From: Microbacterium sp.
Lineage (GTDB): Bacteria; Actinomycetota; Actinomycetes; Actinomycetales; Microbacteriaceae
Reading direction: 5' to 3'
DNA: 64,000 nt
Assembly: GCA_017306415.1 (NCBI GenBank)
Contig: JAFKIL010000005.1
Location: 1-64,000, forward strand
Part shown: positions 1 through 64,000 of the stretch, in pieces
Numbering within the stretch: the stretch's first letter is position 1
How the letters are laid out: every line of letters begins with the position of its first letter
The notes under the pieces: generated by a model
Told to the model about the DNA's origin: nothing
The model's input: only the letters and a program-made list of their open reading frames with translations
Databases searched by the model: none
Translations under genes and position numbers: made by a program

Positions 1-467
1 TTGTCGGGGCCTTGGGAGGGGACGTGGAAGAACGGGATCCCGAAACTGCGGACGTCTTCGGCGACGTTGGTGTGGTTGCTGATCACCATCGGGATCGTCA
101 CCGGCAGCTCCCCCCGCCGGTGCCGCCACAGCAGTTCGAGGAGGCAGTGGTCGCTGGTGGAGGCGAGGATCGCCATCCGCTTCGGGATCGACTGGTCCGT
201 GAGCTGCCACTCCATCCCCAACGGGGTGAGGGTTTTCGCCAGGTCCGCTTCGATGTCGGGGATCGCGGCCTGCAGGTCGGGGCGGTGGAAGACCACGCGC
301 TGGAAGAAGTGGCCCCCGTCCGGGTCGTCGGTGTACTGGTCCAGGGCGACGATGTTGCCCTTGTTCCGGCCGATCAGGGTCGACACCGCGGCGACGATGC
401 CGGGCCGGTCCGGGCCGTGGACGATCAGGCACGCGTCGTCGCGGCGGTCGTCGGTGTGAATGGTCAT
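1..467 (-). CDS. purU: Formyltetrahydrofolate deformylase (3' end beyond window)
   Basis: Hydrolyses 10-formyl-THF to formate and THF in the cytoplasm. Translating the minus strand from the ATG at 467 gives 155 residues with no stop. An ACT-like regulatory domain covers about residues 11-85 (IVHGPDRPGIVAAVS). The formyltransferase fold then begins near residue 95 (IPKRMAILASTSDHCLLELL) and continues with SNH at 130-132 and a GIPFFHV segment, as in PurU. Only 11 bases separate it from the upstream metF-like gene, so they were probably one transcript. Family PurU is about 285 residues, so a little under half is outside the window. Recognition is from memory of the family; confidence in the family is high. 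Confidence 0.93.
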   Translation of the reverse strand, partial: MTIHTDDRRDDACLIVHGPDRPGIVAAVSTLIGRNKGNIVALDQYTDDPDGGHFFQRVVFHRPDLQAAIPDIEADLAKTLTPLGMEWQLTDQSIPKRMAILASTSDHCLLELLWRHRRGELPVTIPMVISNHTNVAEDVRSFGIPFFHVPSQGPD

Positions 468-478
468 GACGGGATCTT

Positions 479-1289
479 TCAGCTGCGTGCGGCGATGAAG
501 CTGTTCGCCCAGTCGGACGTGGCCTTGAGCCCGCCGAACGTGTAGAAGTGCAGCTTCACGTTCCCGGAGGCCGGGTCTTCGGCGAGGAGGGCGGACAGGT
601 CGGTGACGAACTGATCCGGACCCGCCGTGCCCATCAGGTTCGTCAGCGAGAACCCGTACTTCTTCACGATCATCGCGTTCGCCCCGATCCCGAACCGGCG
701 CGCGAAACCGAGGAGGCGCTTGATCCCCGCGGGCCCGGGCGTGCCGATCCGGATCTGCGCGTCGATCCCGCGCTGGCGGACCTGATCGATCCACGCGAGC
801 ACCGGGTCGGTGTCGAACGCGAACTGCGTCAGCACGACCTGCTCGAGGCCTTGCTCCTTCAGCGCCGCGGACTTGTCCTCCAGGTGCTTCCACAGCACAT
901 CCGACGCGATGTCCGGGTGCCCCTCGGGGTACCCCGCGATCGACACCTCACGGACGCCGTAATCGAGCAGCAGGCCGGTGTGGATCACATCGAACGACGA
1001 CGCGTACGGACCCTCCGGCTCGGCCGGATCCCCGCCCACCACGAACACATGCTCGGTCGCCCCGACCTCCTGCAGGCGGCCCAGGAACTCCTCCAACTGC
1101 GCCCGGGACGCCAGCCGGCGCGCCGAGGTCCTCGTTGCCGAGGAACGTGACGTTGATCTTCGTCCCGGCCGGGATCACCGACCGCGCCTCCTCGAGACCG
1201 GGGACATCCTTGCCGGTCATCTCCAGGGAGAAGTCGGTGACGAGCTCGCGTGCGGCGACGGGGTTCGCGGCGGGAGTGGTACGTGACAC
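479..1289 (-). pseudogene. metF: metF-like methylenetetrahydrofolate reductase, deleted and frameshifted
   Basis: The normal role is interconversion of 5,10-methylene-THF and 5-methyl-THF. Two frames carry it. The N-terminal part starts at a GTG (1289) behind an AGGA site and reads VTDFSLEMTGKDVPG to INVTFLGNED. At about 1127 the frame changes to SARRLASRAQLEEFLG and runs to the stop at 479 through HVFVVGGDPAEP, REVSIAGYPEGHPDI and KLHFYTFGG. In the relatives I know, roughly 25-30 residues lie between NED and SARR, so the lesion looks like an internal deletion that also breaks frame. The longest intact frame lacks the N-terminus and has no good start. Genuine decay and an assembly error cannot be told apart here. 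Confidence 0.8.
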
Positions 1290-1362
1290 GGATCGACGTC
1301 CTTTCGTGGGGGCCCTTCGCAGCGTCGCGACGGCCGGAGTGCTGCTCTGCGCCTCTGAGGGG

Positions 1363-1391
1363 ACTTTACCTATGTCGATAGGTAATGACAA
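1363..1391 (-). promoter_or_regulatory. Promoter of metF-purU with embedded palindromic operator
   Basis: On the minus strand TTGTCA (1391-1386), a 17-base spacer and TAAAGT (1368-1363) make a good sigma-70 promoter about 75 bases before the metF GTG. The spacer and the -10 are occupied by TTACCTATGTCGATAGGTAA (1366-1385), a perfect 8-bp inverted repeat with a 4-base centre. This placement predicts repression. The adjacent MarR gene is the obvious candidate regulator, which is inference. Confidence 0.65.
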
Positions 1392-1439
1392 GAGGTATTG
1401 TGTGGACGTCGCGGCACCGACGCCGCGATGTCGGCCGGA

Positions 1440-1997
1440 TCAGGCCTCGACGTCGTCCTGGATGTCTCCGAGGTCGTCGGCTCCCGGATCGGCGTCAGCG
1501 TCCGCAGCGCGGAGGGCGGCGAGCATGCGATGGATGTTGGCGTTGAACGTCTCGATCTCGGCATCGGACATGCCGGCGAGGATGATCTCCTGGCCCCGCA
1601 CCGAGATCGGCCGCATCGCGGCGTGCATCGCGGCACCGGCGGCGGTCATGTGCATCGGTCGCGACCCGCGCGGTCCGTCGGAGAGCACGATGAGCTGGCG
1701 GCTGACCAGCGTCGCCGCGCTCTTGGACACGATCGCCTTGTTGACGTCGAGGAACTCCGACACCTCCGTCGCCGAGGCGCCGGGGAGGCTGGCCAGCGCC
1801 GACAGGATGCGCCACTCGTTGGTGCCGAGGCCGAACAGGCGGCGCAGCTCGTGAGATTCCCGCCACACGAGCTCGTAGGTGAGCAGCGCCAGGAGTCTGG
1901 GCGTGAAGGACTCGTGGTCGAGTGCGTCCGGGAGGCGATCGCGCACCACGTCCGGCGAGAGATCGTGCTCGGGGTGGGCGGCGTTCTGTGCAGGCAT
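1440..1997 (-). CDS. MarR-family transcriptional regulator
   Basis: Predicted 185-residue winged-helix repressor. The ATG at 1997 is preceded by AGAGGAGC. The DNA-binding core is about residues 58-118 (NEWRILSALASLPGASATEV, recognition region VNKAIVSKSAATLV, wing SDGPRGSRPMHMT). Flanking helices are typical MarR dimerisation elements, and the C-terminus is an acidic Asp/Ala tail. It sits directly upstream of the metF-purU promoter on the same strand and downstream of the aldehyde dehydrogenase. Ligand unknown; aromatic acids or aldehydes are plausible from context only. Confidence 0.9.
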   Translation of the reverse strand: MPAQNAAHPEHDLSPDVVRDRLPDALDHESFTPRLLALLTYELVWRESHELRRLFGLGTNEWRILSALASLPGASATEVSEFLDVNKAIVSKSAATLVSRQLIVLSDGPRGSRPMHMTAAGAAMHAAMRPISVRGQEIILAGMSDAEIETFNANIHRMLAALRAADADADPGADDLGDIQDDVEA

Positions 1998-2108
1998 TCT
2001 GCTCCTCTGACGGTGGGGCCGCGACGACTCCCACCTGGTTACGAGTGTCCCAGACGGATCGGAACCCGGGCGTGTCCGCACACCCGGGTTCCGATCTTGC
2101 GCTGTGGT

Positions 2109-3592
2109 TCAGTGGTTCATGGCGGTGAGGGCGTCGGGGTCGATGGTGGCGATGGAGCGGGTGTCTTGGAAGGCGCGGATGCCTTCGATGCCTTGTTCGC
2201 GGCCGATGCCGGATTGCTTCATGCCGCCGAAGGGGGCGCGCAGGTCGAGGCGGGTGGCGCCGTGGTCGTTGACCATCCGCAGACGAGTTTGGAGCCGACG
2301 CGGTGGGCGGCGTCGGGGTTGGCGGTCCAGACGGATCCGCACAGGCCGCCCCAGGTGTCGTTCGCCAGGCGGACGGCTTCGTCCTCGGTGTCGAAGGGGA
2401 TGAGGGGGATGACGGGTCCGAACTGTTCCTGGGTGACGACCCGCAGGGACGGGTCGGGGTCGATGACGATCGCGGGGCGCAGGAAGTTCCCGCCGGCGAG
2501 GTCCCCGCCGGGGAGCTGGCCGTATTCGCGGACGTCGGCGCCGGCGTCTTTCGCTTCCTGGATGATCTCCGCCACGAACGCCTTCTGCGCGGCCGAGTGC
2601 AGGGGTCCCATGGTGGTGCCCTCGTCGAGCCCGTACCCGATGACGGCCTTGTCGAGGCGGGCGGCGAGCCCGTCGACGACCTCGTTCAGGCGGGAGCGGT
2701 GCACGAACACCCGCTTCGCGTTCATGCAGATCTGCCCGGTCGTGTCGTAGATCGCCGCGTAGAGGCGGTCCAGGTGGGCGTCGTCCAGGATCGCGTCCTC
2801 CAGGAACACCGCCGCATCATTCCCCCCCAGCTCCAGCGTCACACGCGTGAGAGTCTTGGAGGCCATCTCCATCATGCGCTTGCCGCCGTTGACCGACCCG
2901 GTGAAGCACACCTTCGCGACATCGGTGTTCTGGATGAGGCCCGCCATGTTCGCATCCTCGCCCGTCACGACGTTGAGCACACCGGCGGGGAGCTTCTCCG
3001 CGACGCGCTGCACGACGCGGGCGGTCGCCAGCGGCGCCGACACCGGCGGTTTCACGATCACGGTGTTGCCCGCGAGCAGCGCGTGCGGGAGGGCGGCTCC
3101 GAGGATCGCGATCGGCCAGTTGAACGGCACGATGATGGTCACGACGCCCAGCGGCTGATACGCGACCTCGGTCGACACCGGGATCGCGCCCGGCACGACG
3201 GGCAGCGTGTGCGAGGCATCCACCTGGTCGGCGATCATGAGCGCCAGGTTCCACCGGATCTCGAACACGAGGGCGTCGACCCAGCTCTCGAAGCGGATCT
3301 TGCCGTTCTCCTGCGACAGGATCGCGGCATCCGTGTCGCGCTCGTCCGCAATGCCGGCGATGGCCTCGGCCATCTTGGCGGCGCGCTCGGTGGCGCTGAG
3401 CGCCGCCCACGCCGGGAAGGCCGCGTTCGCCGCGGCGACCGCGTCCGCCACATCCGCGGTCGATGCGGACGCGGCGTGCCCCACGATCCTGCCCGGCTTG
3501 CCCGGGTCGGCGATGGCGATGGTGTCGGGCGTCTCGCGCTCCGCACCGCCGATGAACAGTCCCGTGCGGACTGTCTCCAATGTCTCGGTCAT
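2109..3592 (-). pseudogene. NAD(P)-dependent aldehyde dehydrogenase, frameshifted near its C-terminus
   Basis: Oxidises an aldehyde to the acid. The ATG at 3592 follows AGAGGTG. Visible are PFNW (156-159), the general-base Glu254 in VTLELGGND and the nucleophile Cys289 in GQICMNAKR. The frame breaks at about 2278-2284, near residue 439. The original frame runs into about 20 junk residues after GSKLVCG. The family C-terminus (VNDHG, DLRAPFGGMKQSGIGREQG, AFQDTRSI) continues in another frame to the stop at 2109. A single-base loss would explain it. Loss of the C-terminal oligomerisation and active-site cover would probably inactivate the enzyme unless the base is a sequencing error. Context suggests an aromatic aldehyde such as vanillin, but this is inference. 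Confidence 0.85.
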
Positions 3593-3684
3593 GACGATCA
3601 AGCACCTCTCTGTGTCTTCGACATCCGTGATTCCGGCCCGCGAGACCCGAGGGCCGCTCGCCGCGGGACGCGCCTGTGCGTCCC

Positions 3685-3737
3685 TAAACAAGTTTACGTC
3701 CATTCCTGTTTACACGTAAAGCACTTCGTGTTACTGT
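3685..3737 (+). promoter_or_regulatory. Promoter of the transketolase-sugar operon with two palindromes
   Basis: TTTACA (3709-3714), 17 bases, TACTGT (3732-3737) is a likely promoter about 107 bases before the first transketolase start. The 12-mers TAAACAAGTTTA (3685-3696) and TTTACACGTAAA (3709-3720) are each inverted repeats. They share the direct repeat GTTTAC at 3692 and 3708, 16 bases apart. The second overlaps the -35. No regulator gene adjoins this operon, so the binding protein is unknown. The same region must also serve the divergent aldehyde dehydrogenase. Confidence 0.5.
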
Positions 3738-3843
3738 CGCCTCGTCGCGATCCGGAGAGCGGGTCGGACCACAAGCGAACGTCGATGGAGACGGCCCGGT
3801 GCCGCTGCTTCGTCGACACGAATCGATGACGAGGAGGCATGCG

Positions 3844-4722
3844 ATGAGCCGTTCCACACTGCCGACGGCGGAGGAGCCGCACACCGTCGCGGAGCTGGAG
3901 GACCTGGCGTTCGAGCTGCGGTCCAAGCTGCTCGAGCTGTGCGGGACGTACGAGGGCGCCGTCCACATCGGCGGCGATCTGTCGGCCGCCGACATCTTCA
4001 CCGCCCTGTTCCACTACGGGCTGCACGTCGACCCGACGGATCTCCGCAACCCCGCCCGCGACCGTTTCGTGCTGAGCAAGGGCCACGCCGCGGTGTGCAT
4101 GTACATCACGATGGCGATGCGCGGGTTCTTCTCGTACGAGGGGATCGTCGAGACGTACGGACAGCTCGACAGCGCGTACGGGATGCACCCGTGCAAGGTG
4201 CAGCTGCCCGGCGTCGAGGCATCCACCGGCTCCCTCGGCCACGGCCTGCCGATCGCGGTCGGGATGGCGCTCAGCGCCCGCGGCCGCGGAGAGTCGCATC
4301 GCGTCGTCACGCTCCTCGGCGACGGCGAGACCGGCGAAGGGTCGGTCTGGGAGGCCGCGATGGCCGCGCGCAGCAACAAGCTCGGGAACCTCGTCGCGTT
4401 CGTCGACCGCAACCGCCAGCTCATGACGAGCTTCGCCGAGGAGCGGGTCGTGTTCGAGCCCTACCCCGACAAGTGGGCCGCGTTCGGCTGGAACGTCGTG
4501 CACATCGACGGCCACGACATGGCCCAGCTCGTGGAGGCGATCGACGCGCTGCCGCCGACCGACAGCGACCGTCCCACCGTGGTCGTGTGCGAGACGGTCA
4601 AGGGCAAGGGCGTCGACTTCATGGAGCACAACCTCGCCTGGCACGCCGGCTCGCTCGGTGCCGCCGACCTCGAGCGCGCGATGGCCGCGCTCCTCGCATC
4701 CCGTGAGAAGGAGTCCGTCTGA
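3844..4722 (+). CDS. Transketolase, N-terminal (thiamine diphosphate) subunit
   Basis: 292-residue half of a split transketolase; with the next gene it should move two-carbon ketol units between sugars. SKGHA (78-82), TGSLGHGL (128-135) and the thiamine-diphosphate motif starting GDGETGEGS (159) and ending VDRN (187-190) are all present. The ATG at 3844 is chosen because GAGGAGG lies seven bases upstream; an in-frame ATG at 3826 has no such site. The stop overlaps the next ATG by one base (TGATG). Housekeeping actinobacterial transketolase is a single chain of about 700 residues. The split form and its place beside a sugar ABC transporter suggest a dedicated catabolic role, perhaps on a ketose made by the isomerase downstream. 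Confidence 0.92.
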   Translation: MSRSTLPTAEEPHTVAELEDLAFELRSKLLELCGTYEGAVHIGGDLSAADIFTALFHYGLHVDPTDLRNPARDRFVLSKGHAAVCMYITMAMRGFFSYEGIVETYGQLDSAYGMHPCKVQLPGVEASTGSLGHGLPIAVGMALSARGRGESHRVVTLLGDGETGEGSVWEAAMAARSNKLGNLVAFVDRNRQLMTSFAEERVVFEPYPDKWAAFGWNVVHIDGHDMAQLVEAIDALPPTDSDRPTVVVCETVKGKGVDFMEHNLAWHAGSLGAADLERAMAALLASREKESV

Positions 4723-5681
4723 TGCCTGTCACCTTCACCTTCGGCGAGTTCCTCGGAGCGCGCTCGGTCATCGGATCCACCCTCGCCGAGCTCGGCGAGG
4801 AGCACGACAACCTCTGGGTGATCACCCCGGACATCGGGGCCACCCTCGTCGAGTTCCGCGACCGGTTCCCCGAGCGCTTCCTCGATGTGGGACTGGCCGA
4901 GCAGGCCAGCGTGGGCATCGCATCCGGACTCGCGTACGACGGGAACATCCCGGTCGTCTCGGGCATGCTGCCCTTCCTCTCGATGCGCGCGCTCGAGCAG
5001 ATCCGCACCGACGTGTGCTACCCGAACCTCCCGGTGAAGATCATCGGCACGCACGGCGGCCTCGTCGGCAACGGCGGCTCCACGCACTACGCGGTCGAGG
5101 ACCTGGCCCTCATGTGCGCCCTGACGAACATGACCGTCACCTCGATCGGCGACCCGCTCATGGTGGGCGAGATCATCCGCCAGTCGATGTCGATGACCGG
5201 CCCGATCTACATCCGCCTCGCGGTCGGCAAGAAGGACAAGGTCCTCTACGAGCCCGGTCAGCACGAGGTGCGCATCGGCAAGGGGATCGTCGCGCGCGAA
5301 GGCACAGACGTCACGATCTTCACCCACGGCACGACGGTCGCCCAGGCGCTGGATGCCGCAGACGAGCTCGCCGAGGACGGCCGGTCGGTGCGCGTGGTCG
5401 ACATGTTCACCCTCAAGCCGATCGACGAGGAGCTCATCGTCCGCTGTGCGGAGGAGACCGACGGGCGCTTCGTCGTCCTGGAGGACCACCTCGCCTACGG
5501 CGGACTCGCCTCGCGGATCGCGGACGTCGCGGCCGACCGCGGCATCCGCCTCACCGCGTTCGAACGCCTCGGCATCCCGCAGGTCTACGCCGGCTTCGGC
5601 GAGGACGAGCAGCTGCGGGACAAGTACGGGTACGGCCTGAGCGCCACCGTCGCGGCGCTGCGCAGAGCCGTCGCCGCCTGA
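4722..5681 (+). CDS. Transketolase, C-terminal (pyrimidine-binding) subunit
   Basis: 319 residues forming the pyrimidine-binding and C-terminal domains of the split transketolase. The segment DVGLAEQASVGIASGLA carries the conserved Glu that activates thiamine diphosphate. GTHGGLVGNGGSTHYAVEDL and DMFTLKPID are typical of the DXS/transketolase C-half. It is translationally coupled to the preceding gene by TGATG, as expected for obligate partners. The exact donor and acceptor are unknown; no sugar kinase is encoded in the operon, which is unusual for a transketolase substrate. Confidence 0.92.
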   Translation: MPVTFTFGEFLGARSVIGSTLAELGEEHDNLWVITPDIGATLVEFRDRFPERFLDVGLAEQASVGIASGLAYDGNIPVVSGMLPFLSMRALEQIRTDVCYPNLPVKIIGTHGGLVGNGGSTHYAVEDLALMCALTNMTVTSIGDPLMVGEIIRQSMSMTGPIYIRLAVGKKDKVLYEPGQHEVRIGKGIVAREGTDVTIFTHGTTVAQALDAADELAEDGRSVRVVDMFTLKPIDEELIVRCAEETDGRFVVLEDHLAYGGLASRIADVAADRGIRLTAFERLGIPQVYAGFGEDEQLRDKYGYGLSATVAALRRAVAA

Positions 5682-5715
5682 CCTCCTTCCACCCCACGCC
5701 TCAACGGAGAGACGC

Positions 5716-6786
5716 ATGAGAACAGTCGCGGTCACGAAGATCGGCAGCCTGCGCGACCCGGACGAGTCGACGCGCGGCCGCATCGGCCTCGTCGACTTCC
5801 CCGAGCCGGAGCTCGGCCCCGAGGACGTGCGCATCCGCATCGCCTACTCGGCGATCTGCGGCTCCGATCCGCACCTCGCCGAGGGCTTCTTCGGGACCGA
5901 CGTCCCGATCGGGCTCGGCCACGAGCTGTCCGGAGTCATCGAGGCGCTCGGGGAGCGTGCCCACCGCAACGGGCTGCGCATCGGCGACCGCGTGTCGGGC
6001 AACTTCCTGCGCTTCTGCGGCACGTGCCGCCCGTGCCAGGAGGGGCGGCAGCAGTTCTGCGAGCACATCCAGGACTACAACCGCCCCGGGATGGCCGAGA
6101 CCATCACGTGGCACGAGTCGCAGGTCTACCGGCTGCCCGACGAGATCTCGCTCCTGCACGGGTGCCTGCTCGAGCCCACCTCGGTCGCCGTGCGCATCGC
6201 CGACAAGACCCGCATCCGCGTGGGCGACCGCGTCGCGATCTGCGGCGGCGGCCCCATCGGGCAGCTCGCTCTGCAGGTGCTGCGGATGTACGGCGCGACG
6301 TCGCTGACGATGATCGAGCCGATCGCGGAGCGCCGCGAGATGGCGCTCCGCCACGGCGCGCAGTTCGTCATCGACCCGGTCGGGGAGGACCAGTACGCCC
6401 GGGCGGACGAGATCACCGACGGTCGCGGCTACGACGTCGTCATCGACGCGTCCGGCTCCCCTCGGGCGGTGCGGGGTCTGCTCGACATCGCGGCGAAGGG
6501 CGCGACGGTCGTGTACGGCGCCATGTACCCCGAGAGCTTCGAGATGCCGTTGAACCTCTCGGACTACCTGTACCTCAAGGAGCTCACCCTCACGGGTGTG
6601 TTCGTCTCGCCCTACGCGTTCCCGCGGGCGCTGCAGGTGCTGCCGCACCTCGAGCTCGACGAGCTCACCGCGGCGGTCTTCGACCTCGAGGATGCCGCGG
6701 AGGCGTTCGCGGTGCACGTCAGCGGGCGGCATCCCAAGGTCGTGCTCCGGTGCAACGACCTCGACGAGAGGGAGAGTGCGGCATGA
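5716..6786 (+). CDS. Zinc-dependent medium-chain alcohol/polyol dehydrogenase
   Basis: 356-residue MDR-family NAD(P) oxidoreductase of the sorbitol/threonine dehydrogenase type. Catalytic zinc ligands are Cys48 and His69-Glu70 (GLGHE), with Glu153 in LLEP. The structural zinc uses Cys101, Cys104, Cys107 and Cys115. The Rossmann motif GGGPIG is at 177-182. The ATG follows GGAGAG. Its last codons overlap the next start (ATGA). Position in a sugar-uptake operon suggests oxidation of a polyol or sugar to a keto sugar. Confidence 0.9.
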   Translation: MRTVAVTKIGSLRDPDESTRGRIGLVDFPEPELGPEDVRIRIAYSAICGSDPHLAEGFFGTDVPIGLGHELSGVIEALGERAHRNGLRIGDRVSGNFLRFCGTCRPCQEGRQQFCEHIQDYNRPGMAETITWHESQVYRLPDEISLLHGCLLEPTSVAVRIADKTRIRVGDRVAICGGGPIGQLALQVLRMYGATSLTMIEPIAERREMALRHGAQFVIDPVGEDQYARADEITDGRGYDVVIDASGSPRAVRGLLDIAAKGATVVYGAMYPESFEMPLNLSDYLYLKELTLTGVFVSPYAFPRALQVLPHLELDELTAAVFDLEDAAEAFAVHVSGRHPKVVLRCNDLDERESAA

Positions 6787-8333
6787 CCGTCGTGGAGGAG
6801 CCCATCGGCACGGCGCTCGGCGAACCCGCGCCCGCGCTCGAGGCGCGCGACATCGTCAAGCGCTTCGACGGCGTCCACGCCCTGGAGGGCGCGGCGTTCT
6901 CGGTGCTGCCCGGCGAGATCCACGCCCTCCTCGGCGAGAACGGCGCGGGCAAGTCGACGCTGATCAAGATCCTCACCGGCATCTACGCGCCCGACGGCGG
7001 GACGCTGCTGCGCGACGGCGAAGAGGTCGAGTTCGCGAACGTGCGTGTGGCGAACCACGCCGGGGTCGTGGCTCTGTATCAGGAGCTGTCGGTGATCCCC
7101 TCCATCAGCGTCGCGGAGAACATCCTCCTCGGCGAGCAGACCCCGAGCCGCGGCGGCCTCGTGCAGTGGCGCCGGCTGCGCAAGACGGCGCGCGCCCAGC
7201 TCGACAGCATCAACCAGCGCATCCCGCTCGGGATGCTGGCGGGCGACCTGACGCCCGTGCAGCAGACCATGGTCGCCTTCGCCCGCGCTCTCGCGACGGA
7301 CGCCCGCGTGCTCATCCTCGACGAGCCCACGGCATCGCTCACCGACACCGAGATCACCGACCTGTTCGCGGTCCTGCGGTCCCTCCGCGACCGCGGCGTG
7401 GCCATCGTCTACGTCTCGCACCGGCTGGAGGAGGTCTTCGAGCTGTGCGACCGGCTGACGATCATGCGCAACGGACGCACGATCGTCACGAAGGACGTCC
7501 GCGACTCCCATATCGACGAGGTCATCTCGACCATGGTCGGGCGCTCAGCCGGGGAGCTCTACCCCGAGCGGGGAACGGCCACCACGACCGTGGCCCTGAC
7601 CGCCCGGGGCATCGACGGCCGGCGCGTGAAGGACGTCTCGTTCGAGGTGCACGAGGGCGAGGTGCTCGGCATCGGCGGGCTCGCCGGGTCGGGGCGCAGC
7701 GAGCTGCTGCGCATCCTCGCCGGCGCCCAGCGGCGCAGCGGGGGCGAGATCAGCATCGGCGGAGTCTCGCTGCGGCTGTCGCCGGGCGTGGGCCGGGCGC
7801 TGGACGCCGGCATCGCGCTCGTCCCCGAGGAGCGGCGGAGCCAGGGCGTCATCCTCGGCGCCTCGATCCAGGACAACATCACCGTCGCGAACATCTCGGA
7901 GGTGAGCACGGCGGGCATGGTGTCGACGTCGCGCATCTCGGTGATCACCCAGCGCGGGATGAAGGACCTCCAGATCAAGGCGCGCAGCGCCCGGCAGCAC
8001 GTGAGCGAGCTCTCCGGCGGCAACCAGCAGAAGGTCGTGCTCGCGAAGATGCTGGCCAGGAAGCCCAAGGTGCTCCTGATGGACGAGCCCACGCGCGGCA
8101 TCGACGTCGGAACGAAGGCCGAGATCTACCGCCTGATCCGGCGGCTCGCGGCCGCAGGGACGGCGGTCATCACGGTCAGCTCCGAGCTGCCCGAGCTCAT
8201 CGGGATGAGCGACCGGATCCTGATCATGCACGAGGGCCGGATCTCCGGCGAGGTCCCGGCCGAAGGAGCGGACGAAGAGGTCCTGCTGGCCTATTGCTAC
8301 GGAAAGGCGGAGACGCATGACAACCACGAGTAA
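6783..8333 (+). CDS. Sugar ABC transporter, double ATPase subunit (RbsA type)
   Basis: 516 residues with two tandem ABC domains, energising import of a sugar with the next two products. The first domain has a good Walker A, GENGAGKST (51-59), but a degenerate signature (LTPVQQTM). The second has a degenerate Walker A (GLAGSGRSE) and a good signature (LSGGNQQK). That asymmetry is characteristic of RbsA/XylG/MglA proteins. The ATG at 6783 overlaps the dehydrogenase stop. It overlaps the permease start by 17 bases. Substrate cannot be read from the ATPase. Confidence 0.94.
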   Translation: MTVVEEPIGTALGEPAPALEARDIVKRFDGVHALEGAAFSVLPGEIHALLGENGAGKSTLIKILTGIYAPDGGTLLRDGEEVEFANVRVANHAGVVALYQELSVIPSISVAENILLGEQTPSRGGLVQWRRLRKTARAQLDSINQRIPLGMLAGDLTPVQQTMVAFARALATDARVLILDEPTASLTDTEITDLFAVLRSLRDRGVAIVYVSHRLEEVFELCDRLTIMRNGRTIVTKDVRDSHIDEVISTMVGRSAGELYPERGTATTTVALTARGIDGRRVKDVSFEVHEGEVLGIGGLAGSGRSELLRILAGAQRRSGGEISIGGVSLRLSPGVGRALDAGIALVPEERRSQGVILGASIQDNITVANISEVSTAGMVSTSRISVITQRGMKDLQIKARSARQHVSELSGGNQQKVVLAKMLARKPKVLLMDEPTRGIDVGTKAEIYRLIRRLAAAGTAVITVSSELPELIGMSDRILIMHEGRISGEVPAEGADEEVLLAYCYGKAETHDNHE

Positions 8334-9309
8334 CCCGGGGCTGGAGGACACCACCGCCCTGAAGATCCCGCGCCGCTCCGTGGGGCAGACACTGCTGTCG
8401 TCGGGCACGGTCCTGGCGCTCATCGTGCTGATCATCTTCTTCTTCGCGATGCGGCCGGACGTCTTCCTGAGCTTCACGAACGTGCGCAACATCCTCTACC
8501 AGGTGGCGATCCTCGCGATCATCGCCGGCGCGCAGACCCTCGTGATGGTCGTCGGCGACTTCGACCTTTCGGTCGCGGCGACGTCGGCCCTGGCCGGTGC
8601 GGTGTCGGCATCCCTGATGCTCGGCGGCATGCCGGTGGCGCTGGCGATCCTCATCGGACTGATCGTGGGACTGCTCATCGGGCTGGCGAACGGCCTCCTG
8701 ATCGCGTACCTGAACCTGTCCGCGTTCGTCGCGACACTGGCGACGCTGACGTCGGTGACGGGGCTCGCGTACCTCGTCACGCAGGGGACGACGCTGTTCA
8801 ACCTGCCGCCCGCGTTCAACAACCTGGGTCAGGGGAAGATCCTGCAGATCCCGCTCCCGGTCTTCTTCGCGATCGGGCTGCTGCTCGTCCTGTGGTTCGT
8901 GCTGCGCTACACGACGCTCGGCCGGCGCTGGTACGCGACCGGCGGCAATGCCGAGGTCTCGCGCCTCTCGGGTGTGAACGTGCGACGCGCGCGACTGCTC
9001 GCGTTCACCGTCGCCGGCCTCGTGTCGGCGTTCGGCGGCATCCTCCTGGCGGCGCGCCTCGGCAGCGCGAGCGCGGTCCAGGGTTCGGACAACCTGCTCT
9101 TCTCGGTCGCCGCCGTTTTCCTCGGCATGACCGTCGTCCGCTCGGGTGCGGCGAACATCGTCGGCACGGTCGTCGGCGTCGCCATCATCGGCGTCATGAG
9201 CAACGGCCTGAACATCCTCGGCGTCAACTCGTACGTCCAGCAGGTCGTCACGGGCCTCATCATCATCGCGGCCGTGACCCTGTCCTCCCTCAGAAGCCGG
9301 GAGCGGTAG
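8317..9309 (+). CDS. Sugar ABC transporter permease (RbsC type)
   Basis: 330-residue inner-membrane permease with about nine or ten hydrophobic helices. The segment AGAQTLVMVVGDFDLSVAATSALAG near residue 70 matches the conserved RbsC region around the GGIDLS motif. ARRARLLAFTVAGLVSAFGGILLAARLGSAS is the usual late loop-helix. It starts inside the ATPase gene and is followed by 83 bases before the binding protein. Confidence 0.93.
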   Translation: MTTTSNPGLEDTTALKIPRRSVGQTLLSSGTVLALIVLIIFFFAMRPDVFLSFTNVRNILYQVAILAIIAGAQTLVMVVGDFDLSVAATSALAGAVSASLMLGGMPVALAILIGLIVGLLIGLANGLLIAYLNLSAFVATLATLTSVTGLAYLVTQGTTLFNLPPAFNNLGQGKILQIPLPVFFAIGLLLVLWFVLRYTTLGRRWYATGGNAEVSRLSGVNVRRARLLAFTVAGLVSAFGGILLAARLGSASAVQGSDNLLFSVAAVFLGMTVVRSGAANIVGTVVGVAIIGVMSNGLNILGVNSYVQQVVTGLIIIAAVTLSSLRSRER

Positions 9310-9392
9310 CGCCGCCGGCCTTCTCCCTGCGGCCCGGGCCCTTCCGGCCGCACCCCACCAAGAAACGCAGTGACAACAAAGGAGTGGAACAC

Positions 9393-10382
9393 ATGCGCAA
9401 GAAACTCATGGCCTTCACGGCTCTCGCCGCCGCGGCGGTGGTCGCCCTGTCCGGATGCTCCGGATCGGCGGGTGGAAACGCCTCCGGCGGAGGCGACGGC
9501 AAGCAGTTCAAGGTGATCGCCTTCACCTCGGGCAACCAGACCCCGGTCGGCGCGTGGTGGGTCAAGGCCGTCACCGCCGAGGCGAAGAAGCGCAACTGGG
9601 ATCTCACGATGATCCAGGGCGACTTCGACTTCCAGAAGATGAACCCGCAGGTGGAGAGCGCGATCGGCCAGGGCGCCGACGCGATCCTCGACGGCTACAC
9701 CGACGTCGCCTCGATCGGCTCGATCGTGAGCGCCGCGAAGGATGCGAACATCCCGATCTTCGCGGTCGACTCCGGCACCGAGGCCAACGACGCGTTCGCC
9801 GTGAACATCACCGTCAACCAGCAGGGCATCGTCGACCAGACGCTGGGCGCCATGGACAAGGCGCTCGGCGGCCTCAAGGGCAAGACCGTCATGGTCATCG
9901 GGCACGACCCGCACCCCGGCATCCGCAAGCGTGCGGCGCTCGCCGAGAAGGACCTCAAGGCGGCCGGCGCCATCATCGCCGGCGGCGAGATCCAGAAGGT
10001 CACGTCCCCCGCGACCGGACGCACCGAGGCGCTCAACTTCGTCTCCGACTACCTCTCCGCCCACCCCAACGGCCTCGACGGCGTCTGGGTCGGCTGGGAC
10101 GACGCCGCCCTCGGCGCCGTGCAGGCCGTGGACGAGGCCGGTTCCAAGGCGGTCGTGACCGGATCCGACGCGGTGGCGGAGGCCGTCGCGGCGATCGAGG
10201 CGGGCAAGATGCTCGCCACGAGCCTGCAGCCCTGGCAGGACGTCCTGAAGCAGGTGCTGGCTGACGTCGACACCTACCAGAAGGACAAGACGCTCCCGAA
10301 GAAGAACTTCGTCGAGGTGGCGTCGACGCTCGTCGACAAGTCGAACGCGGCGACCATCACCCCGTCGGACAAGCTCGGCTGA
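9393..10382 (+). CDS. Sugar ABC transporter substrate-binding lipoprotein (RbsB type)
   Basis: 329 residues. A lipoprotein signal peptide ends in LSGC with Cys22 as the acylated residue, so the protein is anchored outside the membrane. The body is a periplasmic-binding type 1 fold (FKVIAFTSGNQTPVGAWWVK, ADAILDGYTDVASIGSIV, NIPIFAVDSGTEAND). The ATG at 9393 is preceded by AAAGGAG. A perfect 16-bp hairpin follows the stop. The ligand is probably a monosaccharide or polyol; no closer call is possible. Confidence 0.93.
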   Translation: MRKKLMAFTALAAAAVVALSGCSGSAGGNASGGGDGKQFKVIAFTSGNQTPVGAWWVKAVTAEAKKRNWDLTMIQGDFDFQKMNPQVESAIGQGADAILDGYTDVASIGSIVSAAKDANIPIFAVDSGTEANDAFAVNITVNQQGIVDQTLGAMDKALGGLKGKTVMVIGHDPHPGIRKRAALAEKDLKAAGAIIAGGEIQKVTSPATGRTEALNFVSDYLSAHPNGLDGVWVGWDDAALGAVQAVDEAGSKAVVTGSDAVAEAVAAIEAGKMLATSLQPWQDVLKQVLADVDTYQKDKTLPKKNFVEVASTLVDKSNAATITPSDKLG

Positions 10383-10388
10383 TCCCGC

Positions 10389-10426
10389 GATGCCGTGGGG
10401 GCGACGGACCTCGCCCCCACGGCATC
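10389..10426 (+). terminator. 16-bp perfect hairpin after the binding-protein gene
   Basis: The arms 10389-10404 and 10411-10426 (GATGCCGTGGGGGCGA and its complement) are separated by six bases. There is no U-tract and the next gene continues in the same direction. It is probably a partial terminator or an mRNA-stabilising 3' end that raises binding-protein levels, a familiar arrangement for ABC operons. Confidence 0.75.
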
Positions 10427-10467
10427 CGGCCGCTCCGGCGGCATCCACGACAAGAGAGAAGGACATC

Positions 10468-11250
10468 ATGCGCCTGACAGACAAGGTCGCGATCATCACC
10501 GGTGGAGCGAGCGGGATCGGCCTCGCCACGACCGACAAGTTCCTGCGGGAGGGCGCCAAGGTGCTCATCGCCGACATCGGAGCGGATGCGGCGGCCGCCG
10601 CCGTCGCCGACTTCGAGGCGAAGGGCTACGCGGGCTCTATCGCGTCGACGCAGGTGGACGTGAGCGACTTCGCCCAGGTCGAAGCCATGGTGGCGACGGC
10701 GGTGGAGCGCTTCGGACACATCGACGCCATCTTCAACAACGCGGGGATCGCGGGCGGCAAGCCGCTCATCGACCACGATCCCGAGGTCGACTACCGCCCG
10801 ATGATGCGCATCGACCAGGACGGCGTCTACTACGGCATCCTCGCCGCCGCGCGGCAGTTCAAGCGACAGGGCACCCCCGGCGTCATCGTGAGCACCTCGT
10901 CGATCTACGGCGAGCAGGCCGCGGAGCTCTCGTTCACCTACAGCGCGGCGAAGTCGTCGGTGATCTCGTTCACCCGGTCGGCCGCGTACGAGCTCGCCGA
11001 GTTCGGCATCCGCGCCGTCGCCATCACGCCCGGCCGCGTCGGCACGCCCATCATCAACCAGTTCAGCGAGGAGCTGCGCGAGACCTTCGCCGCCGAACAG
11101 CTGCGCAACGCCCTCACCCGTCCCGAGGAGATCGCCGACGTCGTCGCGTTCCTCGTGTCGGACGAGGCCAACGCGATCAACGGCACCGTCGTGCACGTCG
11201 ACGACGGCTACTCGGTCTTCAAGCAGCGGCTCGACCTGCCCACGTTCTGA
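10468..11250 (+). CDS. Short-chain dehydrogenase/reductase
   Basis: 260-residue classical SDR. The cofactor motif TGGASGIG is at 11-18, NNAG at 90-93, and the catalytic Ser near 144 with Tyr158 and Lys162 (YSAAK). The ATG at 10468 has GAGAAGGAC upstream. Asp36 at the end of the second strand (IADIG) favours NAD(H). It sits in the sugar operon between binding protein and isomerase, so oxidation of a sugar or sugar alcohol is likely. Confidence 0.9.
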   Translation: MRLTDKVAIITGGASGIGLATTDKFLREGAKVLIADIGADAAAAAVADFEAKGYAGSIASTQVDVSDFAQVEAMVATAVERFGHIDAIFNNAGIAGGKPLIDHDPEVDYRPMMRIDQDGVYYGILAAARQFKRQGTPGVIVSTSSIYGEQAAELSFTYSAAKSSVISFTRSAAYELAEFGIRAVAITPGRVGTPIINQFSEELRETFAAEQLRNALTRPEEIADVVAFLVSDEANAINGTVVHVDDGYSVFKQRLDLPTF

Positions 11251-11257
11251 GGCATCC

Positions 11258-12169
11258 GTGACCCCCGACCTCGACGTGGCGTGCCACGTCAACGTGCTCG
11301 CCCCCGACGCGTCGCCCGAGTCGCTCGCCGCGACGCTCCCGGTGCTGGCCAGGCTGGGCTACCGCCGGGTGGTGCTCCCGCCGCTGGACCCGGCGTCCAT
11401 CGACGCGGCGCGCGTGCGCGGGCTGTTCGCCGAGTCCGGCCTGACCCCCATCGTCATCGCGGTGCAGGGGCCAGGGGCGGACGTCTCGTCCGACGACCCG
11501 TCGGCGCGGTCCGCCGGTGCCGCCCTCCTGCGCGATGCCCTCGCCCTGGCGGTCGCGCTCGGCGCCGATCAGCTCAACGGCGTGCCGTACGGACTGTTCG
11601 GCGCGCCGGGCGGCCCGACGTCTCGGGACGCCTTCGAGCGCTCGGCGGTCGCGGTCGGACGCGTCGCCGACGAAGCGCACGAGCGCGGGGTGACGATGAC
11701 GTTCGAGGTGCTCAACCGCTACGAGACGTCGATGATCAACACCGCGCGCCAGGCCATGGCCTACGTCGCCGCGAGCGGCTCGCCGCACCTGCGCATCCAC
11801 CTCGACACGTTCCACATGGCGGTCGAGGAAGCGGATGCCGCGGCTGCGATCCGCATGGCGCTCCCCGCCCTGCACTATCTCGAGCTCGGGCAGTCGGGCC
11901 GCGGCGACCTCGCGTCCGGCGCCGTCGACATCGGCGACGTCGTGCGGCAGGCGCTCGATGACGGATACGCGGGCCGGTGGGGCGTCGAGGCGTTCTCGCG
12001 GAGCGTCCTCCCCACCCCGGCCGCCGATGGCCTGGCGATCTGGCGGGCGCCGTATGATGACGGCGCGGCCGTCGCCGAGAACGCGCTGCGGGTCATCCGC
12101 GCGGGATGGGCGGCGAGCGTCGTCGGTCGCCGCGCGAGCCGCCTGGCGCGTGCCGAGCAAGCGTCCTGA
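11258..12169 (+). CDS. Sugar isomerase/epimerase, TIM barrel (ketose 3-epimerase-like)
   Basis: 303-residue xylose-isomerase-like TIM barrel. FEVLNRYETSMINTA (149-163) and HLDTFHM (181-187) are near-diagnostic of the D-tagatose/D-psicose 3-epimerase group. Likely metal ligands are Glu150, Asp183 and Glu244, with Arg215 for substrate. By eye the usual third ligand (His) aligns with Glu209 in HYLELGQSGRG, so the metal site may differ. The start is a GTG at 11258, eight bases after the SDR stop. It probably feeds a ketose to the split transketolase; activity is inferred. Confidence 0.82.
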   Translation: MTPDLDVACHVNVLAPDASPESLAATLPVLARLGYRRVVLPPLDPASIDAARVRGLFAESGLTPIVIAVQGPGADVSSDDPSARSAGAALLRDALALAVALGADQLNGVPYGLFGAPGGPTSRDAFERSAVAVGRVADEAHERGVTMTFEVLNRYETSMINTARQAMAYVAASGSPHLRIHLDTFHMAVEEADAAAAIRMALPALHYLELGQSGRGDLASGAVDIGDVVRQALDDGYAGRWGVEAFSRSVLPTPAADGLAIWRAPYDDGAAVAENALRVIRAGWAASVVGRRASRLARAEQAS

Positions 12170-12172
12170 GTA

Positions 12173-13183
12173 CTACGACACCGGCGCCGGCAGGGGGCTC
12201 TGGTTCCGATCGAATTCGGGAAGCTGCTCCGCGAGCATCTCGGCCCAGCGGAAGTTGGCCTCTTTGGTGCGACCGGCGTTGTGCGGAGTGTGCACGACGT
12301 TGTCGCGCCCGAGGAGCGGATCCGTCAACGGCAGCGGCTCGACGTCGAACACGTCAGCCGCCAGTGCGAGCTCGTCCGCGAGCACGCGTTCGCGCAGGGT
12401 CGGCATGTCGCAGACCGCGGCGCGCGTCGCCAGGACGACGAGCGCTCCGGTCGGGATGCTGCGGATCAGGTCCGCGGTCACCAGACCCTCGGTGCCGGGG
12501 GTCAGCGGCACCATCGGCACGAAGATCTCGGCGTCCTGCACGAGACGCTCGAGGCTCTGCTCGCGGCGCGATCCCGCGCGGTGGAACGACGGCTCCGACG
12601 CGAAGGGGTCCCAGGCGGCCACGTCGGCGCCGAGCATCCGCACGAAGCTCGCGTAGCGGCTGGCGATGTTCCCCGCGCCGACGATGCGGATGCGCTTGCC
12701 CTCCACCGTGCCGTTGGTGAAGCGCGAGTCATCGCCGTATTGCTGTCGTGGATACGTCCACGCGTCCTGGCTCGTGAGGATGGCATGGTGCGTCTGGGGG
12801 ATGCGACGCAGCGCGCCGATGGTGAGCCCCAGCGCGAACTCCGACACCGACTGACCCCAGAACCCCTCCGAGGTCTGACCGAGCACGCGGATGCCGCGCG
12901 CCTCGAGCAGTCCATCCGCCTCGGTGCGGCCGTAACCGGTCGAGACGCATGCCTCGGCGAGGGACGGGAACGCGGCGAGGTCGGACTCGGCGAGCGGGAG
13001 GCCGAGCACGATGAGACGCTCGACCGCGGCGGCATCGCTCACGGCGTCGGCGAGCGTCGTATCCGCCCCGCCGACGCGAACGAAGTCCACGTCGAGGCTC
13101 GGCTCCAGCAATTGTCGCAGCCGATCTGCGGCGAACGGCCAGACGGCCTCGAACGACGGCGCGACGACGATGGCGGTCCTCAC
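12173..13183 (-). CDS. D-2-hydroxyacid dehydrogenase family oxidoreductase
   Basis: 336 residues, NAD(P)-dependent reduction of a 2-keto acid or its reverse. The Rossmann motif GAGNIA is at 169-174; the catalytic set appears as Arg254, Glu282 (DVEPLP) and His301 (TPHNAG). The GTG at 13183 is chosen because AGGAGGGAG precedes it and it overlaps the upstream stop as GTGA. It converges on the sugar operon with only 3 bases between stop codons. It is the last gene of a three-gene operon with DUF6807 and Gfo/Idh proteins, suggesting oxidation of a sugar acid or hydroxy acid. Confidence 0.88.
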   Translation of the reverse strand: MRTAIVVAPSFEAVWPFAADRLRQLLEPSLDVDFVRVGGADTTLADAVSDAAAVERLIVLGLPLAESDLAAFPSLAEACVSTGYGRTEADGLLEARGIRVLGQTSEGFWGQSVSEFALGLTIGALRRIPQTHHAILTSQDAWTYPRQQYGDDSRFTNGTVEGKRIRIVGAGNIASRYASFVRMLGADVAAWDPFASEPSFHRAGSRREQSLERLVQDAEIFVPMVPLTPGTEGLVTADLIRSIPTGALVVLATRAAVCDMPTLRERVLADELALAADVFDVEPLPLTDPLLGRDNVVHTPHNAGRTKEANFRWAEMLAEQLPEFDRNQSPLPAPVS

Positions 13184-14037
13184 GAGACTCCCTCCTGCGC
13201 GAAGTCGCGCCACACCGAGTCGATCTCGGCGTCTTCGAGCGGATGGGCGCTCACGAGCACCCGGTAGTGGAACGTCTCGGCCTCACCGTCGGCCAGCCGC
13301 CAGGGGCCGGCGATGCTGACGCTCGGCACGATGCCGAGCTCGTTGTCGACCCGCCACGGCACGGGGTGCTCGCGGTTCTCCGGATGATCCATGATCGCGA
13401 CGACCACCTCGTCGTCGGCGCCCTCGATGGGCATCTGGACCGCGGCCCAGCGGGCGCGGGTCGCTTCGGCCACGGGCCCTTCCAGCCCCTCGCTCGTGTA
13501 GGCGCGACCGCCGACCTCGGGCCGGAACGGCATCCGGATGAAGAGCCCGCCGTAGTCGTATCGGCCGAACGTCACGTCGGTCAGTGCCCGGAAGGTGAGC
13601 GCGAGATCGAGCACATACCGATCGCCGAGGTCGGCGAACGACCACTCCTGCGTCTCCTCGAGGAGCGGCGATGCGGTCTTGTCGCGGTATTCGGACGCGA
13701 CCGTCCACTCGGCGCGCCCGGCGGAGTCGTCGGCGGAGACGAGGCGAGGGTGGAAGGTCCCGTCGTCGTCGCTGACGCGCGGGTGCAGGCCCTCGTGCCA
13801 GAACCCGGCACCGTTCACGTCGTTCAGGCCGACGTAGAGACCGTGCTGCCACGGGTGATGAGACGGTGCGTCCTCCGTGACCGAGGCCGTCCCGCCGGGG
13901 ACGCGGATCGGATGGATGTGGGCGCGCAGATCCGCGGGGATGTTCTGCACGATGAGCGCCGCTCGAGAGGCGGCGTCCGACACGACGACGCGGTCCGGAG
14001 CTGCCTCGACGTTCACGCGATGGTCTGTCTCAGGCAT
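13180..14037 (-). CDS. DUF6807 (PmoA-like) family protein
   Basis: 285 residues. The conserved core HPWQHGLYVGLNDVNGAGFW near residues 70-90 and the WSFADLGDRYVLDLALTFRAL stretch fit the DUF6807 family, usually encoded beside Gfo/Idh dehydrogenases in sugar loci. No signal peptide is seen, so it is probably cytoplasmic. Its biochemical role is not established to my knowledge. The ATG at 14037 follows GGGAGGAGG and overlaps the Gfo/Idh stop by 8 bases; the 3' end overlaps the next start by 4. Confidence 0.78.
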   Translation of the reverse strand: MPETDHRVNVEAAPDRVVVSDAASRAALIVQNIPADLRAHIHPIRVPGGTASVTEDAPSHHPWQHGLYVGLNDVNGAGFWHEGLHPRVSDDDGTFHPRLVSADDSAGRAEWTVASEYRDKTASPLLEETQEWSFADLGDRYVLDLALTFRALTDVTFGRYDYGGLFIRMPFRPEVGGRAYTSEGLEGPVAEATRARWAAVQMPIEGADDEVVVAIMDHPENREHPVPWRVDNELGIVPSVSIAGPWRLADGEAETFHYRVLVSAHPLEDAEIDSVWRDFAQEGVS

Positions 14038-15157
14038 CGACGAGCGCCTCCTCCCGCTTCTCTCGGGCGAACACCGGGAGGAGGACCTCCCGTCCGGACA
14101 CGGCCGACTCGTGCGCGCAGATGCCTGCGCTGGTCCAGTTCGCAGCCGCGTAGACGTCGGGGAACGGACGACGCTGTTCGACGATGCTGGACACGAACTC
14201 GTGCGCGAGGTGCGGATGGGATCCGCCGTGCCCGCTGCCCTGCGTGAAGGACAGATGCTGGTTCTCGGTGGCGTCGTAGACGCCGTGGGTCGTGAACTCG
14301 CGGATCTCGGGCGGCAGCAGCTCGGCGAAGTCGGGGATGCCGACGCGCTCGCCGAGCTCGCCGGTGAAGACGAGCGGCCGTTCGGCCTCGAGCTGCTGCC
14401 ACTCGAAGCTGCGGCGCTCGCCGTAGACGTGGAAGCTCTCGACGTATTCACGTGCCACGTCGAACAGCGAGCGGGTGACCTCCATCGCCAGGTCGGAGTC
14501 GCGCAGATCGAACAGTGCCGTCTCCACGGCGAAGGTGGGCGGGGCGGAGGGGTCGTTGCTCGTCACGCGACCCGATCCGAACGCCCGCACGGAGCGGGCC
14601 TCCGCGTCGGCGAGGGCGAGCAGCGGGGCCACCGCGTGCGTGGCGTAGTGCATGGGCGGCAGGGTGCGCCAGTAGTCGGGCCAGCCGGCCATCTCCTGCA
14701 TGTGCGCTCCGCGGAGGAATTGGATGCGTCCGAACGCCGGGTCGTCGACGAGGCGCCGCGCGAAGAGGAACTCGCGCGTGTAGACGGACGTCTCCATCAT
14801 CATGTAGGTCTTGCCCGATGCCTCCTCCGCCGCGACGACGCGCGCGCAATCCTCGATCGAGACTGCCATCGGCACGGTGCACGCGACGTGCTTGCCCGCA
14901 TTCAGCGCCGCCACCGACTGATCGGCGTGGACGCCGATCGGGGTGTTGATGTGCACCGCGTCGATGTCGGGGTCTGCGAGCATCTCGTCGAGGCTCGTGT
15001 ATCGCCGCGGGATCGCGAAGTGATCGGCGATCCGGTTCAGGTCCTCCTCGGATCGCTGCGCGACCGCGACGAGCTCTGCGTCGGGATGGGCTTGGTAGAT
15101 CGGGATGAACTCGGCTCCGAAACCCAGGCCGACGATCCCGATTCTGACCTTCGTCAT
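14030..15157 (-). CDS. Gfo/Idh/MocA family oxidoreductase
   Basis: 375 residues: N-terminal Rossmann domain (IGIVGLGFGAEF, 6-17) and C-terminal alpha/beta domain. These enzymes oxidise or reduce sugars with NAD(P). The usual EKP motif after the GKHV strand is replaced here by TVPM (GKHVACTVPMAVS), so the catalytic lysine is missing or displaced. HGGSHPHLAHEFV near residue 310 is typical of the C-domain. The ATG has GGAGGTG upstream. First gene of the minus-strand operon, divergent from the XylR-type regulator. Confidence 0.88.
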   Translation of the reverse strand: MTKVRIGIVGLGFGAEFIPIYQAHPDAELVAVAQRSEEDLNRIADHFAIPRRYTSLDEMLADPDIDAVHINTPIGVHADQSVAALNAGKHVACTVPMAVSIEDCARVVAAEEASGKTYMMMETSVYTREFLFARRLVDDPAFGRIQFLRGAHMQEMAGWPDYWRTLPPMHYATHAVAPLLALADAEARSVRAFGSGRVTSNDPSAPPTFAVETALFDLRDSDLAMEVTRSLFDVAREYVESFHVYGERRSFEWQQLEAERPLVFTGELGERVGIPDFAELLPPEIREFTTHGVYDATENQHLSFTQGSGHGGSHPHLAHEFVSSIVEQRRPFPDVYAAANWTSAGICAHESAVSGREVLLPVFAREKREEALVDA

Positions 15158-15215
15158 GTGATGGCACCTCCGTGTGTCCCGGTCAATGTACTGAGCGAGG
15201 GTCGACCAACTCGAT

Positions 15216-15248
15216 GCGCTATCCCGCCGGATGACTTAGGTTTCTTAC
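15216..15248 (-). promoter_or_regulatory. XylR-type activator box and -10 of the Gfo/Idh operon
   Basis: Read on the minus strand, GTAAGAAA (15248-15241) stands where a -35 would be, with GATAGC (15223-15218) 19 bases after GTAAGA. The 33-base stretch matches the box before the sugar-transporter genes at 22 of 33 positions with identical spacing. It overlaps the regulator's own TAGGTT -10 (15237-15242), so the regulator probably controls itself as well. Confidence 0.6.
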
Positions 15249-16433
15249 ATGCACGACGAAGGAGTCAACGCATCGCCGCCGTCCGCCACCCGCCATGTGG
15301 CGCTCCTGGTCGAGACCTCCAACGCGTACGGGCGGGGACTGCTGCTGGGCGTGCGGAACTTCCTCGCCACCGGGCCGGGGTGGTCGATCTACCTCGGTGA
15401 GCACGGGCGCCACGACACCGACCTGTCGTGGCTCGACAGCTGGCGTGGAGACGGTGTGATCGCCCGCATCGAGAACCGGCAGACTGCGGACCACGTGCGA
15501 CGGCTCGGAGTGCCGACGGTGGATCTCAGCGCCGCGCGCCTCGCGCCGGAGTTCCCGGGCGTGGAGACAGACGACGACGTGATCGCGCGCTGGGCGGTCG
15601 ATCATCTGAGCGAGCGCGGCCTCAGACACTTCGCCTACTGCGGCGACTCCCGCTTCGCCTGGTCGGTCAATCGCGGCGCGCGCTTCGCGGCCCACGTGGC
15701 CGCGCGTCAGGGGCGCTCCGCGGAGTTCAGCATCGAGCCGTCCGGCCGGCTCGCGTCCGACCGGATCGCGCTCGCCGACTGGCTGCGTGCTCTTCCGAAG
15801 CCCGTCGGCATCTTGGCCTGCTACGACATCGCCGGTCAGGAGGTGCTCGAGGCGTGCCGCATCGCGGGACTGGAGGTTCCCGACGAAGTGGCGGTGATCG
15901 GCGTCGACAACGACGAGCTGATGTGCAACCTGACCTCGCCGCCGCTCTCGAGCATCCAGTCCGATGCGATCGGGGCGGGGATGCTCGCCGCCTCCATGCT
16001 CGACGACATGATGAACGGGGTGGAACTGCCGCCCGAGCTCCGGCTGATGGAGCCCCTGCGGGTGGTGACGCGTCAGTCGTCGGACCTGCGGTCGGTGAGC
16101 GATCCGCTCGTCGCGAAGGCGATGCAGCTGATTCGCGACCGGGCGGACGAGGGGATCACGGTCGTCGCGGTGCAACGGGCGGTGGGATTGTCGCGGCGCT
16201 CGCTCGACTACCGATTCGTCGCGATGCTCGGCCGATCGGTCCACGAGGAGATCACGCGGGTGCGATTGGAGCGCGTGGCCGATCTGCTCGTCGAGACCGA
16301 CTGGACGCTCTCGAAGATCGCCGAGCGGCTCAACTTCAGTCACTCCGAGTACATGGGGGTCGCCTTCAAGCGGGTGATGGGACGGTCTCCGGGTGAGTAT
16401 CGGCGAGCCAACCGCGGCCGGGCGATCGTGTAA
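15249..16433 (+). CDS. XylR-type regulator: LacI-like sensor plus AraC HTH
   Basis: 394 residues. The first 270 or so form a periplasmic-binding-like sugar sensor (VALLVETSNAYGRGLLLGV, GVDNDELMCNLTSPPLSSI). The C-terminal 100 or so carry a double HTH of the AraC family (VVAVQRAVGLSRRSLDYRF, TLSKIAERLNFSHSEYMG). This order is that of E. coli XylR. TAGGTT lies six bases before the ATG and no Shine-Dalgarno is seen, so the mRNA is probably leaderless. Divergent from the Gfo/Idh operon and upstream of the sugar ABC genes; likely activates both upon sugar binding. Confidence 0.92.
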   Translation: MHDEGVNASPPSATRHVALLVETSNAYGRGLLLGVRNFLATGPGWSIYLGEHGRHDTDLSWLDSWRGDGVIARIENRQTADHVRRLGVPTVDLSAARLAPEFPGVETDDDVIARWAVDHLSERGLRHFAYCGDSRFAWSVNRGARFAAHVAARQGRSAEFSIEPSGRLASDRIALADWLRALPKPVGILACYDIAGQEVLEACRIAGLEVPDEVAVIGVDNDELMCNLTSPPLSSIQSDAIGAGMLAASMLDDMMNGVELPPELRLMEPLRVVTRQSSDLRSVSDPLVAKAMQLIRDRADEGITVVAVQRAVGLSRRSLDYRFVAMLGRSVHEEITRVRLERVADLLVETDWTLSKIAERLNFSHSEYMGVAFKRVMGRSPGEYRRANRGRAIV

Positions 16434-16462
16434 GAAAACACCATGACCCAGCGAGATAATGC
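16430..16462 (+). promoter_or_regulatory. XylR-type activator box and -10 of the second sugar ABC operon
   Basis: GTAAGAAA (16430-16437) is followed, 19 bases after GTAAGA, by the good -10 GATAAT (16455-16460). The -35 is poor, as expected for an activator-dependent promoter. The leader to the ATG at 16524 is about 57 bases. An inverted repeat CACCATG/CATGGTG (16439-16445 and 16462-16468) overlaps the same promoter. Confidence 0.6.
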
Positions 16463-16523
16463 ATGGTGCGGGCGCGCTCACGTCATTACGTTTGACCGCG
16501 TTGACCCGGACGATGGAGTCTCG

Positions 16524-17915
16524 ATGAAGAACAGCACCCGTACCGCACCGCGCCGCATCGGCGCGCGGATCGCCAAGGCCGCGGCCGTCGCGATCGTCGC
16601 TTCGCTCGCGTTCGCCGGCTGCAGCAGCCAGCCCACGAGCGGCCCCAACACGGTGACGCTCTGGTACGCCCCCGACGATCCCGGCGTGAAGGCGCAGAAG
16701 GAATGGGCGAAGTTCAACGTCGACCCCTTCGAGAAGCTCTACCCCAAGGTGACGGTGAACGCGGTGCTCGTGCCCTCACAGAACCTCGAGCAGAAGCAGA
16801 AGGTCGCGCTCGCCGCCGGATCCGGTCCCGACATCATCACCAGCGCGGGGTCGGCCACGGCGATCCCGTACGCCACCGCGGGGTACCTCGCCGACCTCAG
16901 TGACGCGGCCGCAGCCAACGACTGGAAATCGCGCATCCTGCCGTGGGCGCTGGACATGGGTTACGTCGACGGCAAGCTCGTCGCGCTCCCGACGTCGTAC
17001 GAGACGATGGTCGTCTACTACAACAAGACGCTGTTCGAGAAGAACGGCTGGGAGCTGCCCACCGACCGCGACTCCCTCGTGGCGCTGGCGAAGACGATGC
17101 AGGCGAAGGGGATCATCCCGTTCGCCGCCGGCAATGCGAGCTACCCGGGCGCCAGTGAATGGCTGGTGTCGACCTACCTGAACCAGGTGGCCGGTCCGGC
17201 GAAGATCCACGCCGCGCTCAGTGGTGAGGTGCCGTTCACCGATCCGTCCATCGTCGCGTCGATCCAGATGATGAAGGACGATTTCGACAAGGGCTGGTAC
17301 GCGGGTGGAGTGAAGCAGTACTTCACCACCCAGGACCCGCAGAAGTACGCGCAGCTCGCGGACGGCAAGGCGGCGATGATGGTCTCGGGCAGCTGGGAGG
17401 TCAGCGCGCTCAACGATTACTTCGGCACGAAGGGCAACACGAACGAGTGGGCCTGGGGGCCGCTGCCGCCCCTCGCCGACGGGGTGCCGAGCAACATCTA
17501 CCCGCTGTCGGTCGGAGGCACGATCTCGGTCAACGCGCACTCGAAGGCGATCAAGGCGTCGACGAACTACGTCTCGTGGCTGTTCTCCGACACCAAGAAC
17601 ATGTGGGCGGCCGTCGAGGCGGGGAGCTTCGCACCGTTCCCGATCTCGTACTCGCCGTCGGATGTCCCCTCGGGCGTCGACCCGCGGTACGCGGCCCAGT
17701 ACCAGGCCATCAACGACGCCTCGGTCAAGGGGAACGTCGGCTACGTCACGTGGACGTCGTTCGGGTCGAAGTCGGAGGCATACGTCCTCGACAACGTCGA
17801 CAAGGTGATCAACGGCGACATGTCCGCCCAGGCGTTCTGCGCCGGCATCGACGCGGCCTTCCAGAAGGACAAGGCCGCAGGGCTCGTGCCGCCGCTGTTC
17901 TCCACGGGCGGCTGA
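16524..17915 (+). CDS. Sugar ABC transporter solute-binding lipoprotein (family 1 type)
   Basis: 463 residues. A long basic N-terminus and hydrophobic stretch end in the lipobox FAGC, then TVTLWYAPDDPGVKAQKEW. The fold is that of MalE-type (cluster D) binding proteins: YVDGKLVALPTSYETMVVYYNKTLFEKNGWELPT, DGKAAMMVSGSWE. The ATG at 16524 is preferred over 16443 because it gives a proper signal peptide and follows a GGAG. It delivers an oligosaccharide or glycoside to the two permeases downstream. No ATPase is encoded here, so a shared MsiK-like ATPase elsewhere is expected. Confidence 0.93.
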   Translation: MKNSTRTAPRRIGARIAKAAAVAIVASLAFAGCSSQPTSGPNTVTLWYAPDDPGVKAQKEWAKFNVDPFEKLYPKVTVNAVLVPSQNLEQKQKVALAAGSGPDIITSAGSATAIPYATAGYLADLSDAAAANDWKSRILPWALDMGYVDGKLVALPTSYETMVVYYNKTLFEKNGWELPTDRDSLVALAKTMQAKGIIPFAAGNASYPGASEWLVSTYLNQVAGPAKIHAALSGEVPFTDPSIVASIQMMKDDFDKGWYAGGVKQYFTTQDPQKYAQLADGKAAMMVSGSWEVSALNDYFGTKGNTNEWAWGPLPPLADGVPSNIYPLSVGGTISVNAHSKAIKASTNYVSWLFSDTKNMWAAVEAGSFAPFPISYSPSDVPSGVDPRYAAQYQAINDASVKGNVGYVTWTSFGSKSEAYVLDNVDKVINGDMSAQAFCAGIDAAFQKDKAAGLVPPLFSTGG

Positions 17916-17923
17916 GCCGAACC

Positions 17924-18901
17924 ATGAGCAGTCCCCTGGTCAACGTCGAGGTGGAGTCCTCGGCTCTGGAGATCGGGCGGTCGCGGGCCGCTGAGCTCCG
18001 CCGCACGACCCCGGGCGCCCGACGCGCCCGGCGTCGCCGGCGCGTGATCGGCCTGCTGTTCCTCCTCCCCGCCCTCGTGATCAACCTGGTCGTGATCGGC
18101 GGCCCGGGGCTCAGCAGCATCTACTACGCCTTCACCGACTGGAACGGCTTCACGACGCCGCACTTCACGGGCCTCGCGAACGCCGAGCGCCTCATCGGGG
18201 ACCAGGAGTTCTGGAACGCGATCGGCCACAACTTCGTCTACCTCGTGGCGTTCCTCACGGTGCCGATGGCACTGGGGCTCCTCGGTGCGTTCCTCCTCAG
18301 TCGCATCCGGCGCGGAGTCGCCGTGTTCCGCGTCCTGTTCTTCATCCCGTACCTCATCGCGAGCGTCATCAATGCACAGATCTGGAAGAACCTCCTCGAC
18401 CCGACCTCGGGCCTCGCAGCGGGGCTCGACAAGATCGGCATCCACATCCTCGACGACGTCTACTTCTTCGGCGACAGCAATCTCGCGCTGTACAGCGTCA
18501 TCGGCGTCGACAACTGGACGTTCTGGGGTTTCCTCGTCATCCTCTTCCTCGCGGCCATGCAAGGCATCGATCCCAGTCGCTTCGAGGCGGCCCGCATCGA
18601 TGGGGCGAGCGCGTGGCAGGAGGTCTGGCACGTGGCGCTGCCGGGCATCCGTCCGACGCTCATGTTCGCCCTGATGATCATCTCGCTGTGGTCGCTGCTC
18701 GCGTTCGACTACGCCTACGTGCTGACCGGCGGTGGCCCAGCGGGGGCGAGCGACCTGGTCTCGCTCCTGGTCAACCGCACCGCATTCGGGAACCTCGAGG
18801 CCGGATACGCCGCCTTCATCGCGCTCGCGATGTCGCTGCTCGGCGGCATCTTCCTGTTCATCTTCAGCATCATCCGCCGCAACGAGGACGAGACGAATTG
18901 A
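17924..18901 (+). CDS. Sugar ABC transporter permease 1 (MalF type)
   Basis: 325 residues with about six transmembrane helices after a basic N-terminal tail. The EAA loop that contacts the ATPase is visible as EAARIDGASAWQEVWHVALPGIRP near residues 223-244. It starts 8 bases after the binding-protein stop and ends overlapping the next start (TTGA). Confidence 0.93.
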   Translation: MSSPLVNVEVESSALEIGRSRAAELRRTTPGARRARRRRRVIGLLFLLPALVINLVVIGGPGLSSIYYAFTDWNGFTTPHFTGLANAERLIGDQEFWNAIGHNFVYLVAFLTVPMALGLLGAFLLSRIRRGVAVFRVLFFIPYLIASVINAQIWKNLLDPTSGLAAGLDKIGIHILDDVYFFGDSNLALYSVIGVDNWTFWGFLVILFLAAMQGIDPSRFEAARIDGASAWQEVWHVALPGIRPTLMFALMIISLWSLLAFDYAYVLTGGGPAGASDLVSLLVNRTAFGNLEAGYAAFIALAMSLLGGIFLFIFSIIRRNEDETN

Positions 18902-19785
18902 CTACTCTCGCAGAGGCCGCACGCCGTCGCCGCGCCGAGGCGAAGGCCGGCGATGTCCGCCCTGGCGGCCTGCGCCGCACCCCCGTCGCCTACGTCGTGC
19001 TCATCGCGCTCGCGCTCTACGCCGGGCTTCCGGTGCTCGTGCTGCTGTTCAACTCGGTCAAGAGTCGGCTCGAGCTCGGGCAGAACCCGCTGGGCTTCCC
19101 TCAGTCGTTCGAGTGGTCGAACTTCTCGACCGCCTGGGAGCAGGGCCACCTCGGGCAGGGGCTGATCAACAGCGCCATCCTCGTCACCTCGACGATCCTC
19201 GGGGTGTGGGTGTGCGCGGGGATGGCGGCCTACGCGCTCGCGCGGCTCGATGTGCCGTTGAGGGGCGGCATCGCCACCTATCTGTTCCTCGTGATCTCGC
19301 TCCCGGTTCAGCTGTTCCTCGTGCCGCTGTTCTTCCTGTGGTCGCAGGTGGGTCTCGTCAACACGCTTCCGGGTCTGATCATCATCTACATCGCGACCAA
19401 CACGCCGTTCGCGACACTGCTCCTGCGCACGTTCATCGTCGGCATCCCGCGTGAGCTCGATGAGGCGGCCCGCATCGACGGAGCCAACGAATGGCAGACC
19501 GCGACGCGCGTCATCCTGCCGCTCGCCCGGCCTGGCCTCCTCACCGTCGGACTCGTGGTCGGCCTCGCGACGTACAACGAGCTCCTGTTCGCGGTGACGT
19601 TCATCTCCGACCCGTCGAAGCTCCCCATCGCGACCGCCTACCTGAGCTTCAGCCAGGGGCACACGCAGCAGTTCGAGCTGCTGAACGCGGCGGGGGTCAT
19701 CATGATCGTGCCCGTGATCGTGCTCTTCCTGTTCATGCAGCGCCGGTTCATCAGCGGCCTGGCGACGGGCGGCATCAAGGGCTGA
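18898..19785 (+). CDS. Sugar ABC transporter permease 2 (MalG type)
   Basis: 295 residues, about six transmembrane helices. The EAA loop is EAARIDGANEWQTATRVILPLARP. The start is taken as the TTG at 18898, which overlaps the preceding stop as TTGA; no ATG or GTG upstream of the first helix fits. The ATPase partner is not in the window. Confidence 0.9.
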   Translation: MTTLAEAARRRRAEAKAGDVRPGGLRRTPVAYVVLIALALYAGLPVLVLLFNSVKSRLELGQNPLGFPQSFEWSNFSTAWEQGHLGQGLINSAILVTSTILGVWVCAGMAAYALARLDVPLRGGIATYLFLVISLPVQLFLVPLFFLWSQVGLVNTLPGLIIIYIATNTPFATLLLRTFIVGIPRELDEAARIDGANEWQTATRVILPLARPGLLTVGLVVGLATYNELLFAVTFISDPSKLPIATAYLSFSQGHTQQFELLNAAGVIMIVPVIVLFLFMQRRFISGLATGGIKG

Positions 19786-19898
19786 TCCGGCGCCGGCGCG
19801 TAGCGGACGAGCCGCCCCGGGAGCAGGATTGTCCTCGACGGTGAGGGCATCCCGATCTAGGCTCGGGGCATACCCGCCTCGGATGAAGGAGTCCGCCC

Positions 19899-21386
19899 AT
19901 GTCCACGACCGCCCACAGCCTGGACCGACTGATCGACGAGTCGGTGTTCGCAGGCAGGATCTACCTCGATGGCGAATGGATCGAGGGCGGCGGGGGCGAG
20001 ATCGCCTCCATCGAGCCGGCCACGGGCGAGACGCTCGCGATGGTCGGCGTGGCGTCGGCGGCGGATGTCGCGCGTGCCGCGGAGGGCGCGGCGCGCGCAC
20101 AGCGGGAGTGGGCGGCGACGCCGCATCCGGTCCGCGCCGGCGTCCTGCGTCGCGCCGGGCAGCTGTGGGAGCAGCACGCCGAGGAGATCATGGGCTGGAA
20201 CGTCCGCGAGGTCGGGGCGATCCCGCCGCTCGCCGGGTTCGCCCTGCACGTGACCGCGGCGGAGTGCTACGAGGCATCCGCCCTGCCGTCGGCCCCGCTC
20301 GGGCAGGTCCTGTCGAGCGAGGAGCCGCGGATCTCGCTCGCCGAGCAGGTGCCGGTCGGGGTGGTCGGGGTGATCTCGCCGTTCAACGTGCCGCTCATCC
20401 TCGGCATCCGCGCGGTGGCTCCGGCCCTCGCCCTCGGCAACGCGGTGCTGCTCAAGCCCGACCCGCGGACGGTGATCACCGGCGGCGTCTCGATGGTCCG
20501 CATCTTCGAGGAGGCGGGTCTTCCCGCCGGACTCCTGCAGCTGGTGCCCGGGGGCGCCGAGGTGGGCGAGGCGATGGTCTCCGATCCGCGCGTGCGCGTG
20601 ATCGCGTTCACCGGATCGACCCGTGCCGGGCGCGCCGTCGGCGAGCTCGCCGGCCGTCACCTGAAGCGTGCGCACCTCGAGCTCGGGGGCAACTCGGCGT
20701 TCCTCGTGCGTGCGGACGCGGACGTGGACCAGGCCGTGAACCTCGCGACGTGGGGCGCGTTCCTCCACCAGGGCCAGATCTGCATGACCGTCGGCCGCCA
20801 CATCGTGCACGAGTCGCTGTTCGACGCGTACGTCGAGAAGCTCGCGGCGAAGGCCGAGTCGATGGTCGTCGGCGACCCGGCGGCCGGGCAGGTGCACCTG
20901 GGTCCGCTCATCGACGAGGTGCAGCGCGATCGCGTGCACACGCTGGTGCAGGATGCCGTCGCCCAGGGCGCGGAGCTGCGCGCCGGCGGCACGTACGAGG
21001 GGCTCTTCTACCGTCCGACGGTGCTGGCCAACACGCCGAGGGATGCCGCGGCGTACTGCGACGAGGTGTTCGGCCCCGTGGCATCCGTGGTGTCGTATTC
21101 GACCGACGACGAGGCCGTGGAGCTCGCCTCGGCGACCGATTACGGCCTCTCGCTCGGCATCGTGAGCAAGGACGCACTGGGCGCGCTCGACCTCGCGCGG
21201 CGCATCCCGACCGGCATCGTGCACATCAACGACCAGACCGTGAACGACGAGGCGAACGCGCCGTTCGGCGGCACGGGATCGTCGGGCACCGGCTCGCGCC
21301 ACGGCGGCGTGCAGGCCAACGTCGACGCGTTCACCGAGACCCGCTGGATCACGCTCCGCCGCGAGCCGGGGCAGTACCCGCTGTAG
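19899..21386 (+). CDS. Aldehyde dehydrogenase (benzaldehyde dehydrogenase-like)
   Basis: 495 residues, intact. PFNVP at 161-165, Glu261 in HLELGGNSA and nucleophile Cys295 in GQICMTVGR are all present. The sequence flavour (QVPVGVVGVISPFNVPLILG, INDQTVNDEANAPFGG) is that of XylC-like benzaldehyde/vanillin dehydrogenases. GAAGGAG precedes the ATG, and a TAGGCT -10 lies at 19855-19860, so it has its own leadered promoter 113 bases downstream of the sugar operon. It could supply the aldehyde step lost in the broken gene at 2.1-3.6 kb; this is inference. Confidence 0.9.
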   Translation: MSTTAHSLDRLIDESVFAGRIYLDGEWIEGGGGEIASIEPATGETLAMVGVASAADVARAAEGAARAQREWAATPHPVRAGVLRRAGQLWEQHAEEIMGWNVREVGAIPPLAGFALHVTAAECYEASALPSAPLGQVLSSEEPRISLAEQVPVGVVGVISPFNVPLILGIRAVAPALALGNAVLLKPDPRTVITGGVSMVRIFEEAGLPAGLLQLVPGGAEVGEAMVSDPRVRVIAFTGSTRAGRAVGELAGRHLKRAHLELGGNSAFLVRADADVDQAVNLATWGAFLHQGQICMTVGRHIVHESLFDAYVEKLAAKAESMVVGDPAAGQVHLGPLIDEVQRDRVHTLVQDAVAQGAELRAGGTYEGLFYRPTVLANTPRDAAAYCDEVFGPVASVVSYSTDDEAVELASATDYGLSLGIVSKDALGALDLARRIPTGIVHINDQTVNDEANAPFGGTGSSGTGSRHGGVQANVDAFTETRWITLRREPGQYPL

Positions 21387-21429
21387 CGCGGCCCCCTGCT
21401 CGGCAGGAGTGGGTCAGCTCGGCTCTTAT

Positions 21430-21453
21430 CAACACTTATACCACTAAATGTTG
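21430..21453 (+). promoter_or_regulatory. AT-rich inverted repeat before fic
   Basis: CAACA (21430-21434) and TGTTG (21449-21453) form an inverted repeat with a 14-base centre in an unusually AT-rich patch directly before the Fic start. TAAGGT (21455-21460) could be a -10. Likely an operator for an unknown regulator or for the Fic protein's own winged-helix domain. Confidence 0.45.
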
Positions 21454-21466
21454 GTAAGGTGGACAG

Positions 21467-22708
21467 ATGCCCACATCTGACGCTCCGCGGCGGATATCGA
21501 TCGACGCCGTGTCATACGAGACGCTCGACTGGAAGCCGCGCGCTCCAGAGTTGTATTCGCGTGCTGAGCTGCAGAGGCAGACCGGCGCCTACGACGCCGC
21601 GGTCACTCCATACCTCGTCCGCTGGTCGCCGCTCGTCTCGACCGAGGATTCCGCGGATGTCGAGGACGCGACCCGCGTGCTGGTCGAGTTCGACCAGCAC
21701 GCGCAGAAGAAGCTCGGCACGGGCAACCCCGCGCTCGGACCGATGACCGCAATCCTGCTGCGCACGGAGTCGGCGTCGTCGTCGCAGATCGAGCAGCTGA
21801 CCACGTCGGCCAAGCAACTCGCTCTCGCGGAAATCGACGAAGGCGACAAGCGGAACGCGCTCACCGTCGTCGGCAATGTCCGCGCCATGGAGGCTGCGCT
21901 CGCTCTTGCCGGCGACATCAGCGAAGACTCCATCCTCGCGATGCACGAGGCGCTGATGCTCCACCAGCGTGGCTTTCCCGCCGAAGACGCCGGCAGCTAC
22001 CGCCAAGAGCAGGTGTGGATCGGTCGCGGTGAAGCGGGTCCGCGCCTGGCCGACTTCGTCCCTCCGCAACACGCGCGGGTCCCCGGTGCCATGGCGGACC
22101 TGGTCCGTTTCGTCGAGCGTCAGGACATCCCCGTGCTCATCCAGGTTGCTGTCGCCCACGCCCAGTTCGAGACGATCCACCCGTTCCCGGACGGCAACGG
22201 CCGGACCGGCCGGGCACTGGCGCAGTCCGTGCTCCGGAACAAGGGCCTCGTCAGTTCGACGGCTGTGCCGATCTCCGCGGGTCTCCTCGTTGACATCCGC
22301 CGCTACTTCGACGCGCTCAGCGCCTTCCGCGAAGGTGACGCTGGTCCGATCGTCCGGGAGTTCGCCACAGCGAGCAGGATCGCGGCCAAGACAGGCACAC
22401 AGCTCGTCGATGATCTCGTCGAGCAACTCGAGGAGTCTCGCAATGAGATGACGGGCCTTCGTTCCGACGCCGCGGCGTGGAGAATCCTTCCTCATCTGGT
22501 CGGCCAGCCCGCTGTGAACGTGAAGTACCTCAAGCGTGCGCTCGGTCTCGGCGAGATGGCTGCGCTGCGCGCGCTGGATGCGCTCACCCAGCGGGGGGTA
22601 CTTACGGAGACCACGGGAAAGAGTCGGGGCCGCGTGTGGCAGCACCGCGGCATCTTCGATGTTCTCGACTCCTACGCATCCGAGATCCGCCGCATGTCCG
22701 TGCGCTGA
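21467..22708 (+). CDS. Fic/DOC family protein with C-terminal winged helix
   Basis: 413 residues. Fic enzymes transfer AMP or related groups from nucleotides to target proteins. The active-site motif HPFPDGNGRTGR is intact at 238-249. An N-terminal inhibitory segment SASSSQIEQ (102-110) resembles the class II (S/T)xxxE(G/N) motif, with Glu109 as the inhibitory residue but Gln110 instead of Gly/Asn. The last 80 residues look like a winged helix (WRILPHLVGQPAVNVKYLKR). No partner antitoxin is adjacent. Base composition is lower in GC than its neighbours and the promoter is AT-rich, consistent with an acquired accessory gene. Targets unknown. Confidence 0.92.
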   Translation: MPTSDAPRRISIDAVSYETLDWKPRAPELYSRAELQRQTGAYDAAVTPYLVRWSPLVSTEDSADVEDATRVLVEFDQHAQKKLGTGNPALGPMTAILLRTESASSSQIEQLTTSAKQLALAEIDEGDKRNALTVVGNVRAMEAALALAGDISEDSILAMHEALMLHQRGFPAEDAGSYRQEQVWIGRGEAGPRLADFVPPQHARVPGAMADLVRFVERQDIPVLIQVAVAHAQFETIHPFPDGNGRTGRALAQSVLRNKGLVSSTAVPISAGLLVDIRRYFDALSAFREGDAGPIVREFATASRIAAKTGTQLVDDLVEQLEESRNEMTGLRSDAAAWRILPHLVGQPAVNVKYLKRALGLGEMAALRALDALTQRGVLTETTGKSRGRVWQHRGIFDVLDSYASEIRRMSVR

Positions 22709-22732
22709 CTGCAGCCCGACTCGCCAGCCCTG

Positions 22733-23971
22733 CTACCGACGGCGGTCGAGGACGAACCGGTCGCGGCCGGCGTAGGCGCCGACGACGCCCTGGCCGACCA
22801 TGACGGCCACGAGGAGGGCGAACGGCAGGATCCACCCGCCGCTCGCCGCATGCAGCGAGCCGAAGAGGACCGGTCCGCTTGCGGCGATGAAGTAGCCGAC
22901 AGCCTGCGCCATCCCCGACAGTGCCGCGGAGGCGTCGTGATCGCGCGCACGCTGGGCGATGAGCGTCAGGGACATGCCGAGCGAGGCACCCGAGTACAGC
23001 CCGATGGCCGCGACCCACGCGTCGATGCCGTCGGGAACGGCGAGGAGCCCAACGGTGCCGGCGATCCCGAGGAGCGGGAGCGCCGCCGGGGCCACCCGCG
23101 CGCCCCGCCCGCGCAGCAGCAGGGGCACGGACAGCGAGCCGACGAGGGCGAAGATCTGGTACACCATGACGTCGATCCCCGCCACGACATCGCTGCGGCC
23201 GACCGACGTCGAGAAGGTGGCGAGCCACGTCACGAGCATGTAGAAGCTCGCCGACTGGAGCCCCATGTACCCGGCGACCTGCCACGCGAGCGGATCACGC
23301 CAGATCGCCGTGCGGGTGACCGGCGGCGGGGCATCCGGGTCGGCCGATCGCTCCGTCGCCACCGACCGGTGCAGGGCATCCGTCCCCCGCGTCGTCCACG
23401 CCCACGCCGCGATCGCGAACGGGAGGAGGGCGCAGCCGATCACGACGAGCGCGAACCGCCAGCCGGCCGGGGCATCCGGCGCCCCCACCTGCGAGACCGG
23501 CACCGCGACGCCCGAGGCCAGCGCCCCGACCCCGCCGAGAAGTGCCGTGTACAGGGCCATCACGAGGGGCACGCGCACGAAGTCGCGCTTGATGAACGCG
23601 GGCATCAGGACGTTGACGACCGCAAGGGCGCCGCCGATGAGGATCGTGCCGAGCCACAGGCTCAGCGTGGGTCCGGGGAACGAGCGCACGAGCGTGCCCG
23701 CGGTCAGCAGCACGAGCGCCCACAGCACGGTGCGCGCCATCCCGAACCGCCGGGTGAGGGCGTGCGCGAAGGGCGACACGAGGCCCCACGCCAGCAGCGG
23801 CACGGCGGCGAGCACGCCGAGCGCAGCGGGGGAGAGCCCGGTGTCCACGCCGATCTGCGGGATGAGCGGACCGACCGATGTGATGGTGGGCCGCATGTTC
23901 GCCGCCACGAGGAGCACCGCGACCAGGAGCGCGGTCGCCGACGTCCGTGTCGCTGCCGCCCCGTCGCTCAT
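22733..23971 (-). CDS. MFS transporter, CynX/NimT type
   Basis: 412 residues, about twelve transmembrane helices. The opening LLVAVLLVAANMRPTITSVGPLIPQI matches CynX-like carriers for cyanate, nitroimidazole or other small anions. Convergent with fic, stops 25 bases apart. The ATG at 23971 is assumed; no convincing Shine-Dalgarno is seen. Substrate unknown. Confidence 0.85.
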   Translation of the reverse strand: MSDGAAATRTSATALLVAVLLVAANMRPTITSVGPLIPQIGVDTGLSPAALGVLAAVPLLAWGLVSPFAHALTRRFGMARTVLWALVLLTAGTLVRSFPGPTLSLWLGTILIGGALAVVNVLMPAFIKRDFVRVPLVMALYTALLGGVGALASGVAVPVSQVGAPDAPAGWRFALVVIGCALLPFAIAAWAWTTRGTDALHRSVATERSADPDAPPPVTRTAIWRDPLAWQVAGYMGLQSASFYMLVTWLATFSTSVGRSDVVAGIDVMVYQIFALVGSLSVPLLLRGRGARVAPAALPLLGIAGTVGLLAVPDGIDAWVAAIGLYSGASLGMSLTLIAQRARDHDASAALSGMAQAVGYFIAASGPVLFGSLHAASGGWILPFALLVAVMVGQGVVGAYAGRDRFVLDRRR

Positions 23972-24054
23972 TCCTGCGGACTCTATCCCACCCCGGCCCC
24001 TCGGCCCCCCGCGTTTCGGTCGCGGACGGTCGGTATGAGCCCGGATCCGGGGGT

Positions 24055-25695
24055 TCACCCGGCGTTCTGCGACCGATGGTCCGGACTCGCGGACGTCGCG
24101 ATCGCGGCGGCCGCTTCCCTGGTCAACCGGACCATGTCGATCTTGCCGTGGGGCGATCGGTCGAGTGACGGCCGCACGACGATGTGCCGCGGCTTCTTGT
24201 AGCCGGCGAGTCGCTCGCCCACGAAGGCGGTGACGGCCGCGGGATCGAGCCCGCGCTCGGGATCGGCGGGCACCAGCACCGCGGTGAGCGCCTCGCCGAA
24301 GCGCTCGTCCGGGATCCCGAGCACCACCGCGTCGGCCACCGCCGGGTGGGCGAGCAGCGCCTCCTCGACCTCGGCGGGGTACACCTTCTCCCCGCCGGTG
24401 TTCACCACCGAGCTGCCGCGGCCGAGCAGCTCGATGCCGCCGTCGCCGAGGGCCTCCGCCCAGTCGCCGGCGATGACGGTCCGGCGTCCTCGGACGAGGC
24501 GGAACGCCTCGGCGGTCTTCGCCTCGTCGCGCCAGTACCCCTTCGGCAGCGGGCCGCGGAAGCCCAGCATCCCGCGCGCGCCGGCGACCTGCTGCACCTC
24601 CTCGAGCCCCTCGTCGAGCAGGACGGCGCCGGGGAGGAGGCGCAGCACCCCGGGCAGATCGCCCGCCGAGGTCGTGGTGTTGACCGCGTACGGTCCTCCC
24701 TCGGTGGATGCCAGCATGTCGGAGATCGTCACATCGCCCCGCGCGTGCAGCCGGCGCTTGACCGCCTCGCTCAGGCGCATGCCGGAGCTGATGATCGACG
24801 TGATCGTGGAGAGCCCGGCGGAGTCCTGCTCGGCCGCATCCAGCAGCGGCAGCGCCACGGCGTCGCCCGCGATGATCAGGCGGGTCACGCCGTGCGTCCG
24901 GATGAGCCGCACGGCGTCGGTCGCATCCAGACCGGGGGATGCCTGGACGACGACGGTGCCGCCGAGCACGAGCGTGTTCATCGAGTTGAACAGCGCCGTC
25001 CCGTGCATGAACGGCGCCAGCGGGAGCGTCACGGGGCGCATGCCCCGGTTCGACACCGCGATCTCCACCGCCTCCGGCAAGGTGGCCGGAGGCGCGATCC
25101 CCGCGGTGGCCCAGATCGCGAACCGCTGCACGTCGAACAGCTCGGCGACATCCCACACCACGGCCTTCGGTCGCCCTGTCGTCCCGCCGGTGTACAGGCG
25201 CAGCTCGCCGCCGACGGGCGCACGGCGGGGGAGCGGGCGCGGCGCCGAGACGGCGTCCTCGTAGCGGAGCGCCTCCGGGGGTGCGGTGCCGCCGTCCGCG
25301 AGCGCGATCAGCAGGAGCGGGGTGTCGAGCCCGGCGAGGGCGCGGACCACGACGTCCGTCGCCGAGTCCGGGAAGACGAGCGCACGCGCATCCGCATCGA
25401 CCAGGAGGTCGGCGAGCTCGCCGGCCCGGTAGCGATAGTTCATCGGAACCGGTGCGAGCCCTGTCGCGAGACAGGCGAGCACCGTCACGAGGTACTCCGG
25501 CCGGTTGTGCGAGAAGATCGCGACCCCGTCGCCGGCGCGCAGACCCCGGTCCGCGAGCGCATGCGCGAGCGCGCCCGCCTCCGTCACGAGCCCGGCATAC
25601 CCGAGCGACCGGTCCCCGCTCACGACAGCGGAGCGATCGGGTACCCGATCGGCGATCGCCTGCCAGACGTCGCTGTATCCGTTCTTCACCGACAC
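24055..25695 (-). CDS. Acyl-CoA synthetase / AMP-dependent ligase
   Basis: 546 residues, ANL superfamily; activates a carboxylic acid to its CoA thioester. The ATP-binding P-loop YTGGTTGRPKAVV is at about 169-181, the hinge region GDWAEALGDGGIELLGRG near 404, and the catalytic-lysine A10 region HGKIDMVRL near 520. Its start is a GTG at 25695; a second GTG two codons on (25689) is also possible. Divergent from the branched-chain-type ABC operon and sharing its palindromic control region, so the transported compound may be the acid it activates. Confidence 0.88.
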   Translation of the reverse strand: MSVKNGYSDVWQAIADRVPDRSAVVSGDRSLGYAGLVTEAGALAHALADRGLRAGDGVAIFSHNRPEYLVTVLACLATGLAPVPMNYRYRAGELADLLVDADARALVFPDSATDVVVRALAGLDTPLLLIALADGGTAPPEALRYEDAVSAPRPLPRRAPVGGELRLYTGGTTGRPKAVVWDVAELFDVQRFAIWATAGIAPPATLPEAVEIAVSNRGMRPVTLPLAPFMHGTALFNSMNTLVLGGTVVVQASPGLDATDAVRLIRTHGVTRLIIAGDAVALPLLDAAEQDSAGLSTITSIISSGMRLSEAVKRRLHARGDVTISDMLASTEGGPYAVNTTTSAGDLPGVLRLLPGAVLLDEGLEEVQQVAGARGMLGFRGPLPKGYWRDEAKTAEAFRLVRGRRTVIAGDWAEALGDGGIELLGRGSSVVNTGGEKVYPAEVEEALLAHPAVADAVVLGIPDERFGEALTAVLVPADPERGLDPAAVTAFVGERLAGYKKPRHIVVRPSLDRSPHGKIDMVRLTREAAAAIATSASPDHRSQNAG

Positions 25696-25753
25696 CTCGA
25701 TTCGGTCGTCACCCTTGACGCGGCATCCCTCGGAGCATCATACTTCCTGACTA

Positions 25754-25766
25754 TCAGGTGACCTGA
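25754..25766. promoter_or_regulatory. Palindromic operator between acyl-CoA synthetase and ABC operon
   Basis: TCAGGTGACCTGA is a perfect inverted repeat (6-1-6) in the middle of the 129-base divergent space, flanked by CTA and CAATAG that extend the symmetry loosely. The MarR gene at the end of the ABC operon (30412-30888) is the obvious candidate to bind it. Confidence 0.55.
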
Positions 25767-25824
25767 CAATAGCGATCCCGAAACATCCCTGCACCACCCA
25801 TCCGACGATGAAGACGGAGTGACG

Positions 25825-27030
25825 ATGACGTCCCGAATCCTCCCCACCGCCGCAGCGCTCGCCGTCGCGGCCCTGGCCCTCGCCGGCTGCTCCGGCGGCG
25901 GCACCCCGAACTCCTCCGGGTCGGCCGGTGGCCCGCTGAAGATCGGCATGGTCGTGCCGCTCACCGGCCCGCTCTCGGCCCTCGGCACCGGCGACCAGGA
26001 AGCCGCGGTCCAGGCCGTGAAGGACATCAACGCCGCCGGCGGCGTCGACGGCCGCCAGATCGAGCTGACGGTGGTCGACGACAAGACCGACCCCGCGGAG
26101 TCGGTCAAGCAGTTCAACCAGCTCGCCGCCGACTCCACGTACTCGGCGATGCTGGCGAGCTCGATGACGTCGGCGGCCCAGGCGGTGAGCTCCAGCATCA
26201 CGCAGTACAAGGTGCCGACCATCGCCCTGAGCCCGGTCGACGCGTACGCCGACGGCAGCAATCCCTACGCCTTCACCTCGCCGCCCACCACCAAGGTGTA
26301 CGCGAAGGCCCTCGTGGACTACTGGAAGTCGGAGGGCGTCAAGACCCTCGCGGTCGCCTACACCGGCACCGACCTGTACGGGCAGAACGGCGACAAGGCG
26401 ACGGTGAGCCTGGCGAAGGCCGCGGGCATCGACGTCGTGCTCGACGAGTCGTACGACCCGTCGGCGACCGACTTCACGCCGCTCATCACCAAGGTCGTCG
26501 CCGCACACCCGGACGCGTTCGTCCAGTGGGGCTCGGGCCCCGCGCCCGTCATCATCACCAAGCAGATCGCCGGCAAGGGCGTTCCGTTCTACGTCACCGG
26601 CTCGCAGGCGTCGCACCTGTGGCTGGACCCCGCCGGGTCCGCTGCCGAGGGCGTCATCGGGGCGACATCGGCCGCGATGGCCGCCGACTCGCTGCCCGAC
26701 GGGCCGTACAAGGACAAGGTGATGGCCGTCGTGACGCCCTGGCAGGCGCAGAACAAGGGGCAGAACCCGCCCGAGTTCGCGTACGGCGGCGCATCCGCCA
26801 TCCAGCTGCTGGCCGCCGCGGTCAAGAAGGCCGGTTCGACCGATCGCGAGAAGATCCGCACCGCCCTCGAGGGTCTCGACCTGCTGACGCCCAACGGGCA
26901 CTACCACTACAGCAAGAGCGACCACATGGGCCTGGACTCGAGCGCCATCGCGATCATGGTGGTCAAGGACGGCGAATGGGTCCCGACCGACTACGCGACC
27001 AAGAAGTTCGCGACCGACGTCCCGAAGTGA
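25825..27030 (+). CDS. Branched-chain-type ABC transporter substrate-binding lipoprotein
   Basis: 401 residues. Signal peptide with lipobox LAGC (Cys about 22), then KIGMVVPLTGPLSALGTGDQ, typical of LivK/HAAT family receptors. The family binds amino acids, but also aromatic and other carboxylates. The ATG at 25825 has GACGGAG at a good distance. Divergent from an acyl-CoA synthetase, which argues for an organic acid ligand rather than leucine. Confidence 0.92.
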   Translation: MTSRILPTAAALAVAALALAGCSGGGTPNSSGSAGGPLKIGMVVPLTGPLSALGTGDQEAAVQAVKDINAAGGVDGRQIELTVVDDKTDPAESVKQFNQLAADSTYSAMLASSMTSAAQAVSSSITQYKVPTIALSPVDAYADGSNPYAFTSPPTTKVYAKALVDYWKSEGVKTLAVAYTGTDLYGQNGDKATVSLAKAAGIDVVLDESYDPSATDFTPLITKVVAAHPDAFVQWGSGPAPVIITKQIAGKGVPFYVTGSQASHLWLDPAGSAAEGVIGATSAAMAADSLPDGPYKDKVMAVVTPWQAQNKGQNPPEFAYGGASAIQLLAAAVKKAGSTDREKIRTALEGLDLLTPNGHYHYSKSDHMGLDSSAIAIMVVKDGEWVPTDYATKKFATDVPK

Positions 27031-27041
27031 CCCCAGCGACC

Positions 27042-27075
27042 GTGCCGGCGTCGACCCCGCGGTCGGCGCCGGCAC
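27042..27075 (+). terminator. 15-bp hairpin after the LivK-type binding protein
   Basis: GTGCCGGCGTCGACC (27042-27056), four bases, then GGTCGGCGCCGGCAC (27061-27075): 15 pairs including one T-G wobble. No U-tract, and the ATPase gene begins 17 bases later. As after the RbsB-type gene, it probably sets a high binding-protein to transporter ratio. Confidence 0.72.
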
Positions 27076-27091
27076 GAACGAGGAGCCGACC

Positions 27092-27853
27092 ATGATCGAG
27101 ATCGAGGCCGTCTCGCGGGCGTTCGGCGGGGTCTACGCGAACAGGGATGTCTCCCTCGCGGTGGCCGACGGCGAGCTTCGTGGGGTCATCGGACCCAACG
27201 GCGCCGGCAAGTCCACGCTGTTCTCCCTCGTCAGCGGCCACCTGAGGCCGCAGGCGGGCCGCATCGTGCTGGACGGGGAGCGCATCGACAGGCTCCCGCC
27301 GCACCGGCGCGCCCAGCGGGGTGTCGCGATCGTCTTCCAGGGCGCTCGGGTCTTCCCGGGGATGTCGGTGCTCGCCAACGTGGCCGTCGGGGCCACCGCG
27401 CGCACCCGTGCGGGAGCGACGAGCGCGGCCCTGCGCCTGCCCCGCCATCGCCGCGAGGAGCGGGAGATCTTCGCCGCAGCGCGCGGTGCGCTGGCGCGGG
27501 TGGGTCTGTCGGCCTGGGCGGATCGGGATGCCGAGCAGCTGCCGTTGGGTCAGCAGCGGCGTCTCCAGCTCGCCCGCGCGCTCACCGCACGACCGCGGCT
27601 CCTCCTCCTCGATGAGCCGGCCTCCGGGCTCAGGGCGGCGGAGCGGCGGGAGCTGACCGACCTCATCCGCGAGCTGCACGCCGACGGGATGACCATCATG
27701 CTCATCGAGCACGACGTGGCGATGGTGACGTCGCTCGCCGACCGGATCACGGTCCTCGATCTGGGCGAGGTGATCGCCGACGGCACTCCCGCCGAGATCC
27801 GTCGCGACCCGCGCGTGATCTCCGCCTACCTGGGAACGGATGCCGCCGCATGA
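27092..27853 (+). CDS. livG: ABC transporter ATPase (LivG type)
   Basis: 253 residues, one ABC domain: Walker A GPNGAGKST near 34-42, signature-like LPLGQQRRL (family usually LSxGxQ), Walker B LLLLDEPASGL, and switch His in LIEHDV. The ATG is preceded by GAGGAGCC. Stop and next start overlap as ATGATG. One of two ATPases powering the LivHM channel. Confidence 0.9.
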   Translation: MIEIEAVSRAFGGVYANRDVSLAVADGELRGVIGPNGAGKSTLFSLVSGHLRPQAGRIVLDGERIDRLPPHRRAQRGVAIVFQGARVFPGMSVLANVAVGATARTRAGATSAALRLPRHRREEREIFAAARGALARVGLSAWADRDAEQLPLGQQRRLQLARALTARPRLLLLDEPASGLRAAERRELTDLIRELHADGMTIMLIEHDVAMVTSLADRITVLDLGEVIADGTPAEIRRDPRVISAYLGTDAAA

Positions 27854-28527
27854 TGCTCGATGTCGACGACCTCGTCGTCCGCTACGGCGCGGCGACCGCG
27901 CTCGACGGCGTCTCCCTGACGGTGGGGGACGGCGAGCTGGTCGCGCTGGTCGGGCCCAACGGCGCGGGCAAGACGTCGCTCGTCAACGCGGTCTCGCGGA
28001 TCGTACGCCCCGCCTCCGGCCGCATCGTGCTCGGCGGTCGCGTCGCGCAGGTGCCGGAGGGGCGGCAGATGTTCGGCGAGCTCAGCGTCGAGGACAACCT
28101 GCGCCTCGGTGCCTGGCGCCATCGGCCGAAGGACCCGACGGCGGTCTACGAGCTGCTCCCCGATCTGCAGCGCCTGCGCCGGCAGCGCACCGCCACCCTC
28201 TCCGGCGGCCAGCAGCAGATGGTGGCGGTCGGTCGGGCGCTCATGGCGCAGCCCGACCTGCTTGTGATCGACGAGCTCTCCCTGGGCCTCGCGCCGATGA
28301 TCGCCGCGCAGCTCGTCGATCACCTCGCCGAGCTCAACCGCTCGCGGGGCACGGCGGTGCTGCTCATCGAGCAGGAGATCGGTCTCGCTTTCGAGCTGTG
28401 CTCCCGCGCGTACGTGCTCGAGAGCGGGCAGATCGTGGCGGAGGGCACGACGGACGCACTCCGGGAGGACCCCGCGCTCCAGGCCGCCTACTTCGGCGGA
28501 TTCGACATCGCCGAGGCGGAGGACTGA
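27850..28527 (+). CDS. livF: ABC transporter ATPase (LivF type)
   Basis: 225 residues. Walker A GPNGAGKTS, signature LSGGQQQM, Walker B LLVIDELSLGLAP. The last matches LivF proteins, where the usual DEP is DEL/DEP followed by SLGLAP. Overlaps livG by four bases and livH by one. Confidence 0.9.
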   Translation: MMLDVDDLVVRYGAATALDGVSLTVGDGELVALVGPNGAGKTSLVNAVSRIVRPASGRIVLGGRVAQVPEGRQMFGELSVEDNLRLGAWRHRPKDPTAVYELLPDLQRLRRQRTATLSGGQQQMVAVGRALMAQPDLLVIDELSLGLAPMIAAQLVDHLAELNRSRGTAVLLIEQEIGLAFELCSRAYVLESGQIVAEGTTDALREDPALQAAYFGGFDIAEAED

Positions 28528-29381
28528 TGGCCGACCTGCTGACCTATCTCATCTCGGGACTCGCGCTCGCCGGCTCGTTCGCACTCATCGGCAGCGGGAT
28601 CGTGGTCGTCTACCGGGTGACCCACGTCCTGAACTTCGCGCAGGGCACGTTCGCGGTGTTCGGCGGGATGATCTCCGCCTCGCTCCTGGGTGGGCTGCTC
28701 CCGCACGGCGTGGCCGAGCTGGTCGCCGTGCTGTGCTGCGCCGTCATCGGCGTCATCGTGGGCTTCGCCGCCGTCGGCAGGCGCGGGACGCCGCCGATGA
28801 TCTCCCTGCTCGTCACGCTCGGGATGGCGATGATCGGCCAGGCGGTCGTCGTCACGGTCTGGGGGCAGACCCCGGTCTCACCGCCGGGCTTCTCCGGGAC
28901 GATCGACATCCTCGGGGTGAGCCTGGAGACCCAGCGCGTCGTCGTCTTCGTCGCGGCGCTCATCACTTTCGCCCTCCTCAGCCTCTTCTTCGCGCGCACC
29001 GACATCGGCAAGGCGCTCACGGCTGCGGCATCCAACCCGCGCGCCGCCCGGCTGGTCGGCATCGACACCCGGCTCATGGGCCTCGTCGCGTTCGCCATCG
29101 CCGGCGCGCTCGGAGGCCTTGCGGGCGTGCTGATCGCGCCGACCACGGCCGTCTCGGTGTCGTCGGACCTGCCGCTCGTGCTCAGCGGCCTCGCCGCCGC
29201 CATCTTCGGAGGGCTCCGCAGCCCCTGGCTCACCTTCGTCGGGGCCGTGATCCTCGGGGTCGTCGGGCAGCTCGTGGCGGGGTATGCCAACGGCTCGTAT
29301 CAGACCCAGATCGCGCTCGTGATGATGCTCGTGATCATGATCGCCCGCGCGGGGCGGATGACCGCCGAGGAGGCGAAATGA
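28527..29381 (+). CDS. livH: Branched-chain-type ABC permease (LivH type)
   Basis: 284 residues, about eight hydrophobic helices. ALIGSGIVVVYRVTHVLNFAQG near residue 20 is the classic LivH opening. Coupled to livF (TGATG) and to the next permease (ATGA). Confidence 0.92.
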   Translation: MADLLTYLISGLALAGSFALIGSGIVVVYRVTHVLNFAQGTFAVFGGMISASLLGGLLPHGVAELVAVLCCAVIGVIVGFAAVGRRGTPPMISLLVTLGMAMIGQAVVVTVWGQTPVSPPGFSGTIDILGVSLETQRVVVFVAALITFALLSLFFARTDIGKALTAAASNPRAARLVGIDTRLMGLVAFAIAGALGGLAGVLIAPTTAVSVSSDLPLVLSGLAAAIFGGLRSPWLTFVGAVILGVVGQLVAGYANGSYQTQIALVMMLVIMIARAGRMTAEEAK

Positions 29382-30415
29382 CGACGAGTGCCATCCGGGT
29401 GCGCCCGGCGCTCGGCCGGATCCGCTGGGCTGCCGCCATCGCGGTGTTCGTGATCGCCGCGATCGTGCCCCTCGTCCTCGCGGACCTCACGTTCTTCGTG
29501 CAGACGACGCTGGCAGCGGTCGTGGTGACCGGGCTCTCCCTGTTCATGGGGTACGCCGGACAGGCGTCCCTGGGGCAGAGCGCGTTCGTCGCGGTGGGAG
29601 GGCTGAGCGTGGCGGCGCTGACGGTCAACCTGGGGCTGCCACCGCTCCTGACCCTGGTGCTGGCGCCGGTCCTCGGCGGCCTCGTGGCCGCCTTGGTCGG
29701 CTGGCCACTGCTGCGACTGCGCGGGCACTACCTCGCGTTCGGCACGCTCGCCGTCCTCCTCATCATCCAGGCGGTCATGGCGACCGTGCCGTTCCTCGGC
29801 GGAGGCGTCGGGATCTTCGGCATTCCCCCGCTGTCGGTCGGACCGATCGTGCTCACCGGGCAGCTGCCCTATGCGTATCTCGCGCTCGCCGCGCTCGCCC
29901 TGGCGATGATCGTGACGCGCAACCTGGTGAACTCCCGGTTCGGCCGCGGCATCCGCGCCATCGCGGGCAGCGAGAGCGCCGCGGCGTCCAGCGGGGTGCC
30001 GGTGCTGCGCAGCAAGCTCGTCGTCTTCGCGGTCGCCGGCGCGATGGCGGGGCTCGCCGGGGGGATCGGCGCGTTCTTCACGCCGTTCGTCGGCCCGGAC
30101 ACCTACCCCGCCCTCGCCTCGTTCGGGTACGTCATCATGGCGGTCGTGGGCGGGCTCGGCTCGCTGTGGGGCGGCGTCGTCGGCGCGGTCGCGCTGAGCC
30201 TCTGGCTGCAGCTGCTCAGCGCGCTCGCCGCACTCCCCGGCCTGCCTCCCACCGCGGGCCCGATCTTCCAGTACGCGGGATATGGCATCGTACTGGTTGT
30301 GTTCCTGCTCCTGCTTCCGCGCGGAATCGTGCCCAGCGTGGTCTCCGGTTACGTGCGGCTGCGGTCGCGGAGCGCTCGGCAGCGGGTGCCCGCGCGCGAG
30401 GCGGCGCGCCGGTGA
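29378..30415 (+). CDS. livM: Branched-chain-type ABC permease (LivM type)
   Basis: 345 residues, about ten hydrophobic helices. VVVTGLSLFMGYAGQASLGQSAFVAVGG is the conserved LivM motif region. Starts within the livH stop and ends overlapping the MarR start (GTGA), so all six genes from the binding protein to the MarR gene are probably one transcript. Confidence 0.92.
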   Translation: MTTSAIRVRPALGRIRWAAAIAVFVIAAIVPLVLADLTFFVQTTLAAVVVTGLSLFMGYAGQASLGQSAFVAVGGLSVAALTVNLGLPPLLTLVLAPVLGGLVAALVGWPLLRLRGHYLAFGTLAVLLIIQAVMATVPFLGGGVGIFGIPPLSVGPIVLTGQLPYAYLALAALALAMIVTRNLVNSRFGRGIRAIAGSESAAASSGVPVLRSKLVVFAVAGAMAGLAGGIGAFFTPFVGPDTYPALASFGYVIMAVVGGLGSLWGGVVGAVALSLWLQLLSALAALPGLPPTAGPIFQYAGYGIVLVVFLLLLPRGIVPSVVSGYVRLRSRSARQRVPAREAARR

Positions 30416-30888
30416 GCGCCGAGACGCTGACAAGCGCGCCGGAGGCGTCGTCGCCGGAGGTCTCGGTCACGCTCCTGTACCTCGTGAAGCAGGTGGAGCT
30501 CGCCATCCGCTCGCGCCTCGACGACGTGGTCGCGGAGCACGGCATCACGACGATCCAGTACACCGCGATGACCGTGCTGGAGCGGCATCCCGGGATGATC
30601 TCGGCTCAGCTCGCCCGCAACTCGTTCGTGCGCGCGCAGAGCATGGCGCAGCTGGTCGACGCGCTCGAGGCGCGGGGGCTGGTCGAGCGGACGCGCGATC
30701 CCTCCTCCCGCCGTCAGATGCTCATCTCGCTCACCGCGCACGGGCGCGACCTGCTCGACCGCATGCGCGCGCCCGTCGATCGGATCGAGGCCGAGATGAC
30801 GGCCGCGCTCACCGGCCCGCAGCGGGACATGTTCGCGGACGCCCTGCGCGCCGCGCGCGTGGCACTCGCCGGCGACCACGTGCACTGA
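30412..30888 (+). CDS. MarR-family regulator at the end of the Liv-type operon
   Basis: 158 residues with a GTG start overlapping the permease stop. Winged-helix core about residues 42-110 (MISAQLARNSFVRAQSMAQLVDALEARGL, wing RTRDPSSRRQMLISLT). Coupling to a transporter operon with a palindrome at its head suggests autoregulated control by the imported acid or its CoA ester. Confidence 0.9.
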   Translation: MSAETLTSAPEASSPEVSVTLLYLVKQVELAIRSRLDDVVAEHGITTIQYTAMTVLERHPGMISAQLARNSFVRAQSMAQLVDALEARGLVERTRDPSSRRQMLISLTAHGRDLLDRMRAPVDRIEAEMTAALTGPQRDMFADALRAARVALAGDHVH

Positions 30889-31007
30889 CGCCGCTCAATG
30901 TAGGTTCGCGGGTGGTGCGAGTCGCGCCCGAGTTCCATTCATTGAGAACCCTCCGTCGAGCGACGCGACCTGCGCGGCGGGTCCTTCGTCAGGTCCGGGA
31001 CCCGTGA

Positions 31008-31595
31008 TCACGCACGGAGGCCATTGATGATGACGTCGAACATCCGCCCTGCTTGGTCCTTCTGGTCGGGCGCGCCTGAGGTCGAGAGAACGCCGGCGAG
31101 CAGTGCGCTCACGTCTGCGGGCTCCACATCGGAACGCACGTCGCCCGCGCGTTGCCCCGAGTCGACGAACATGCGCACGAGCTCCGTGAGCCGTGCGCGC
31201 ATCTCGCCCGCCCCACGGGGAGCGCCATTCGTGGTCGATCGCAGGGTGTCGATCATGCCGTGCTTCGTCGCCGCCCAATCGCGGAAGAGGTCCATCCAGA
31301 GGCGAAACGCGACGGTGGGGGGATGGCCCGCGAGCAGCTCGCGCGCGCCTTCCCCCAGGCGATCGATCTGATCGCGGTACACGGCTTCGACGAGCGCTTC
31401 CCGCGTCGGGAAGTGGCGATAGAGGGTGCCGATTCCGACGCCCGCTTCGTGGGCAATGGTCGCGAGAGACGCGGACGATGCTCCCGATCGGAACACCCGG
31501 GCCGCGACCTCGAGGAGCGTCTCCCGGTTCCGCCGCGCTTCCGCCATCCGCGCCCGCGTCGGGGGCGGCTCCTCGATGTGCACGTTGCGGAGCAT
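31008..31595 (-). CDS. TetR-family regulator
   Basis: 195 residues. N-terminal HTH about 24-67 (LLEVAARVFRSGASSASLATIAHEAGVGIGTLYRHFPTREAL) and a variable ligand domain. The ATG at 31595 is taken since upstream in-frame sequence runs through the operator. Divergent from an SDR gene across a 72-base space filled with inverted repeats, a textbook autorepressor arrangement. Confidence 0.92.
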   Translation of the reverse strand: MLRNVHIEEPPPTRARMAEARRNRETLLEVAARVFRSGASSASLATIAHEAGVGIGTLYRHFPTREALVEAVYRDQIDRLGEGARELLAGHPPTVAFRLWMDLFRDWAATKHGMIDTLRSTTNGAPRGAGEMRARLTELVRMFVDSGQRAGDVRSDVEPADVSALLAGVLSTSGAPDQKDQAGRMFDVIINGLRA

Positions 31596-31596
31596 A

Positions 31597-31646
31597 CTCC
31601 GTTTGACATAGCGTGAATTCAAACGGAGGTAACTCCGATTGAATTC
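31597..31646. promoter_or_regulatory. Nested TetR operators in the tetR/SDR divergent promoter
   Basis: GAATTCAAACGGAG (31615-31628) and CTCCGATTGAATTC (31633-31646) form an inverted repeat of 13 of 14 pairs around GTAA. An overlapping second repeat pairs CTCCGTTTGA (31597-31606) with TCAAACGGAG (31619-31628), ten perfect pairs over a 12-base centre. Three CTCCGNTTGA half-sites are thus shared by two operators. A consensus TTGACA (31603-31608) lies inside. Strong evidence of a regulator site; assignment to the adjacent TetR is inference. Confidence 0.8.
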
Positions 31647-31667
31647 ACCGCAAGAGGAGGGCGTGGG

Positions 31668-32354
31668 ATGAGCACGTTGCTGGTTGTCGGATATGGGCCG
31701 GGGATCTCCCGGTTCGTGGCCGAGCGGTGGGCTCGCGAGGGATACAGCATCGCGTTGGTCGCGCGGAGCCATGAACGCGCGGCGGACGCAGCGGACAAGC
31801 TGCGTGCCGCCGGGGTCCCCGCGGCGGCCTATGAGGCGGATGCAGGTGACCCCACCGCCATCCGTGCGGTGGTCCAGCGGGTGCGGGCAGATCTCGGGGT
31901 CATCGGAGCGGTCCTGTGGACCGCATTTCGCGGCGGAGGGGTGCGGAATCTCCTGGCCACGCCTCCCGAGGATGTCGGACGCGCGTTCGACATCGGGGTC
32001 GTGGGCCTCCTTGCGTGCGCTCAGGCGGTGATCGACGACCTCGCGTCGTCTCGCGGGTCGTTGCTCGTCGCGAACGGGGCCATGGGAGAGCACTCGACGG
32101 CAGCCGACAGGTTCGCCGCCCAGCTAGACAGCGACGGCGTGGCGCTGGAGAACGCAGCGAAGTCCAAGCTCGTCGGCATCCTCGCCGCGCGGCTCCGCGA
32201 ACGGGGCATCTACGTGGGCGAGGTGACGATCGCGGGCTCTGTCGCCGGAACGGAGACCGCCGAACCGTCGGCGATCCGACCCGAGGATATCGCCGCGCAA
32301 TTCTGGGATCTCGCTCAGACCCGGGATTCCGTTCGTGCGCGGATGACGCCCTGA
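31668..32354 (+). CDS. Atypical short-chain dehydrogenase-like protein
   Basis: 228 residues. A Rossmann start with GYGPGIS (8-14) replaces the usual TGxxxGIG, and a second strand ALVARS follows. No YxxxK pair is found where the catalytic residues should be; the region reads ALENAAKSKLVGIL. The protein may bind a dinucleotide without classical SDR catalysis. RBS AAGAGGAGG precedes the ATG. Controlled by the TetR operators immediately upstream. Confidence 0.75.
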   Translation: MSTLLVVGYGPGISRFVAERWAREGYSIALVARSHERAADAADKLRAAGVPAAAYEADAGDPTAIRAVVQRVRADLGVIGAVLWTAFRGGGVRNLLATPPEDVGRAFDIGVVGLLACAQAVIDDLASSRGSLLVANGAMGEHSTAADRFAAQLDSDGVALENAAKSKLVGILAARLRERGIYVGEVTIAGSVAGTETAEPSAIRPEDIAAQFWDLAQTRDSVRARMTP

Positions 32355-32412
32355 CCCTCCGTCCTGTCGACCGGGGTCCGATGGAAGGATGGCGAGGGCT
32401 TCTCCTGCCCCT

Positions 32413-33933
32413 TCACCCCCCGAAGCGGTCGCGGAGGTCGGCCTTGCGTACCTTCCCGGATGCGGTGCGGGGCAGTTCGTCGACGACGACGACGTGCTTG
32501 GGGATCTTGTAGCGCGCGATCCGGCCGTCGAGGAACGCCTGGACGGATGCCGTGTCCGGCGTCGGTCCATCACCGCTGACCGTGAGGATCGCCCACGGCA
32601 CCTCGCCCCACCGCTCGTCGGGCACCCCGATGACGGCACTGCCCGTCACGCCGGGGAGATCGGCGAGGAGGTTCTCGACCTCGGCCGGGTAGATGTTCTC
32701 CGCGCCGGAGATGATCATGTCCTTCAGGCGGTCGGAGATGAAGAGGTAGCCGTCGGCATCCAGGTAGCCGAGGTCGCCGGAGCGGAACCAGCCGTCGGCG
32801 GTGAACGCGGCCGTCGTCGCCTCGGGGAGTCCGTGGTAGCCGGCGAACACGTTCGGGCCGGAGATCTCGATCTCGCCGATCGTCCCGCGCGGGACGACGG
32901 AGCCGTTCTCGTCGGCGATGCGCACGTCCGTGAAGAAGTGCGGGAGACCCACGCTGCCCTGCTTGGCGCGGGTCATCTCCGGCGAGAGGGAGGTGGCGCC
33001 GGGCGAGGTCTCCGTCATGCCGTACCCCTGGGAGAAGCTCAGCCCGCGCTCCTCGTACGCGTTCAGGATGCGCGTCGGGACGGCCGAACCGCCGCAGGTG
33101 AGCTTCCGCAGGCGCGAGACGTCGGTCCGCGCCCAGTCCGGGTGGTCGGCCAGCAGCTGGTACGTCGTCGGCACGCCCGACAGCATCGTGACGCGGTGGC
33201 GCTCGATCAGCCCCAGCGCGCGCCCCGGGTCGAAGCCCTTCTCCAGGACGAGCGTGCCGCCCTTAAGCAGCACCGGGAGCGCCCCCATCCCGAGGGACGC
33301 GACGTGGAAGAGGGGCGAGATCATGAGGGCGACGTCGGTCGACACGACGTCGTAGTCGACGATGCAGTTGAGCGACACCCAGGTGAGGTTGCCATGGGTC
33401 AGGACGGCGCCCTTGGCGCGACCGGTGGTACCCGACGTGTACACGATCGCGGCCGGGTCGTCGAAGCCCGCACGAGCGCCCGGGTGCCCCGCTCCGGCCG
33501 TGCGCACGAGAGCGCTCAGCCCGGGGTGATCCGCGGTGCCCTCGCCCGTCGCGATCCGGTGCGGGACCGCCACTCCGGCCGCGTCGACGCGGGCGGCCGT
33601 CTCCGGATCGTGGATCAGCACGCGCGCGCCGCAGTCGCGCAGGACGTGCGCGACCTCGGGGGGCGCCAGGCGTGTGTTGACGGGGACGAAGACGGCCCCC
33701 AGCTGCACCGCGCCGAACAGCGTCTGCAGGAACTCCGGGCTGTTCTCGCCCAGGTAAGCGACCCGGTCGCCGACTCCGATGCCCCGATGGCGCAGCACCG
33801 AGGACACCCGGTCGGCGGCATCCGCCAGCTCCCGGTACGTCATCGACTCGCCGTCGCCGAAGCGCAGCGCGACGTGGTCCGGTGTCTTCTGCCGGCGGGT
33901 CGACATCCAGGACCCGAGTCCGTGATCGTGCAT
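32413..33933 (-). CDS. Acyl-CoA ligase (FadD-like)
   Basis: 506 residues, ANL superfamily. P-loop YTSGTTGRAKGAV near 164-176, GYGMTETSPGAT near 301, and the C-terminal lysine in TASGKVRKADLR. GAGGAAGAGG precedes the ATG. Last gene of a five-gene minus-strand operon of acyl-CoA metabolism and likely its entry step: activating a fatty, alicyclic or aromatic acid. Confidence 0.9.
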   Translation of the reverse strand: MHDHGLGSWMSTRRQKTPDHVALRFGDGESMTYRELADAADRVSSVLRHRGIGVGDRVAYLGENSPEFLQTLFGAVQLGAVFVPVNTRLAPPEVAHVLRDCGARVLIHDPETAARVDAAGVAVPHRIATGEGTADHPGLSALVRTAGAGHPGARAGFDDPAAIVYTSGTTGRAKGAVLTHGNLTWVSLNCIVDYDVVSTDVALMISPLFHVASLGMGALPVLLKGGTLVLEKGFDPGRALGLIERHRVTMLSGVPTTYQLLADHPDWARTDVSRLRKLTCGGSAVPTRILNAYEERGLSFSQGYGMTETSPGATSLSPEMTRAKQGSVGLPHFFTDVRIADENGSVVPRGTIGEIEISGPNVFAGYHGLPEATTAAFTADGWFRSGDLGYLDADGYLFISDRLKDMIISGAENIYPAEVENLLADLPGVTGSAVIGVPDERWGEVPWAILTVSGDGPTPDTASVQAFLDGRIARYKIPKHVVVVDELPRTASGKVRKADLRDRFGG

Positions 33934-33979
33934 CGTGTCCTCTTCCTCGAGGTCGGCGCGGTGGTGCGGCGAGGGCCGG

Positions 33980-34432
33980 TCAGGCGTAGAAGCGGCTCAG
34001 TCCGCGCGCGACGACGGCGGGCTTGTCCGCGCCCTCGATCTCGATCGTCTGGTCGACCGCGATCTGATAGCCGCCGGGCACCGACGTCACCTCGGCGATG
34101 ACCGCGTTCATCCGGACGCGGGCGCCCACGCGGACCGGCGAGACGAAGCGCACGCGGTCCAGGCCGTAGTTGACCTTGGTCGTCACGCCCTCCACCTCCA
34201 GCAGCTCGGTCCACATCGGGATCGTGAGCGACAGGGTGAAGAAGCCGTGGGCGATCGGGCCGCCGAACGGGCCGTTCGCGGCGCGCTCCGGATCGACGTG
34301 GATCCACTGGTGATCGTCGGTCGCGTCGGCGAAGAGATCGACGCGATCCTGCGTGATCTCCCGCCATTCGCTCACCCCGAGGTCGCGGCCGACGAGGTCG
34401 GGCAGTTCGTCGTAGGAGACGGTGGTGGTCAT
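33980..34432 (-). CDS. MaoC-like (R)-enoyl-CoA hydratase
   Basis: 150 residues, single hot-dog fold. The hydratase motif appears as DATDDHQWIHVDPERA with probable catalytic Asp40 and His45, followed by GPFGGPIAHGFFTLSL. Hydrates a trans-2-enoyl-CoA to the (R)-3-hydroxyacyl-CoA. GGAAGGGAA precedes the ATG. Partner for the SDR at the head of the operon, which resembles (R)-3-hydroxyacyl-CoA dehydrogenases. Confidence 0.9.
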   Translation of the reverse strand: MTTTVSYDELPDLVGRDLGVSEWREITQDRVDLFADATDDHQWIHVDPERAANGPFGGPIAHGFFTLSLTIPMWTELLEVEGVTTKVNYGLDRVRFVSPVRVGARVRMNAVIAEVTSVPGGYQIAVDQTIEIEGADKPAVVARGLSRFYA

Positions 34433-34468
34433 GGGGTTCCCTTCCGGATGCGGATGCGGAGATGCGGT

Positions 34469-35659
34469 TCAGACGAATGCGGATGCGCCCGTGAGCGCGC
34501 GCCCGACGATGAGCGAGTTCACCTCGTGGGTGCCCTCGTAGGTGTAGACGGCCTCGGCGTCGGCGAAGAACCGCGCCACATCGTGCTCGAGGAGCAGGCC
34601 GTTCCCGCCCGCGACCTCGCGACCGAGCGCCACTGTCTCGCGAGCCATGCGCGCGGTCTGGAGCTTCGCGAGCGCGGAGCTCTCGTCGCGGTACTCGCCG
34701 GCATCCTGCCGCGCGGACAGCTGCACGACCATCGCGAGCGACGCGGTGAGGTTGCCGAGCATCCGGGCGAGCTTCTCCTGCACGAGCTGGAAGCCCCCGA
34801 TCGGGCGCCCGAACTGCTCGCGTCGGCGGACGTAGGCGATCGCCGCCTCCAACGCGCCCGCCTGGAGTCCGGTCGCGATCCACGCGACGTCCGATCGCAG
34901 CGCGCCGAGCACGGCGGACACGTCGTGCCACGAGGAGATGCGGGCGAGCCGGGCGGAGTCGGGGACCCGCACATCCGCCAACGCGACGACGGCGTTCTGC
35001 ATCGGCCGCAGCGCGATCTTGCCGTCGATGGGCGAGACGATGACGCCGTCGGCAGTGCGGGGCACGAGGAAGGCCTTGACCTGTCCGTCGGCCCGGTCGC
35101 GGGCGAACACGGCGAGCAGGTCGGATGCCGCGGCGGCGCCGATCCAGCGCTTCTCGCCCCGGATGACCCATTCGCCGCCGACCCGCTCCGCCGTGGTCGC
35201 CATGCCGCCGGCGATGTCCGATCCGTGTTCGGGCTCGGTGAGCGCGAACGTTCCGGTCACGGCGAAGGAGCGGATGAGCGGGTCGAGCTCGGCCGCCTGC
35301 GCGGCGGACCCGCCGCGGGCGACGAGCGTGCGGAACAGTCCTGCCTGCGCGTTGTAGAGCGTCGCCACCGATACGTCCGTGCGCGCCAGCACGTAGTTGC
35401 GGAACCCGGCGAACATACTCGATCCCGCCTCGATCTCGTCCACCCCCGCGGGGCTCATGAGCTCGAGCGGGATGAGCGCATCGAGGATGCCGTCCGGCAT
35501 GGATGCGGTCTCCCATGCGTCGGCGAGGAGTGGCTGCACGTCCCGCTCCAGGGTCTCCCGCAACTGCTGCAGCGTCGCGTGGGCGGCAGGGCTCAGGCGG
35601 TCGGCGGCGATGCCGAAGGGATCGAGGCCGATCGCGGCGTCCACGGGGATCGTGCGCAC
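34469..35659 (-). CDS. Acyl-CoA dehydrogenase (glutaryl-CoA dehydrogenase-like)
   Basis: 396 residues, FAD flavoprotein. FALTEPEHGSDIAG near 150, RRREQFGRPIGGFQLVQEKLARML near 275, and YEGTHEVNSLIVGRALTG with the catalytic base Glu375. That end motif is the glutaryl-CoA dehydrogenase type. The start is a GTG at 35659, four bases after the amidohydrolase stop. Substrate unproven; no separate decarboxylation evidence. Confidence 0.88.
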   Translation of the reverse strand: MRTIPVDAAIGLDPFGIAADRLSPAAHATLQQLRETLERDVQPLLADAWETASMPDGILDALIPLELMSPAGVDEIEAGSSMFAGFRNYVLARTDVSVATLYNAQAGLFRTLVARGGSAAQAAELDPLIRSFAVTGTFALTEPEHGSDIAGGMATTAERVGGEWVIRGEKRWIGAAAASDLLAVFARDRADGQVKAFLVPRTADGVIVSPIDGKIALRPMQNAVVALADVRVPDSARLARISSWHDVSAVLGALRSDVAWIATGLQAGALEAAIAYVRRREQFGRPIGGFQLVQEKLARMLGNLTASLAMVVQLSARQDAGEYRDESSALAKLQTARMARETVALGREVAGGNGLLLEHDVARFFADAEAVYTYEGTHEVNSLIVGRALTGASAFV

Positions 35660-35663
35660 GGGG

Positions 35664-36548
35664 TCACCCCGCGAGCCCGAGGATGCGGGCCGCGTTGTCT
35701 TTGAGGATGCCCGGGAGTGCCGCGGGCTTGAGGTCGATGCGTTCCAGGTCGCGCATCCACCGGTCCGGGGTGAGCAGGGGGAAGTCGGAGCCGAACAGCA
35801 CCCGGTCGCTGAGGTAGCTGCCCGCGGCGCGAACGAGCGACTCCGGGAAGTACTTCGGGCTCCATCCGGAGAGGTCGATCCAGGTGTTGTGCTTGTGGGT
35901 CGCGACCGACAGCGCCTCGTCCTGCCACGGGACGGACGGATGCGCCATGATGATCTGCAGATCGGGGAAGTCGGCGGCGACACCGTCGAGCAGCATCGGG
36001 TTCGACAGTGCCAGGCGGAACCCGCGACCGCCGGGGAGTCCCGCGCCGATCCCCGTCTGGCCGGTGTGGAACAGCGCGGGGAGACCCGCCTCTTGAATCG
36101 CGGCGTAGATCGGGTACCAGCGCTCCTCGCTCGGGTCGAACCCCTGCACGGTCGGATGGAACTTGAAGCCCCGCACGCCGTCGTCCTCGATGAGACGCCG
36201 CACCCGATCGACCGCGTCCGGACGTCGCGGGTCGACCGAGCCGAACGGGATGAGCACGTCGTTGTTGCGGGCGGCGCCGGCCGCGATCTCGGAACTCGAG
36301 ACGGGCGGGTGGCCGAGCGCGGTCTCGGCGTCGACCGTGAAGACGACCGCGGCCATGCTCCGTTCGCGGTAGTAGGCGGCGACACTTTCCAGATCGGGTC
36401 GGGGACCGTCCGCACTGAAGTACTTCGCCGCCGCGGCGGTCAGGTCGTCGGGGAGCGACGAATGCCCGTGGTCGTCGATCTCGATGTGCACGTGGACGTC
36501 GATGGCCGTCAGCGCCGACACGTCGACGGCGGGCTCGTACCGGCTCAT
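35664..36548 (-). CDS. Amidohydrolase 2 family metal-dependent hydrolase/decarboxylase
   Basis: 294-residue TIM barrel. Metal-site residues visible are HVH (His19, His21), His131 in FKFHP, His161, His203 and Asp255 in FGSDFP. The family includes ACMSD, gamma-resorcylate decarboxylase and lactone hydrolases. Inside an acyl-CoA operon it may open a ring or decarboxylate an intermediate. Starts 24 bases after the SDR stop. Confidence 0.85.
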   Translation of the reverse strand: MSRYEPAVDVSALTAIDVHVHIEIDDHGHSSLPDDLTAAAAKYFSADGPRPDLESVAAYYRERSMAAVVFTVDAETALGHPPVSSSEIAAGAARNNDVLIPFGSVDPRRPDAVDRVRRLIEDDGVRGFKFHPTVQGFDPSEERWYPIYAAIQEAGLPALFHTGQTGIGAGLPGGRGFRLALSNPMLLDGVAADFPDLQIIMAHPSVPWQDEALSVATHKHNTWIDLSGWSPKYFPESLVRAAGSYLSDRVLFGSDFPLLTPDRWMRDLERIDLKPAALPGILKDNAARILGLAG

Positions 36549-36572
36549 GCTGCTGCCTCGATCCGGGAGGGA

Positions 36573-37502
36573 TCAGCCCGCTGCCGGGCGCTCGAGCTCG
36601 GTCGGGAGCGGGGGGAAGCGCTCGCCGACGGACTGCAGCTGCGCGCCGACGGTGGTCGCGAACTCCGCCTGGAGCGCTTCGTAGGACCAGCCCCCGTCGT
36701 GGTACGCGGTGACGACGGGCTCCGGATGCGACCACAGCTGGAGGCGGTCGCCGCCGACGCCGATCGCCTGGCCGGTCACTTCGGCGGCGGCATCCGACGC
36801 CAGGTACGCGATGAGGCCCGCGACGTCGTCGGCTGTGCCGAAGCCCAGGTCGTGGCGGAAGAAGTCGGGCATCGGCCGGCCGGCCGCGTCGGCCTCCATG
36901 GCGGCGGCGAAGTAGGGGATGGTGGCGGTCATCGCGGTGGCGGCGACCGGGATCACCGCGTTGACGGCGATCCCCGCCTTGCGCAGCTCCAGCGACCAGG
37001 TGCGGACCATGCCGACGATGCCCGCCTTGGCGGCGGCGTAGTTCGTCTGGCCGAAGTTCCCGCGCTGGCCCGTGGGCGAGCCGATGCACACGATGCGGCC
37101 GGCGACCTCGTTCTGGCGCATCCACACCGCCGCCTCGCGCACGCACGTGAACGTGCCGCGCAGGTGGATGCCGATGACGGCGTCGAAGTCGTCGTCGGTC
37201 ATGTTCCACAGCGTCTTGTCGCGCAGCACGCCGGCGTTCGTGACCATGACGTCGAGGCGGCCGAACGTGTCGACGGCGGTCCGGACGAGTTCGCGAGCCG
37301 TCTCGGTGGGACCGACGGGTGCGGCGACGGGGACGGCCCTTCCCCCGGCGGCCTCGATCGCGGCGACCGCGTCGGCCGCGGCATCCGCATCGACGTCGTT
37401 GACGACGACCGCTGCTCCTCGCCGCGCCAGCTCCTTCGCGTAGGCGAGACCGAGCCCGCGCCCCGACCCGGTGACGACGGCCACTTTGCCCTCGAGCGAC
37501 AT
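36573..37502 (-). CDS. SDR, (R)-3-hydroxyacyl-CoA dehydrogenase-like
   Basis: 309 residues, longer than a classical SDR. TGSGRGLG (11-18), NAG (89-91), Ser142, Tyr155 and Lys159 are all in place. VTGSGRGLGLAYAKELARRGAAVVVND resembles the dehydrogenase domain of peroxisomal multifunctional enzyme type 2. AAGGAGG precedes the ATG. First gene of the operon. Confidence 0.88.
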   Translation of the reverse strand: MSLEGKVAVVTGSGRGLGLAYAKELARRGAAVVVNDVDADAAADAVAAIEAAGGRAVPVAAPVGPTETARELVRTAVDTFGRLDVMVTNAGVLRDKTLWNMTDDDFDAVIGIHLRGTFTCVREAAVWMRQNEVAGRIVCIGSPTGQRGNFGQTNYAAAKAGIVGMVRTWSLELRKAGIAVNAVIPVAATAMTATIPYFAAAMEADAAGRPMPDFFRHDLGFGTADDVAGLIAYLASDAAAEVTGQAIGVGGDRLQLWSHPEPVVTAYHDGGWSYEALQAEFATTVGAQLQSVGERFPPLPTELERPAAG

Positions 37503-37548
37503 CCGGTCCTCCTTCGTGACGGATCTTGACGGTGTCAGTCTGGGGAAG

Positions 37549-37569
37549 ATAGTTGAGAAAGTCAATAGT
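37549..37569. promoter_or_regulatory. MarR-type operator between the acyl-CoA operon and marR
   Basis: ATAGTTGAGAAAGTCAATAGT is an imperfect inverted repeat (6 of 8 positions per arm) centred on TTGA-N5-TCAA. It lies between divergent genes and overlaps a TTGACT -35 for the minus-strand operon. The MarR gene to the right has TACCAT (37591-37596) seven bases before its ATG, so the site also covers that promoter's upstream half. Confidence 0.5.
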
Positions 37570-37603
37570 CGTGATCGTCACGGACTGGGCTACCATCGGG
37601 GAC

Positions 37604-38071
37604 ATGCCGAGTGATCCGCGCGACCAGGCCGCCGTCGCGGACAGGTTGGCGGACTCCGCCCTGAGCGACGACCTCAGCTTCCTGCTCGCGCGTGCCAACG
37701 CCCTCTCCCTCGTGTCCGGCAACGCCGCGCTCGCCGCGCACGGACTGAAGGTGCGGTCCTATTCGGTGCTGGCCCTGGCGGCGGAGGGCGTTCGACCGTC
37801 GCAGCGGGAACTGGCCGAGTACCTGCGACTCGATCCGAGCCAGATCGTCGCACTCGTCGACGAGCTGCAGACGCGCGGCCTGGTCCGTCGCGAACCGGAC
37901 CCCGGCGATCGCAGGGCGAACGTCGTCGTCGCCACGGAGGAGGGCGCGGTGCTCGCGGCAGCGGCGAGGGTCGCCGCCCGTGCCGCTGAGGTGCGTGTCC
38001 ACGCGAGCCTGACCGACGAGGAGCGGATCCTCCTGACCGCGCTCCTGCGGCGCATCGCCTTCCCCGGCTGA
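37604..38071 (+). CDS. MarR-family regulator of the acyl-CoA operon
   Basis: 155 residues. Winged helix about residues 45-105 (VRPSQRELAEYLRLDPSQIVALVDELQTRGL, wing RREPDPGDRRANVVVAT). The ATG at 37604 is chosen since TACCAT lies seven bases upstream and no Shine-Dalgarno is seen, suggesting a leaderless mRNA. Divergent from the five-gene acyl-CoA operon, hence its likely repressor. Confidence 0.88.
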   Translation: MPSDPRDQAAVADRLADSALSDDLSFLLARANALSLVSGNAALAAHGLKVRSYSVLALAAEGVRPSQRELAEYLRLDPSQIVALVDELQTRGLVRREPDPGDRRANVVVATEEGAVLAAAARVAARAAEVRVHASLTDEERILLTALLRRIAFPG

Positions 38072-38130
38072 CTCCCGCTGGCCGGTACCGGCGATCCCCC
38101 CGTTGTGCCGGACCGGTAGCGTTGCGGGCG

Positions 38131-39336
38131 ATGTCCTCCCCGCGCGCCCTGCCCCCTGCCATCCGTTCGCTCCCCGCCCTCACGATCGTCGTGGTCCTCG
38201 TCGGGGCGTCGCTGCGCGCCCCCATCGTCGCCGTCGCGCCCGTCGCGCGGGAGATCGGGGGCGACCTCGCCGTGGGCGCCGCCGTGGTGGGGCTGCTCAC
38301 GAGCATCCCCGTGCTGTGCTTCGCGGTGTTCGCGCCGCTCGCGATCGGGATCGTCCGACGCGGCGGGGCCGACTTCGCCCTCACGGTCGCGCTCGGCGGC
38401 GCGCTCGTCGGCTGCATCGTCCGCTCCACGGGCGGCGTCGCGGTGGCCCTCGTGGGCACCGCGATCATGGGTGCGTTCATCGCGATCGGGAACGTGGTGA
38501 TCCCGATCATCATCGCCCGCGAGTACAGCGCCCACCGGGCGCACACCATGACGGGCGTCTACACGTCCGCGCTCAACGTCGGCACGATGACCGTGACCGT
38601 CGCGACGGCGCCCCTGTCGAGCGCGATCGGATGGCGCTGGGCGATCCTGTCGTGGGCGGTGTTCGGCCTGGCGGCGCTCGTGGTGTGGATCCCGCTGCGA
38701 GGGCTGCGTGCCGCGCTCGCTCCGAGCCCCGGGCCGCGCTCCCGGGCCGCCGAGGGGTCCACGGCGGTGCTGCGGCACGGTCCGACGTGGCTGCTCGCCG
38801 GCGCGTTCGCGGGCCAGGCGTTCGCGTTCTACGCCATGACCGCGTGGCTCCCCACGCTCCTCGCGGACCAGGGGTTCTCCGGTGCCGCCGCGGGGGCCAT
38901 CTCGGCGATCTTCCAGGTCGCCGGCATCGCGGGAAGCCTGCTCCTGCCGGTCGTCACGCTGCGGGCGTCGCTGCGCGTCGCCGCGATCGCGGCGGGCGTC
39001 GCGTGGCTCACGGTGCCCCTCGGATTCCTGTTCGCGCCCGGGCTCTGGCTCGTGTGGTGCGCGGTCGGGGGGCTCGCGCAGGGCGCGGGCATCACGATCG
39101 TGTTCATCATGATCAACGGCTTCGGCGACGACGCCCATACGACCGCCGGGCGCTCCGGCTTCGTGCAGGGCTTCGGCTACGCGGTCGCCGCGGTCGGGCC
39201 GCTGCTGCTGGGCGCGCTGCACGAGGCGACGCACGCGTGGGTGCTGCCGCTCGTCGTGGTGCTGGTCGCCGTCGTGCTGTTCTTCGCCGCCGCCGTCGGA
39301 GTGGCCGCGCACATCCAGCGGCTCCAGCGCGCCTGA
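38131..39336 (+). CDS. MFS transporter, CynX/NimT type
   Basis: 401 residues, about twelve transmembrane helices; VVVLVGASLRAPIVAVAPVAREI matches the same CynX-like family as the carrier at 22.7-24.0 kb. TAGCGT (38117-38122) stands eight bases before the ATG, so probably leaderless. Convergent with pobA (stops 10 bases apart). Aromatic or other organic anion uptake is possible from context. Confidence 0.85.
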   Translation: MSSPRALPPAIRSLPALTIVVVLVGASLRAPIVAVAPVAREIGGDLAVGAAVVGLLTSIPVLCFAVFAPLAIGIVRRGGADFALTVALGGALVGCIVRSTGGVAVALVGTAIMGAFIAIGNVVIPIIIAREYSAHRAHTMTGVYTSALNVGTMTVTVATAPLSSAIGWRWAILSWAVFGLAALVVWIPLRGLRAALAPSPGPRSRAAEGSTAVLRHGPTWLLAGAFAGQAFAFYAMTAWLPTLLADQGFSGAAAGAISAIFQVAGIAGSLLLPVVTLRASLRVAAIAAGVAWLTVPLGFLFAPGLWLVWCAVGGLAQGAGITIVFIMINGFGDDAHTTAGRSGFVQGFGYAVAAVGPLLLGALHEATHAWVLPLVVVLVAVVLFFAAAVGVAAHIQRLQRA

Positions 39337-39346
39337 CGCCGCCCGT

Positions 39347-40537
39347 TCAGAGCGCGAGCTCCTCCAGCGGCCAGCCGGTGTAGGCCTCGGCGAGGTACTG
39401 CCGGCCGGCGCGCGATTCGGTCACCGTGCGGAGCTCGCCGAGCTGCCGCATCCGGTCGAAGTCGGATGCCTCCGGCATGACGTGCAGCATGCTCGTCATC
39501 CACCACGAGAAGTGCTGGGCCTTCCAGATGCGTCGTGACGCTGTCGTCGGGTAGGCGGCGAGAAGTCGCTCGTCGCCGTCGTCGAGCAGCGACTGGAGGG
39601 CGGTGTTGAGCAGCAGCACGTCCGCGATCGCCAGGTTCATGCCCTTCGCGCCGGTCGGCGGAACGGTGTGCCCGGCGTCGCCGACGAGGGCCACCCGGCC
39701 GCGGAGCAGCTCGTGGGCGACGAAGCTGCGGAACCGCAGCACGTCGCGCTGGAAGATCGGCCCCTCCTTCAGCGTCGTGCCGGGGACGCGCGCCTGCAGC
39801 GCGTCCCACAGCTGCGCCTCGCTGAACGCCGCGGTGTCGGTGTCGGGGTCGCACTGGAAGTACATGCGCTGGACGGTGGCGCTGCGCTGGCTGATCAGCG
39901 CGAAGCCGTTCGGGGAGTTGCTGTAGATGAGCTCCTCGGAGCTCGGCGGCGCCTCGCACAGGATGCCGAACCACGCGAACGGGTACTCGCGGAAGTAGCC
40001 GCCCGTCGACGAGCCGGTCACGGCCGCTCGCGTCACGCTCCGCGACCCGTCCGCGCCGACGACGAACTCCGCCTCGATCTCGAGCCGCTGCCCGTCGGCA
40101 TCCGTCGCGATCACCCGCGGGCGGTCGGTCTCGGCATCCTCCACCGCCTCGGCGGTCACCCCGAAGCGGATGTCGTGCCCCGCCGACACCAGCGTCTCGA
40201 GCAGGTCCTTGAGCACCTCGTGCTGCGGGTAGAGCCACACCGCACGGCCGACCAGGTCGGCGAAGTCGATGCGGTGGCCGGCGCCGTCGAACCGCAGCTC
40301 GATGCCGTCGTGGCGGTGGCCCTCGGCGAGGACGCGGGTGCGCACGCCCGAACTCGTGAGGGCCTCGACGGTGCCCTGCTCGAGGATGCCGGCGCGGATC
40401 GTGCGCTCGATCTCGTCGCGGGAGCGCTGGTCGATGACGACGGACGCGATGCCCGCCTTCCCCAGGAGGTGGGCCAGGAGGAGACCGGCGGGCCCCGCTC
40501 CGACGATCGCGACCCGGGTGCGGACGGTGGTGGTCAT
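39347..40537 (-). CDS. pobA: 4-hydroxybenzoate 3-monooxygenase
   Basis: 396 residues, the length of PobA. FAD-dependent hydroxylation of 4-hydroxybenzoate to protocatechuate using NAD(P)H and oxygen. GAGPAG at 13-18, the second FAD motif GDAGHTVPPTGAKGMN, and many PobA-typical stretches (RTIRAGILEQGTVEAL, LYPQHEVLKDLLE, YFREYPFAWFGIL). RBS GAAGGAGA. Overlaps the upstream IclR stop by four bases, so the two are co-transcribed. Supplies the substrate of the pcaHG dioxygenase encoded 2 kb away. Confidence 0.96.
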   Translation of the reverse strand: MTTTVRTRVAIVGAGPAGLLLAHLLGKAGIASVVIDQRSRDEIERTIRAGILEQGTVEALTSSGVRTRVLAEGHRHDGIELRFDGAGHRIDFADLVGRAVWLYPQHEVLKDLLETLVSAGHDIRFGVTAEAVEDAETDRPRVIATDADGQRLEIEAEFVVGADGSRSVTRAAVTGSSTGGYFREYPFAWFGILCEAPPSSEELIYSNSPNGFALISQRSATVQRMYFQCDPDTDTAAFSEAQLWDALQARVPGTTLKEGPIFQRDVLRFRSFVAHELLRGRVALVGDAGHTVPPTGAKGMNLAIADVLLLNTALQSLLDDGDERLLAAYPTTASRRIWKAQHFSWWMTSMLHVMPEASDFDRMRQLGELRTVTESRAGRQYLAEAYTGWPLEELAL

Positions 40538-41388
40538 GGCGTCTCCTTCGACTGCGTTGCGCCCTCGTCGTCGAGCGCCGTCGTCATTGTGCCGAGCGGA
40601 ACGTCGGCTCGGGTCGCTCCTTCCCATTCAATGGGAGTCTTTCCCGCGCGCAGGACGGCGTGGATGCTCCTCGCCGCGGCGCGCAGCTCCCGCAGTGGCG
40701 GCTCGACGGGCGCATCCCGTGGGACGACGACCGAGAGCGCCGCGATCACCGTCCCCGCGTCATCCCGCACCGGCACCGCGATCCCGGTCGCGACATCCTC
40801 GATATAGCCGGGAGCGACGGCGTGGTCCAGGCGCCGCACTTCGGCGAGCTTGCGACGGAGGGCCGCGGCATCCGTGATCGTGGCGCGCGCCGACGCGGGG
40901 AGCGGGCCGGCGAGGATCCGCTCCTGCAGTTCGGGCTCCGCGAAAGCGAGCAGCACGAGTCCCGACGACGACGCATGCAGCGGAAGACGTCCCGCGACGC
41001 GGGTGATGTTGGACGTGGCATCCGGGCTCGACAGCCGTTCGAGGAACAGGGCCTCGTCCTGCTCGAGGATCGCGAGCTGGGTGTGCTCGTGCACGCGGCT
41101 CTGCACTCGCTCCATCGCCGGGAGCGCCGCCTGCCGCAGGCGCAGCGCCCGCGAGGAACGGGTGGCGAGCTCCCACAGGCGCATCCCGACGCGGACGTGC
41201 CGGTCGTCGTCGCGCTCGAGGAGGCCGGCCTCGACGAGCTCGCCGACGACGCGGTGGGCGGTCGACGAGGGCAGACCGGCGCGGCGCCCGATCTCCGACG
41301 CGGTCTGCACCGTGCGGGTGGGCGTGAAGGTCTCGAGCACGCGCAGCAGGCGGTCGGTGACGGAGTCTCCGGAGGGCGAGTTCGCCAT
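40534..41388 (-). CDS. IclR-family regulator (pobR-like position)
   Basis: 284 residues. N-terminal winged helix about 9-62 (TASEIGRRAGLPSSTAHRVVGELVEAGL) and IclR ligand domain. Begins at 41388 with TACAGT (41400-41395) six bases upstream and no Shine-Dalgarno, so likely leaderless. Directly precedes and overlaps pobA. A 17-base palindrome separates it from a second, divergent IclR gene. Confidence 0.9.
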   Translation of the reverse strand: MANSPSGDSVTDRLLRVLETFTPTRTVQTASEIGRRAGLPSSTAHRVVGELVEAGLLERDDDRHVRVGMRLWELATRSSRALRLRQAALPAMERVQSRVHEHTQLAILEQDEALFLERLSSPDATSNITRVAGRLPLHASSSGLVLLAFAEPELQERILAGPLPASARATITDAAALRRKLAEVRRLDHAVAPGYIEDVATGIAVPVRDDAGTVIAALSVVVPRDAPVEPPLRELRAAARSIHAVLRAGKTPIEWEGATRADVPLGTMTTALDDEGATQSKETP

Positions 41389-41416
41389 CCGCCCACTGTA
41401 GGCGTGCGAGCAAGGA

Positions 41417-41433
41417 TTCTCGGTCACCGAGAA
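41417..41433. promoter_or_regulatory. Perfect 17-base palindrome between two iclR genes
   Basis: TTCTCGGTCACCGAGAA: eight-base arms around a single C, in the 72-base space between the divergent IclR genes. TAGCCT (41439-41444) just to the right is a good -10 for the plus-strand gene. Likely the operator for one or both IclR proteins. Confidence 0.7.
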
Positions 41434-41460
41434 AGCGATAGCCTCGCAGAGGGAGGGACG

Positions 41461-42222
41461 ATGGCCGAGGATGCGGGGATGCTCGCGCGCACGATGCGCG
41501 TGCTCGGCTGCTTCAGCGAGGACGAGCCCGCCGTGACCGCCGCCGAGATCGCCGCGCGCACCGGACTCCCCACGTCGACCGTGCATCGGCTGCTCGCCGA
41601 CCTGGTCGGCCACGGACTCCTCGCGCGCGCGCCCGGCCACCGGTACGTCGTCGGCCCGCGACTGTGGGAACTCGGCGAGCTCTCGCCGTTGGCGCTGCGG
41701 CTGCGCGAGACAGCCCTTCCGCACATGGCCCGGCTCTACGAGGCCACCGGTGAGAACGTGCATCTTGCGGTGCTCGACGGACCCGCGCCCGAGGCATCCG
41801 ATGCGCTGTTCGTCGGACGGGTGACCGGGAGCGGCTCGATCCCGACCCTCAGCCGGATGGGCGGGCGGCAGCCGCTGCACACGACGGGCGTGGGCAAGGC
41901 ACTGCTGTCGACGCGGGATGCCGCGTGGCTGGAGCGCTACTTCGAGGTGCCGCTCGAGCGCGAGACCCTGCACTCGGTGACGGATCCCGAGGTCCTCCGT
42001 GCGGAGCTCGCCAGGGCGCGGGCGCGAGGGTATGCCACGACGCGCGAGGAGATGACGCTCGGCAACGTCTCGGTCGCCGCGCCCGTCGCCCCGGTGCAGG
42101 GGCTCCCGCCGATCGCCATCGGGCTCGTCGTCCATCTCGAGCGTGCCGACGAGCGCCGGCTGGCTCCGCTCGTCGTGCAGGCGGCGCGCGACCTGCACGC
42201 CGACCTGCGTGCGGCGCGCTGA
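41461..42222 (+). CDS. IclR-family regulator upstream of pcaHGBDC
   Basis: 253 residues: winged helix about 4-60 (MRVLGCFSEDEPAVTAAEIAARTGLPTSTVHRLLADL) and ligand domain with VGRVTGSGSIPTLSRMGGRQPLHTTGVGKALL. GAGGGAGGG precedes the ATG. It lies between the palindrome and pcaH, so control of the pca genes is likely; ligand perhaps protocatechuate or beta-ketoadipate. Confidence 0.9.
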   Translation: MAEDAGMLARTMRVLGCFSEDEPAVTAAEIAARTGLPTSTVHRLLADLVGHGLLARAPGHRYVVGPRLWELGELSPLALRLRETALPHMARLYEATGENVHLAVLDGPAPEASDALFVGRVTGSGSIPTLSRMGGRQPLHTTGVGKALLSTRDAAWLERYFEVPLERETLHSVTDPEVLRAELARARARGYATTREEMTLGNVSVAAPVAPVQGLPPIAIGLVVHLERADERRLAPLVVQAARDLHADLRAAR

Positions 42223-42295
42223 TGTGCAGGAAATCGGAGATGTGCAGGAAATCGGATGCGGCGGGTGGATCGCGTCCGATTTCCTGCACATCTCC
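42221..42295 (+). repeat. Direct plus inverted repeat forming a 25-bp hairpin after iclR
   Basis: GATGTGCAGGAAATCGGA occurs at 42221-42238 and again at 42239-42256. Its complement stands at 42275-42292. The second and third copies extend into a stem of 25 pairs (42236-42260 with 42271-42295, one T-G) and a 10-base loop. The first copy overlaps the iclR stop. It can act as a terminator, and the extra copy allows an alternative pairing. Confidence 0.8.
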
Positions 42296-42447
42296 GCTGC
42301 GTTGCTCGCCCCATCCGGCGGCCACGCCGCCCATCGCGCACCTCGGTCCCACTGGTTGAGAATCCAGCGCGCCCCGGCCGCAGCATCCTGCCACGCTTGA
42401 CGGGACTGCCCTCGAGCCGCCTCGAGCGCCAGGTCGAAGGAGACCCC

Positions 42448-43266
42448 ATGACAGACCCGCAGCCCACTGCCGCCGCCCCCGAGTCGCTGCTCGCCTCGGC
42501 CGACATGCCGTCCCAGTCGCAGATCACGCAGGAGATCCACGACCTGCACGCCGAGTACGAGCGTCGCGAGGCGGCGGGCGAGAAGCTCCCGCTCACGATG
42601 CACGACTTCCCCCCGTACCGGTCGAGCATCCTGCGGCATCCCACCAAGAACCCGAAGCTCGTCGACCCCGAGACGATCGAGCTGCTCTCGCCCGCGTTCG
42701 GCCAGCGGGATGTCGCGGCGATCGAGTCCGACCTCACGCTGCAGCACGCGGGTGAGCCGCTCGGCGAGCGGATCACCGTGCGCGGCCGGCTCCTCGACTC
42801 GTGGGGGCGTCCGCTCGCGAACCAGCTCGTGGAGGTGTGGCAGGCCAACTCCGCCGGCCGCTACATCCACCAGCGGGACCAGCATCCCGCGCCGCTCGAC
42901 CCCAACTTCACCGGCGCCGGGCGCACCGTCACGAACGACGACGGCGAATACCTCTTCACGACCATCAAGCCGGGTCCCTATCCGTGGAAGAACCACGTCA
43001 ACGCGTGGCGGCCCGCCCATATCCACTTCTCGGTCTTCGGCAGCGCGTTCACGCAGCGCATCGTGACGCAGATGTACTTTCCGGGCGACCCGCTGTTCGC
43101 GCTCGACCCGATCTACAACTCGATCCGGCGGCAGAGCGACCGCGACCGGCTCGTGTCGACGTACGACCACGACCTGACCGTTCCGGAGTTCTCGATGGCC
43201 TACCGCTGGGACATCGTCGTCGACGGGCCGGATGCCACGTGGTCCGAGCAGGAGGACGAGCACTGA
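42448..43266 (+). CDS. pcaH: Protocatechuate 3,4-dioxygenase beta subunit
   Basis: 272 residues. Intradiol cleavage of protocatechuate to 3-carboxy-cis,cis-muconate. The four Fe(III) ligands are visible as Tyr139, Tyr178, His191 and His193, with exactly the spacing known for the Pseudomonas enzyme (39, 13, 2). AAGGAGA precedes the ATG. Coupled to pcaG by TGATG. First gene of pcaHGBDC. Confidence 0.97.
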   Translation: MTDPQPTAAAPESLLASADMPSQSQITQEIHDLHAEYERREAAGEKLPLTMHDFPPYRSSILRHPTKNPKLVDPETIELLSPAFGQRDVAAIESDLTLQHAGEPLGERITVRGRLLDSWGRPLANQLVEVWQANSAGRYIHQRDQHPAPLDPNFTGAGRTVTNDDGEYLFTTIKPGPYPWKNHVNAWRPAHIHFSVFGSAFTQRIVTQMYFPGDPLFALDPIYNSIRRQSDRDRLVSTYDHDLTVPEFSMAYRWDIVVDGPDATWSEQEDEH

Positions 43267-43820
43267 TGCCCGACAAGACGCTGTCACCCACCCCCGGCCA
43301 GACGGTCGGCCCCTTCTTCGCCTACGGCACGATCTACCCCAAGATGCACGAGGTGGCGCATCCGCACAGCCCGGGCGCGATCGTGCTCGGCGGGACCGTC
43401 TACGACGGCGCGGGGGCGCCCATCCCGGACTCGCTCGTCGAGATCTGGGGTGCCGATACCGACGGCACCGTGTCGCGCGCCCGCGGCGCGTTCCGTCGCG
43501 ACGACCACACGTTCACCGGGTTCGGCCGCTCCTTCACGACCGACGAGGGGCACTACGAGTTCTGGACGCGCAACCCCGGGGCCGAGGCGGGCAAGGCGCC
43601 GTTCTTCGCCGTCGTCGTGTTCGCGCGAGGCCTCCCCGACAAGCTGCACACGCGCATCTACCTGCCCGACGACGAGGAGCTCCTCGCCGCCGACCCGCTG
43701 CTGTCCTCGCTCGACGCCGACGAGCGCGCTACGCTCATCGCGACGCGCCTGCCCGACGGATCGCTGACCCACGACATCCGGCTGCAGGGCGAGAAGGAGA
43801 CCGTGTTCCTTGCCTTCTGA
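43266..43820 (+). CDS. pcaG: Protocatechuate 3,4-dioxygenase alpha subunit
   Basis: 184 residues, same fold as PcaH but without the iron ligands, forming the substrate pocket with it. GQTVGPFFAYG near residue 11 and the C-terminal LTHDIRLQGEKETVFLAF are family hallmarks. Overlaps pcaH by one base and pcaB by 11. Confidence 0.96.
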   Translation: MPDKTLSPTPGQTVGPFFAYGTIYPKMHEVAHPHSPGAIVLGGTVYDGAGAPIPDSLVEIWGADTDGTVSRARGAFRRDDHTFTGFGRSFTTDEGHYEFWTRNPGAEAGKAPFFAVVVFARGLPDKLHTRIYLPDDEELLAADPLLSSLDADERATLIATRLPDGSLTHDIRLQGEKETVFLAF

Positions 43821-45189
43821 CGACACCGGCGACCCCGCGACGTTCTGGCAGACCGACGCGGGGCTGCTGTCGCCGGTGTCGATCGGGTCGGGGGAGGCCG
43901 CGTCCGACCGCGCCGTCGTCCACGCCATGATCGACGCCGAACTCGCCCTCCTGCGTGCGCTCTCGGCGCAGGGTCTCGCCCCGCGGTCGGTGGGAGCGGC
44001 CGCGGACGCGGTGTATCGCGAGCCGTGGTTCGACCTCGACCTGCGTGCGCTCGCGCAGGCGTCGGTGGCCGGTGGGAATCCGGTCATCCCGCTCATCCCC
44101 CTCGTACGGGAGCGCGTCGCGCGACACGATCCGGATGCGGCGGCCTGGGTGCATCGGGGCGCGACGAGCCAGGACATCCTCGACACGGCCCTCATGGCGG
44201 TGGCGCGGCAGGTCGTCTGGGACGCGGCTGGGTCGCTCCGGCGGGCGGCGGCGTCGCTCCTGACCCTCGCGCAGCGCCATCGCGACGACCCTGCCGCCGC
44301 GCACACGCTCACCCAGCACGCGGTGCCCACGACCCTGGGTCTGAAGGCCGCGAACTGGATGCGGGGCATCGTCGATGCCCGACGGCAGCTGCTGCAGATC
44401 GGCGAGCGACTGCCCGCACAGCTCGGGGGCGCCGGCGGCACGCTCGCCTCCTTCGTCGAGCTGTTCGGCGCCGAGGCCGCGGCGGCCCTCCCCGCGCGGT
44501 TCGCGGTCGAGGTCGGACTGCAGGCCCCGGACGCGCCGTGGCACACCGCACGTCGTCCCGTGACCGAGCTCGGCGACGCCCTCGCGGCGGCGGTCGCCGC
44601 GCTGGGCGTCTTCGCCAGTGACGTCGCACTGCTCGCGCGGACGGAGATCGGCGAGGCGTCGGTCGCATCCGGCGGTGGATCCAGTGCCATGCCGCAGAAG
44701 CAGAACCCGGTGGACGCCGTCCTCATCCGGTCAGCCGCGATGCGCGCGCCCGGCCTCGCCGCGCAACTCCACCTCGCGGCGGGACTCGCCGTGGACGAAC
44801 GCCCCGACGGCGCGTGGCACGCCGAGTGGCCCGCGCTGCAGGACCTCATGCGGCTGACCCTCGGCGCATCCGCCCGCGGCGCCGAACTCGCCGCGGGGCT
44901 CGCGCTCGACGCCGAGCGCGCGCGGCACAACCTCGACCTCACCGCCGGCCTCATCGTGAGCGAACGGCTCGGCATCGCGCTGGTGCCGCTCATCGGAAAG
45001 GCGCGGTTCGACGCGCTCATCGCCGCGGCGGGCGGCGACGCGCCGCTCGCCGACCTCGTCCGCGCGCTGCCCGAGGCCGACGGGATCGACGTCGACGACC
45101 TCCTCGATCCGGCGCGGTACCTCGGACTCGCCGGGGAGCTCACCGACCAGGCCGTGCGTCGCGCTCTGCAGGAGGGGATCCGGCCGTGA
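43810..45189 (+). CDS. pcaB: 3-Carboxy-cis,cis-muconate cycloisomerase
   Basis: 459 residues, fumarase/aspartase superfamily. Converts carboxymuconate to 4-carboxymuconolactone. The signature loop GSSAMPQKQNP is near residue 293; the region HRGATSQDILDTALM near 115 is also conserved. The start appears to be a TTG at 43810, nine bases after an AAGGAG; no ATG or GTG fits as well. Overlaps pcaD (GTGA). Confidence 0.94.
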   Translation: MPSDDTGDPATFWQTDAGLLSPVSIGSGEAASDRAVVHAMIDAELALLRALSAQGLAPRSVGAAADAVYREPWFDLDLRALAQASVAGGNPVIPLIPLVRERVARHDPDAAAWVHRGATSQDILDTALMAVARQVVWDAAGSLRRAAASLLTLAQRHRDDPAAAHTLTQHAVPTTLGLKAANWMRGIVDARRQLLQIGERLPAQLGGAGGTLASFVELFGAEAAAALPARFAVEVGLQAPDAPWHTARRPVTELGDALAAAVAALGVFASDVALLARTEIGEASVASGGGSSAMPQKQNPVDAVLIRSAAMRAPGLAAQLHLAAGLAVDERPDGAWHAEWPALQDLMRLTLGASARGAELAAGLALDAERARHNLDLTAGLIVSERLGIALVPLIGKARFDALIAAAGGDAPLADLVRALPEADGIDVDDLLDPARYLGLAGELTDQAVRRALQEGIRP

Positions 45190-45962
45190 CCGTTCCGATC
45201 GCCGTCACCGCGCCCGTCGGACCCGCCGGGGGGCCGCTCCTGCTGCTCGGGCCGTCGCTCGGGACCTCCACGATCCTGTGGGACGACGTCGCCCCTGCCC
45301 TCGCGGAGCGGTACCGCGTCACCCGCTGGGACCTCCCCGGGCACGGCGCCGCCGCTCCCGCACGGACGGCGTTCACGGTGGGCGATGTCGCCGACGCCGT
45401 CGCGTCCGCCGTGCGCGAGCTCGCCGACGGGCCCGTGCTCTTCGCCGGGGTCTCGCTCGGCGGCGCCGTCGGACTCGAGCTGCTGCGGCGGCATCCAGGG
45501 CTCGTCTCCGCGGCCGCGATCGTCTGCTCGGGAGCGCGCATCGCGACGCCGGAGTCGTGGCGGGAGCGCGCCGCGCAGGTCCGTGCGCAGAGCACCTCGT
45601 CGCTCATCATCGGGTCGGCGCAGCGCTGGTTCGCGCCCGGATCGGTCGCCGCCCACCCGGTGCTCACCGGCCGGCTGCTGCACGCGCTGCAGGACGTCGA
45701 CGACGAGAGCTACGCCCTGTGCTGCGAGGCGCTGGCCGCGTACGACGTGCGTGACGGGCTCGGGGAGATCGGCGTCCCCGTGCTGGCGGTGTGGGGCGAC
45801 CACGATGTCGTCACGCCCGAGGCATCCGCCCGCGAGATCGCCGCCGGCGTGCGTGACGGGCGGGCCGCGGGCATCCCGGATGCCTCGCATCTGGCGCCCG
45901 TGGACGACCCGGCCGCCGTGATCCGGCTGCTGGAGGACTTCTTCGAGGAGGCGGGACGATGA
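45186..45962 (+). CDS. pcaD: 3-Oxoadipate enol-lactonase
   Basis: 258 residues, alpha/beta hydrolase. Catalytic Ser90 in GVSLGG, Asp207 in GDHD and His235 in DASHLAP. Hydrolyses the enol-lactone to beta-ketoadipate. GTG start overlapping pcaB. In many actinobacteria this domain is fused to PcaC (PcaL); here they are separate but overlap by four bases (ATGA). Confidence 0.94.
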   Translation: MTVPIAVTAPVGPAGGPLLLLGPSLGTSTILWDDVAPALAERYRVTRWDLPGHGAAAPARTAFTVGDVADAVASAVRELADGPVLFAGVSLGGAVGLELLRRHPGLVSAAAIVCSGARIATPESWRERAAQVRAQSTSSLIIGSAQRWFAPGSVAAHPVLTGRLLHALQDVDDESYALCCEALAAYDVRDGLGEIGVPVLAVWGDHDVVTPEASAREIAAGVRDGRAAGIPDASHLAPVDDPAAVIRLLEDFFEEAGR

Positions 45963-46360
45963 TGCGACCGGCGGGCGAGGGGCTGAGCGACGAGGACCGC
46001 TACGACCAGGGCATGGCCGTGCGCCGCGAGGTGCTCTCGGATGCGCACGTCGACCGGGCCGTGGCGAGCACGACCGAGCTGACCGCCGACTTCCAGGACT
46101 TCATCACCCGCGTCGCGTGGGGAGACGTGTGGTCGCGGCCTGGGCTCGACCGGCGCTCCCGGTCGGTCGCGGTGATCACGTCGATGATCGCGCACGGGCA
46201 TCACGAGGAGCTCGCGATGCACCTGCGCGCCGGACTGCGCAACGGCCTCACGGTGGACGAGATCAAGGAGGTCATCCTCCAGTCGGCGATCTACTCCGGC
46301 GTCCCCGCTGCGAACACGGCGTTCCGCATCGCGTCCGAGGTCTTCGCCGACCCCGCCTGA
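45959..46360 (+). CDS. pcaC: 4-Carboxymuconolactone decarboxylase
   Basis: 133 residues, AhpD-like fold. VAWGDVWSRPGLDRRSRSVAVI and LTVDEIKEVILQSAIYSGVPAANTAF are the standard family segments. Decarboxylates carboxymuconolactone to the enol-lactone used by PcaD. A second in-frame ATG follows at once (45962); either may be used. Last gene of pcaHGBDC. Confidence 0.96.
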   Translation: MMRPAGEGLSDEDRYDQGMAVRREVLSDAHVDRAVASTTELTADFQDFITRVAWGDVWSRPGLDRRSRSVAVITSMIAHGHHEELAMHLRAGLRNGLTVDEIKEVILQSAIYSGVPAANTAFRIASEVFADPA

Positions 46361-46403
46361 CCGGGATCCGGCCGGGGCTCTGCCCGTGGAGTCCCCGGCG
46401 CCC

Positions 46404-46501
46404 GTACCGTTCTCAGGATCGGCGGGCGGCGGGGGTGGTGGTGCTCGCATCATTCCGGGGGGTTCGGGGCGAGGGGGCGGGGGTGTTCCTGAGAACGGTA
46501 C
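46404..46501. repeat. 98-bp inverted-repeat element, copy 1
   Basis: Perfect 15-bp arms GTACCGTTCTCAGGA (46404-46418) and TCCTGAGAACGGTAC (46487-46501), extendable by one pair, around a 68-base G-rich interior. The same arms with the same 68-base spacing recur at 55621 and 57260. Lies between pcaC and the pcaI promoter. Confidence 0.9.
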
Positions 46502-46520
46502 GCCGAGCGCCGGAGAAGCC

Positions 46521-46583
46521 TGGACCGACCGCCGGCGCAACGCTATACTGTCCACAGGGCGGACATACGTTCGCACAGCGAAC
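46521..46583 (+). promoter_or_regulatory. pcaIJF promoter and palindromic operator
   Basis: TGGACC (46521-46526), 17 bases, TATACT (46544-46549) is a strong promoter. GTTCGCACAGCGAAC (46569-46583), a perfect 6-3-6 palindrome, lies just past the expected transcript start, where a repressor would block elongation. RBS GGAGGAA follows. An IclR-type PcaR is the likely binder. Confidence 0.72.
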
Positions 46584-46600
46584 ACAGTGGAGGAACCCGC

Positions 46601-47356
46601 GTGATCGACAAGACCGTTCCGGATGCCGCAGCCGCGGTCGCCGGAATCACGGACGGCGCGACCGTCATGATCAGCGGCTTCGGCCGCGCCGGGCAGCCCG
46701 TCGAGCTCATCGACGCGCTCATCGCGCAGGGCGCTCGCGACCTCACGATCGTGAACAACAACGCCGGCAACGGCGACGCGGGCCTGGCCGCCCTCCTCGC
46801 CAAGAAGCGCGTCCGCCGCATCGTCTGCTCCTTCCCCCGGCAGAGCGACTCCTGGGTGTTCGACGGCCTCTACCGCGCCGGCGAGATCGAGCTCGAGCTC
46901 GTGCCGCAGGGCAATCTCGCCGAGCGCATCCGCGCGGCGGGGGCCGGGATCGGCGCGTTCTTCACTCCCACCGGCGTCGGGACGGAGCTCGCCGACGGCC
47001 GCGAGCACCGGACGATCGACGGTCGCGAGTACATCCTCGAGTACCCGATCCACGCCGACTTCGCCCTGGTGAGCGGTTGGAAGGCCGACCGCTGGGGCAA
47101 CGTCGTCTACCGCGAGACGGCGCGGAACTTCGGCCCGATCATGACGTCCGCCGCGACGACCTCGATCGTCCAGGTCGACCAGATCGTGCCGCTCGGCGCG
47201 CTCGACCCCGAGTCCATCCCGACCCCCGGCATCTTCGTCGACCGCGTCGTGGCGGTGGGGGAGCGGCCATGGCTGCGCGACGACGTGTTCGTCGGCGGTG
47301 TCGACCTGGAGGGCCGGCCGCTGGCCGCGGCATCCGGAGCGGAGGAGAACCGATGA
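46601..47356 (+). CDS. pcaI: 3-Oxoadipate CoA-transferase subunit A
   Basis: 251 residues, CoA-transferase family I alpha subunit. With PcaJ moves CoA from succinyl-CoA to beta-ketoadipate. VMISGFGRAGQPVELIDALI and IVNNNAGNGDAGLAALL match PcaI. GTG start with GGAGGAA upstream. Overlaps pcaJ by four bases. Confidence 0.95.
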   Translation: MIDKTVPDAAAAVAGITDGATVMISGFGRAGQPVELIDALIAQGARDLTIVNNNAGNGDAGLAALLAKKRVRRIVCSFPRQSDSWVFDGLYRAGEIELELVPQGNLAERIRAAGAGIGAFFTPTGVGTELADGREHRTIDGREYILEYPIHADFALVSGWKADRWGNVVYRETARNFGPIMTSAATTSIVQVDQIVPLGALDPESIPTPGIFVDRVVAVGERPWLRDDVFVGGVDLEGRPLAAASGAEENR

Positions 47357-48042
47357 CCACCCGCATCCCGCGCGCCGAACTGGCCGCGCGCATCGCCGCC
47401 GACATCCCCGAGGGTTCGTACGTGAACCTCGGCATCGGCGCGCCCACGCTCGTGGCGAACTTCCTGCCCGCCGACCAGGAGATCATCCTGCACACCGAGA
47501 ACGGACTGCTCGGGATGGGGCCGGCCCCCGCGGCCGACCAGGTCGATCCCGATCTCATCAACGCCGGCAAGCAGGCCGTCACCGCCGTGGCCGGTGCCGC
47601 GTACTTCCACCACGCGGACTCCTTCGGGATGATGCGCGGCGGTCATCTCGACGTGTGCGTGCTGGGCGCGTTCCAGGTCTCCGAGCGGGGCGACCTCGCC
47701 AACTGGTCGACGGGCGAGCCGGGGGCGATCCCGGCCGTGGGCGGCGCGATGGACCTTGCGATCGGCGCGAAGGCGGTCTACGTCATGACCGACCTGCTCA
47801 CCAAGACCGGTGAGTCCAAGCTCGTCGCGGCGTGCTCCTACCCGCTCACCGGTGTCGGGTGCGTCACCCGCGTCTACACCGATCACGCGGTCTTCGATGT
47901 GACGCCGGAGGGCTTCGCCGTGCGCGAGGCGTTCGGCGACAACACCGTGGCGAGTCTCGCCGAGCTGACCGGCCTCGCGCTCGCCGGTGCGGATCCGACC
48001 GCGACGGATGCCGCATCCGCCGCATCCCCCGAGGAGGACTGA
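47353..48042 (+). CDS. pcaJ: 3-Oxoadipate CoA-transferase subunit B
   Basis: 229 residues. The active-site Glu49 lies in TENGLLGMG. YVNLGIGAPTLVANFL and the DLANWSTG segment are family-typical. A short Ala/Asp-rich tail precedes the stop, one base before pcaF. Confidence 0.95.
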   Translation: MTTRIPRAELAARIAADIPEGSYVNLGIGAPTLVANFLPADQEIILHTENGLLGMGPAPAADQVDPDLINAGKQAVTAVAGAAYFHHADSFGMMRGGHLDVCVLGAFQVSERGDLANWSTGEPGAIPAVGGAMDLAIGAKAVYVMTDLLTKTGESKLVAACSYPLTGVGCVTRVYTDHAVFDVTPEGFAVREAFGDNTVASLAELTGLALAGADPTATDAASAASPEED

Positions 48043-48043
48043 C

Positions 48044-49219
<1,176 letters not shown>

Positions 49220-49245
49220 GTCAGACCGGATCCGCGGGCGCCGCC

Positions 49246-49319
49246 CGCACAACTCCTGCACGACGCCCCGGCAGGAGGCGCACGCCCACCCTTCGCCGGG
49301 ACTCTGCAGGAGTGGTGCG
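49246..49319. repeat. 74-bp inverted repeat between pcaF and the third iclR
   Basis: ACTCCTGCA (49252-49260) pairs with TGCAGGAGT (49305-49313); after one mismatch, five further pairs extend the stem to 49246/49319. The interior is GC-rich with its own CCCCGGC/GCCGGG pairing. Same overall size as the unrelated repeat at 60957-61030. Confidence 0.7.
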
Positions 49320-49341
49320 CATCATCGGGGAGGATAAGGCA

Positions 49342-50130
49342 ATGACGATGAGCGAGAGCAGGGATGCCGCGGCATCCGCCGACTTCGTCCAGTCGCTCGC
49401 GCGCGGGCTCGCCGTCATCCGCGCGTTCGACGCCGACCACGCGGAACTGAGCCTCAGCGACGCCGCCCGGCGCGCCGGCATCCCGCGCGCGGCAGCCGGA
49501 AGGTTCCTGCGGACGCTCGAGACGCTCGGCTACGTCCGGTCGGACGGGCGGCTGTTCGCCCTGACCCCGCGCGTCCTCGAGCTGGGGTTCAGCTACCTGT
49601 CCGCGTTGTCGCTGCCGGAGATCGTGCAGCCGCACCTCGAGGCGCTGTCGCGCGAGGTGGGCGAGAGCGTGTCGTCCGCCGTGCTCGACGGCTCCGACAT
49701 CGTGTACATCGCGCGCGTCCCGACGCGGCGCATCATGAGCGTCCGCATCACGATCGGCACGCGCTTCCCCGCGTATGCGACGTCGATGGGGCGCGTGCTG
49801 CTCGCAGCGCTGCCGGAGGCCGCGGCCCGCGCGGCGGTGGAGGCATCCCGTCCGGATCACCTCACCGCGCGGACCCTGACCGACGTCGACGAGCTGCGTG
49901 CCGAGCTCGACCGTGTCCAGGAGCAGGGGTGGGCCCTCGTCGACGGCGAGCTCGAGCCCGGACTGCGGTCGATCGCGGCGCCGGTCCACGGTCGTGGCGG
50001 GCAGGTCGTCGCCGCCGTCAACGTGTCGACGAGCGCGACCCGCGACACCGTGGAGCACCTCACGCTCGAGCACCTCCCGCGCCTGCTCGCGGCGACCGCG
50101 GCGATCGACCGCGAGCTCGCGCTCGTCTGA
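49342..50130 (+). CDS. IclR-family regulator, PcaR-like
   Basis: 262 residues. Winged helix about residues 18-72 (LARGLAVIRAFDADHAELSLSDAARRAGIPRAAAGRFLRTLE) and ligand domain with SYLSALSLPEIVQPHLEALSREVGESVSSAVLDG, a PcaR/PobR-like segment. GGGGAGGAT precedes the ATG. Its place behind pcaIJF makes it the best candidate for the GTTCGC-N3-GCGAAC operator at pcaI. Confidence 0.9.
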   Translation: MTMSESRDAAASADFVQSLARGLAVIRAFDADHAELSLSDAARRAGIPRAAAGRFLRTLETLGYVRSDGRLFALTPRVLELGFSYLSALSLPEIVQPHLEALSREVGESVSSAVLDGSDIVYIARVPTRRIMSVRITIGTRFPAYATSMGRVLLAALPEAAARAAVEASRPDHLTARTLTDVDELRAELDRVQEQGWALVDGELEPGLRSIAAPVHGRGGQVVAAVNVSTSATRDTVEHLTLEHLPRLLAATAAIDRELALV

Positions 50131-50192
50131 CCCGACGAGGGCTGCACCCGGGCGGGCTGGGCAGCGCGTGCCGCGGCTGCGGCTGCGGCTGC

Positions 50193-50278
50193 GCCGGATG
50201 CCTCGACCCGCCGCTTCCCGCGGCGCCCTTCGGGCGTCGCCCGCCAGGCCCGACCAGCGGCGGGCCGAGGCATCCGGC
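50193..50278. repeat. 86-bp palindromic repeat, copy 1 (with partial tandem copy to about 50356)
   Basis: Arms of 22 bases (50193-50214 and 50257-50278), starting GCCGGATGCCTCG and ending GGCATCCGGC, one mismatch, enclose 42 bases with an inner CGCCC-TTC-GGGCG hairpin. A near-identical 86-bp copy is at 53569. The right half plus flank (about 57 bases, ending TGGCACGTTC) is duplicated in tandem at about 50299-50356. Intergenic between iclR and a convergent MFS gene. Confidence 0.85.
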
Positions 50279-50386
50279 TCCGCCTCGGTGGCACGTTCCG
50301 CCAGGCCCGAGCCGGCGGCGGGTCGAGGCATCCGGCTCCGCCTCTGTGGCACGTTCGGGTTCAGGGGGCGAACCGGCGCGAGGGGA

Positions 50387-51667
50387 TCAGCCGCGCGGGG
50401 TGCTCAAGGGGGCACGCCGCGCCAGGACCGCGCTCGCGGCTCCGGCCAGCAGCACGACGCCGGCCGACGTCACGGGCGCGATCATCGCGGCGGCGGTGCC
50501 CGACGTCTGGGCGAGCGCACCGACGAGGGCGGATGCCGCGGACTGCCCCACGATCACCGAGGACCCGAGCATCGTCATCACCGTGGCGGACCGGCCGAGC
50601 GGACTGTGCGCGGCGCCGAGGGTGTACTGGGTGACGAGCGTCGGACCGATGCCGATCCCGACGATGAACAGCGCGATCGCGATGCCGACGACGTCGTGCA
50701 CGAAAGGCAGCGCGGCGGTTCCGGCCACGAGCACGGCGGTGAACACCAGCCATCGCGCGTGCACGGTGAACCGGGCCGGGAACCAGGCGACGCCCAGCGC
50801 GAGCCCGGCGGAGCCGATGCCCATCACGCCGTAGACGAGACCGGCCTGCTCGGGAGCACCGAGGTCGGCCATGAACGAGGTCAGGGCGGTGAGCGTCGAG
50901 CCGAAGAACAGTCCCATGCCGAGGACGCCGACGGCGACGACGACCAGGGCGGGCCGGGCGAGCTGGCGCGCCGGCGCCTGCCGCACGACCGCGCGTCCGT
51001 CGACCCTGGCCACGGTCGCGCCGGTGCGGTGCAGGGCGAAGGCGGTCACGAAGACCAGGGTGAGGATCGCCGCGCCCACGATCGGGGCCGCCGGATTGAG
51101 TGTGGTCGCGAGCACGCCGACCAGGAACGGGCCGAAGACGAACACGATCTCATCGGCCGCGGATTCGTACGCCATCGTCCCGTTGAGCGTCGTCGCCCGC
51201 CGCTCGGCGGGCAGCATCCGGGTGATGACCCCGACCAGGCGACTGCGCGACATGGGGGAGACCTGCGGTGCCGTGGCCCCGATCACGAACGCGATCGCCA
51301 GCACCGCGAACGGCGATGCCGGGGTGTAGACGACCCACGCGATCGCGAGCAGCGCAAGACTGTTCGCGATGCCGGAGACGAGCATCACCGTCCGCTGGCC
51401 GACGCGGTCGGCCGCCGCGCCGATGAGCGGACCGAACACCGCCGTGCCGAACCCGATGAGCGCCGAGGTCAGGCCGCCGAGGGCGAGGTCGCCGCGCGCC
51501 GCCACGACGAGTGTCAGGACGCCGACCACCATCATGGCGAACGGGAACCGCGCCAGCAGCGCGATCGGGAAGTACGCGAAGCCGGTCGCGCGCACGAGCG
51601 AAGATTCGCGCGCCGGCGCATCCGTGCGGACGGTATCCGGGTCGTGGACCCGCGATGTGGTGCTCAC
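50387..51667 (-). CDS. MFS transporter
   Basis: 426 residues, about twelve helices (FAMMVVGVLTLVVAARGDLALGGL, GAAADRVGQRT loop, FVFGPFLVGVLATTLNP). The GTG at 51667 follows GGGAG. Resembles sugar or drug efflux MFS proteins; substrate unknown. Stands alone between repeats and the POT gene. Confidence 0.82.
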   Translation of the reverse strand: MSTTSRVHDPDTVRTDAPARESSLVRATGFAYFPIALLARFPFAMMVVGVLTLVVAARGDLALGGLTSALIGFGTAVFGPLIGAAADRVGQRTVMLVSGIANSLALLAIAWVVYTPASPFAVLAIAFVIGATAPQVSPMSRSRLVGVITRMLPAERRATTLNGTMAYESAADEIVFVFGPFLVGVLATTLNPAAPIVGAAILTLVFVTAFALHRTGATVARVDGRAVVRQAPARQLARPALVVVAVGVLGMGLFFGSTLTALTSFMADLGAPEQAGLVYGVMGIGSAGLALGVAWFPARFTVHARWLVFTAVLVAGTAALPFVHDVVGIAIALFIVGIGIGPTLVTQYTLGAAHSPLGRSATVMTMLGSSVIVGQSAASALVGALAQTSGTAAAMIAPVTSAGVVLLAGAASAVLARRAPLSTPRG

Positions 51668-51784
51668 TAGATCTCCCAAGGGGCGTCGTGCCGCCTTGGC
51701 GATCGGGGCTCTGCCGATCCGAGGTAGATACACGGGGTACGGCATCCATTCTCGCACGCCCTCCTGGGCGTCGCCGGGATGCGT

Positions 51785-53353
51785 CTAGCGGACACCCTTC
51801 ATCAGCGCGAGCACCGGCTTGGTCAGCAGCCACAGCACGACGCCGACGGCGATGGCGATGAATCCGAGGATCAGGAAGTACGGCACCTCGTCGTCGACGA
51901 CGAAGAACTGCGTGCACCACCCGGCGATGGAGGTGCCCATCGCAATGGAGAGGAAGAACAGGGCCACCATCTGGGTGTGGAACGCATCGGGTGCGAGCTT
52001 CGTCGTCACCGACAGGCCGACCGGCGACAGCAGCAGCTCCGCGACGGTGAACACGAACAGGATGCCGACGATCGCCAGCAGCGGCGTGGAATTCGCGCCG
52101 CCCCCGGAGAACGGCAGGAAGAGCAGGAAGGCCGCGCCCATGATGATCGCCGCCATCGAGAACTTGACCGGGGTCGAGGGCTGCCGCCTGCCGAGCTTCG
52201 TCCAGATCGCGGCGAACACCCCGGAGAGGATGATGATGAAGACGGGGTTGATCGACTGCACCCACGAGACCGGCATCTCCCAGCCGAAGATGCTCCGATC
52301 GAGCTTCTTGTCGGAGTAGATGGTGAGCACCGTGAACTGCTGCTGGTACAGCGACCAGAAGGCGACGCTGGTGAGGAAGAGCGGCACGAAACCCCAGACA
52401 CGCGACCGCTCGGTGGGCGAAAGCCGGCGGCTCGTCAGGATGACGACGAAGTACACCAGGGCGGAGACGGCGCTGACCGCGATCACGACCACGGCGAGGT
52501 TGTCCGGGCGGATGACGCCGGTGAGCACGAGGATGACGATCGTCACCAGACCGAGCACCCCGATGCCGATCACCGGCAGACGTCGGTTCGCGGGAAGGGG
52601 CTTCGGCACCTCGCGGGACTTGGCGGGCAGCTGCTTGCGCCCGAACGAGTACTGGATGAGGCCGAGCGCCATTCCGACGGCGGCGAGGCCGAAGCCCCAG
52701 TGGAAGCCGAGCTGCGTCTGGAGCAGCCCGGTCAGCAGCGGCCCGAGGAAGGCGCCGAGGTTGATGCCGAGGTAGAAGAGCGAGAACCCGGCATCGCGCC
52801 GGGGGTCCTCCGCGCTGTAGAGCGTCCCGACGACCGAGGTCGCGTTCGCCTTGAGGCCGCCCGACCCGACCGCGACGAGGATCAGGCCCACGCCCACGCC
52901 AACGAAGCCGGGCAGCAGCGACAGCGCGAGATGCCCGCACATGATGATGATCGCGCTGATGAACAGCACCCGCTCGGAGCCGAGCAGTCGATCGGCGACC
53001 CAGGCCCCGAGGATCGTGGACAGGTACACGGCGCCGCCGTAGGCGCCGACGATTCCCGCGGCGACGGTCTGGTCCATCCCCAGTCCGCCCTGCGTGGCCG
53101 AGTAGTACAGATAGATGAGCAGGATGCCCTGCATGCCGTAGAAGCTGAACCGCTCCCACATCTCCACGCCGAACACGTGCGCCAGCGCCCACGGCTGGCC
53201 GAAGAACCGGGTGTCGTGGTCGCCGTCTCCGGCGGTGCCGGCGGCGTCCGTGCCGCCGGCCGAAGCCGCCGATGCCGAGCCGATGCCGGCTGCCGTCGCC
53301 CCGTCGGGCGGGCCGACCGGGACCTCTTCAGGGGAGTCGCGTCCATCGCTCAC
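51785..53353 (-). CDS. POT/PTR family peptide transporter
   Basis: 522 residues, about fourteen helices. Proton-coupled di/tripeptide uptake. Signatures: EMWERFSFYGMQGILLIYL (proton-coupling ExxERF) near residue 64 and FSLFYLGINLGAFLGPLL. The N-terminal 45 residues are Gly/Ala/Asp-rich and disordered-looking. The GTG at 53353 is chosen because TAGCCT (53366-53361) lies seven bases upstream, the leaderless pattern seen elsewhere. Confidence 0.92.
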   Translation of the reverse strand: MSDGRDSPEEVPVGPPDGATAAGIGSASAASAGGTDAAGTAGDGDHDTRFFGQPWALAHVFGVEMWERFSFYGMQGILLIYLYYSATQGGLGMDQTVAAGIVGAYGGAVYLSTILGAWVADRLLGSERVLFISAIIIMCGHLALSLLPGFVGVGVGLILVAVGSGGLKANATSVVGTLYSAEDPRRDAGFSLFYLGINLGAFLGPLLTGLLQTQLGFHWGFGLAAVGMALGLIQYSFGRKQLPAKSREVPKPLPANRRLPVIGIGVLGLVTIVILVLTGVIRPDNLAVVVIAVSAVSALVYFVVILTSRRLSPTERSRVWGFVPLFLTSVAFWSLYQQQFTVLTIYSDKKLDRSIFGWEMPVSWVQSINPVFIIILSGVFAAIWTKLGRRQPSTPVKFSMAAIIMGAAFLLFLPFSGGGANSTPLLAIVGILFVFTVAELLLSPVGLSVTTKLAPDAFHTQMVALFFLSIAMGTSIAGWCTQFFVVDDEVPYFLILGFIAIAVGVVLWLLTKPVLALMKGVR

Positions 53354-53418
53354 GACGCCCAGGCTAGCGGCGGGCGGCCTCGCGGTGCCGGAAGCGCGGG
53401 TGTGTGCGGGGGCGCCGG

Positions 53419-53560
53419 GCCGGGGGCAGCGCGCTTCGCGCGGCTGGGGCAGCGGGCTGGGGGCAGCGGGCCGGGGGGCAGCGCGCTTCGCGCGGCTGGG
53501 GCAGCGGGCTGGGGGCAGCGGGCCGGGGGCAGCGCGCTTCGCGCGGCTGGGGCTGCGGGG
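53419..53560. repeat. Three tandem copies of a 51-52 bp G-rich unit
   Basis: The word GGCAGCGCGCTTCGCGCGGC recurs from about 53424, 53476 and 53527, each within a longer unit continuing TGGGGCAGCGGGCTGGGGGC. Each carries a GCGCG-CTT-CGCGC mini-hairpin. The tandem runs directly into the second copy of the 86-bp repeat. No plausible gene covers it. Confidence 0.8.
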
Positions 53561-53568
53561 GCGGCTGC

Positions 53569-53654
53569 GCCGGATGCCTCGGCCCGCCGCATCCCGCGGC
53601 GCCCTTCGGGCGTCGCCCGCCAGGCCCGGCCGGCGGCGGGCCGAGGCATCCGGC
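53569..53654. repeat. 86-bp palindromic repeat, copy 2
   Basis: Perfect 22-bp arms (53569-53590 and 53633-53654) with the same 42-base interior as copy 1 at 50193, differing at only a few positions. Sits between the start of the POT gene and the stop of the DHA2-type gene. Confidence 0.88.
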
Positions 53655-53715
53655 TCCGCCTCCGTCGCTCTGCAGGATGGGCCGGCGCCGGCGCCGGCGC
53701 CGGGCTGCGGGCGGC

Positions 53716-55158
53716 TCAGTCCGGGAGGGACGGATGCCGCTCCTGCGGCGCGCGACGGCTTGGGATGAACAGGGCGACCACGAACGCTACGACCGCGGCG
53801 AGCCCACCGAGGATGAACGACAGCTGGAACGCCCACGGCGTCGGCACCTGCACGCCGCCCTGCTCGACCACGTAGGTCGCGAGCACGGCCGCGACGACCG
53901 CGGCCGCGATGCTCGTGCCCAGGGAGCGGAACAGGGCGTTGAGGCCGTTGGATGCGCCGGTCTCGTTGGGCGGGACCGAACGCATGATCAGCATCGGCAT
54001 CGACGCGTATCCGAAACCGATGCCGACGCCGATGAGGATGTTCGCCACGACCAGGTGCCAGACCTCGCTGTGCCAGACGATCGTGAAGGCGTACGAGACG
54101 ATCAGCGCGAGGGAGCCCGCCAGGAGCAGCACGCGCGGCCCGATCCGGTGCGCGATCCGGCCGGACACCGGCGAGAGCAGCATCATCACGAGCCCGGACG
54201 GCATCACGACGAGGCTCGCACCCAGGAGCGACAGCCCGAACCCGGTGCCGGTGGCCACCGGCAGCTCGAGCATCTGGGGATAGAGCACGTTCGATCCGAA
54301 GAGCGAGAACCCCATCGCCACCGAAGCCAGGTTCGTGAGCAGCACGGGGCGGCGGGCCGCGACCCGCAGGTCCAGCAGCGGGTCCTTCGTGCGCAGCTCG
54401 TACCAGCCCCAGAGCAGCAGCACCGCGATGCCGCCGAGCCCGCACCCCAGGACGGCGGGTGACGCCCAGCCCCACTGGTCTCCGCGGGACACGGCCAGCA
54501 GAAGCCCGAGGAGCCCCAGGCTGAGGCCCACGGCGCCGACGAGATCGAAGCGTCCGGCCGTGCGCAGCACGCTCACCGGCACGATCCACAGCACGAGTGC
54601 GAAGACGACGGCCCCGAGTCCGGCCGCGAGCCAGAAGAGGACGTGCCAGTCGCTGTACTGCGCGACGATCGCGCTGATCGGCAACCCGATCGCGCCTCCG
54701 ACGCCGAGGGTGGCGCTGATGAGGGCGATGGCGGCATCGACGCGGTCCTCGTGCAGCACATCCCGGAGGATGGCGATGCCCAGCGGCACCACGCCGACGA
54801 TGGCGCCCTGCAGCGCGCGACCGACGATGACACCGATGATGCCGGGAGACAGGGCCGCGATGACCGAGCCCAGGACCATGATCGCCACGAGCGCCAGGAC
54901 GATCCGGCGCTTGCCGTACATGTCGCCGAGTCGCCCGGCGATCGGCGTGCTCACCGCCGCGGCGAGCAGTGTGGCCGTCACGACCCAGGCGGTGTCGTCG
55001 CGGTCGGCGTGCAGCAGCTCCGGGAGCTTCGCCTGGATCGGCACGACGAGCGTGAACATGAACGACGACGAGAGACCCGCGAACGCGAGGACCGCGACGA
55101 TGGCGCCCTGTCGAGGCATCCGGGTGAGGCGTCTTCGTCCGTCCTCGCCCTGTCCCAT
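53716..55158 (-). CDS. MFS transporter, DHA2 (14-helix) type
   Basis: 480 residues, about fourteen helices. Motif regions DDTAWVVTATLLAAAVSTPIAGRLGDMYGKRRIV (motif A) and GRALQGAIVGVVPLGIAILRD (motif B/C) identify a drug-export type MFS. TAGCCT (55170-55165) is six bases before the ATG, so probably leaderless. No adjacent regulator. Substrate unknown. Confidence 0.88.
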   Translation of the reverse strand: MGQGEDGRRRLTRMPRQGAIVAVLAFAGLSSSFMFTLVVPIQAKLPELLHADRDDTAWVVTATLLAAAVSTPIAGRLGDMYGKRRIVLALVAIMVLGSVIAALSPGIIGVIVGRALQGAIVGVVPLGIAILRDVLHEDRVDAAIALISATLGVGGAIGLPISAIVAQYSDWHVLFWLAAGLGAVVFALVLWIVPVSVLRTAGRFDLVGAVGLSLGLLGLLLAVSRGDQWGWASPAVLGCGLGGIAVLLLWGWYELRTKDPLLDLRVAARRPVLLTNLASVAMGFSLFGSNVLYPQMLELPVATGTGFGLSLLGASLVVMPSGLVMMLLSPVSGRIAHRIGPRVLLLAGSLALIVSYAFTIVWHSEVWHLVVANILIGVGIGFGYASMPMLIMRSVPPNETGASNGLNALFRSLGTSIAAAVVAAVLATYVVEQGGVQVPTPWAFQLSFILGGLAAVVAFVVALFIPSRRAPQERHPSLPD

Positions 55159-55208
55159 GGGCTCAGGCTATCGGTCGGCGCATAGGGTCAGACGCTTACG
55201 TTGACCTC

Positions 55209-55709
55209 GTGCTGCCCTCCCGTCGTGCTCTCGCCTGGCTCACCGGATGGATGCTGACCGGCTTCGCCGTCGCCGTCGCCGTGCTCCCGTTCGTGTGGGA
55301 CTCGTGGCCGGCGTGGGTGCTCCCGGCCGTGCTGACGGTGTTCGCGACGTCGGTCGCGGGGCCCCTCCTGATCGGCGGGTGGATGCTCGGCCGGGCGGTC
55401 GCTCCCGCGGGCGGCGTCGTCGGGTTCGTGTTCGCCCTGGGGATGATCGCGGGGCCGGCGGGCCAGGCCGTCGACGTCCCGTGGGTGATGTGGGCGGGCT
55501 ACGCGGGCCTCGTCGTGGCGCTCGTCGGACTCGTGCTGCTCGGGCTGCGGAAGCGGATCGCGCGCGCGTCGCGGCGACGGACCGCGGTGCGCCGCGCGCG
55601 GCGCGAGGCGCGCCTCGCCCGTACCGTTCGCAGGAACGGCGGCGCGGTCCGGGGTGAGGATCCCCGCGGAACCGCCGCGCGTCGGGGCTCGACCGACCAG
55701 AGCTCCTGA
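55209..55709 (+). CDS. Small membrane protein, unknown function
   Basis: 166 residues from a GTG at 55209. Four hydrophobic helices (about 8-28, 36-58, 66-84, 92-112) are followed by an Arg-rich tail. The last 30 or so residues and the stop are encoded by the 98-bp repeat copy 2, so the natural C-terminus may have been altered by that element. I do not recognise the family. Confidence 0.65.
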   Translation: MLPSRRALAWLTGWMLTGFAVAVAVLPFVWDSWPAWVLPAVLTVFATSVAGPLLIGGWMLGRAVAPAGGVVGFVFALGMIAGPAGQAVDVPWVMWAGYAGLVVALVGLVLLGLRKRIARASRRRTAVRRARREARLARTVRRNGGAVRGEDPRGTAARRGSTDQSS

Positions 55710-55718
55710 GAACGGTAC
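55621..55718. repeat. 98-bp inverted-repeat element, copy 2
   Basis: GTACCGTTCGCAGGA (55621-55635) and TCCTGAGAACGGTAC (55704-55718), one mismatch, around a 68-base interior. Outward pairing extends to CCC/GGG. The interior has its own strong stem (GGCGCGGTCCGGGG with CCCCGCGGAACCGCC). Overlaps the 3' end of the membrane-protein gene and supplies its stop codon. Confidence 0.88.
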
Positions 55719-55755
55719 GGGTCGCGCGGCTGACGTGCGGTGCCAGACTGGCTGC

Positions 55756-56469
55756 ATGGCCGACCTGACTTCCGCGCCGCACATCGAGATCCGGCCGCTC
55801 GCGACCGTCGAGGAGGTGTTCGCGGCATCCGAGGTGCTCTCCGTCGTATGGGGCGGAGACCGCAGCGGGATGCCGCCGAATCTCCTGCGCGCGCTGGCGC
55901 ACTCCGGCAACTACGCCGTCGGCCTGTGGGCGGACGGGCGCATGGTCGGGGCGTCCGTCGCGTTCTTCGCTCAGCCGTCCGCGCGTTCGATGCATTCGCA
56001 CATCACCGGGCTGCTGCCGGAGTTCCGCGCGCACGGCTTCGGGCGGGCGCTCAAGCAGCACCAGCGGGAGTGGGCCTTCGCGCGCGACGTCGGGCACATC
56101 ACGTGGACGTTCGACCCGCTCGTCGCCCGCAACGCCCACTTCAATCTGCGCGTGCTGGGCACCCGCGTCACGGAGTACCTCGTCGACCAGTACGGCCCGA
56201 TGGACGACGGTGTGAACCGCGGTGACGAGTCCGACCGGCTGATGGTGTCCTGGGCCCTCGCGGCGCCTCCCGCACCCACGCCCGCGGACTCCGCCGTGAT
56301 CGCCGCCGTCGAGATCCCGGCAGACATCGAGGCGCTGCGGCTCGAGTCGCCGGCGGATGCCGCGGCCTGGCGCCATCGCGTGCGCGACGGGTTCCTCCGC
56401 CTGCGGGGCGAAGGCCTCGTCGTGGGCGGCTTCGACGACGCGCGCGGCTACCTGTTCGTTCGTCCCTGA
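55756..56469 (+). CDS. GNAT-like acetyltransferase domain protein
   Basis: 237 residues. HITGLLPEFRAHGFGRALKQHQREWA (near 75-100) has the acetyl-CoA-binding R/QxxGxG/A character of GNAT enzymes (FRAHGFGRAL). ITWTFDPLVARNAHFNLRVLG follows, as in a group of uncharacterised actinobacterial proteins. CAGACT (55744-55749) is six bases before the ATG. Substrate unknown. Confidence 0.75.
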   Translation: MADLTSAPHIEIRPLATVEEVFAASEVLSVVWGGDRSGMPPNLLRALAHSGNYAVGLWADGRMVGASVAFFAQPSARSMHSHITGLLPEFRAHGFGRALKQHQREWAFARDVGHITWTFDPLVARNAHFNLRVLGTRVTEYLVDQYGPMDDGVNRGDESDRLMVSWALAAPPAPTPADSAVIAAVEIPADIEALRLESPADAAAWRHRVRDGFLRLRGEGLVVGGFDDARGYLFVRP

Positions 56470-56547
56470 CCGGGTTGGCGGTCGAACGGCGAGGCGTGGC
56501 AGACGCGCGCCACTCGGCGCCGGGGTCGCCGTCCTAGGCTGTGCGGC

Positions 56548-57228
56548 ATGCCCGAACGCCGCATCGTCGATCTCTCGCACCCGATCCGGGCGGGGCTCGT
56601 CACCTACCCCGGCCTTCCCGCGCCGACGATCACGCCGCACCTCACCCGCGAGGACTCCCGGGCGCGCTACGCACCCGGGACCGAGTTCGCGATGGACATC
56701 ATCACGATGATCGGCAACACGGGCACCTATCTCGACTCGCCGTTCCACCGCTACGACGGCGGTGCGGATCTCGCCGGGCTCGACCTCGCGACACTCGTGG
56801 GGCTGCCCGCCGAGGTGTTCCACCTCCAGGATGCGTGGGGTCCGGATCGCCGTGGCATCCGTGCGGAGCAGCTCGCCGACCGGGATGTGCGCGGCGCGGC
56901 CGTGCTGCTGCACACCGGCTGGGACCGTCTCTTCGGCGCGCCGGAGTACGGCACGGGTGCGCCGTACCTGACCGAGGACGGCGCCCGCCGGCTGATCGAC
57001 GCCGGCGCGGCCCTGGTCGGCATCGACTCGCTGAACATCGACGACACCGAGTCGGGTGGCGAGCGTCCGGCGCACACGCTGCTCCTCGCGGCCGGCGTCC
57101 ACGTCGTCGAGCACCTCACCAACCTCGGCGCACTTCCGCCGCGCGGTGCCCGGTTCACGGCCGCTCCGCCCGCGGTGGAGGGCTTCGGCACCTTCCCGGT
57201 CCGGGCGTTCGCCGAGCTGCCGGCCTGA
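56548..57228 (+). CDS. Cyclase family protein (kynurenine formamidase-like)
   Basis: 226 residues. Family motif region reads GNTGTYLDSPFHRY (near 56-69) where active members usually have HxGTHxDxPxH. The first metal-ligand His is Asn and the second is Tyr, while Asp and the last His remain. A hydrolase with an altered metal site, or a non-formamidase subgroup. TAGGCT (56535-56540) is seven bases before the ATG: leaderless. Confidence 0.82.
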   Translation: MPERRIVDLSHPIRAGLVTYPGLPAPTITPHLTREDSRARYAPGTEFAMDIITMIGNTGTYLDSPFHRYDGGADLAGLDLATLVGLPAEVFHLQDAWGPDRRGIRAEQLADRDVRGAAVLLHTGWDRLFGAPEYGTGAPYLTEDGARRLIDAGAALVGIDSLNIDDTESGGERPAHTLLLAAGVHVVEHLTNLGALPPRGARFTAAPPAVEGFGTFPVRAFAELPA

Positions 57229-57259
57229 GGCGGCGGCCGCTCACCAGCGCGCTCGCGGT

Positions 57260-57357
57260 GTACCGTTCTCAGGACCGACGGGGTACTGCAGCCGAGCCGG
57301 CCGCGCAGATACGGGCGAACCGCGTCCGCTGCGGCACGCCACTCCTGAGTACGGTAC
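57260..57357. repeat. 98-bp inverted-repeat element, copy 3
   Basis: GTACCGTTCTCAGGA (57260-57274) and TCCTGAGTACGGTAC (57343-57357), one mismatch, around a 68-base interior unlike that of copies 1 and 2. It ends 14 bases before the -10 of the next gene. Confidence 0.88.
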
Positions 57358-57383
57358 GCGCGGGGCGGCGGTACTCTGACGGG

Positions 57384-57800
57384 ATGCCCCCCGCCGACTG
57401 GACGCCGCACCGCCGCGACGACGGTGAGCTCGTCGGGTGGATCCGTCCCGCCGACGACATCGGCGAGACCTGGATCGCCGTCGACGTGCTGGGGCGCGAC
57501 GCGTCGGCCGCCGTCGACTGGCTCGACGCGGAGGCTGCGCTCGAGGCCCGCGGGCTCGCGTGGCTCGGCGAGGTCTGGATCTTCGAACGGCCGGATGCCG
57601 CAGCCCTCCGCGTCCGCCTGGTCGAGGTGACCCCGGAGCGCGTCGTCGTCCAGACCGACGACTTCGGGGCGATCGACGCCCCGGTCGAGCGGTTCACGCT
57701 GCCCTGGCCCGCGCCGGCGACCCTGCGGCCGCGACGGCCCGGCGATCCGGACGGCCGGGAGATGTGGGCGCGACGGGTCGAGTCATCCGGCGACCGCTGA
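57384..57800 (+). CDS. Hypothetical protein, unknown function
   Basis: 138 residues, acidic, soluble, with many Trp (WIRPADDIGETWIAVDVLG, GLAWLGEVWIFERP). Looks like a compact beta protein. TACTCT (57372-57377) stands six bases before the ATG, matching the leaderless pattern, which supports both gene and start. No family recognised. Confidence 0.7.
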   Translation: MPPADWTPHRRDDGELVGWIRPADDIGETWIAVDVLGRDASAAVDWLDAEAALEARGLAWLGEVWIFERPDAAALRVRLVEVTPERVVVQTDDFGAIDAPVERFTLPWPAPATLRPRRPGDPDGREMWARRVESSGDR

Positions 57801-58162
57801 CCCGGCATGTCGATCATGTCCCGCGAACTTTCTCGGCGACTCGCGTCATAGAACGCGCCGACCCCCGTCTCTTCCGTCGGACGACCTCGCGTGCTGGGGC
57901 CGCCGGTCGTCCGCTGGGGTGACGCCCTGTGGGAGGGCGTCGAGAAGACGAGGAGCGGAGCGCGTATGTCGCAGTGCTGGGTGCCCGCGCGCGTGCGAAC
58001 TCCTCGTGCAGCTGACGATCAGGGGCGGTGGCGCACACGGTCGGGGGGACCGGCCGCCGCCCCGGTCGTCCTGCCGCGAAAGCGGCGCGGGATGTATCTG
58101 CCGCCGGCTCGACCGCTCCTCTCTGTCGAAGGCATCCGCCGGATCGAGACAGGGGAGGGATC
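57801..58162. other. 362-base space with hairpins and no convincing gene
   Basis: Contains GACGCCCT-GTGGG-AGGGCGTC (57921-57941), an eight-pair hairpin that could terminate the upstream gene, and CGGACGACC (57878-57886) with its complement at 57905-57913. Open frames here have no start signals or protein-like composition. A small gene begins at its right edge. Confidence 0.5.
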
Positions 58163-58312
58163 ATGAGCGGCTACGCCGACGCCGTGTCGAAGCTGTTCAC
58201 CGCCCGTGGGCGCCGCTCGCGGCACCTCTCGCGCCCCCGGGGCCGGCGAGCGACCTTCCAGCCGGTCCGCGACGACAGCCTGCGCGCCGCGCGCTGGGCT
58301 CCGCTCGGCTGA
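58163..58312 (+). CDS. Possible small basic protein (49 residues)
   Basis: ATG preceded by AGGGGAGGGATC, an excellent Shine-Dalgarno. The product is Arg-rich (SKLFTARGRRSRHLSRPRG, then FQPVRDDSLRAARWAPLG), with no hydrophobic segment. The good ribosome site and independent position support translation, but no family is recognised. Confidence 0.5.
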   Translation: MSGYADAVSKLFTARGRRSRHLSRPRGRRATFQPVRDDSLRAARWAPLG

Positions 58313-58389
58313 CGCGCCCGCCCGCCTGACGCGCCCCGCTCGGCTGGCGAGCCCCGCCGCTCCGCGGTGGTCGCGGCTAGCCTGAGGGC

Positions 58390-59523
58390 ATGCCCATCGC
58401 GCGCCCCGCGGCATCCGTCACGCTCGACGGGTTCGAGCTGCGGGTGCTCCACATCCCGCTCGTGTCGCCGTTCACGACCTCGTTCGGCACCGAGACCGTC
58501 CGCGAGGTCATCGTGGTGCGTGCCCTCACCCCGGACAGCGACGGCTGGGGGGAGATCGTCACGCAGGCGGCGCCGCTCTACTCGAGCGAGTACACGCAGT
58601 CGGCATGGGACGTGGCGCTGCGGTTCCTCGCGCCGGCCCTCCTCGACGCGCGGACGCTCGAGCCCGAGCAGGTCGCGGGTGTGCTGGAGCCGTTCGTGGG
58701 GCACCGGATGGCCAAGGCCGGCCTCGAGCTGGCCGTGCTGGATGCGGCGCTGCGCGCCGAGGGCCGCGCTTTCGGCGAGTATCTCGGCGCCGTCCGCGAC
58801 ACGGTCCCTTCCGGGGTCTCGGTCGGACTCCAGGCCGACCCCGCGGCCCTGGTGGAGCGCGTGGGCGGATACCTCGACGAGGGCTACGTCCGGATCAAGA
58901 TCAAGATCAAGCCGGGGCGCGACGTCGCCGACACCGCGGCGGTGCGGGACGCGTTCGGGGCCATCCCGCTGCAGGTCGACGCGAACTCCGCGTATACGCT
59001 CGCCGACGCCGATCTCCTCGCCGAGCTCGACCGCTTCGACCTGCTGCTGATCGAGCAGCCGCTGCAGGAGGACGACCTCGTCGACCATGCCGCACTCGCG
59101 CGCCGGTTGCGCACCCCCGTGTGCCTCGACGAGTCCATCGTCTCCGCCAAGGCTGCGACCGACGCGATCGCCCTGCGGGCGGCCGCCGTCGTCAACGTCA
59201 AGGCCGGGCGCGTGGGCGGCTACCTCGAGGCGGTCCGCGTGCACGACGTCTGCCGCGATGCCGGCATCCCGGTGTGGTGCGGCGGCATGCTCGAGACCGG
59301 GATCGGCCGCGCCGCGAACGCCGCGCTCGCCGCCCTCCCCGGGTTCACGCTGCCGGGCGACGTCTCCGCCTCGTCCCGCTTCTACGCGCGAGACATCGTC
59401 ACCGAGCCGGCCGTCCTGGAGGACGGCCACGTCCGCGTGCCGACGGGCCCGGGCCTGGGGATCGAGATCGACCAGGTCGCGCTCGACGACGTCACCGTCG
59501 AGCGCACCGTCCTCCGTCGCTGA
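58390..59523 (+). CDS. Enolase-superfamily enzyme, o-succinylbenzoate synthase / N-acylamino acid racemase type
   Basis: 377 residues. Catalytic residues line up with the Amycolatopsis racemase: Lys170 and Lys172 (RIKIKIKP), metal ligands Asp197, Glu222 and Asp247, and Lys271 (NVKAGRVGG). Either OSBS (menaquinone) or N-acylamino acid racemase; other men genes are not nearby. TAGCCT (58378-58383) lies six bases before the ATG, so leaderless. Confidence 0.88.
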   Translation: MPIARPAASVTLDGFELRVLHIPLVSPFTTSFGTETVREVIVVRALTPDSDGWGEIVTQAAPLYSSEYTQSAWDVALRFLAPALLDARTLEPEQVAGVLEPFVGHRMAKAGLELAVLDAALRAEGRAFGEYLGAVRDTVPSGVSVGLQADPAALVERVGGYLDEGYVRIKIKIKPGRDVADTAAVRDAFGAIPLQVDANSAYTLADADLLAELDRFDLLLIEQPLQEDDLVDHAALARRLRTPVCLDESIVSAKAATDAIALRAAAVVNVKAGRVGGYLEAVRVHDVCRDAGIPVWCGGMLETGIGRAANAALAALPGFTLPGDVSASSRFYARDIVTEPAVLEDGHVRVPTGPGLGIEIDQVALDDVTVERTVLRR

Positions 59524-59607
59524 CCCCGCGCGCCCTGCCCCTGCGGCCCTCGCGACCCCGGCCCGCCCGCGCTGCCGCGGTCGTCGACCGATGCCTAGGC
59601 TGAGGGC

Positions 59608-60924
59608 ATGAGCACCGTCGCTCCCCGTGATCCCGCTGCGGCGCGGGGCATCTCCCGCCGCACGCAGTCCGACATCTACCGCGCCGGCATCGCCGGCACC
59701 CGCCCCCGCGTGCCTGTCGACCCCGACGCGCTCGAGACCGCCGCGCGTCGCGCCCTGAGTGCCGAGGCCTTCGCCTACGTCGCCGGCGGCGCCGGAGCCG
59801 AGCGCACCGTGGCGGCGAACCGCGCGGCCTTCGCGCGCTGGCAGGTGTGGCCGCGGCCGCTGCGCGACGTCGCCGAGCGCGACCTGTCCGTCGAGTTCCT
59901 GGGCGTCCGGCGGCCCACGCCGCTCCTGCTCGCGCCGCTCGGCGTGATGGAGCTGGCTCACCGCGACGCCGACGCCGCGGTGGCGCGGGCCGCGGCATCC
60001 TCGGGCGTGCCGTACACGCTCAGCACTCAGGCATCCGTCCCGATGGAGGAGGTGCGGGATGCCGCCCCCGACGGCGCCCGGATGTTCCAGCTCTACTGGT
60101 CGGCGTCGGACGAGCTGAACGCGTCGCTGCTGCGGCGGGCCGAGGCATCCGGCTGCGAGGCCATCGTGATCACGCTCGACACGCACCTGCTCGGCTGGCG
60201 CACGCGCGACCTCGACCTCGCCTACCTCCCGTTCACGCGCGGGCTCGGGATCGCGCAGTACACGAGCGACCCGGTCTTCCAGCAGCTCGTCCGGGAGCGG
60301 GCGGGCGCCGCGCGCGGACCGGCGGAGGCGGTGCGCCTGACGCCGAAGACCGTGGCCGCGGGGATCAGCATCGCGCGCAAGGGCGGGCCGCTGACGGGCG
60401 CGAGCCTGCGCGAGAACCTCCGCTCTCCGCTGCCGCGGGCGGCGGTCGAGACGTTCCTCGACGTGTTCTCGACGCCCGCCCTCACGTGGGAGATGCTCGC
60501 GAGGGCGCGGGAGTGGACGAGCCTCCCGATCATCCTGAAGGGCATCGTGCACCCGGACGACGCGTCGCGCGCGCTCGACGCCGGTGTCGACGGCGTCTGG
60601 ATCTCCAACCACGGCGGGCGCCAGCTCGACCAGTCCGTGCCGACGCTCGCGGTGCTGCCCGAGATCGCGGACCGCGTCGCCGGGCGGGTGCCCATCGTGT
60701 TCGACTCCGGCGTGCGGGGCGGCGCGGACGCGTTCATCGCCCTCGCGCTCGGGGCGACGATGGCGGCACTCGGCCGCCCGTACGCGTACGGGCTCGCCGT
60801 CGCGGGGGAGCAGGGGGTCGCCGAGGTGATCCGCAACGTGGTCGCCGAGCTCGACATCACCCTCGGCCTGTCCGGTCACACCGCGATCGCCGACGTCGAC
60901 CGGGCGGCGCTGCGCGAGGCGTGA
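59608..60924 (+). CDS. FMN-dependent alpha-hydroxyacid oxidase / lactate 2-monooxygenase-like
   Basis: 438 residues, longer than usual (about 390) because of an N-terminal 25 or so residues and an insertion around 215-270. [21 protein letters not shown] opens the domain; the catalytic His and Arg are in [10 protein letters not shown] near residue 337; [19 protein letters not shown] binds phosphate. Oxidises lactate or a related 2-hydroxyacid. TAGGCT (59596-59601) is six bases before the ATG: leaderless. Confidence 0.88.
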
Positions 60925-60956
60925 CAGCGAGCCGCTCACGGCACCGCGTCGGGCGA

Positions 60957-61030
60957 AACTCCACGGATCCGATCGCGCCCACGCTCATTCGGGCGAAGAA
61001 CCGCGACCTGCCGGACGTATCCGTGGAGTT
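60957..61030. repeat. 74-bp inverted repeat between the oxidase gene and glyS
   Basis: AACTCCACGGAT (60957-60968) and ATCCGTGGAGTT (61019-61030), twelve perfect pairs around 50 bases. Same total length as the repeat at 49246-49319, and both arms contain ACTCC/GGAGT. Confidence 0.75.
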
Positions 61031-61092
61031 CTGCACACGTTCCGATCGAGCCGCGGGCCCGGGTCGGGCGGGATCGCCCGGGGAGCCGCCGA

Positions 61093-61123
61093 TAGACTGG
61101 AGGATGCCGCGCTCTGCGGCATC
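61093..61123 (+). promoter_or_regulatory. glyS promoter -10 and 5' leader hairpin
   Basis: TAGACT (61093-61098) is a plausible -10. Immediately at the predicted transcript start, GATGCCGC (61103-61110), GCTCT, GCGGCATC (61116-61123) form an eight-pair hairpin, 27 bases before the GTG. No T-box features are seen. Confidence 0.5.
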
Positions 61124-61150
61124 CCCTCCCTCCCGACCATTGGAGCCACC

Positions 61151-62539
61151 GTGGCCGAGCAGTCCCGCCTCGACAAAGTGATCGCCCTGGCCCGCCACCG
61201 CGGGTTCGTCTTCCAGGCGGGCGAGATCTACGGCGGATCCCGCTCGGCGTGGGACTACGGCCCCCTCGGCACGGAGCTGAAGGAGAACATCCGCCGCCAG
61301 TGGTGGCAGACGTTCGTGCGTGGCCGCGGCGACATGGTGGGCCTGGACTCGTCGGTGATCCTGCCGAAGCGCGTGTGGGAGGCATCCGGCCACGTCGCCA
61401 CATTCACCGACCCGCTCGTGGAGTGCCTGCACTGCCACAAGCGGTTCCGTGCCGACACCCTCATCGAGGATTTCGAGGCGCGCAAGGGACGCAAGGCCGA
61501 GAACGGTCTCGCCGACATCCCGTGCCCCAACTGCGGCACGAAGGGCCAGTACACCGAGCCGAAGGCGTTCTCGGGTCTGATGAAGACGTACCTCGGCGTC
61601 GTCGACGACGAGTCCGGCCTGCAGTACCTCCGGCCGGAGACCGCCCAGGGCATCTTCATCGACTTCGCCAACGTCGTCACGGTGTCGCGCAAGAAGCCGC
61701 CGTTCGGGGTGGGGCAGGTCGGCAAGGCGTTCCGCAACGAGATCACGCCCGGCAACTTCATCTTCCGCACGCGCGAGTTCGAGCAGATGGAGATCGAGTA
61801 CTTCGTACCGCCGGCCGAGGCGGGCGAGTGGTTCGAGCACTGGGTCGAGGAGAGCTGGGACTGGTTCGTCGACCTCGGCATCGACCCCGCGAACCTGCGG
61901 CGCTACGACGTCCCCGTCGAGGACCGCGCGCACTACTCCGACGGCACGATCGACGTCGAGTACCGCTTCGGCTTCCCCGGCAAGGAGTGGGGCGAGCTGA
62001 TGGGCATCGCCAACCGCACCGACTACGACCTCACCAGCCACTCCGAGGCGTCGGGCCAGAGCCTCAGCTACTTCGACCAGGCCTCGGGCGAGCGCTACAT
62101 CCCGTACGTCATCGAGCCGTCGTTCGGGCTCACCCGCGCCATGATGGCGTTCCTCGTGGACGCCTACCGCGAGGAGGAGGCCCCGAACGCGAAGGGCGGC
62201 ACGGACACCCGCACGGTGCTCCGGCTCGACCCGCGGATCGCGCCGGTCAAGATCGCCGTGCTGCCGCTCAGCCGCAACGAGCGGCTGTCGCCGCTGGCCC
62301 GCGACCTCGCCGACCGCCTCCGCGGTCACGGCTGGAACATCGACTTCGACGACGCCGGCGCCATCGGACGCCGCTACCGCCGTCAGGACGAGATCGGCAC
62401 CCCGTTCTGCGTGACCATCGACTTCGACTCGCTCGACGACGACGCCGTCACGGTGCGCGACCGCGACACGATGGGCCAGGAGCGGATCCCGCTCGCGGCC
62501 CTCGAGGCGTACCTCTCCGAGCGGCTCGCCGGCGCGTAG
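61151..62539 (+). CDS. glyS: Glycyl-tRNA synthetase (alpha2 type)
   Basis: 462 residues, class II. Motif 1 region [15 protein letters not shown], zinc ligands in CLHCHKRF and CPNCG, motif 2 [25 protein letters not shown], motif 3 [13 protein letters not shown], and the anticodon-binding domain from about residue 365. Charges tRNA-Gly; essential housekeeping gene. GTG start with TTGGAGCC upstream. Followed four bases later by a nucleoside hydrolase. Confidence 0.97.
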
Positions 62540-62543
62540 CGAC

Positions 62544-63485
62544 GTGGCCCTCCCGATCGTCATCGACACCGATCCCGGGATCGACGACGCCCTCGCGATC
62601 ATGCTGGCCGCCGCCAGCCCGGAGGTCGAGATCCGGGGTCTCGTCGCGGTTGCGGGCAACGTGGGGATCGACGACACCTCGGCCAACGCGGCCGCGCTCG
62701 CCGACCTGCTGCGGCTCGACTGTCCCGTCGGCCGCGGGGCATCCGGACCCCTTCGTCGACGCGACGCCACGGCCGCTCACGACGTCCACGGCGCCGACGG
62801 GCTCGGCGGCCACCGGCTGCCGGCATCGGCGCGGACGCTCGAGCCGGGCATCGCGCTCCTCGCCCGGCTCGTCGACGAGAGCGCCGAGCCGGTCACGGTC
62901 GTCCCGATCGGGCCGCTGACCGACATCGCGCTGCTCATGGACGAGCGTCCCGCGGCCGCGCGCCGGATCGGGCGCATCGTCCTGATGGGCGGCGGCGCCC
63001 GCGACGTGCTCGGCAACGTGACGCCGGTCGCCGAGTTCAACGTGTGGTTCGACCCGGATGCCGCGGCCCGCGTCTTCGCGTTCGGAGTGCCGATCACCAT
63101 GATCGGGCTGAACGCGACGCACCAGGCGACCGTCGGGCGTGCGCATCTCCTTCGGCTGTTCGCGTCGGGCGGCCCGGTGGCCGATCTCGTGGGGCGCCTC
63201 CTCGATGGCTACCACGGCACCGATGCGGACGGGCGCGGCGGGATGCCGCAGCACGACTCGCTCGCGGTCGCGGCCGTCGTCGACCCCGCCGTCGTGACGA
63301 CCGTGCCCGCCTTCGTCGACGTCGAGGACCGCGGTCGGCTGACGTCCGGGATGACGGTGGTCGACGAGTCCGGCCGCTTCGGTGCGATCAACGCCGAGGT
63401 CGCGGTGCACGTCGACGTCGAGCGGTTCCGCGACCTCCTGGACACGCGGCTGTCCGTGCTCGACGCGACGCTGCGCCGAGGTTGA
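62544..63485 (+). CDS. Inosine-uridine-type nucleoside hydrolase
   Basis: 313 residues. The calcium-binding DTDPGIDDA cluster is at 8-16 and VPIGPLTDIALLM near 126. Cleaves the N-glycosidic bond of ribonucleosides, giving ribose and base. GTG start four bases after glyS. The next gene encodes a ribokinase, which would phosphorylate the released ribose; a neat salvage pair. Confidence 0.94.
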   Translation: MALPIVIDTDPGIDDALAIMLAAASPEVEIRGLVAVAGNVGIDDTSANAAALADLLRLDCPVGRGASGPLRRRDATAAHDVHGADGLGGHRLPASARTLEPGIALLARLVDESAEPVTVVPIGPLTDIALLMDERPAAARRIGRIVLMGGGARDVLGNVTPVAEFNVWFDPDAAARVFAFGVPITMIGLNATHQATVGRAHLLRLFASGGPVADLVGRLLDGYHGTDADGRGGMPQHDSLAVAAVVDPAVVTTVPAFVDVEDRGRLTSGMTVVDESGRFGAINAEVAVHVDVERFRDLLDTRLSVLDATLRRG

Positions 63486-63508
63486 GCGGATCGGACGGAG
63501 GCACCCGG

Positions 63509-64000
63509 ATGACGGACGTCGTGGTGGTCGGCAGCGCGAACGCCGACCTCGTGGTCGAGGTGCCGCGCAGGCCCGCGGGCGGCGAGACCCTCCTCGGGTC
63601 GGACCTGGTCGTGCACCCCGGCGGCAAGGGGGCGAACCAGGCTGCGGCGTCGGCGCGGGCGGGCGGGGCGACGCGACTCGTCGCGTGCTTCGGCGACGAC
63701 GGGAACGGCGCGTTCCTGAGGGAGCGGCTCGAGGCGGCCGATGTCGACCTCGGCGGTGTGTGGATGGTGGACCGGCCGACGGGCACGGCGATCATCCTCG
63801 TCACGCCCGACGGCGAGAACTCGATCGTGGTGTCGCCCGGTGCGAACGGCGCACTCGACGTCGCGGCGGTGGAGGCCGACGAGTCCGGGTGGGCGGACGC
63901 GCGGGTGCTCGTGCTCAGCATGGAGATCCCGGCCGCGACCGTCGACCACGCGGCGGCAGCGGCGGCGGCGCGCGGCATCCGGGTCGTGCTCAACGCGGCA
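63509..64000 (+). CDS. rbsK: Ribokinase (PfkB family), 3' end beyond window
   Basis: 164 residues to the window edge. VVVVGSANADLVVEVPRRPAGGETL and the substrate motif HPGGKGANQAAASARAGG (36-53) are ribokinase hallmarks. The ATP site lies outside the window. Starts 23 bases after the nucleoside hydrolase with GGACGGAGG upstream. Confidence 0.92.
   Translation, partial: MTDVVVVGSANADLVVEVPRRPAGGETLLGSDLVVHPGGKGANQAAASARAGGATRLVACFGDDGNGAFLRERLEAADVDLGGVWMVDRPTGTAIILVTPDGENSIVVSPGANGALDVAAVEADESGWADARVLVLSMEIPAATVDHAAAAAAARGIRVVLNAA

What the first reader, a model, noticed from the sequence alone, without database searches (positions are those of the whole stretch)
46404..57357. Three 98-bp elements with conserved 15-bp arms and a fixed 68-bp unconserved interior
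GTACCGTTCTCAGGA...TCCTGAGAACGGTAC occurs at 46404-46501, 55621-55718 and 57260-57357. The arm-to-arm spacing is exactly 68 bases in all three, yet the interiors are unrelated. Conserved ends with conserved length but free sequence suggest selection on geometry (a protein bridging two sites about eight helical turns apart, or an RNA stem capping a loop) or a non-autonomous mobile element. Each lies between co-oriented genes just upstream of a promoter. I do not know a named element like it.
Basis: seen in the sequence. Interest (0 to 1): 0.85.

Follow-up and report, generated by a model that had tools for sequence, protein, structure and literature searches.

The report
Paired-arm repeats with their own nuclease
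The three elements belong to a family of short, mobile-looking DNA repeats scattered through one bacterium's genome, whose two ends are held at a fixed distance and whose likely partner is a DNA-cutting protein gene that is itself bracketed by copies of the repeat; relatives carry their own versions with different end sequences.

Summary
The genome has 32 paired elements (family 1). Arm offsets are 71-72 (7), 82-84 (24) and 93 (1), i.e. steps of about one helical turn. The interior is not wholly free: a short AT-containing motif sits at its centre.

The decisive find lies outside the window. A gene for an AbiEi-like DNA-binding domain fused to a Vsr-type nuclease is bracketed by these elements. 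A second, apparently truncated, gene of this kind in the same genome is bracketed by, and accompanied by, 19 elements with unrelated arms. Of 63 such nuclease genes examined in the same class, 34 have a strict paired-arm element within about 420 bp; 47 of 125 flank windows are positive, against 1 of 150 same-locus controls. In 27 loci elements on both flanks could be paired; their spans agree within 1 bp in 25, although most interiors have diverged. Recent copies match inside the element and not beyond it.

This looks like a REPIN/RAYT-type system built on an unrelated nuclease; no RAYT was found (0 of 8 genomes). Binding, cutting and copying are inferred, not shown. Ten full-text searches of open-access papers turned up no description.

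The parts
46404..46501 (.). Family-1 element, two perfect 15-bp arms, 68-bp interior, centre motif ATCATTCCGG at 46449-46458
46404..46418 (+). left arm GTACCGTTCTCAGGA
46487..46501 (-). right arm, inverted
55621..55718 (.). Family-1 element, left arm with 1 mismatch, right arm perfect, 68-bp interior
57260..57357 (.). Family-1 element, left arm perfect, right arm with 1 mismatch, 68-bp interior; relative G047 has 4 bp between the BLAST-matched flanks where this genome has 150 bp
60951..61036 (.). Family-2 element (arms GTGCAGAACTCCACGGAT; left arm 3 mismatches, right perfect; offset 68), belonging to a different nuclease paralog at G000:C4:356.0-356.6 kb
42235..42296 (.). Possible family-3 element: arms resemble those beside a third nuclease paralog (L244, G000:C7:164.4 kb), same 52-bp offset of the shared 14-mer
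   Evidence: 3 window matches vs 0.49 expected; 4 of 100 shuffles reach 3, so weak alone

Best explanation
These are short, dispersed, REPIN-like elements of a two-component system. Component 1 is the element: two inverted arms at a fixed distance (steps of a helical turn), a free spacer and a short centre motif. Component 2 is a cognate protein gene elsewhere in the genome, bracketed by copies of the element: an N-terminal AbiEi-like winged-helix DNA-binding domain joined to a C-terminal Vsr/EDxHD-type nuclease domain (Pfam MTES_1575/DUF559). Nuclease paralogs have their own arm sequences. SHOWN by sequence: dispersed pairs, quantised spacing, bracketing of the gene, private arms, centre motif, recent copies alike only across the element. 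INFERRED: two or more protomers bind the two arms on the same face of the double helix and bring their nuclease domains onto the element; nicks or cuts there lead to copying of the element as a discrete unit (for example through repair of a long staggered break, which would also explain why the gene sits between direct copies of the element). Arms stay conserved because the protein must read them; the interior drifts because only its length and centre matter.
For: 32 paired elements, 64 of 67 near-perfect arms paired. Offsets 71-72/82-84/93 in family 1; family 2 67-68 (18) and 80 (1); from the listed places, G582 67 (10) and 76-77 (8), G572 66-68 (47 of 47). The 17 off-mode elements fit a 10.5-bp period best of nine tried (mean cosine 0.80; 10.0 and 11.0 are close at 0.77 and 0.76). 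Nuclease gene bracketed in G000 (3 elements) and Agromyces bracchium (both sides), and with an element overlapping its 3' end in Microcella alkaliphila and its relative G445. Second G000 paralog bracketed by a different family with 19 copies. Survey: strict paired arms in 47 of 125 flank windows of 63 genes (34 genes either side, 13 both) against 1 of 150 same-locus windows, 0 of 63 inside the genes, 5 of 209 windows in genus relatives; one shuffle of each window gave 0. Arm of one flank refound in the other 40 of 47 times, reversed-arm control 0 of 47. With relaxed arms, both flanks paired in 27 of the 35 loci with any element; spans equal within 1 bp in 25 of 27, including 17 of the 19 whose interiors are under 65% identical in direct orientation. 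Dispersed families also in G572 (55+53 arm hits), G582 (20+21) and G591 (4 elements, offset 55), genomes of other families in the class. Discrete copies: in L055, L238, L230, L244 and L243 the two copies are 80-97% identical inside and 25-50% in the 40-bp flanks, with 0-6 shared bases just outside. Orthologous element in Microbacterium sp. Leaf288: flanks 81% identical, arm cores identical, interiors both 68 bp between cores but only 56% identical after gapping (shuffled mean 50%). Domains: MTES_1575 and DUF559 matched in 10 of 10 proteins; PADLOC AbiEi models in 6 of 7 at E 0.001 or better; Vsr-type acidic and His residues invariant; PDB 3hrl E 1.6e-8 and 3r3p E 0.019.
Against: No binding, cleavage or transposition was observed. 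No target-site duplication in family 1. 29 of 63 nuclease genes show no strict element, so bracketing is common but not universal, or my detector is too strict. Many domain matches are weak: over Pfam's own cut-off are only 1 of 10 for MTES_1575 and 8 of 10 for DUF559, and the family-1 protein passes neither; one of 7 proteins shows no AbiEi match. The family-2 gene is an open frame of 207 residues lacking the N-terminal domain, with a stop in the matched upstream stretch, so that enzyme may be broken; its family is also the more decayed (17 of 38 paired arms perfect, against 57 of 64 in family 1). Arm similarity tracks protein similarity only weakly (Mantel rho 0.08, p 0.046). One tandem pair (L005) shares 24 bp beyond one arm. 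A hydrolytic nuclease has no obvious strand-joining activity, so copying would need host repair. The structure model was too poor to use (pLDDT 39).
Confidence: 0.72

Rival explanations
1. Dispersed operators: the AbiEi-nuclease protein is a regulator or chromosome-architecture protein and the elements are its looping sites; the bracketing copies are autoregulatory operators.
For: AbiEi proteins bind inverted repeats and autoregulate (abstract of PMC7319586). Helical phasing fits looping.
Against: 14 of 32 lie between convergent genes and only 7 between divergent ones. Elements lie on both sides of the gene in 27 loci. Copies behave as discrete units. The strict family-1 pair is in this genome and one other of 59 genus genomes.
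Confidence: 0.13
2. RNA or single-stranded hairpins (terminators, stabilisers, or ssDNA transposition intermediates).
For: Arms pair; whole window elements fold better than shuffles (z -3.6 to -6.2). Two elements carry the same change on both arms: L257 in family 2 and one in G017.
Against: Interiors alone z about -0.1. 7 of 7 mutated family-1 arms uncompensated. Convergent, co-directional and divergent settings alike. Spacing steps are those of duplex DNA.
Confidence: 0.05
3. Ordinary REPINs moved by a RAYT (HUH/Y1 transposase), or MITEs of an undetected insertion sequence; the nuclease is a passenger that tends to sit beside such repeats.
For: Anatomy is very REPIN-like (PMC3116915, passages seen).
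Against: No Y1_Tnp in any of 8 genomes tested, control genomes positive. Arms differ between nuclease paralogs yet recur on both sides of each. No TSD, interiors not shared. Other transposase families were not searched for.
Confidence: 0.08

Closest known systems
REPIN / RAYT systems (REP doublets with REP-associated tyrosine transposase; PMC3116915 and PMC3733652, passages seen)
   Same: Two inverted conserved ends, favoured spacings (71 bp for GI doublets in P. fluorescens SBW25), less conserved spacer, extragenic, enzyme gene flanked by its repeats, separate families tied to separate enzymes.
   Different: Enzyme is an AbiEi-wHTH plus Vsr-type hydrolytic nuclease, not HUH/Y1; no GTAG tag in the four families compared; spacing classes one helical turn apart; centre motif; arms apparently read as duplex DNA.
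TIRtrons / TIRYTs (RAYT-like genes flanked by terminal inverted repeats; PMC3733652, passages seen)
   Same: Enzyme gene flanked by inverted repeats that can form moderately abundant families.
   Different: Enzyme is again a tyrosine (HUH) transposase.
EDxHD / Vsr-like homing endonucleases (PDB 3r3p 'mobile intron protein'; EDxHD family named in the search listing for PMC6083498; that 3r3p is I-Bth0305I is recalled)
   Same: Related nuclease domain by sequence (3r3p E 0.019).
   Different: No intron or intein seen; the gene does not interrupt its own site but lies between intact copies of the element; dozens of non-coding copies.
AbiE type IV toxin-antitoxin, AbiEi antitoxin (PMC7319586, abstract and outline)
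   Same: AbiEi-like N-terminus; AbiEi is known to bind inverted repeats.
   Different: C-terminus is a nuclease; neighbours at the G000 locus are a tRNA synthetase and a GNAT acetyltransferase, no AbiEii toxin.
Vsr REase domain MTES_1575 (PMC3710099, passages)
   Same: Same nuclease domain family, named from Microbacterium testaceum.
   Different: There described inside a large HEPN/helicase protein; no repeats mentioned in the two passages seen.

Membership tests
REPIN/RAYT | Two inverted conserved ends with variable spacer, dispersed | tested here: met
REPIN/RAYT | Cognate HUH/Y1 tyrosine transposase in the genome | tested here: not met
   0 of 8 genomes for PF01797, positive in 5 of 14 control genomes
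REPIN/RAYT | GTAG tetranucleotide at the REP end | tested here: not met
   arms begin GTAC, GTGC, GATC, CGAA in the four families compared
REPIN/RAYT | Enzyme gene flanked by the repeat | tested here: met
   met with a different enzyme
MITE of a DDE insertion sequence | Target-site duplication | tested here: not met
   family 1, 18 tests, lowest p 0.01
MITE of a DDE insertion sequence | Copies share interior sequence | tested here: not met
   only some local or gene-flanking copies do
MITE of a DDE insertion sequence | Parental transposase with the same ends | not tested
   no genome-wide transposase scan was run beyond PF01797
EDxHD/Vsr-like homing endonuclease | Vsr-type nuclease fold and catalytic residues | tested here: met
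   by sequence only
EDxHD/Vsr-like homing endonuclease | Gene interrupts its own recognition site | tested here: not met
   paired elements on both sides in 27 loci
EDxHD/Vsr-like homing endonuclease | Gene lies in an intron or intein | not tested
   no intron or intein search was run
AbiE type IV toxin-antitoxin | AbiEi domain | tested here: met
   6 of 7 proteins at E 0.001 or better, weak for most
AbiE type IV toxin-antitoxin | Adjacent AbiEii toxin gene | tested here: not met
   the two neighbours at the G000 family-1 locus only; other loci not examined
RNA hairpin / terminator | Compensatory change in arms, structured interior | tested here: not met
   two elements with the same change on both arms are exceptions

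The most novel reading that the evidence does not exclude
A previously undescribed class of mobile or domesticated DNA system, widespread in this bacterial class: a Vsr-type nuclease guided by an AbiEi winged helix reads two inverted arms on one face of the helix and copies miniature elements through a long staggered break repaired by the host, with each nuclease paralog owning a private arm code.
Probability: 0.5. Interest if true: 0.93.

Novelty: categorically new. Interest (0 to 1): 0.86.

Why it matters
REPINs with RAYTs are the model for nuclease-plus-miniature-repeat populations in bacteria. A second system of the same logic, with a non-homologous, hydrolytic enzyme and duplex geometry, would show that this lifestyle evolved more than once. 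It would suggest a function for a common gene family (matched in 82 of 148 genomes sampled across the class). The many paralog/arm pairs also form a natural library for learning how a winged helix reads DNA, and possibly a compact site-directed nuclease needing two phased sites.

Tried and rejected
RAYT (PF01797) search: none in 8 genomes. RNA reading: interiors unstructured, little compensation. TSD test: none. Single-sequence structure prediction of the Agromyces protein was too poor to use or search with. Arm-versus-protein Mantel test: weak. Look-alikes from the named-genome scan were set aside: Muproteobacteria RBG_16_65_34 (AGGATTAACAGGAT arms) and Viridilinea halotolerans share TTCTCAGGA in what look like different repeats; I judge most other single hits to be chance, untested. 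Viral contigs: 4 hits, none with the Microbacteriaceae-type outer arms. Plasmid search for an empty-site ortholog of the element-containing methyltransferase locus: the 10 listed of 57 records matched only the neighbouring lipoate ligase gene. The printed comparison of L238 and L230 was out of register; one search repeats it in register. The gene caller is home-made. Nuclease loci were not a random sample: loci returned hand-picked stretches and three earlier loci; 4 of 73 had no profile match and were dropped, duplicates reduced 69 to 66, and 3 below 90 bits were dropped to give 63. The strict detector missed the known elements of L064 and L131.
Full report
WHAT IS THERE. The three 98-bp elements are real. 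The window is the first 64 kb of contig C10 in a 3.76-Mb, 13-contig genome, G000. The genus is Microbacterium by inference: G019, listed as same genus, has a contig of the same length (155,529) as the M. yannicii PS01 record. The 15-bp arm occurs 67 times with at most one mismatch, 59 times perfectly; the reversed pattern gives 3 at up to two mismatches. 64 of the 67 form 32 pairs, all facing inward; three lie in one crowded cluster. Start-to-start offsets are 71 (2), 72 (5), 82 (2), 83 (19), 84 (3) and 93 (1). So the length is not fixed but falls in classes about one helical turn apart.

THE INTERIOR. The interiors are mostly free but not wholly so. In the 83 class a symmetric motif, roughly CnCGGnATTCCGnGG, sits at the midpoint (19 elements). 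The 72 class shows CGACACGCCG or a close form there, and the same decamer recurs in Agromyces elements. The arms extend inward weakly (C at position 16 in 55 of 64 arms). Interiors of 30 elements fold no better than dinucleotide shuffles on either strand.

WHERE THEY SIT. By a home-made gene caller 28 of 32 are intergenic; of all 32, 14 lie between convergent, 11 between co-directional and 7 between divergent genes. One of the four overlaps is genuine: the element at C10:169300 is translated in frame in a DNA methyltransferase-like gene (it holds LIYLDPPFNTG; the name is recalled from the motif), and Microbacterium sp. Leaf288 has an element at the same place. There the flanks are 81% identical and the arm cores identical, the outermost arm bases differ, and the interiors between cores are both 68 bp but only 56% identical after gapping, near the shuffled mean of 50%.

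DISTRIBUTION OF FAMILY 1. The strict pair is in this genome (26) and one other (1) of 59 genus genomes. A shorter core is in 5 of 398 family genomes, this one included; G445 has 8 copies, three others one each. Named carriers from one scan of the 84,980-genome collection are Microcella alkaliphila, M. putealis, three Agromyces, M. yannicii PS01, three other Microbacterium and one unnamed Microbacteriaceae; I judge many other single hits to be chance. Their core spans are 74-76 or 84-87, the same phase. G019 keeps one perfect pair, one pair with a mismatched arm and two more arms; only some of its 13 nuclease matches were looked at, and none of those has family-1 flanks.

THE PARTNER GENE. Three family-1 elements bracket one gene at C4:378.7-379.5 kb. 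It encodes 277 residues: an AbiEi-like N-terminus (PADLOC E 8e-5) and a Vsr-type nuclease C-terminus (MTES_1575 E 1e-7, below Pfam's cut-off). Elements flank homologous genes in Agromyces bracchium (both sides) and overlap the 3' end in G445 and Microcella alkaliphila. That prompted an inverted-repeat scan around 12 further paralogs: 11 of 12 had an inverted pair of at least 14 bp nearby, with different arms.

THE SECOND FAMILY, A REPLICATE. The paralog at C4:356 kb in the same genome has arms GTGCAGAACTCCACGGAT. At up to three mismatches these occur 44 times in G000 (control 1) and 1, 4 and 5 times in three relatives. They form 19 elements, 16 at offset 68, 2 at 67, 1 at 80. One lies in the window at 60951-61036. 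This nuclease is only a 207-residue open frame without the N-terminal domain, with a stop in the upstream match, so it may be broken. Its family is the more worn: 17 of 38 paired arms perfect, against 57 of 64 in family 1. A possible third-family element lies at 42235-42296.

THE SURVEY AND ITS CONTROLS. A profile of the nuclease matches 82 of 148 genomes across the class at E 1e-10. Of 63 unique genes (selection told in Tried and rejected), 34 have a strict paired-arm element on at least one side and 13 on both: 47 of 125 flank windows. Controls: 1 of 150 windows further away in the same loci, 0 of 63 inside the genes, 5 of 209 in genus relatives, of which two (CGCACAAC arms) resemble arms seen beside nucleases, and none in one shuffle of each window. 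The arm found on one side recurs on the other in 40 of 47 cases, the reversed arm in 0 of 47. Allowing imperfect arms, both sides can be paired in 27 of the 35 loci that have any. The two spans agree within 1 bp in 25 of 27; the exceptions differ by 12 and 19 bp. In 19 of the 27 the interiors are less than 65% identical in direct orientation, and 17 of those 19 still agree in span. I regard this as the strongest evidence for selection on length. 29 of 63 genes show no strict element; I cannot say whether they lack one or have degraded arms, and the strict detector also missed the known Microcella and Agromyces cases.

OUTSIDE THE FAMILY. In G572 the arm CGAAGTAGCACACAA occurs 55+53 times and in G582 20+21 times at up to two mismatches, controls 1-2 per strand; two non-carriers gave 2 and 4. 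From the listed places, 47 G572 elements have offsets 66-68 and 18 G582 elements have 67 (10) or 76-77 (8); 6 of 100 and 5 of 41 listed arms were unpaired. G591 has 4 elements, all at 55. Five of five offset-67 G582 elements read share CACGCTCA near their centre, and the four G591 elements an AT-containing core.

EVIDENCE OF COPYING. In the tandem pair at C11:596 kb (L055) and in the pairs that bracket nucleases in L238, L230, L244 and L243, the copies are 80-97% identical over the element and 25-50% in the 40-bp flanks, with 0-6 identical bases just outside; where interiors are recent the two gene-flanking copies are in direct orientation. A second tandem pair (L005) shares 24 bp beyond one arm, so it may be a plain local duplication. 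I found no target-site duplication for family 1. G047 lacks the 57260 element (4 bp against 150 bp between matched flanks), but it is too distant to show the exact junction.

HOW IT MIGHT WORK. AbiEi proteins are known to bind inverted repeats (PMC7319586, abstract and outline seen). I infer that the AbiEi-like domain reads the arms, that two bound proteins must face the same side of the duplex, which explains steps of 9-12 bp, and that the nuclease domains act on the element. Nicks on opposite strands near the two arms would give a long stagger whose repair duplicates a whole element; that would produce both tandem copies and the element-gene-element layout. This last step is speculation. The catalytic residues are conserved among the 13 aligned proteins, so I expect active enzymes in general.

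COMPARISON AND NOVELTY. It works like REPIN/RAYT, whose defining enzyme and GTAG tag were tested and not found, so it is not a member. It shares a nuclease domain with EDxHD homing endonucleases but not their layout. Ten searches of open-access full text turned up no description of these repeats or of their link to this gene family in the listings; subscription journals are mostly missing and preprints mostly not held. I rate it categorically new because no known family that I tested matches both components; a reader who defines the kind by lifestyle alone could call it a new variant of the REPIN kind.

Noticed in passing
window 50193-50278, 50315-50334, 53569-53654, 60132-60151: A different repeat: arms CGGATGCCTCGRCCCGCCGC with a conserved, GC-rich interior (86-bp inverted pair twice, plus single arms). 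15 window matches at up to 3 mismatches against 0.36 expected. Its interior is shared, unlike the elements reported.
   Followed up: partly
L048:3301-3398 and L098:350-450: An element translated in frame inside a DNA methyltransferase-like gene, at the same site in this genome and in Microbacterium sp. Leaf288.
   Followed up: partly
L080, L081, L090, L119, L122, L123: Candidatus Muproteobacteria RBG_16_65_34 has several elements with long arms built of AGGATTAACAGGAT; somewhat similar ones appear in Parabacteroides (L109) and Saprospiraceae (L133).
   Followed up: no
L088, L101, L116: Candidatus Viridilinea halotolerans has paired arms TTTGTTTCTCAGGAGC at spans 78, 91 and 90.
   Followed up: no
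L084 vs L002: A contig of the MAG Actinobacteria bacterium 69-20 is 100% identical over 2,950 bp to this genome's C3 region, suggesting a misbinned contig or the same strain.
   Followed up: no
L076, L077, L078, L087, L131: Agromyces bracchium elements are directional: an extra internal TTCTCAGGA copy (or close form) and CGACACGCCG-like motifs between the outer arms.
   Followed up: no
L169:1180-1803 (G000:C4:356.0-356.6 kb): The nuclease gene of family 2 looks truncated at its N-terminus while its 19 elements show more arm changes than family 1.
   Followed up: partly
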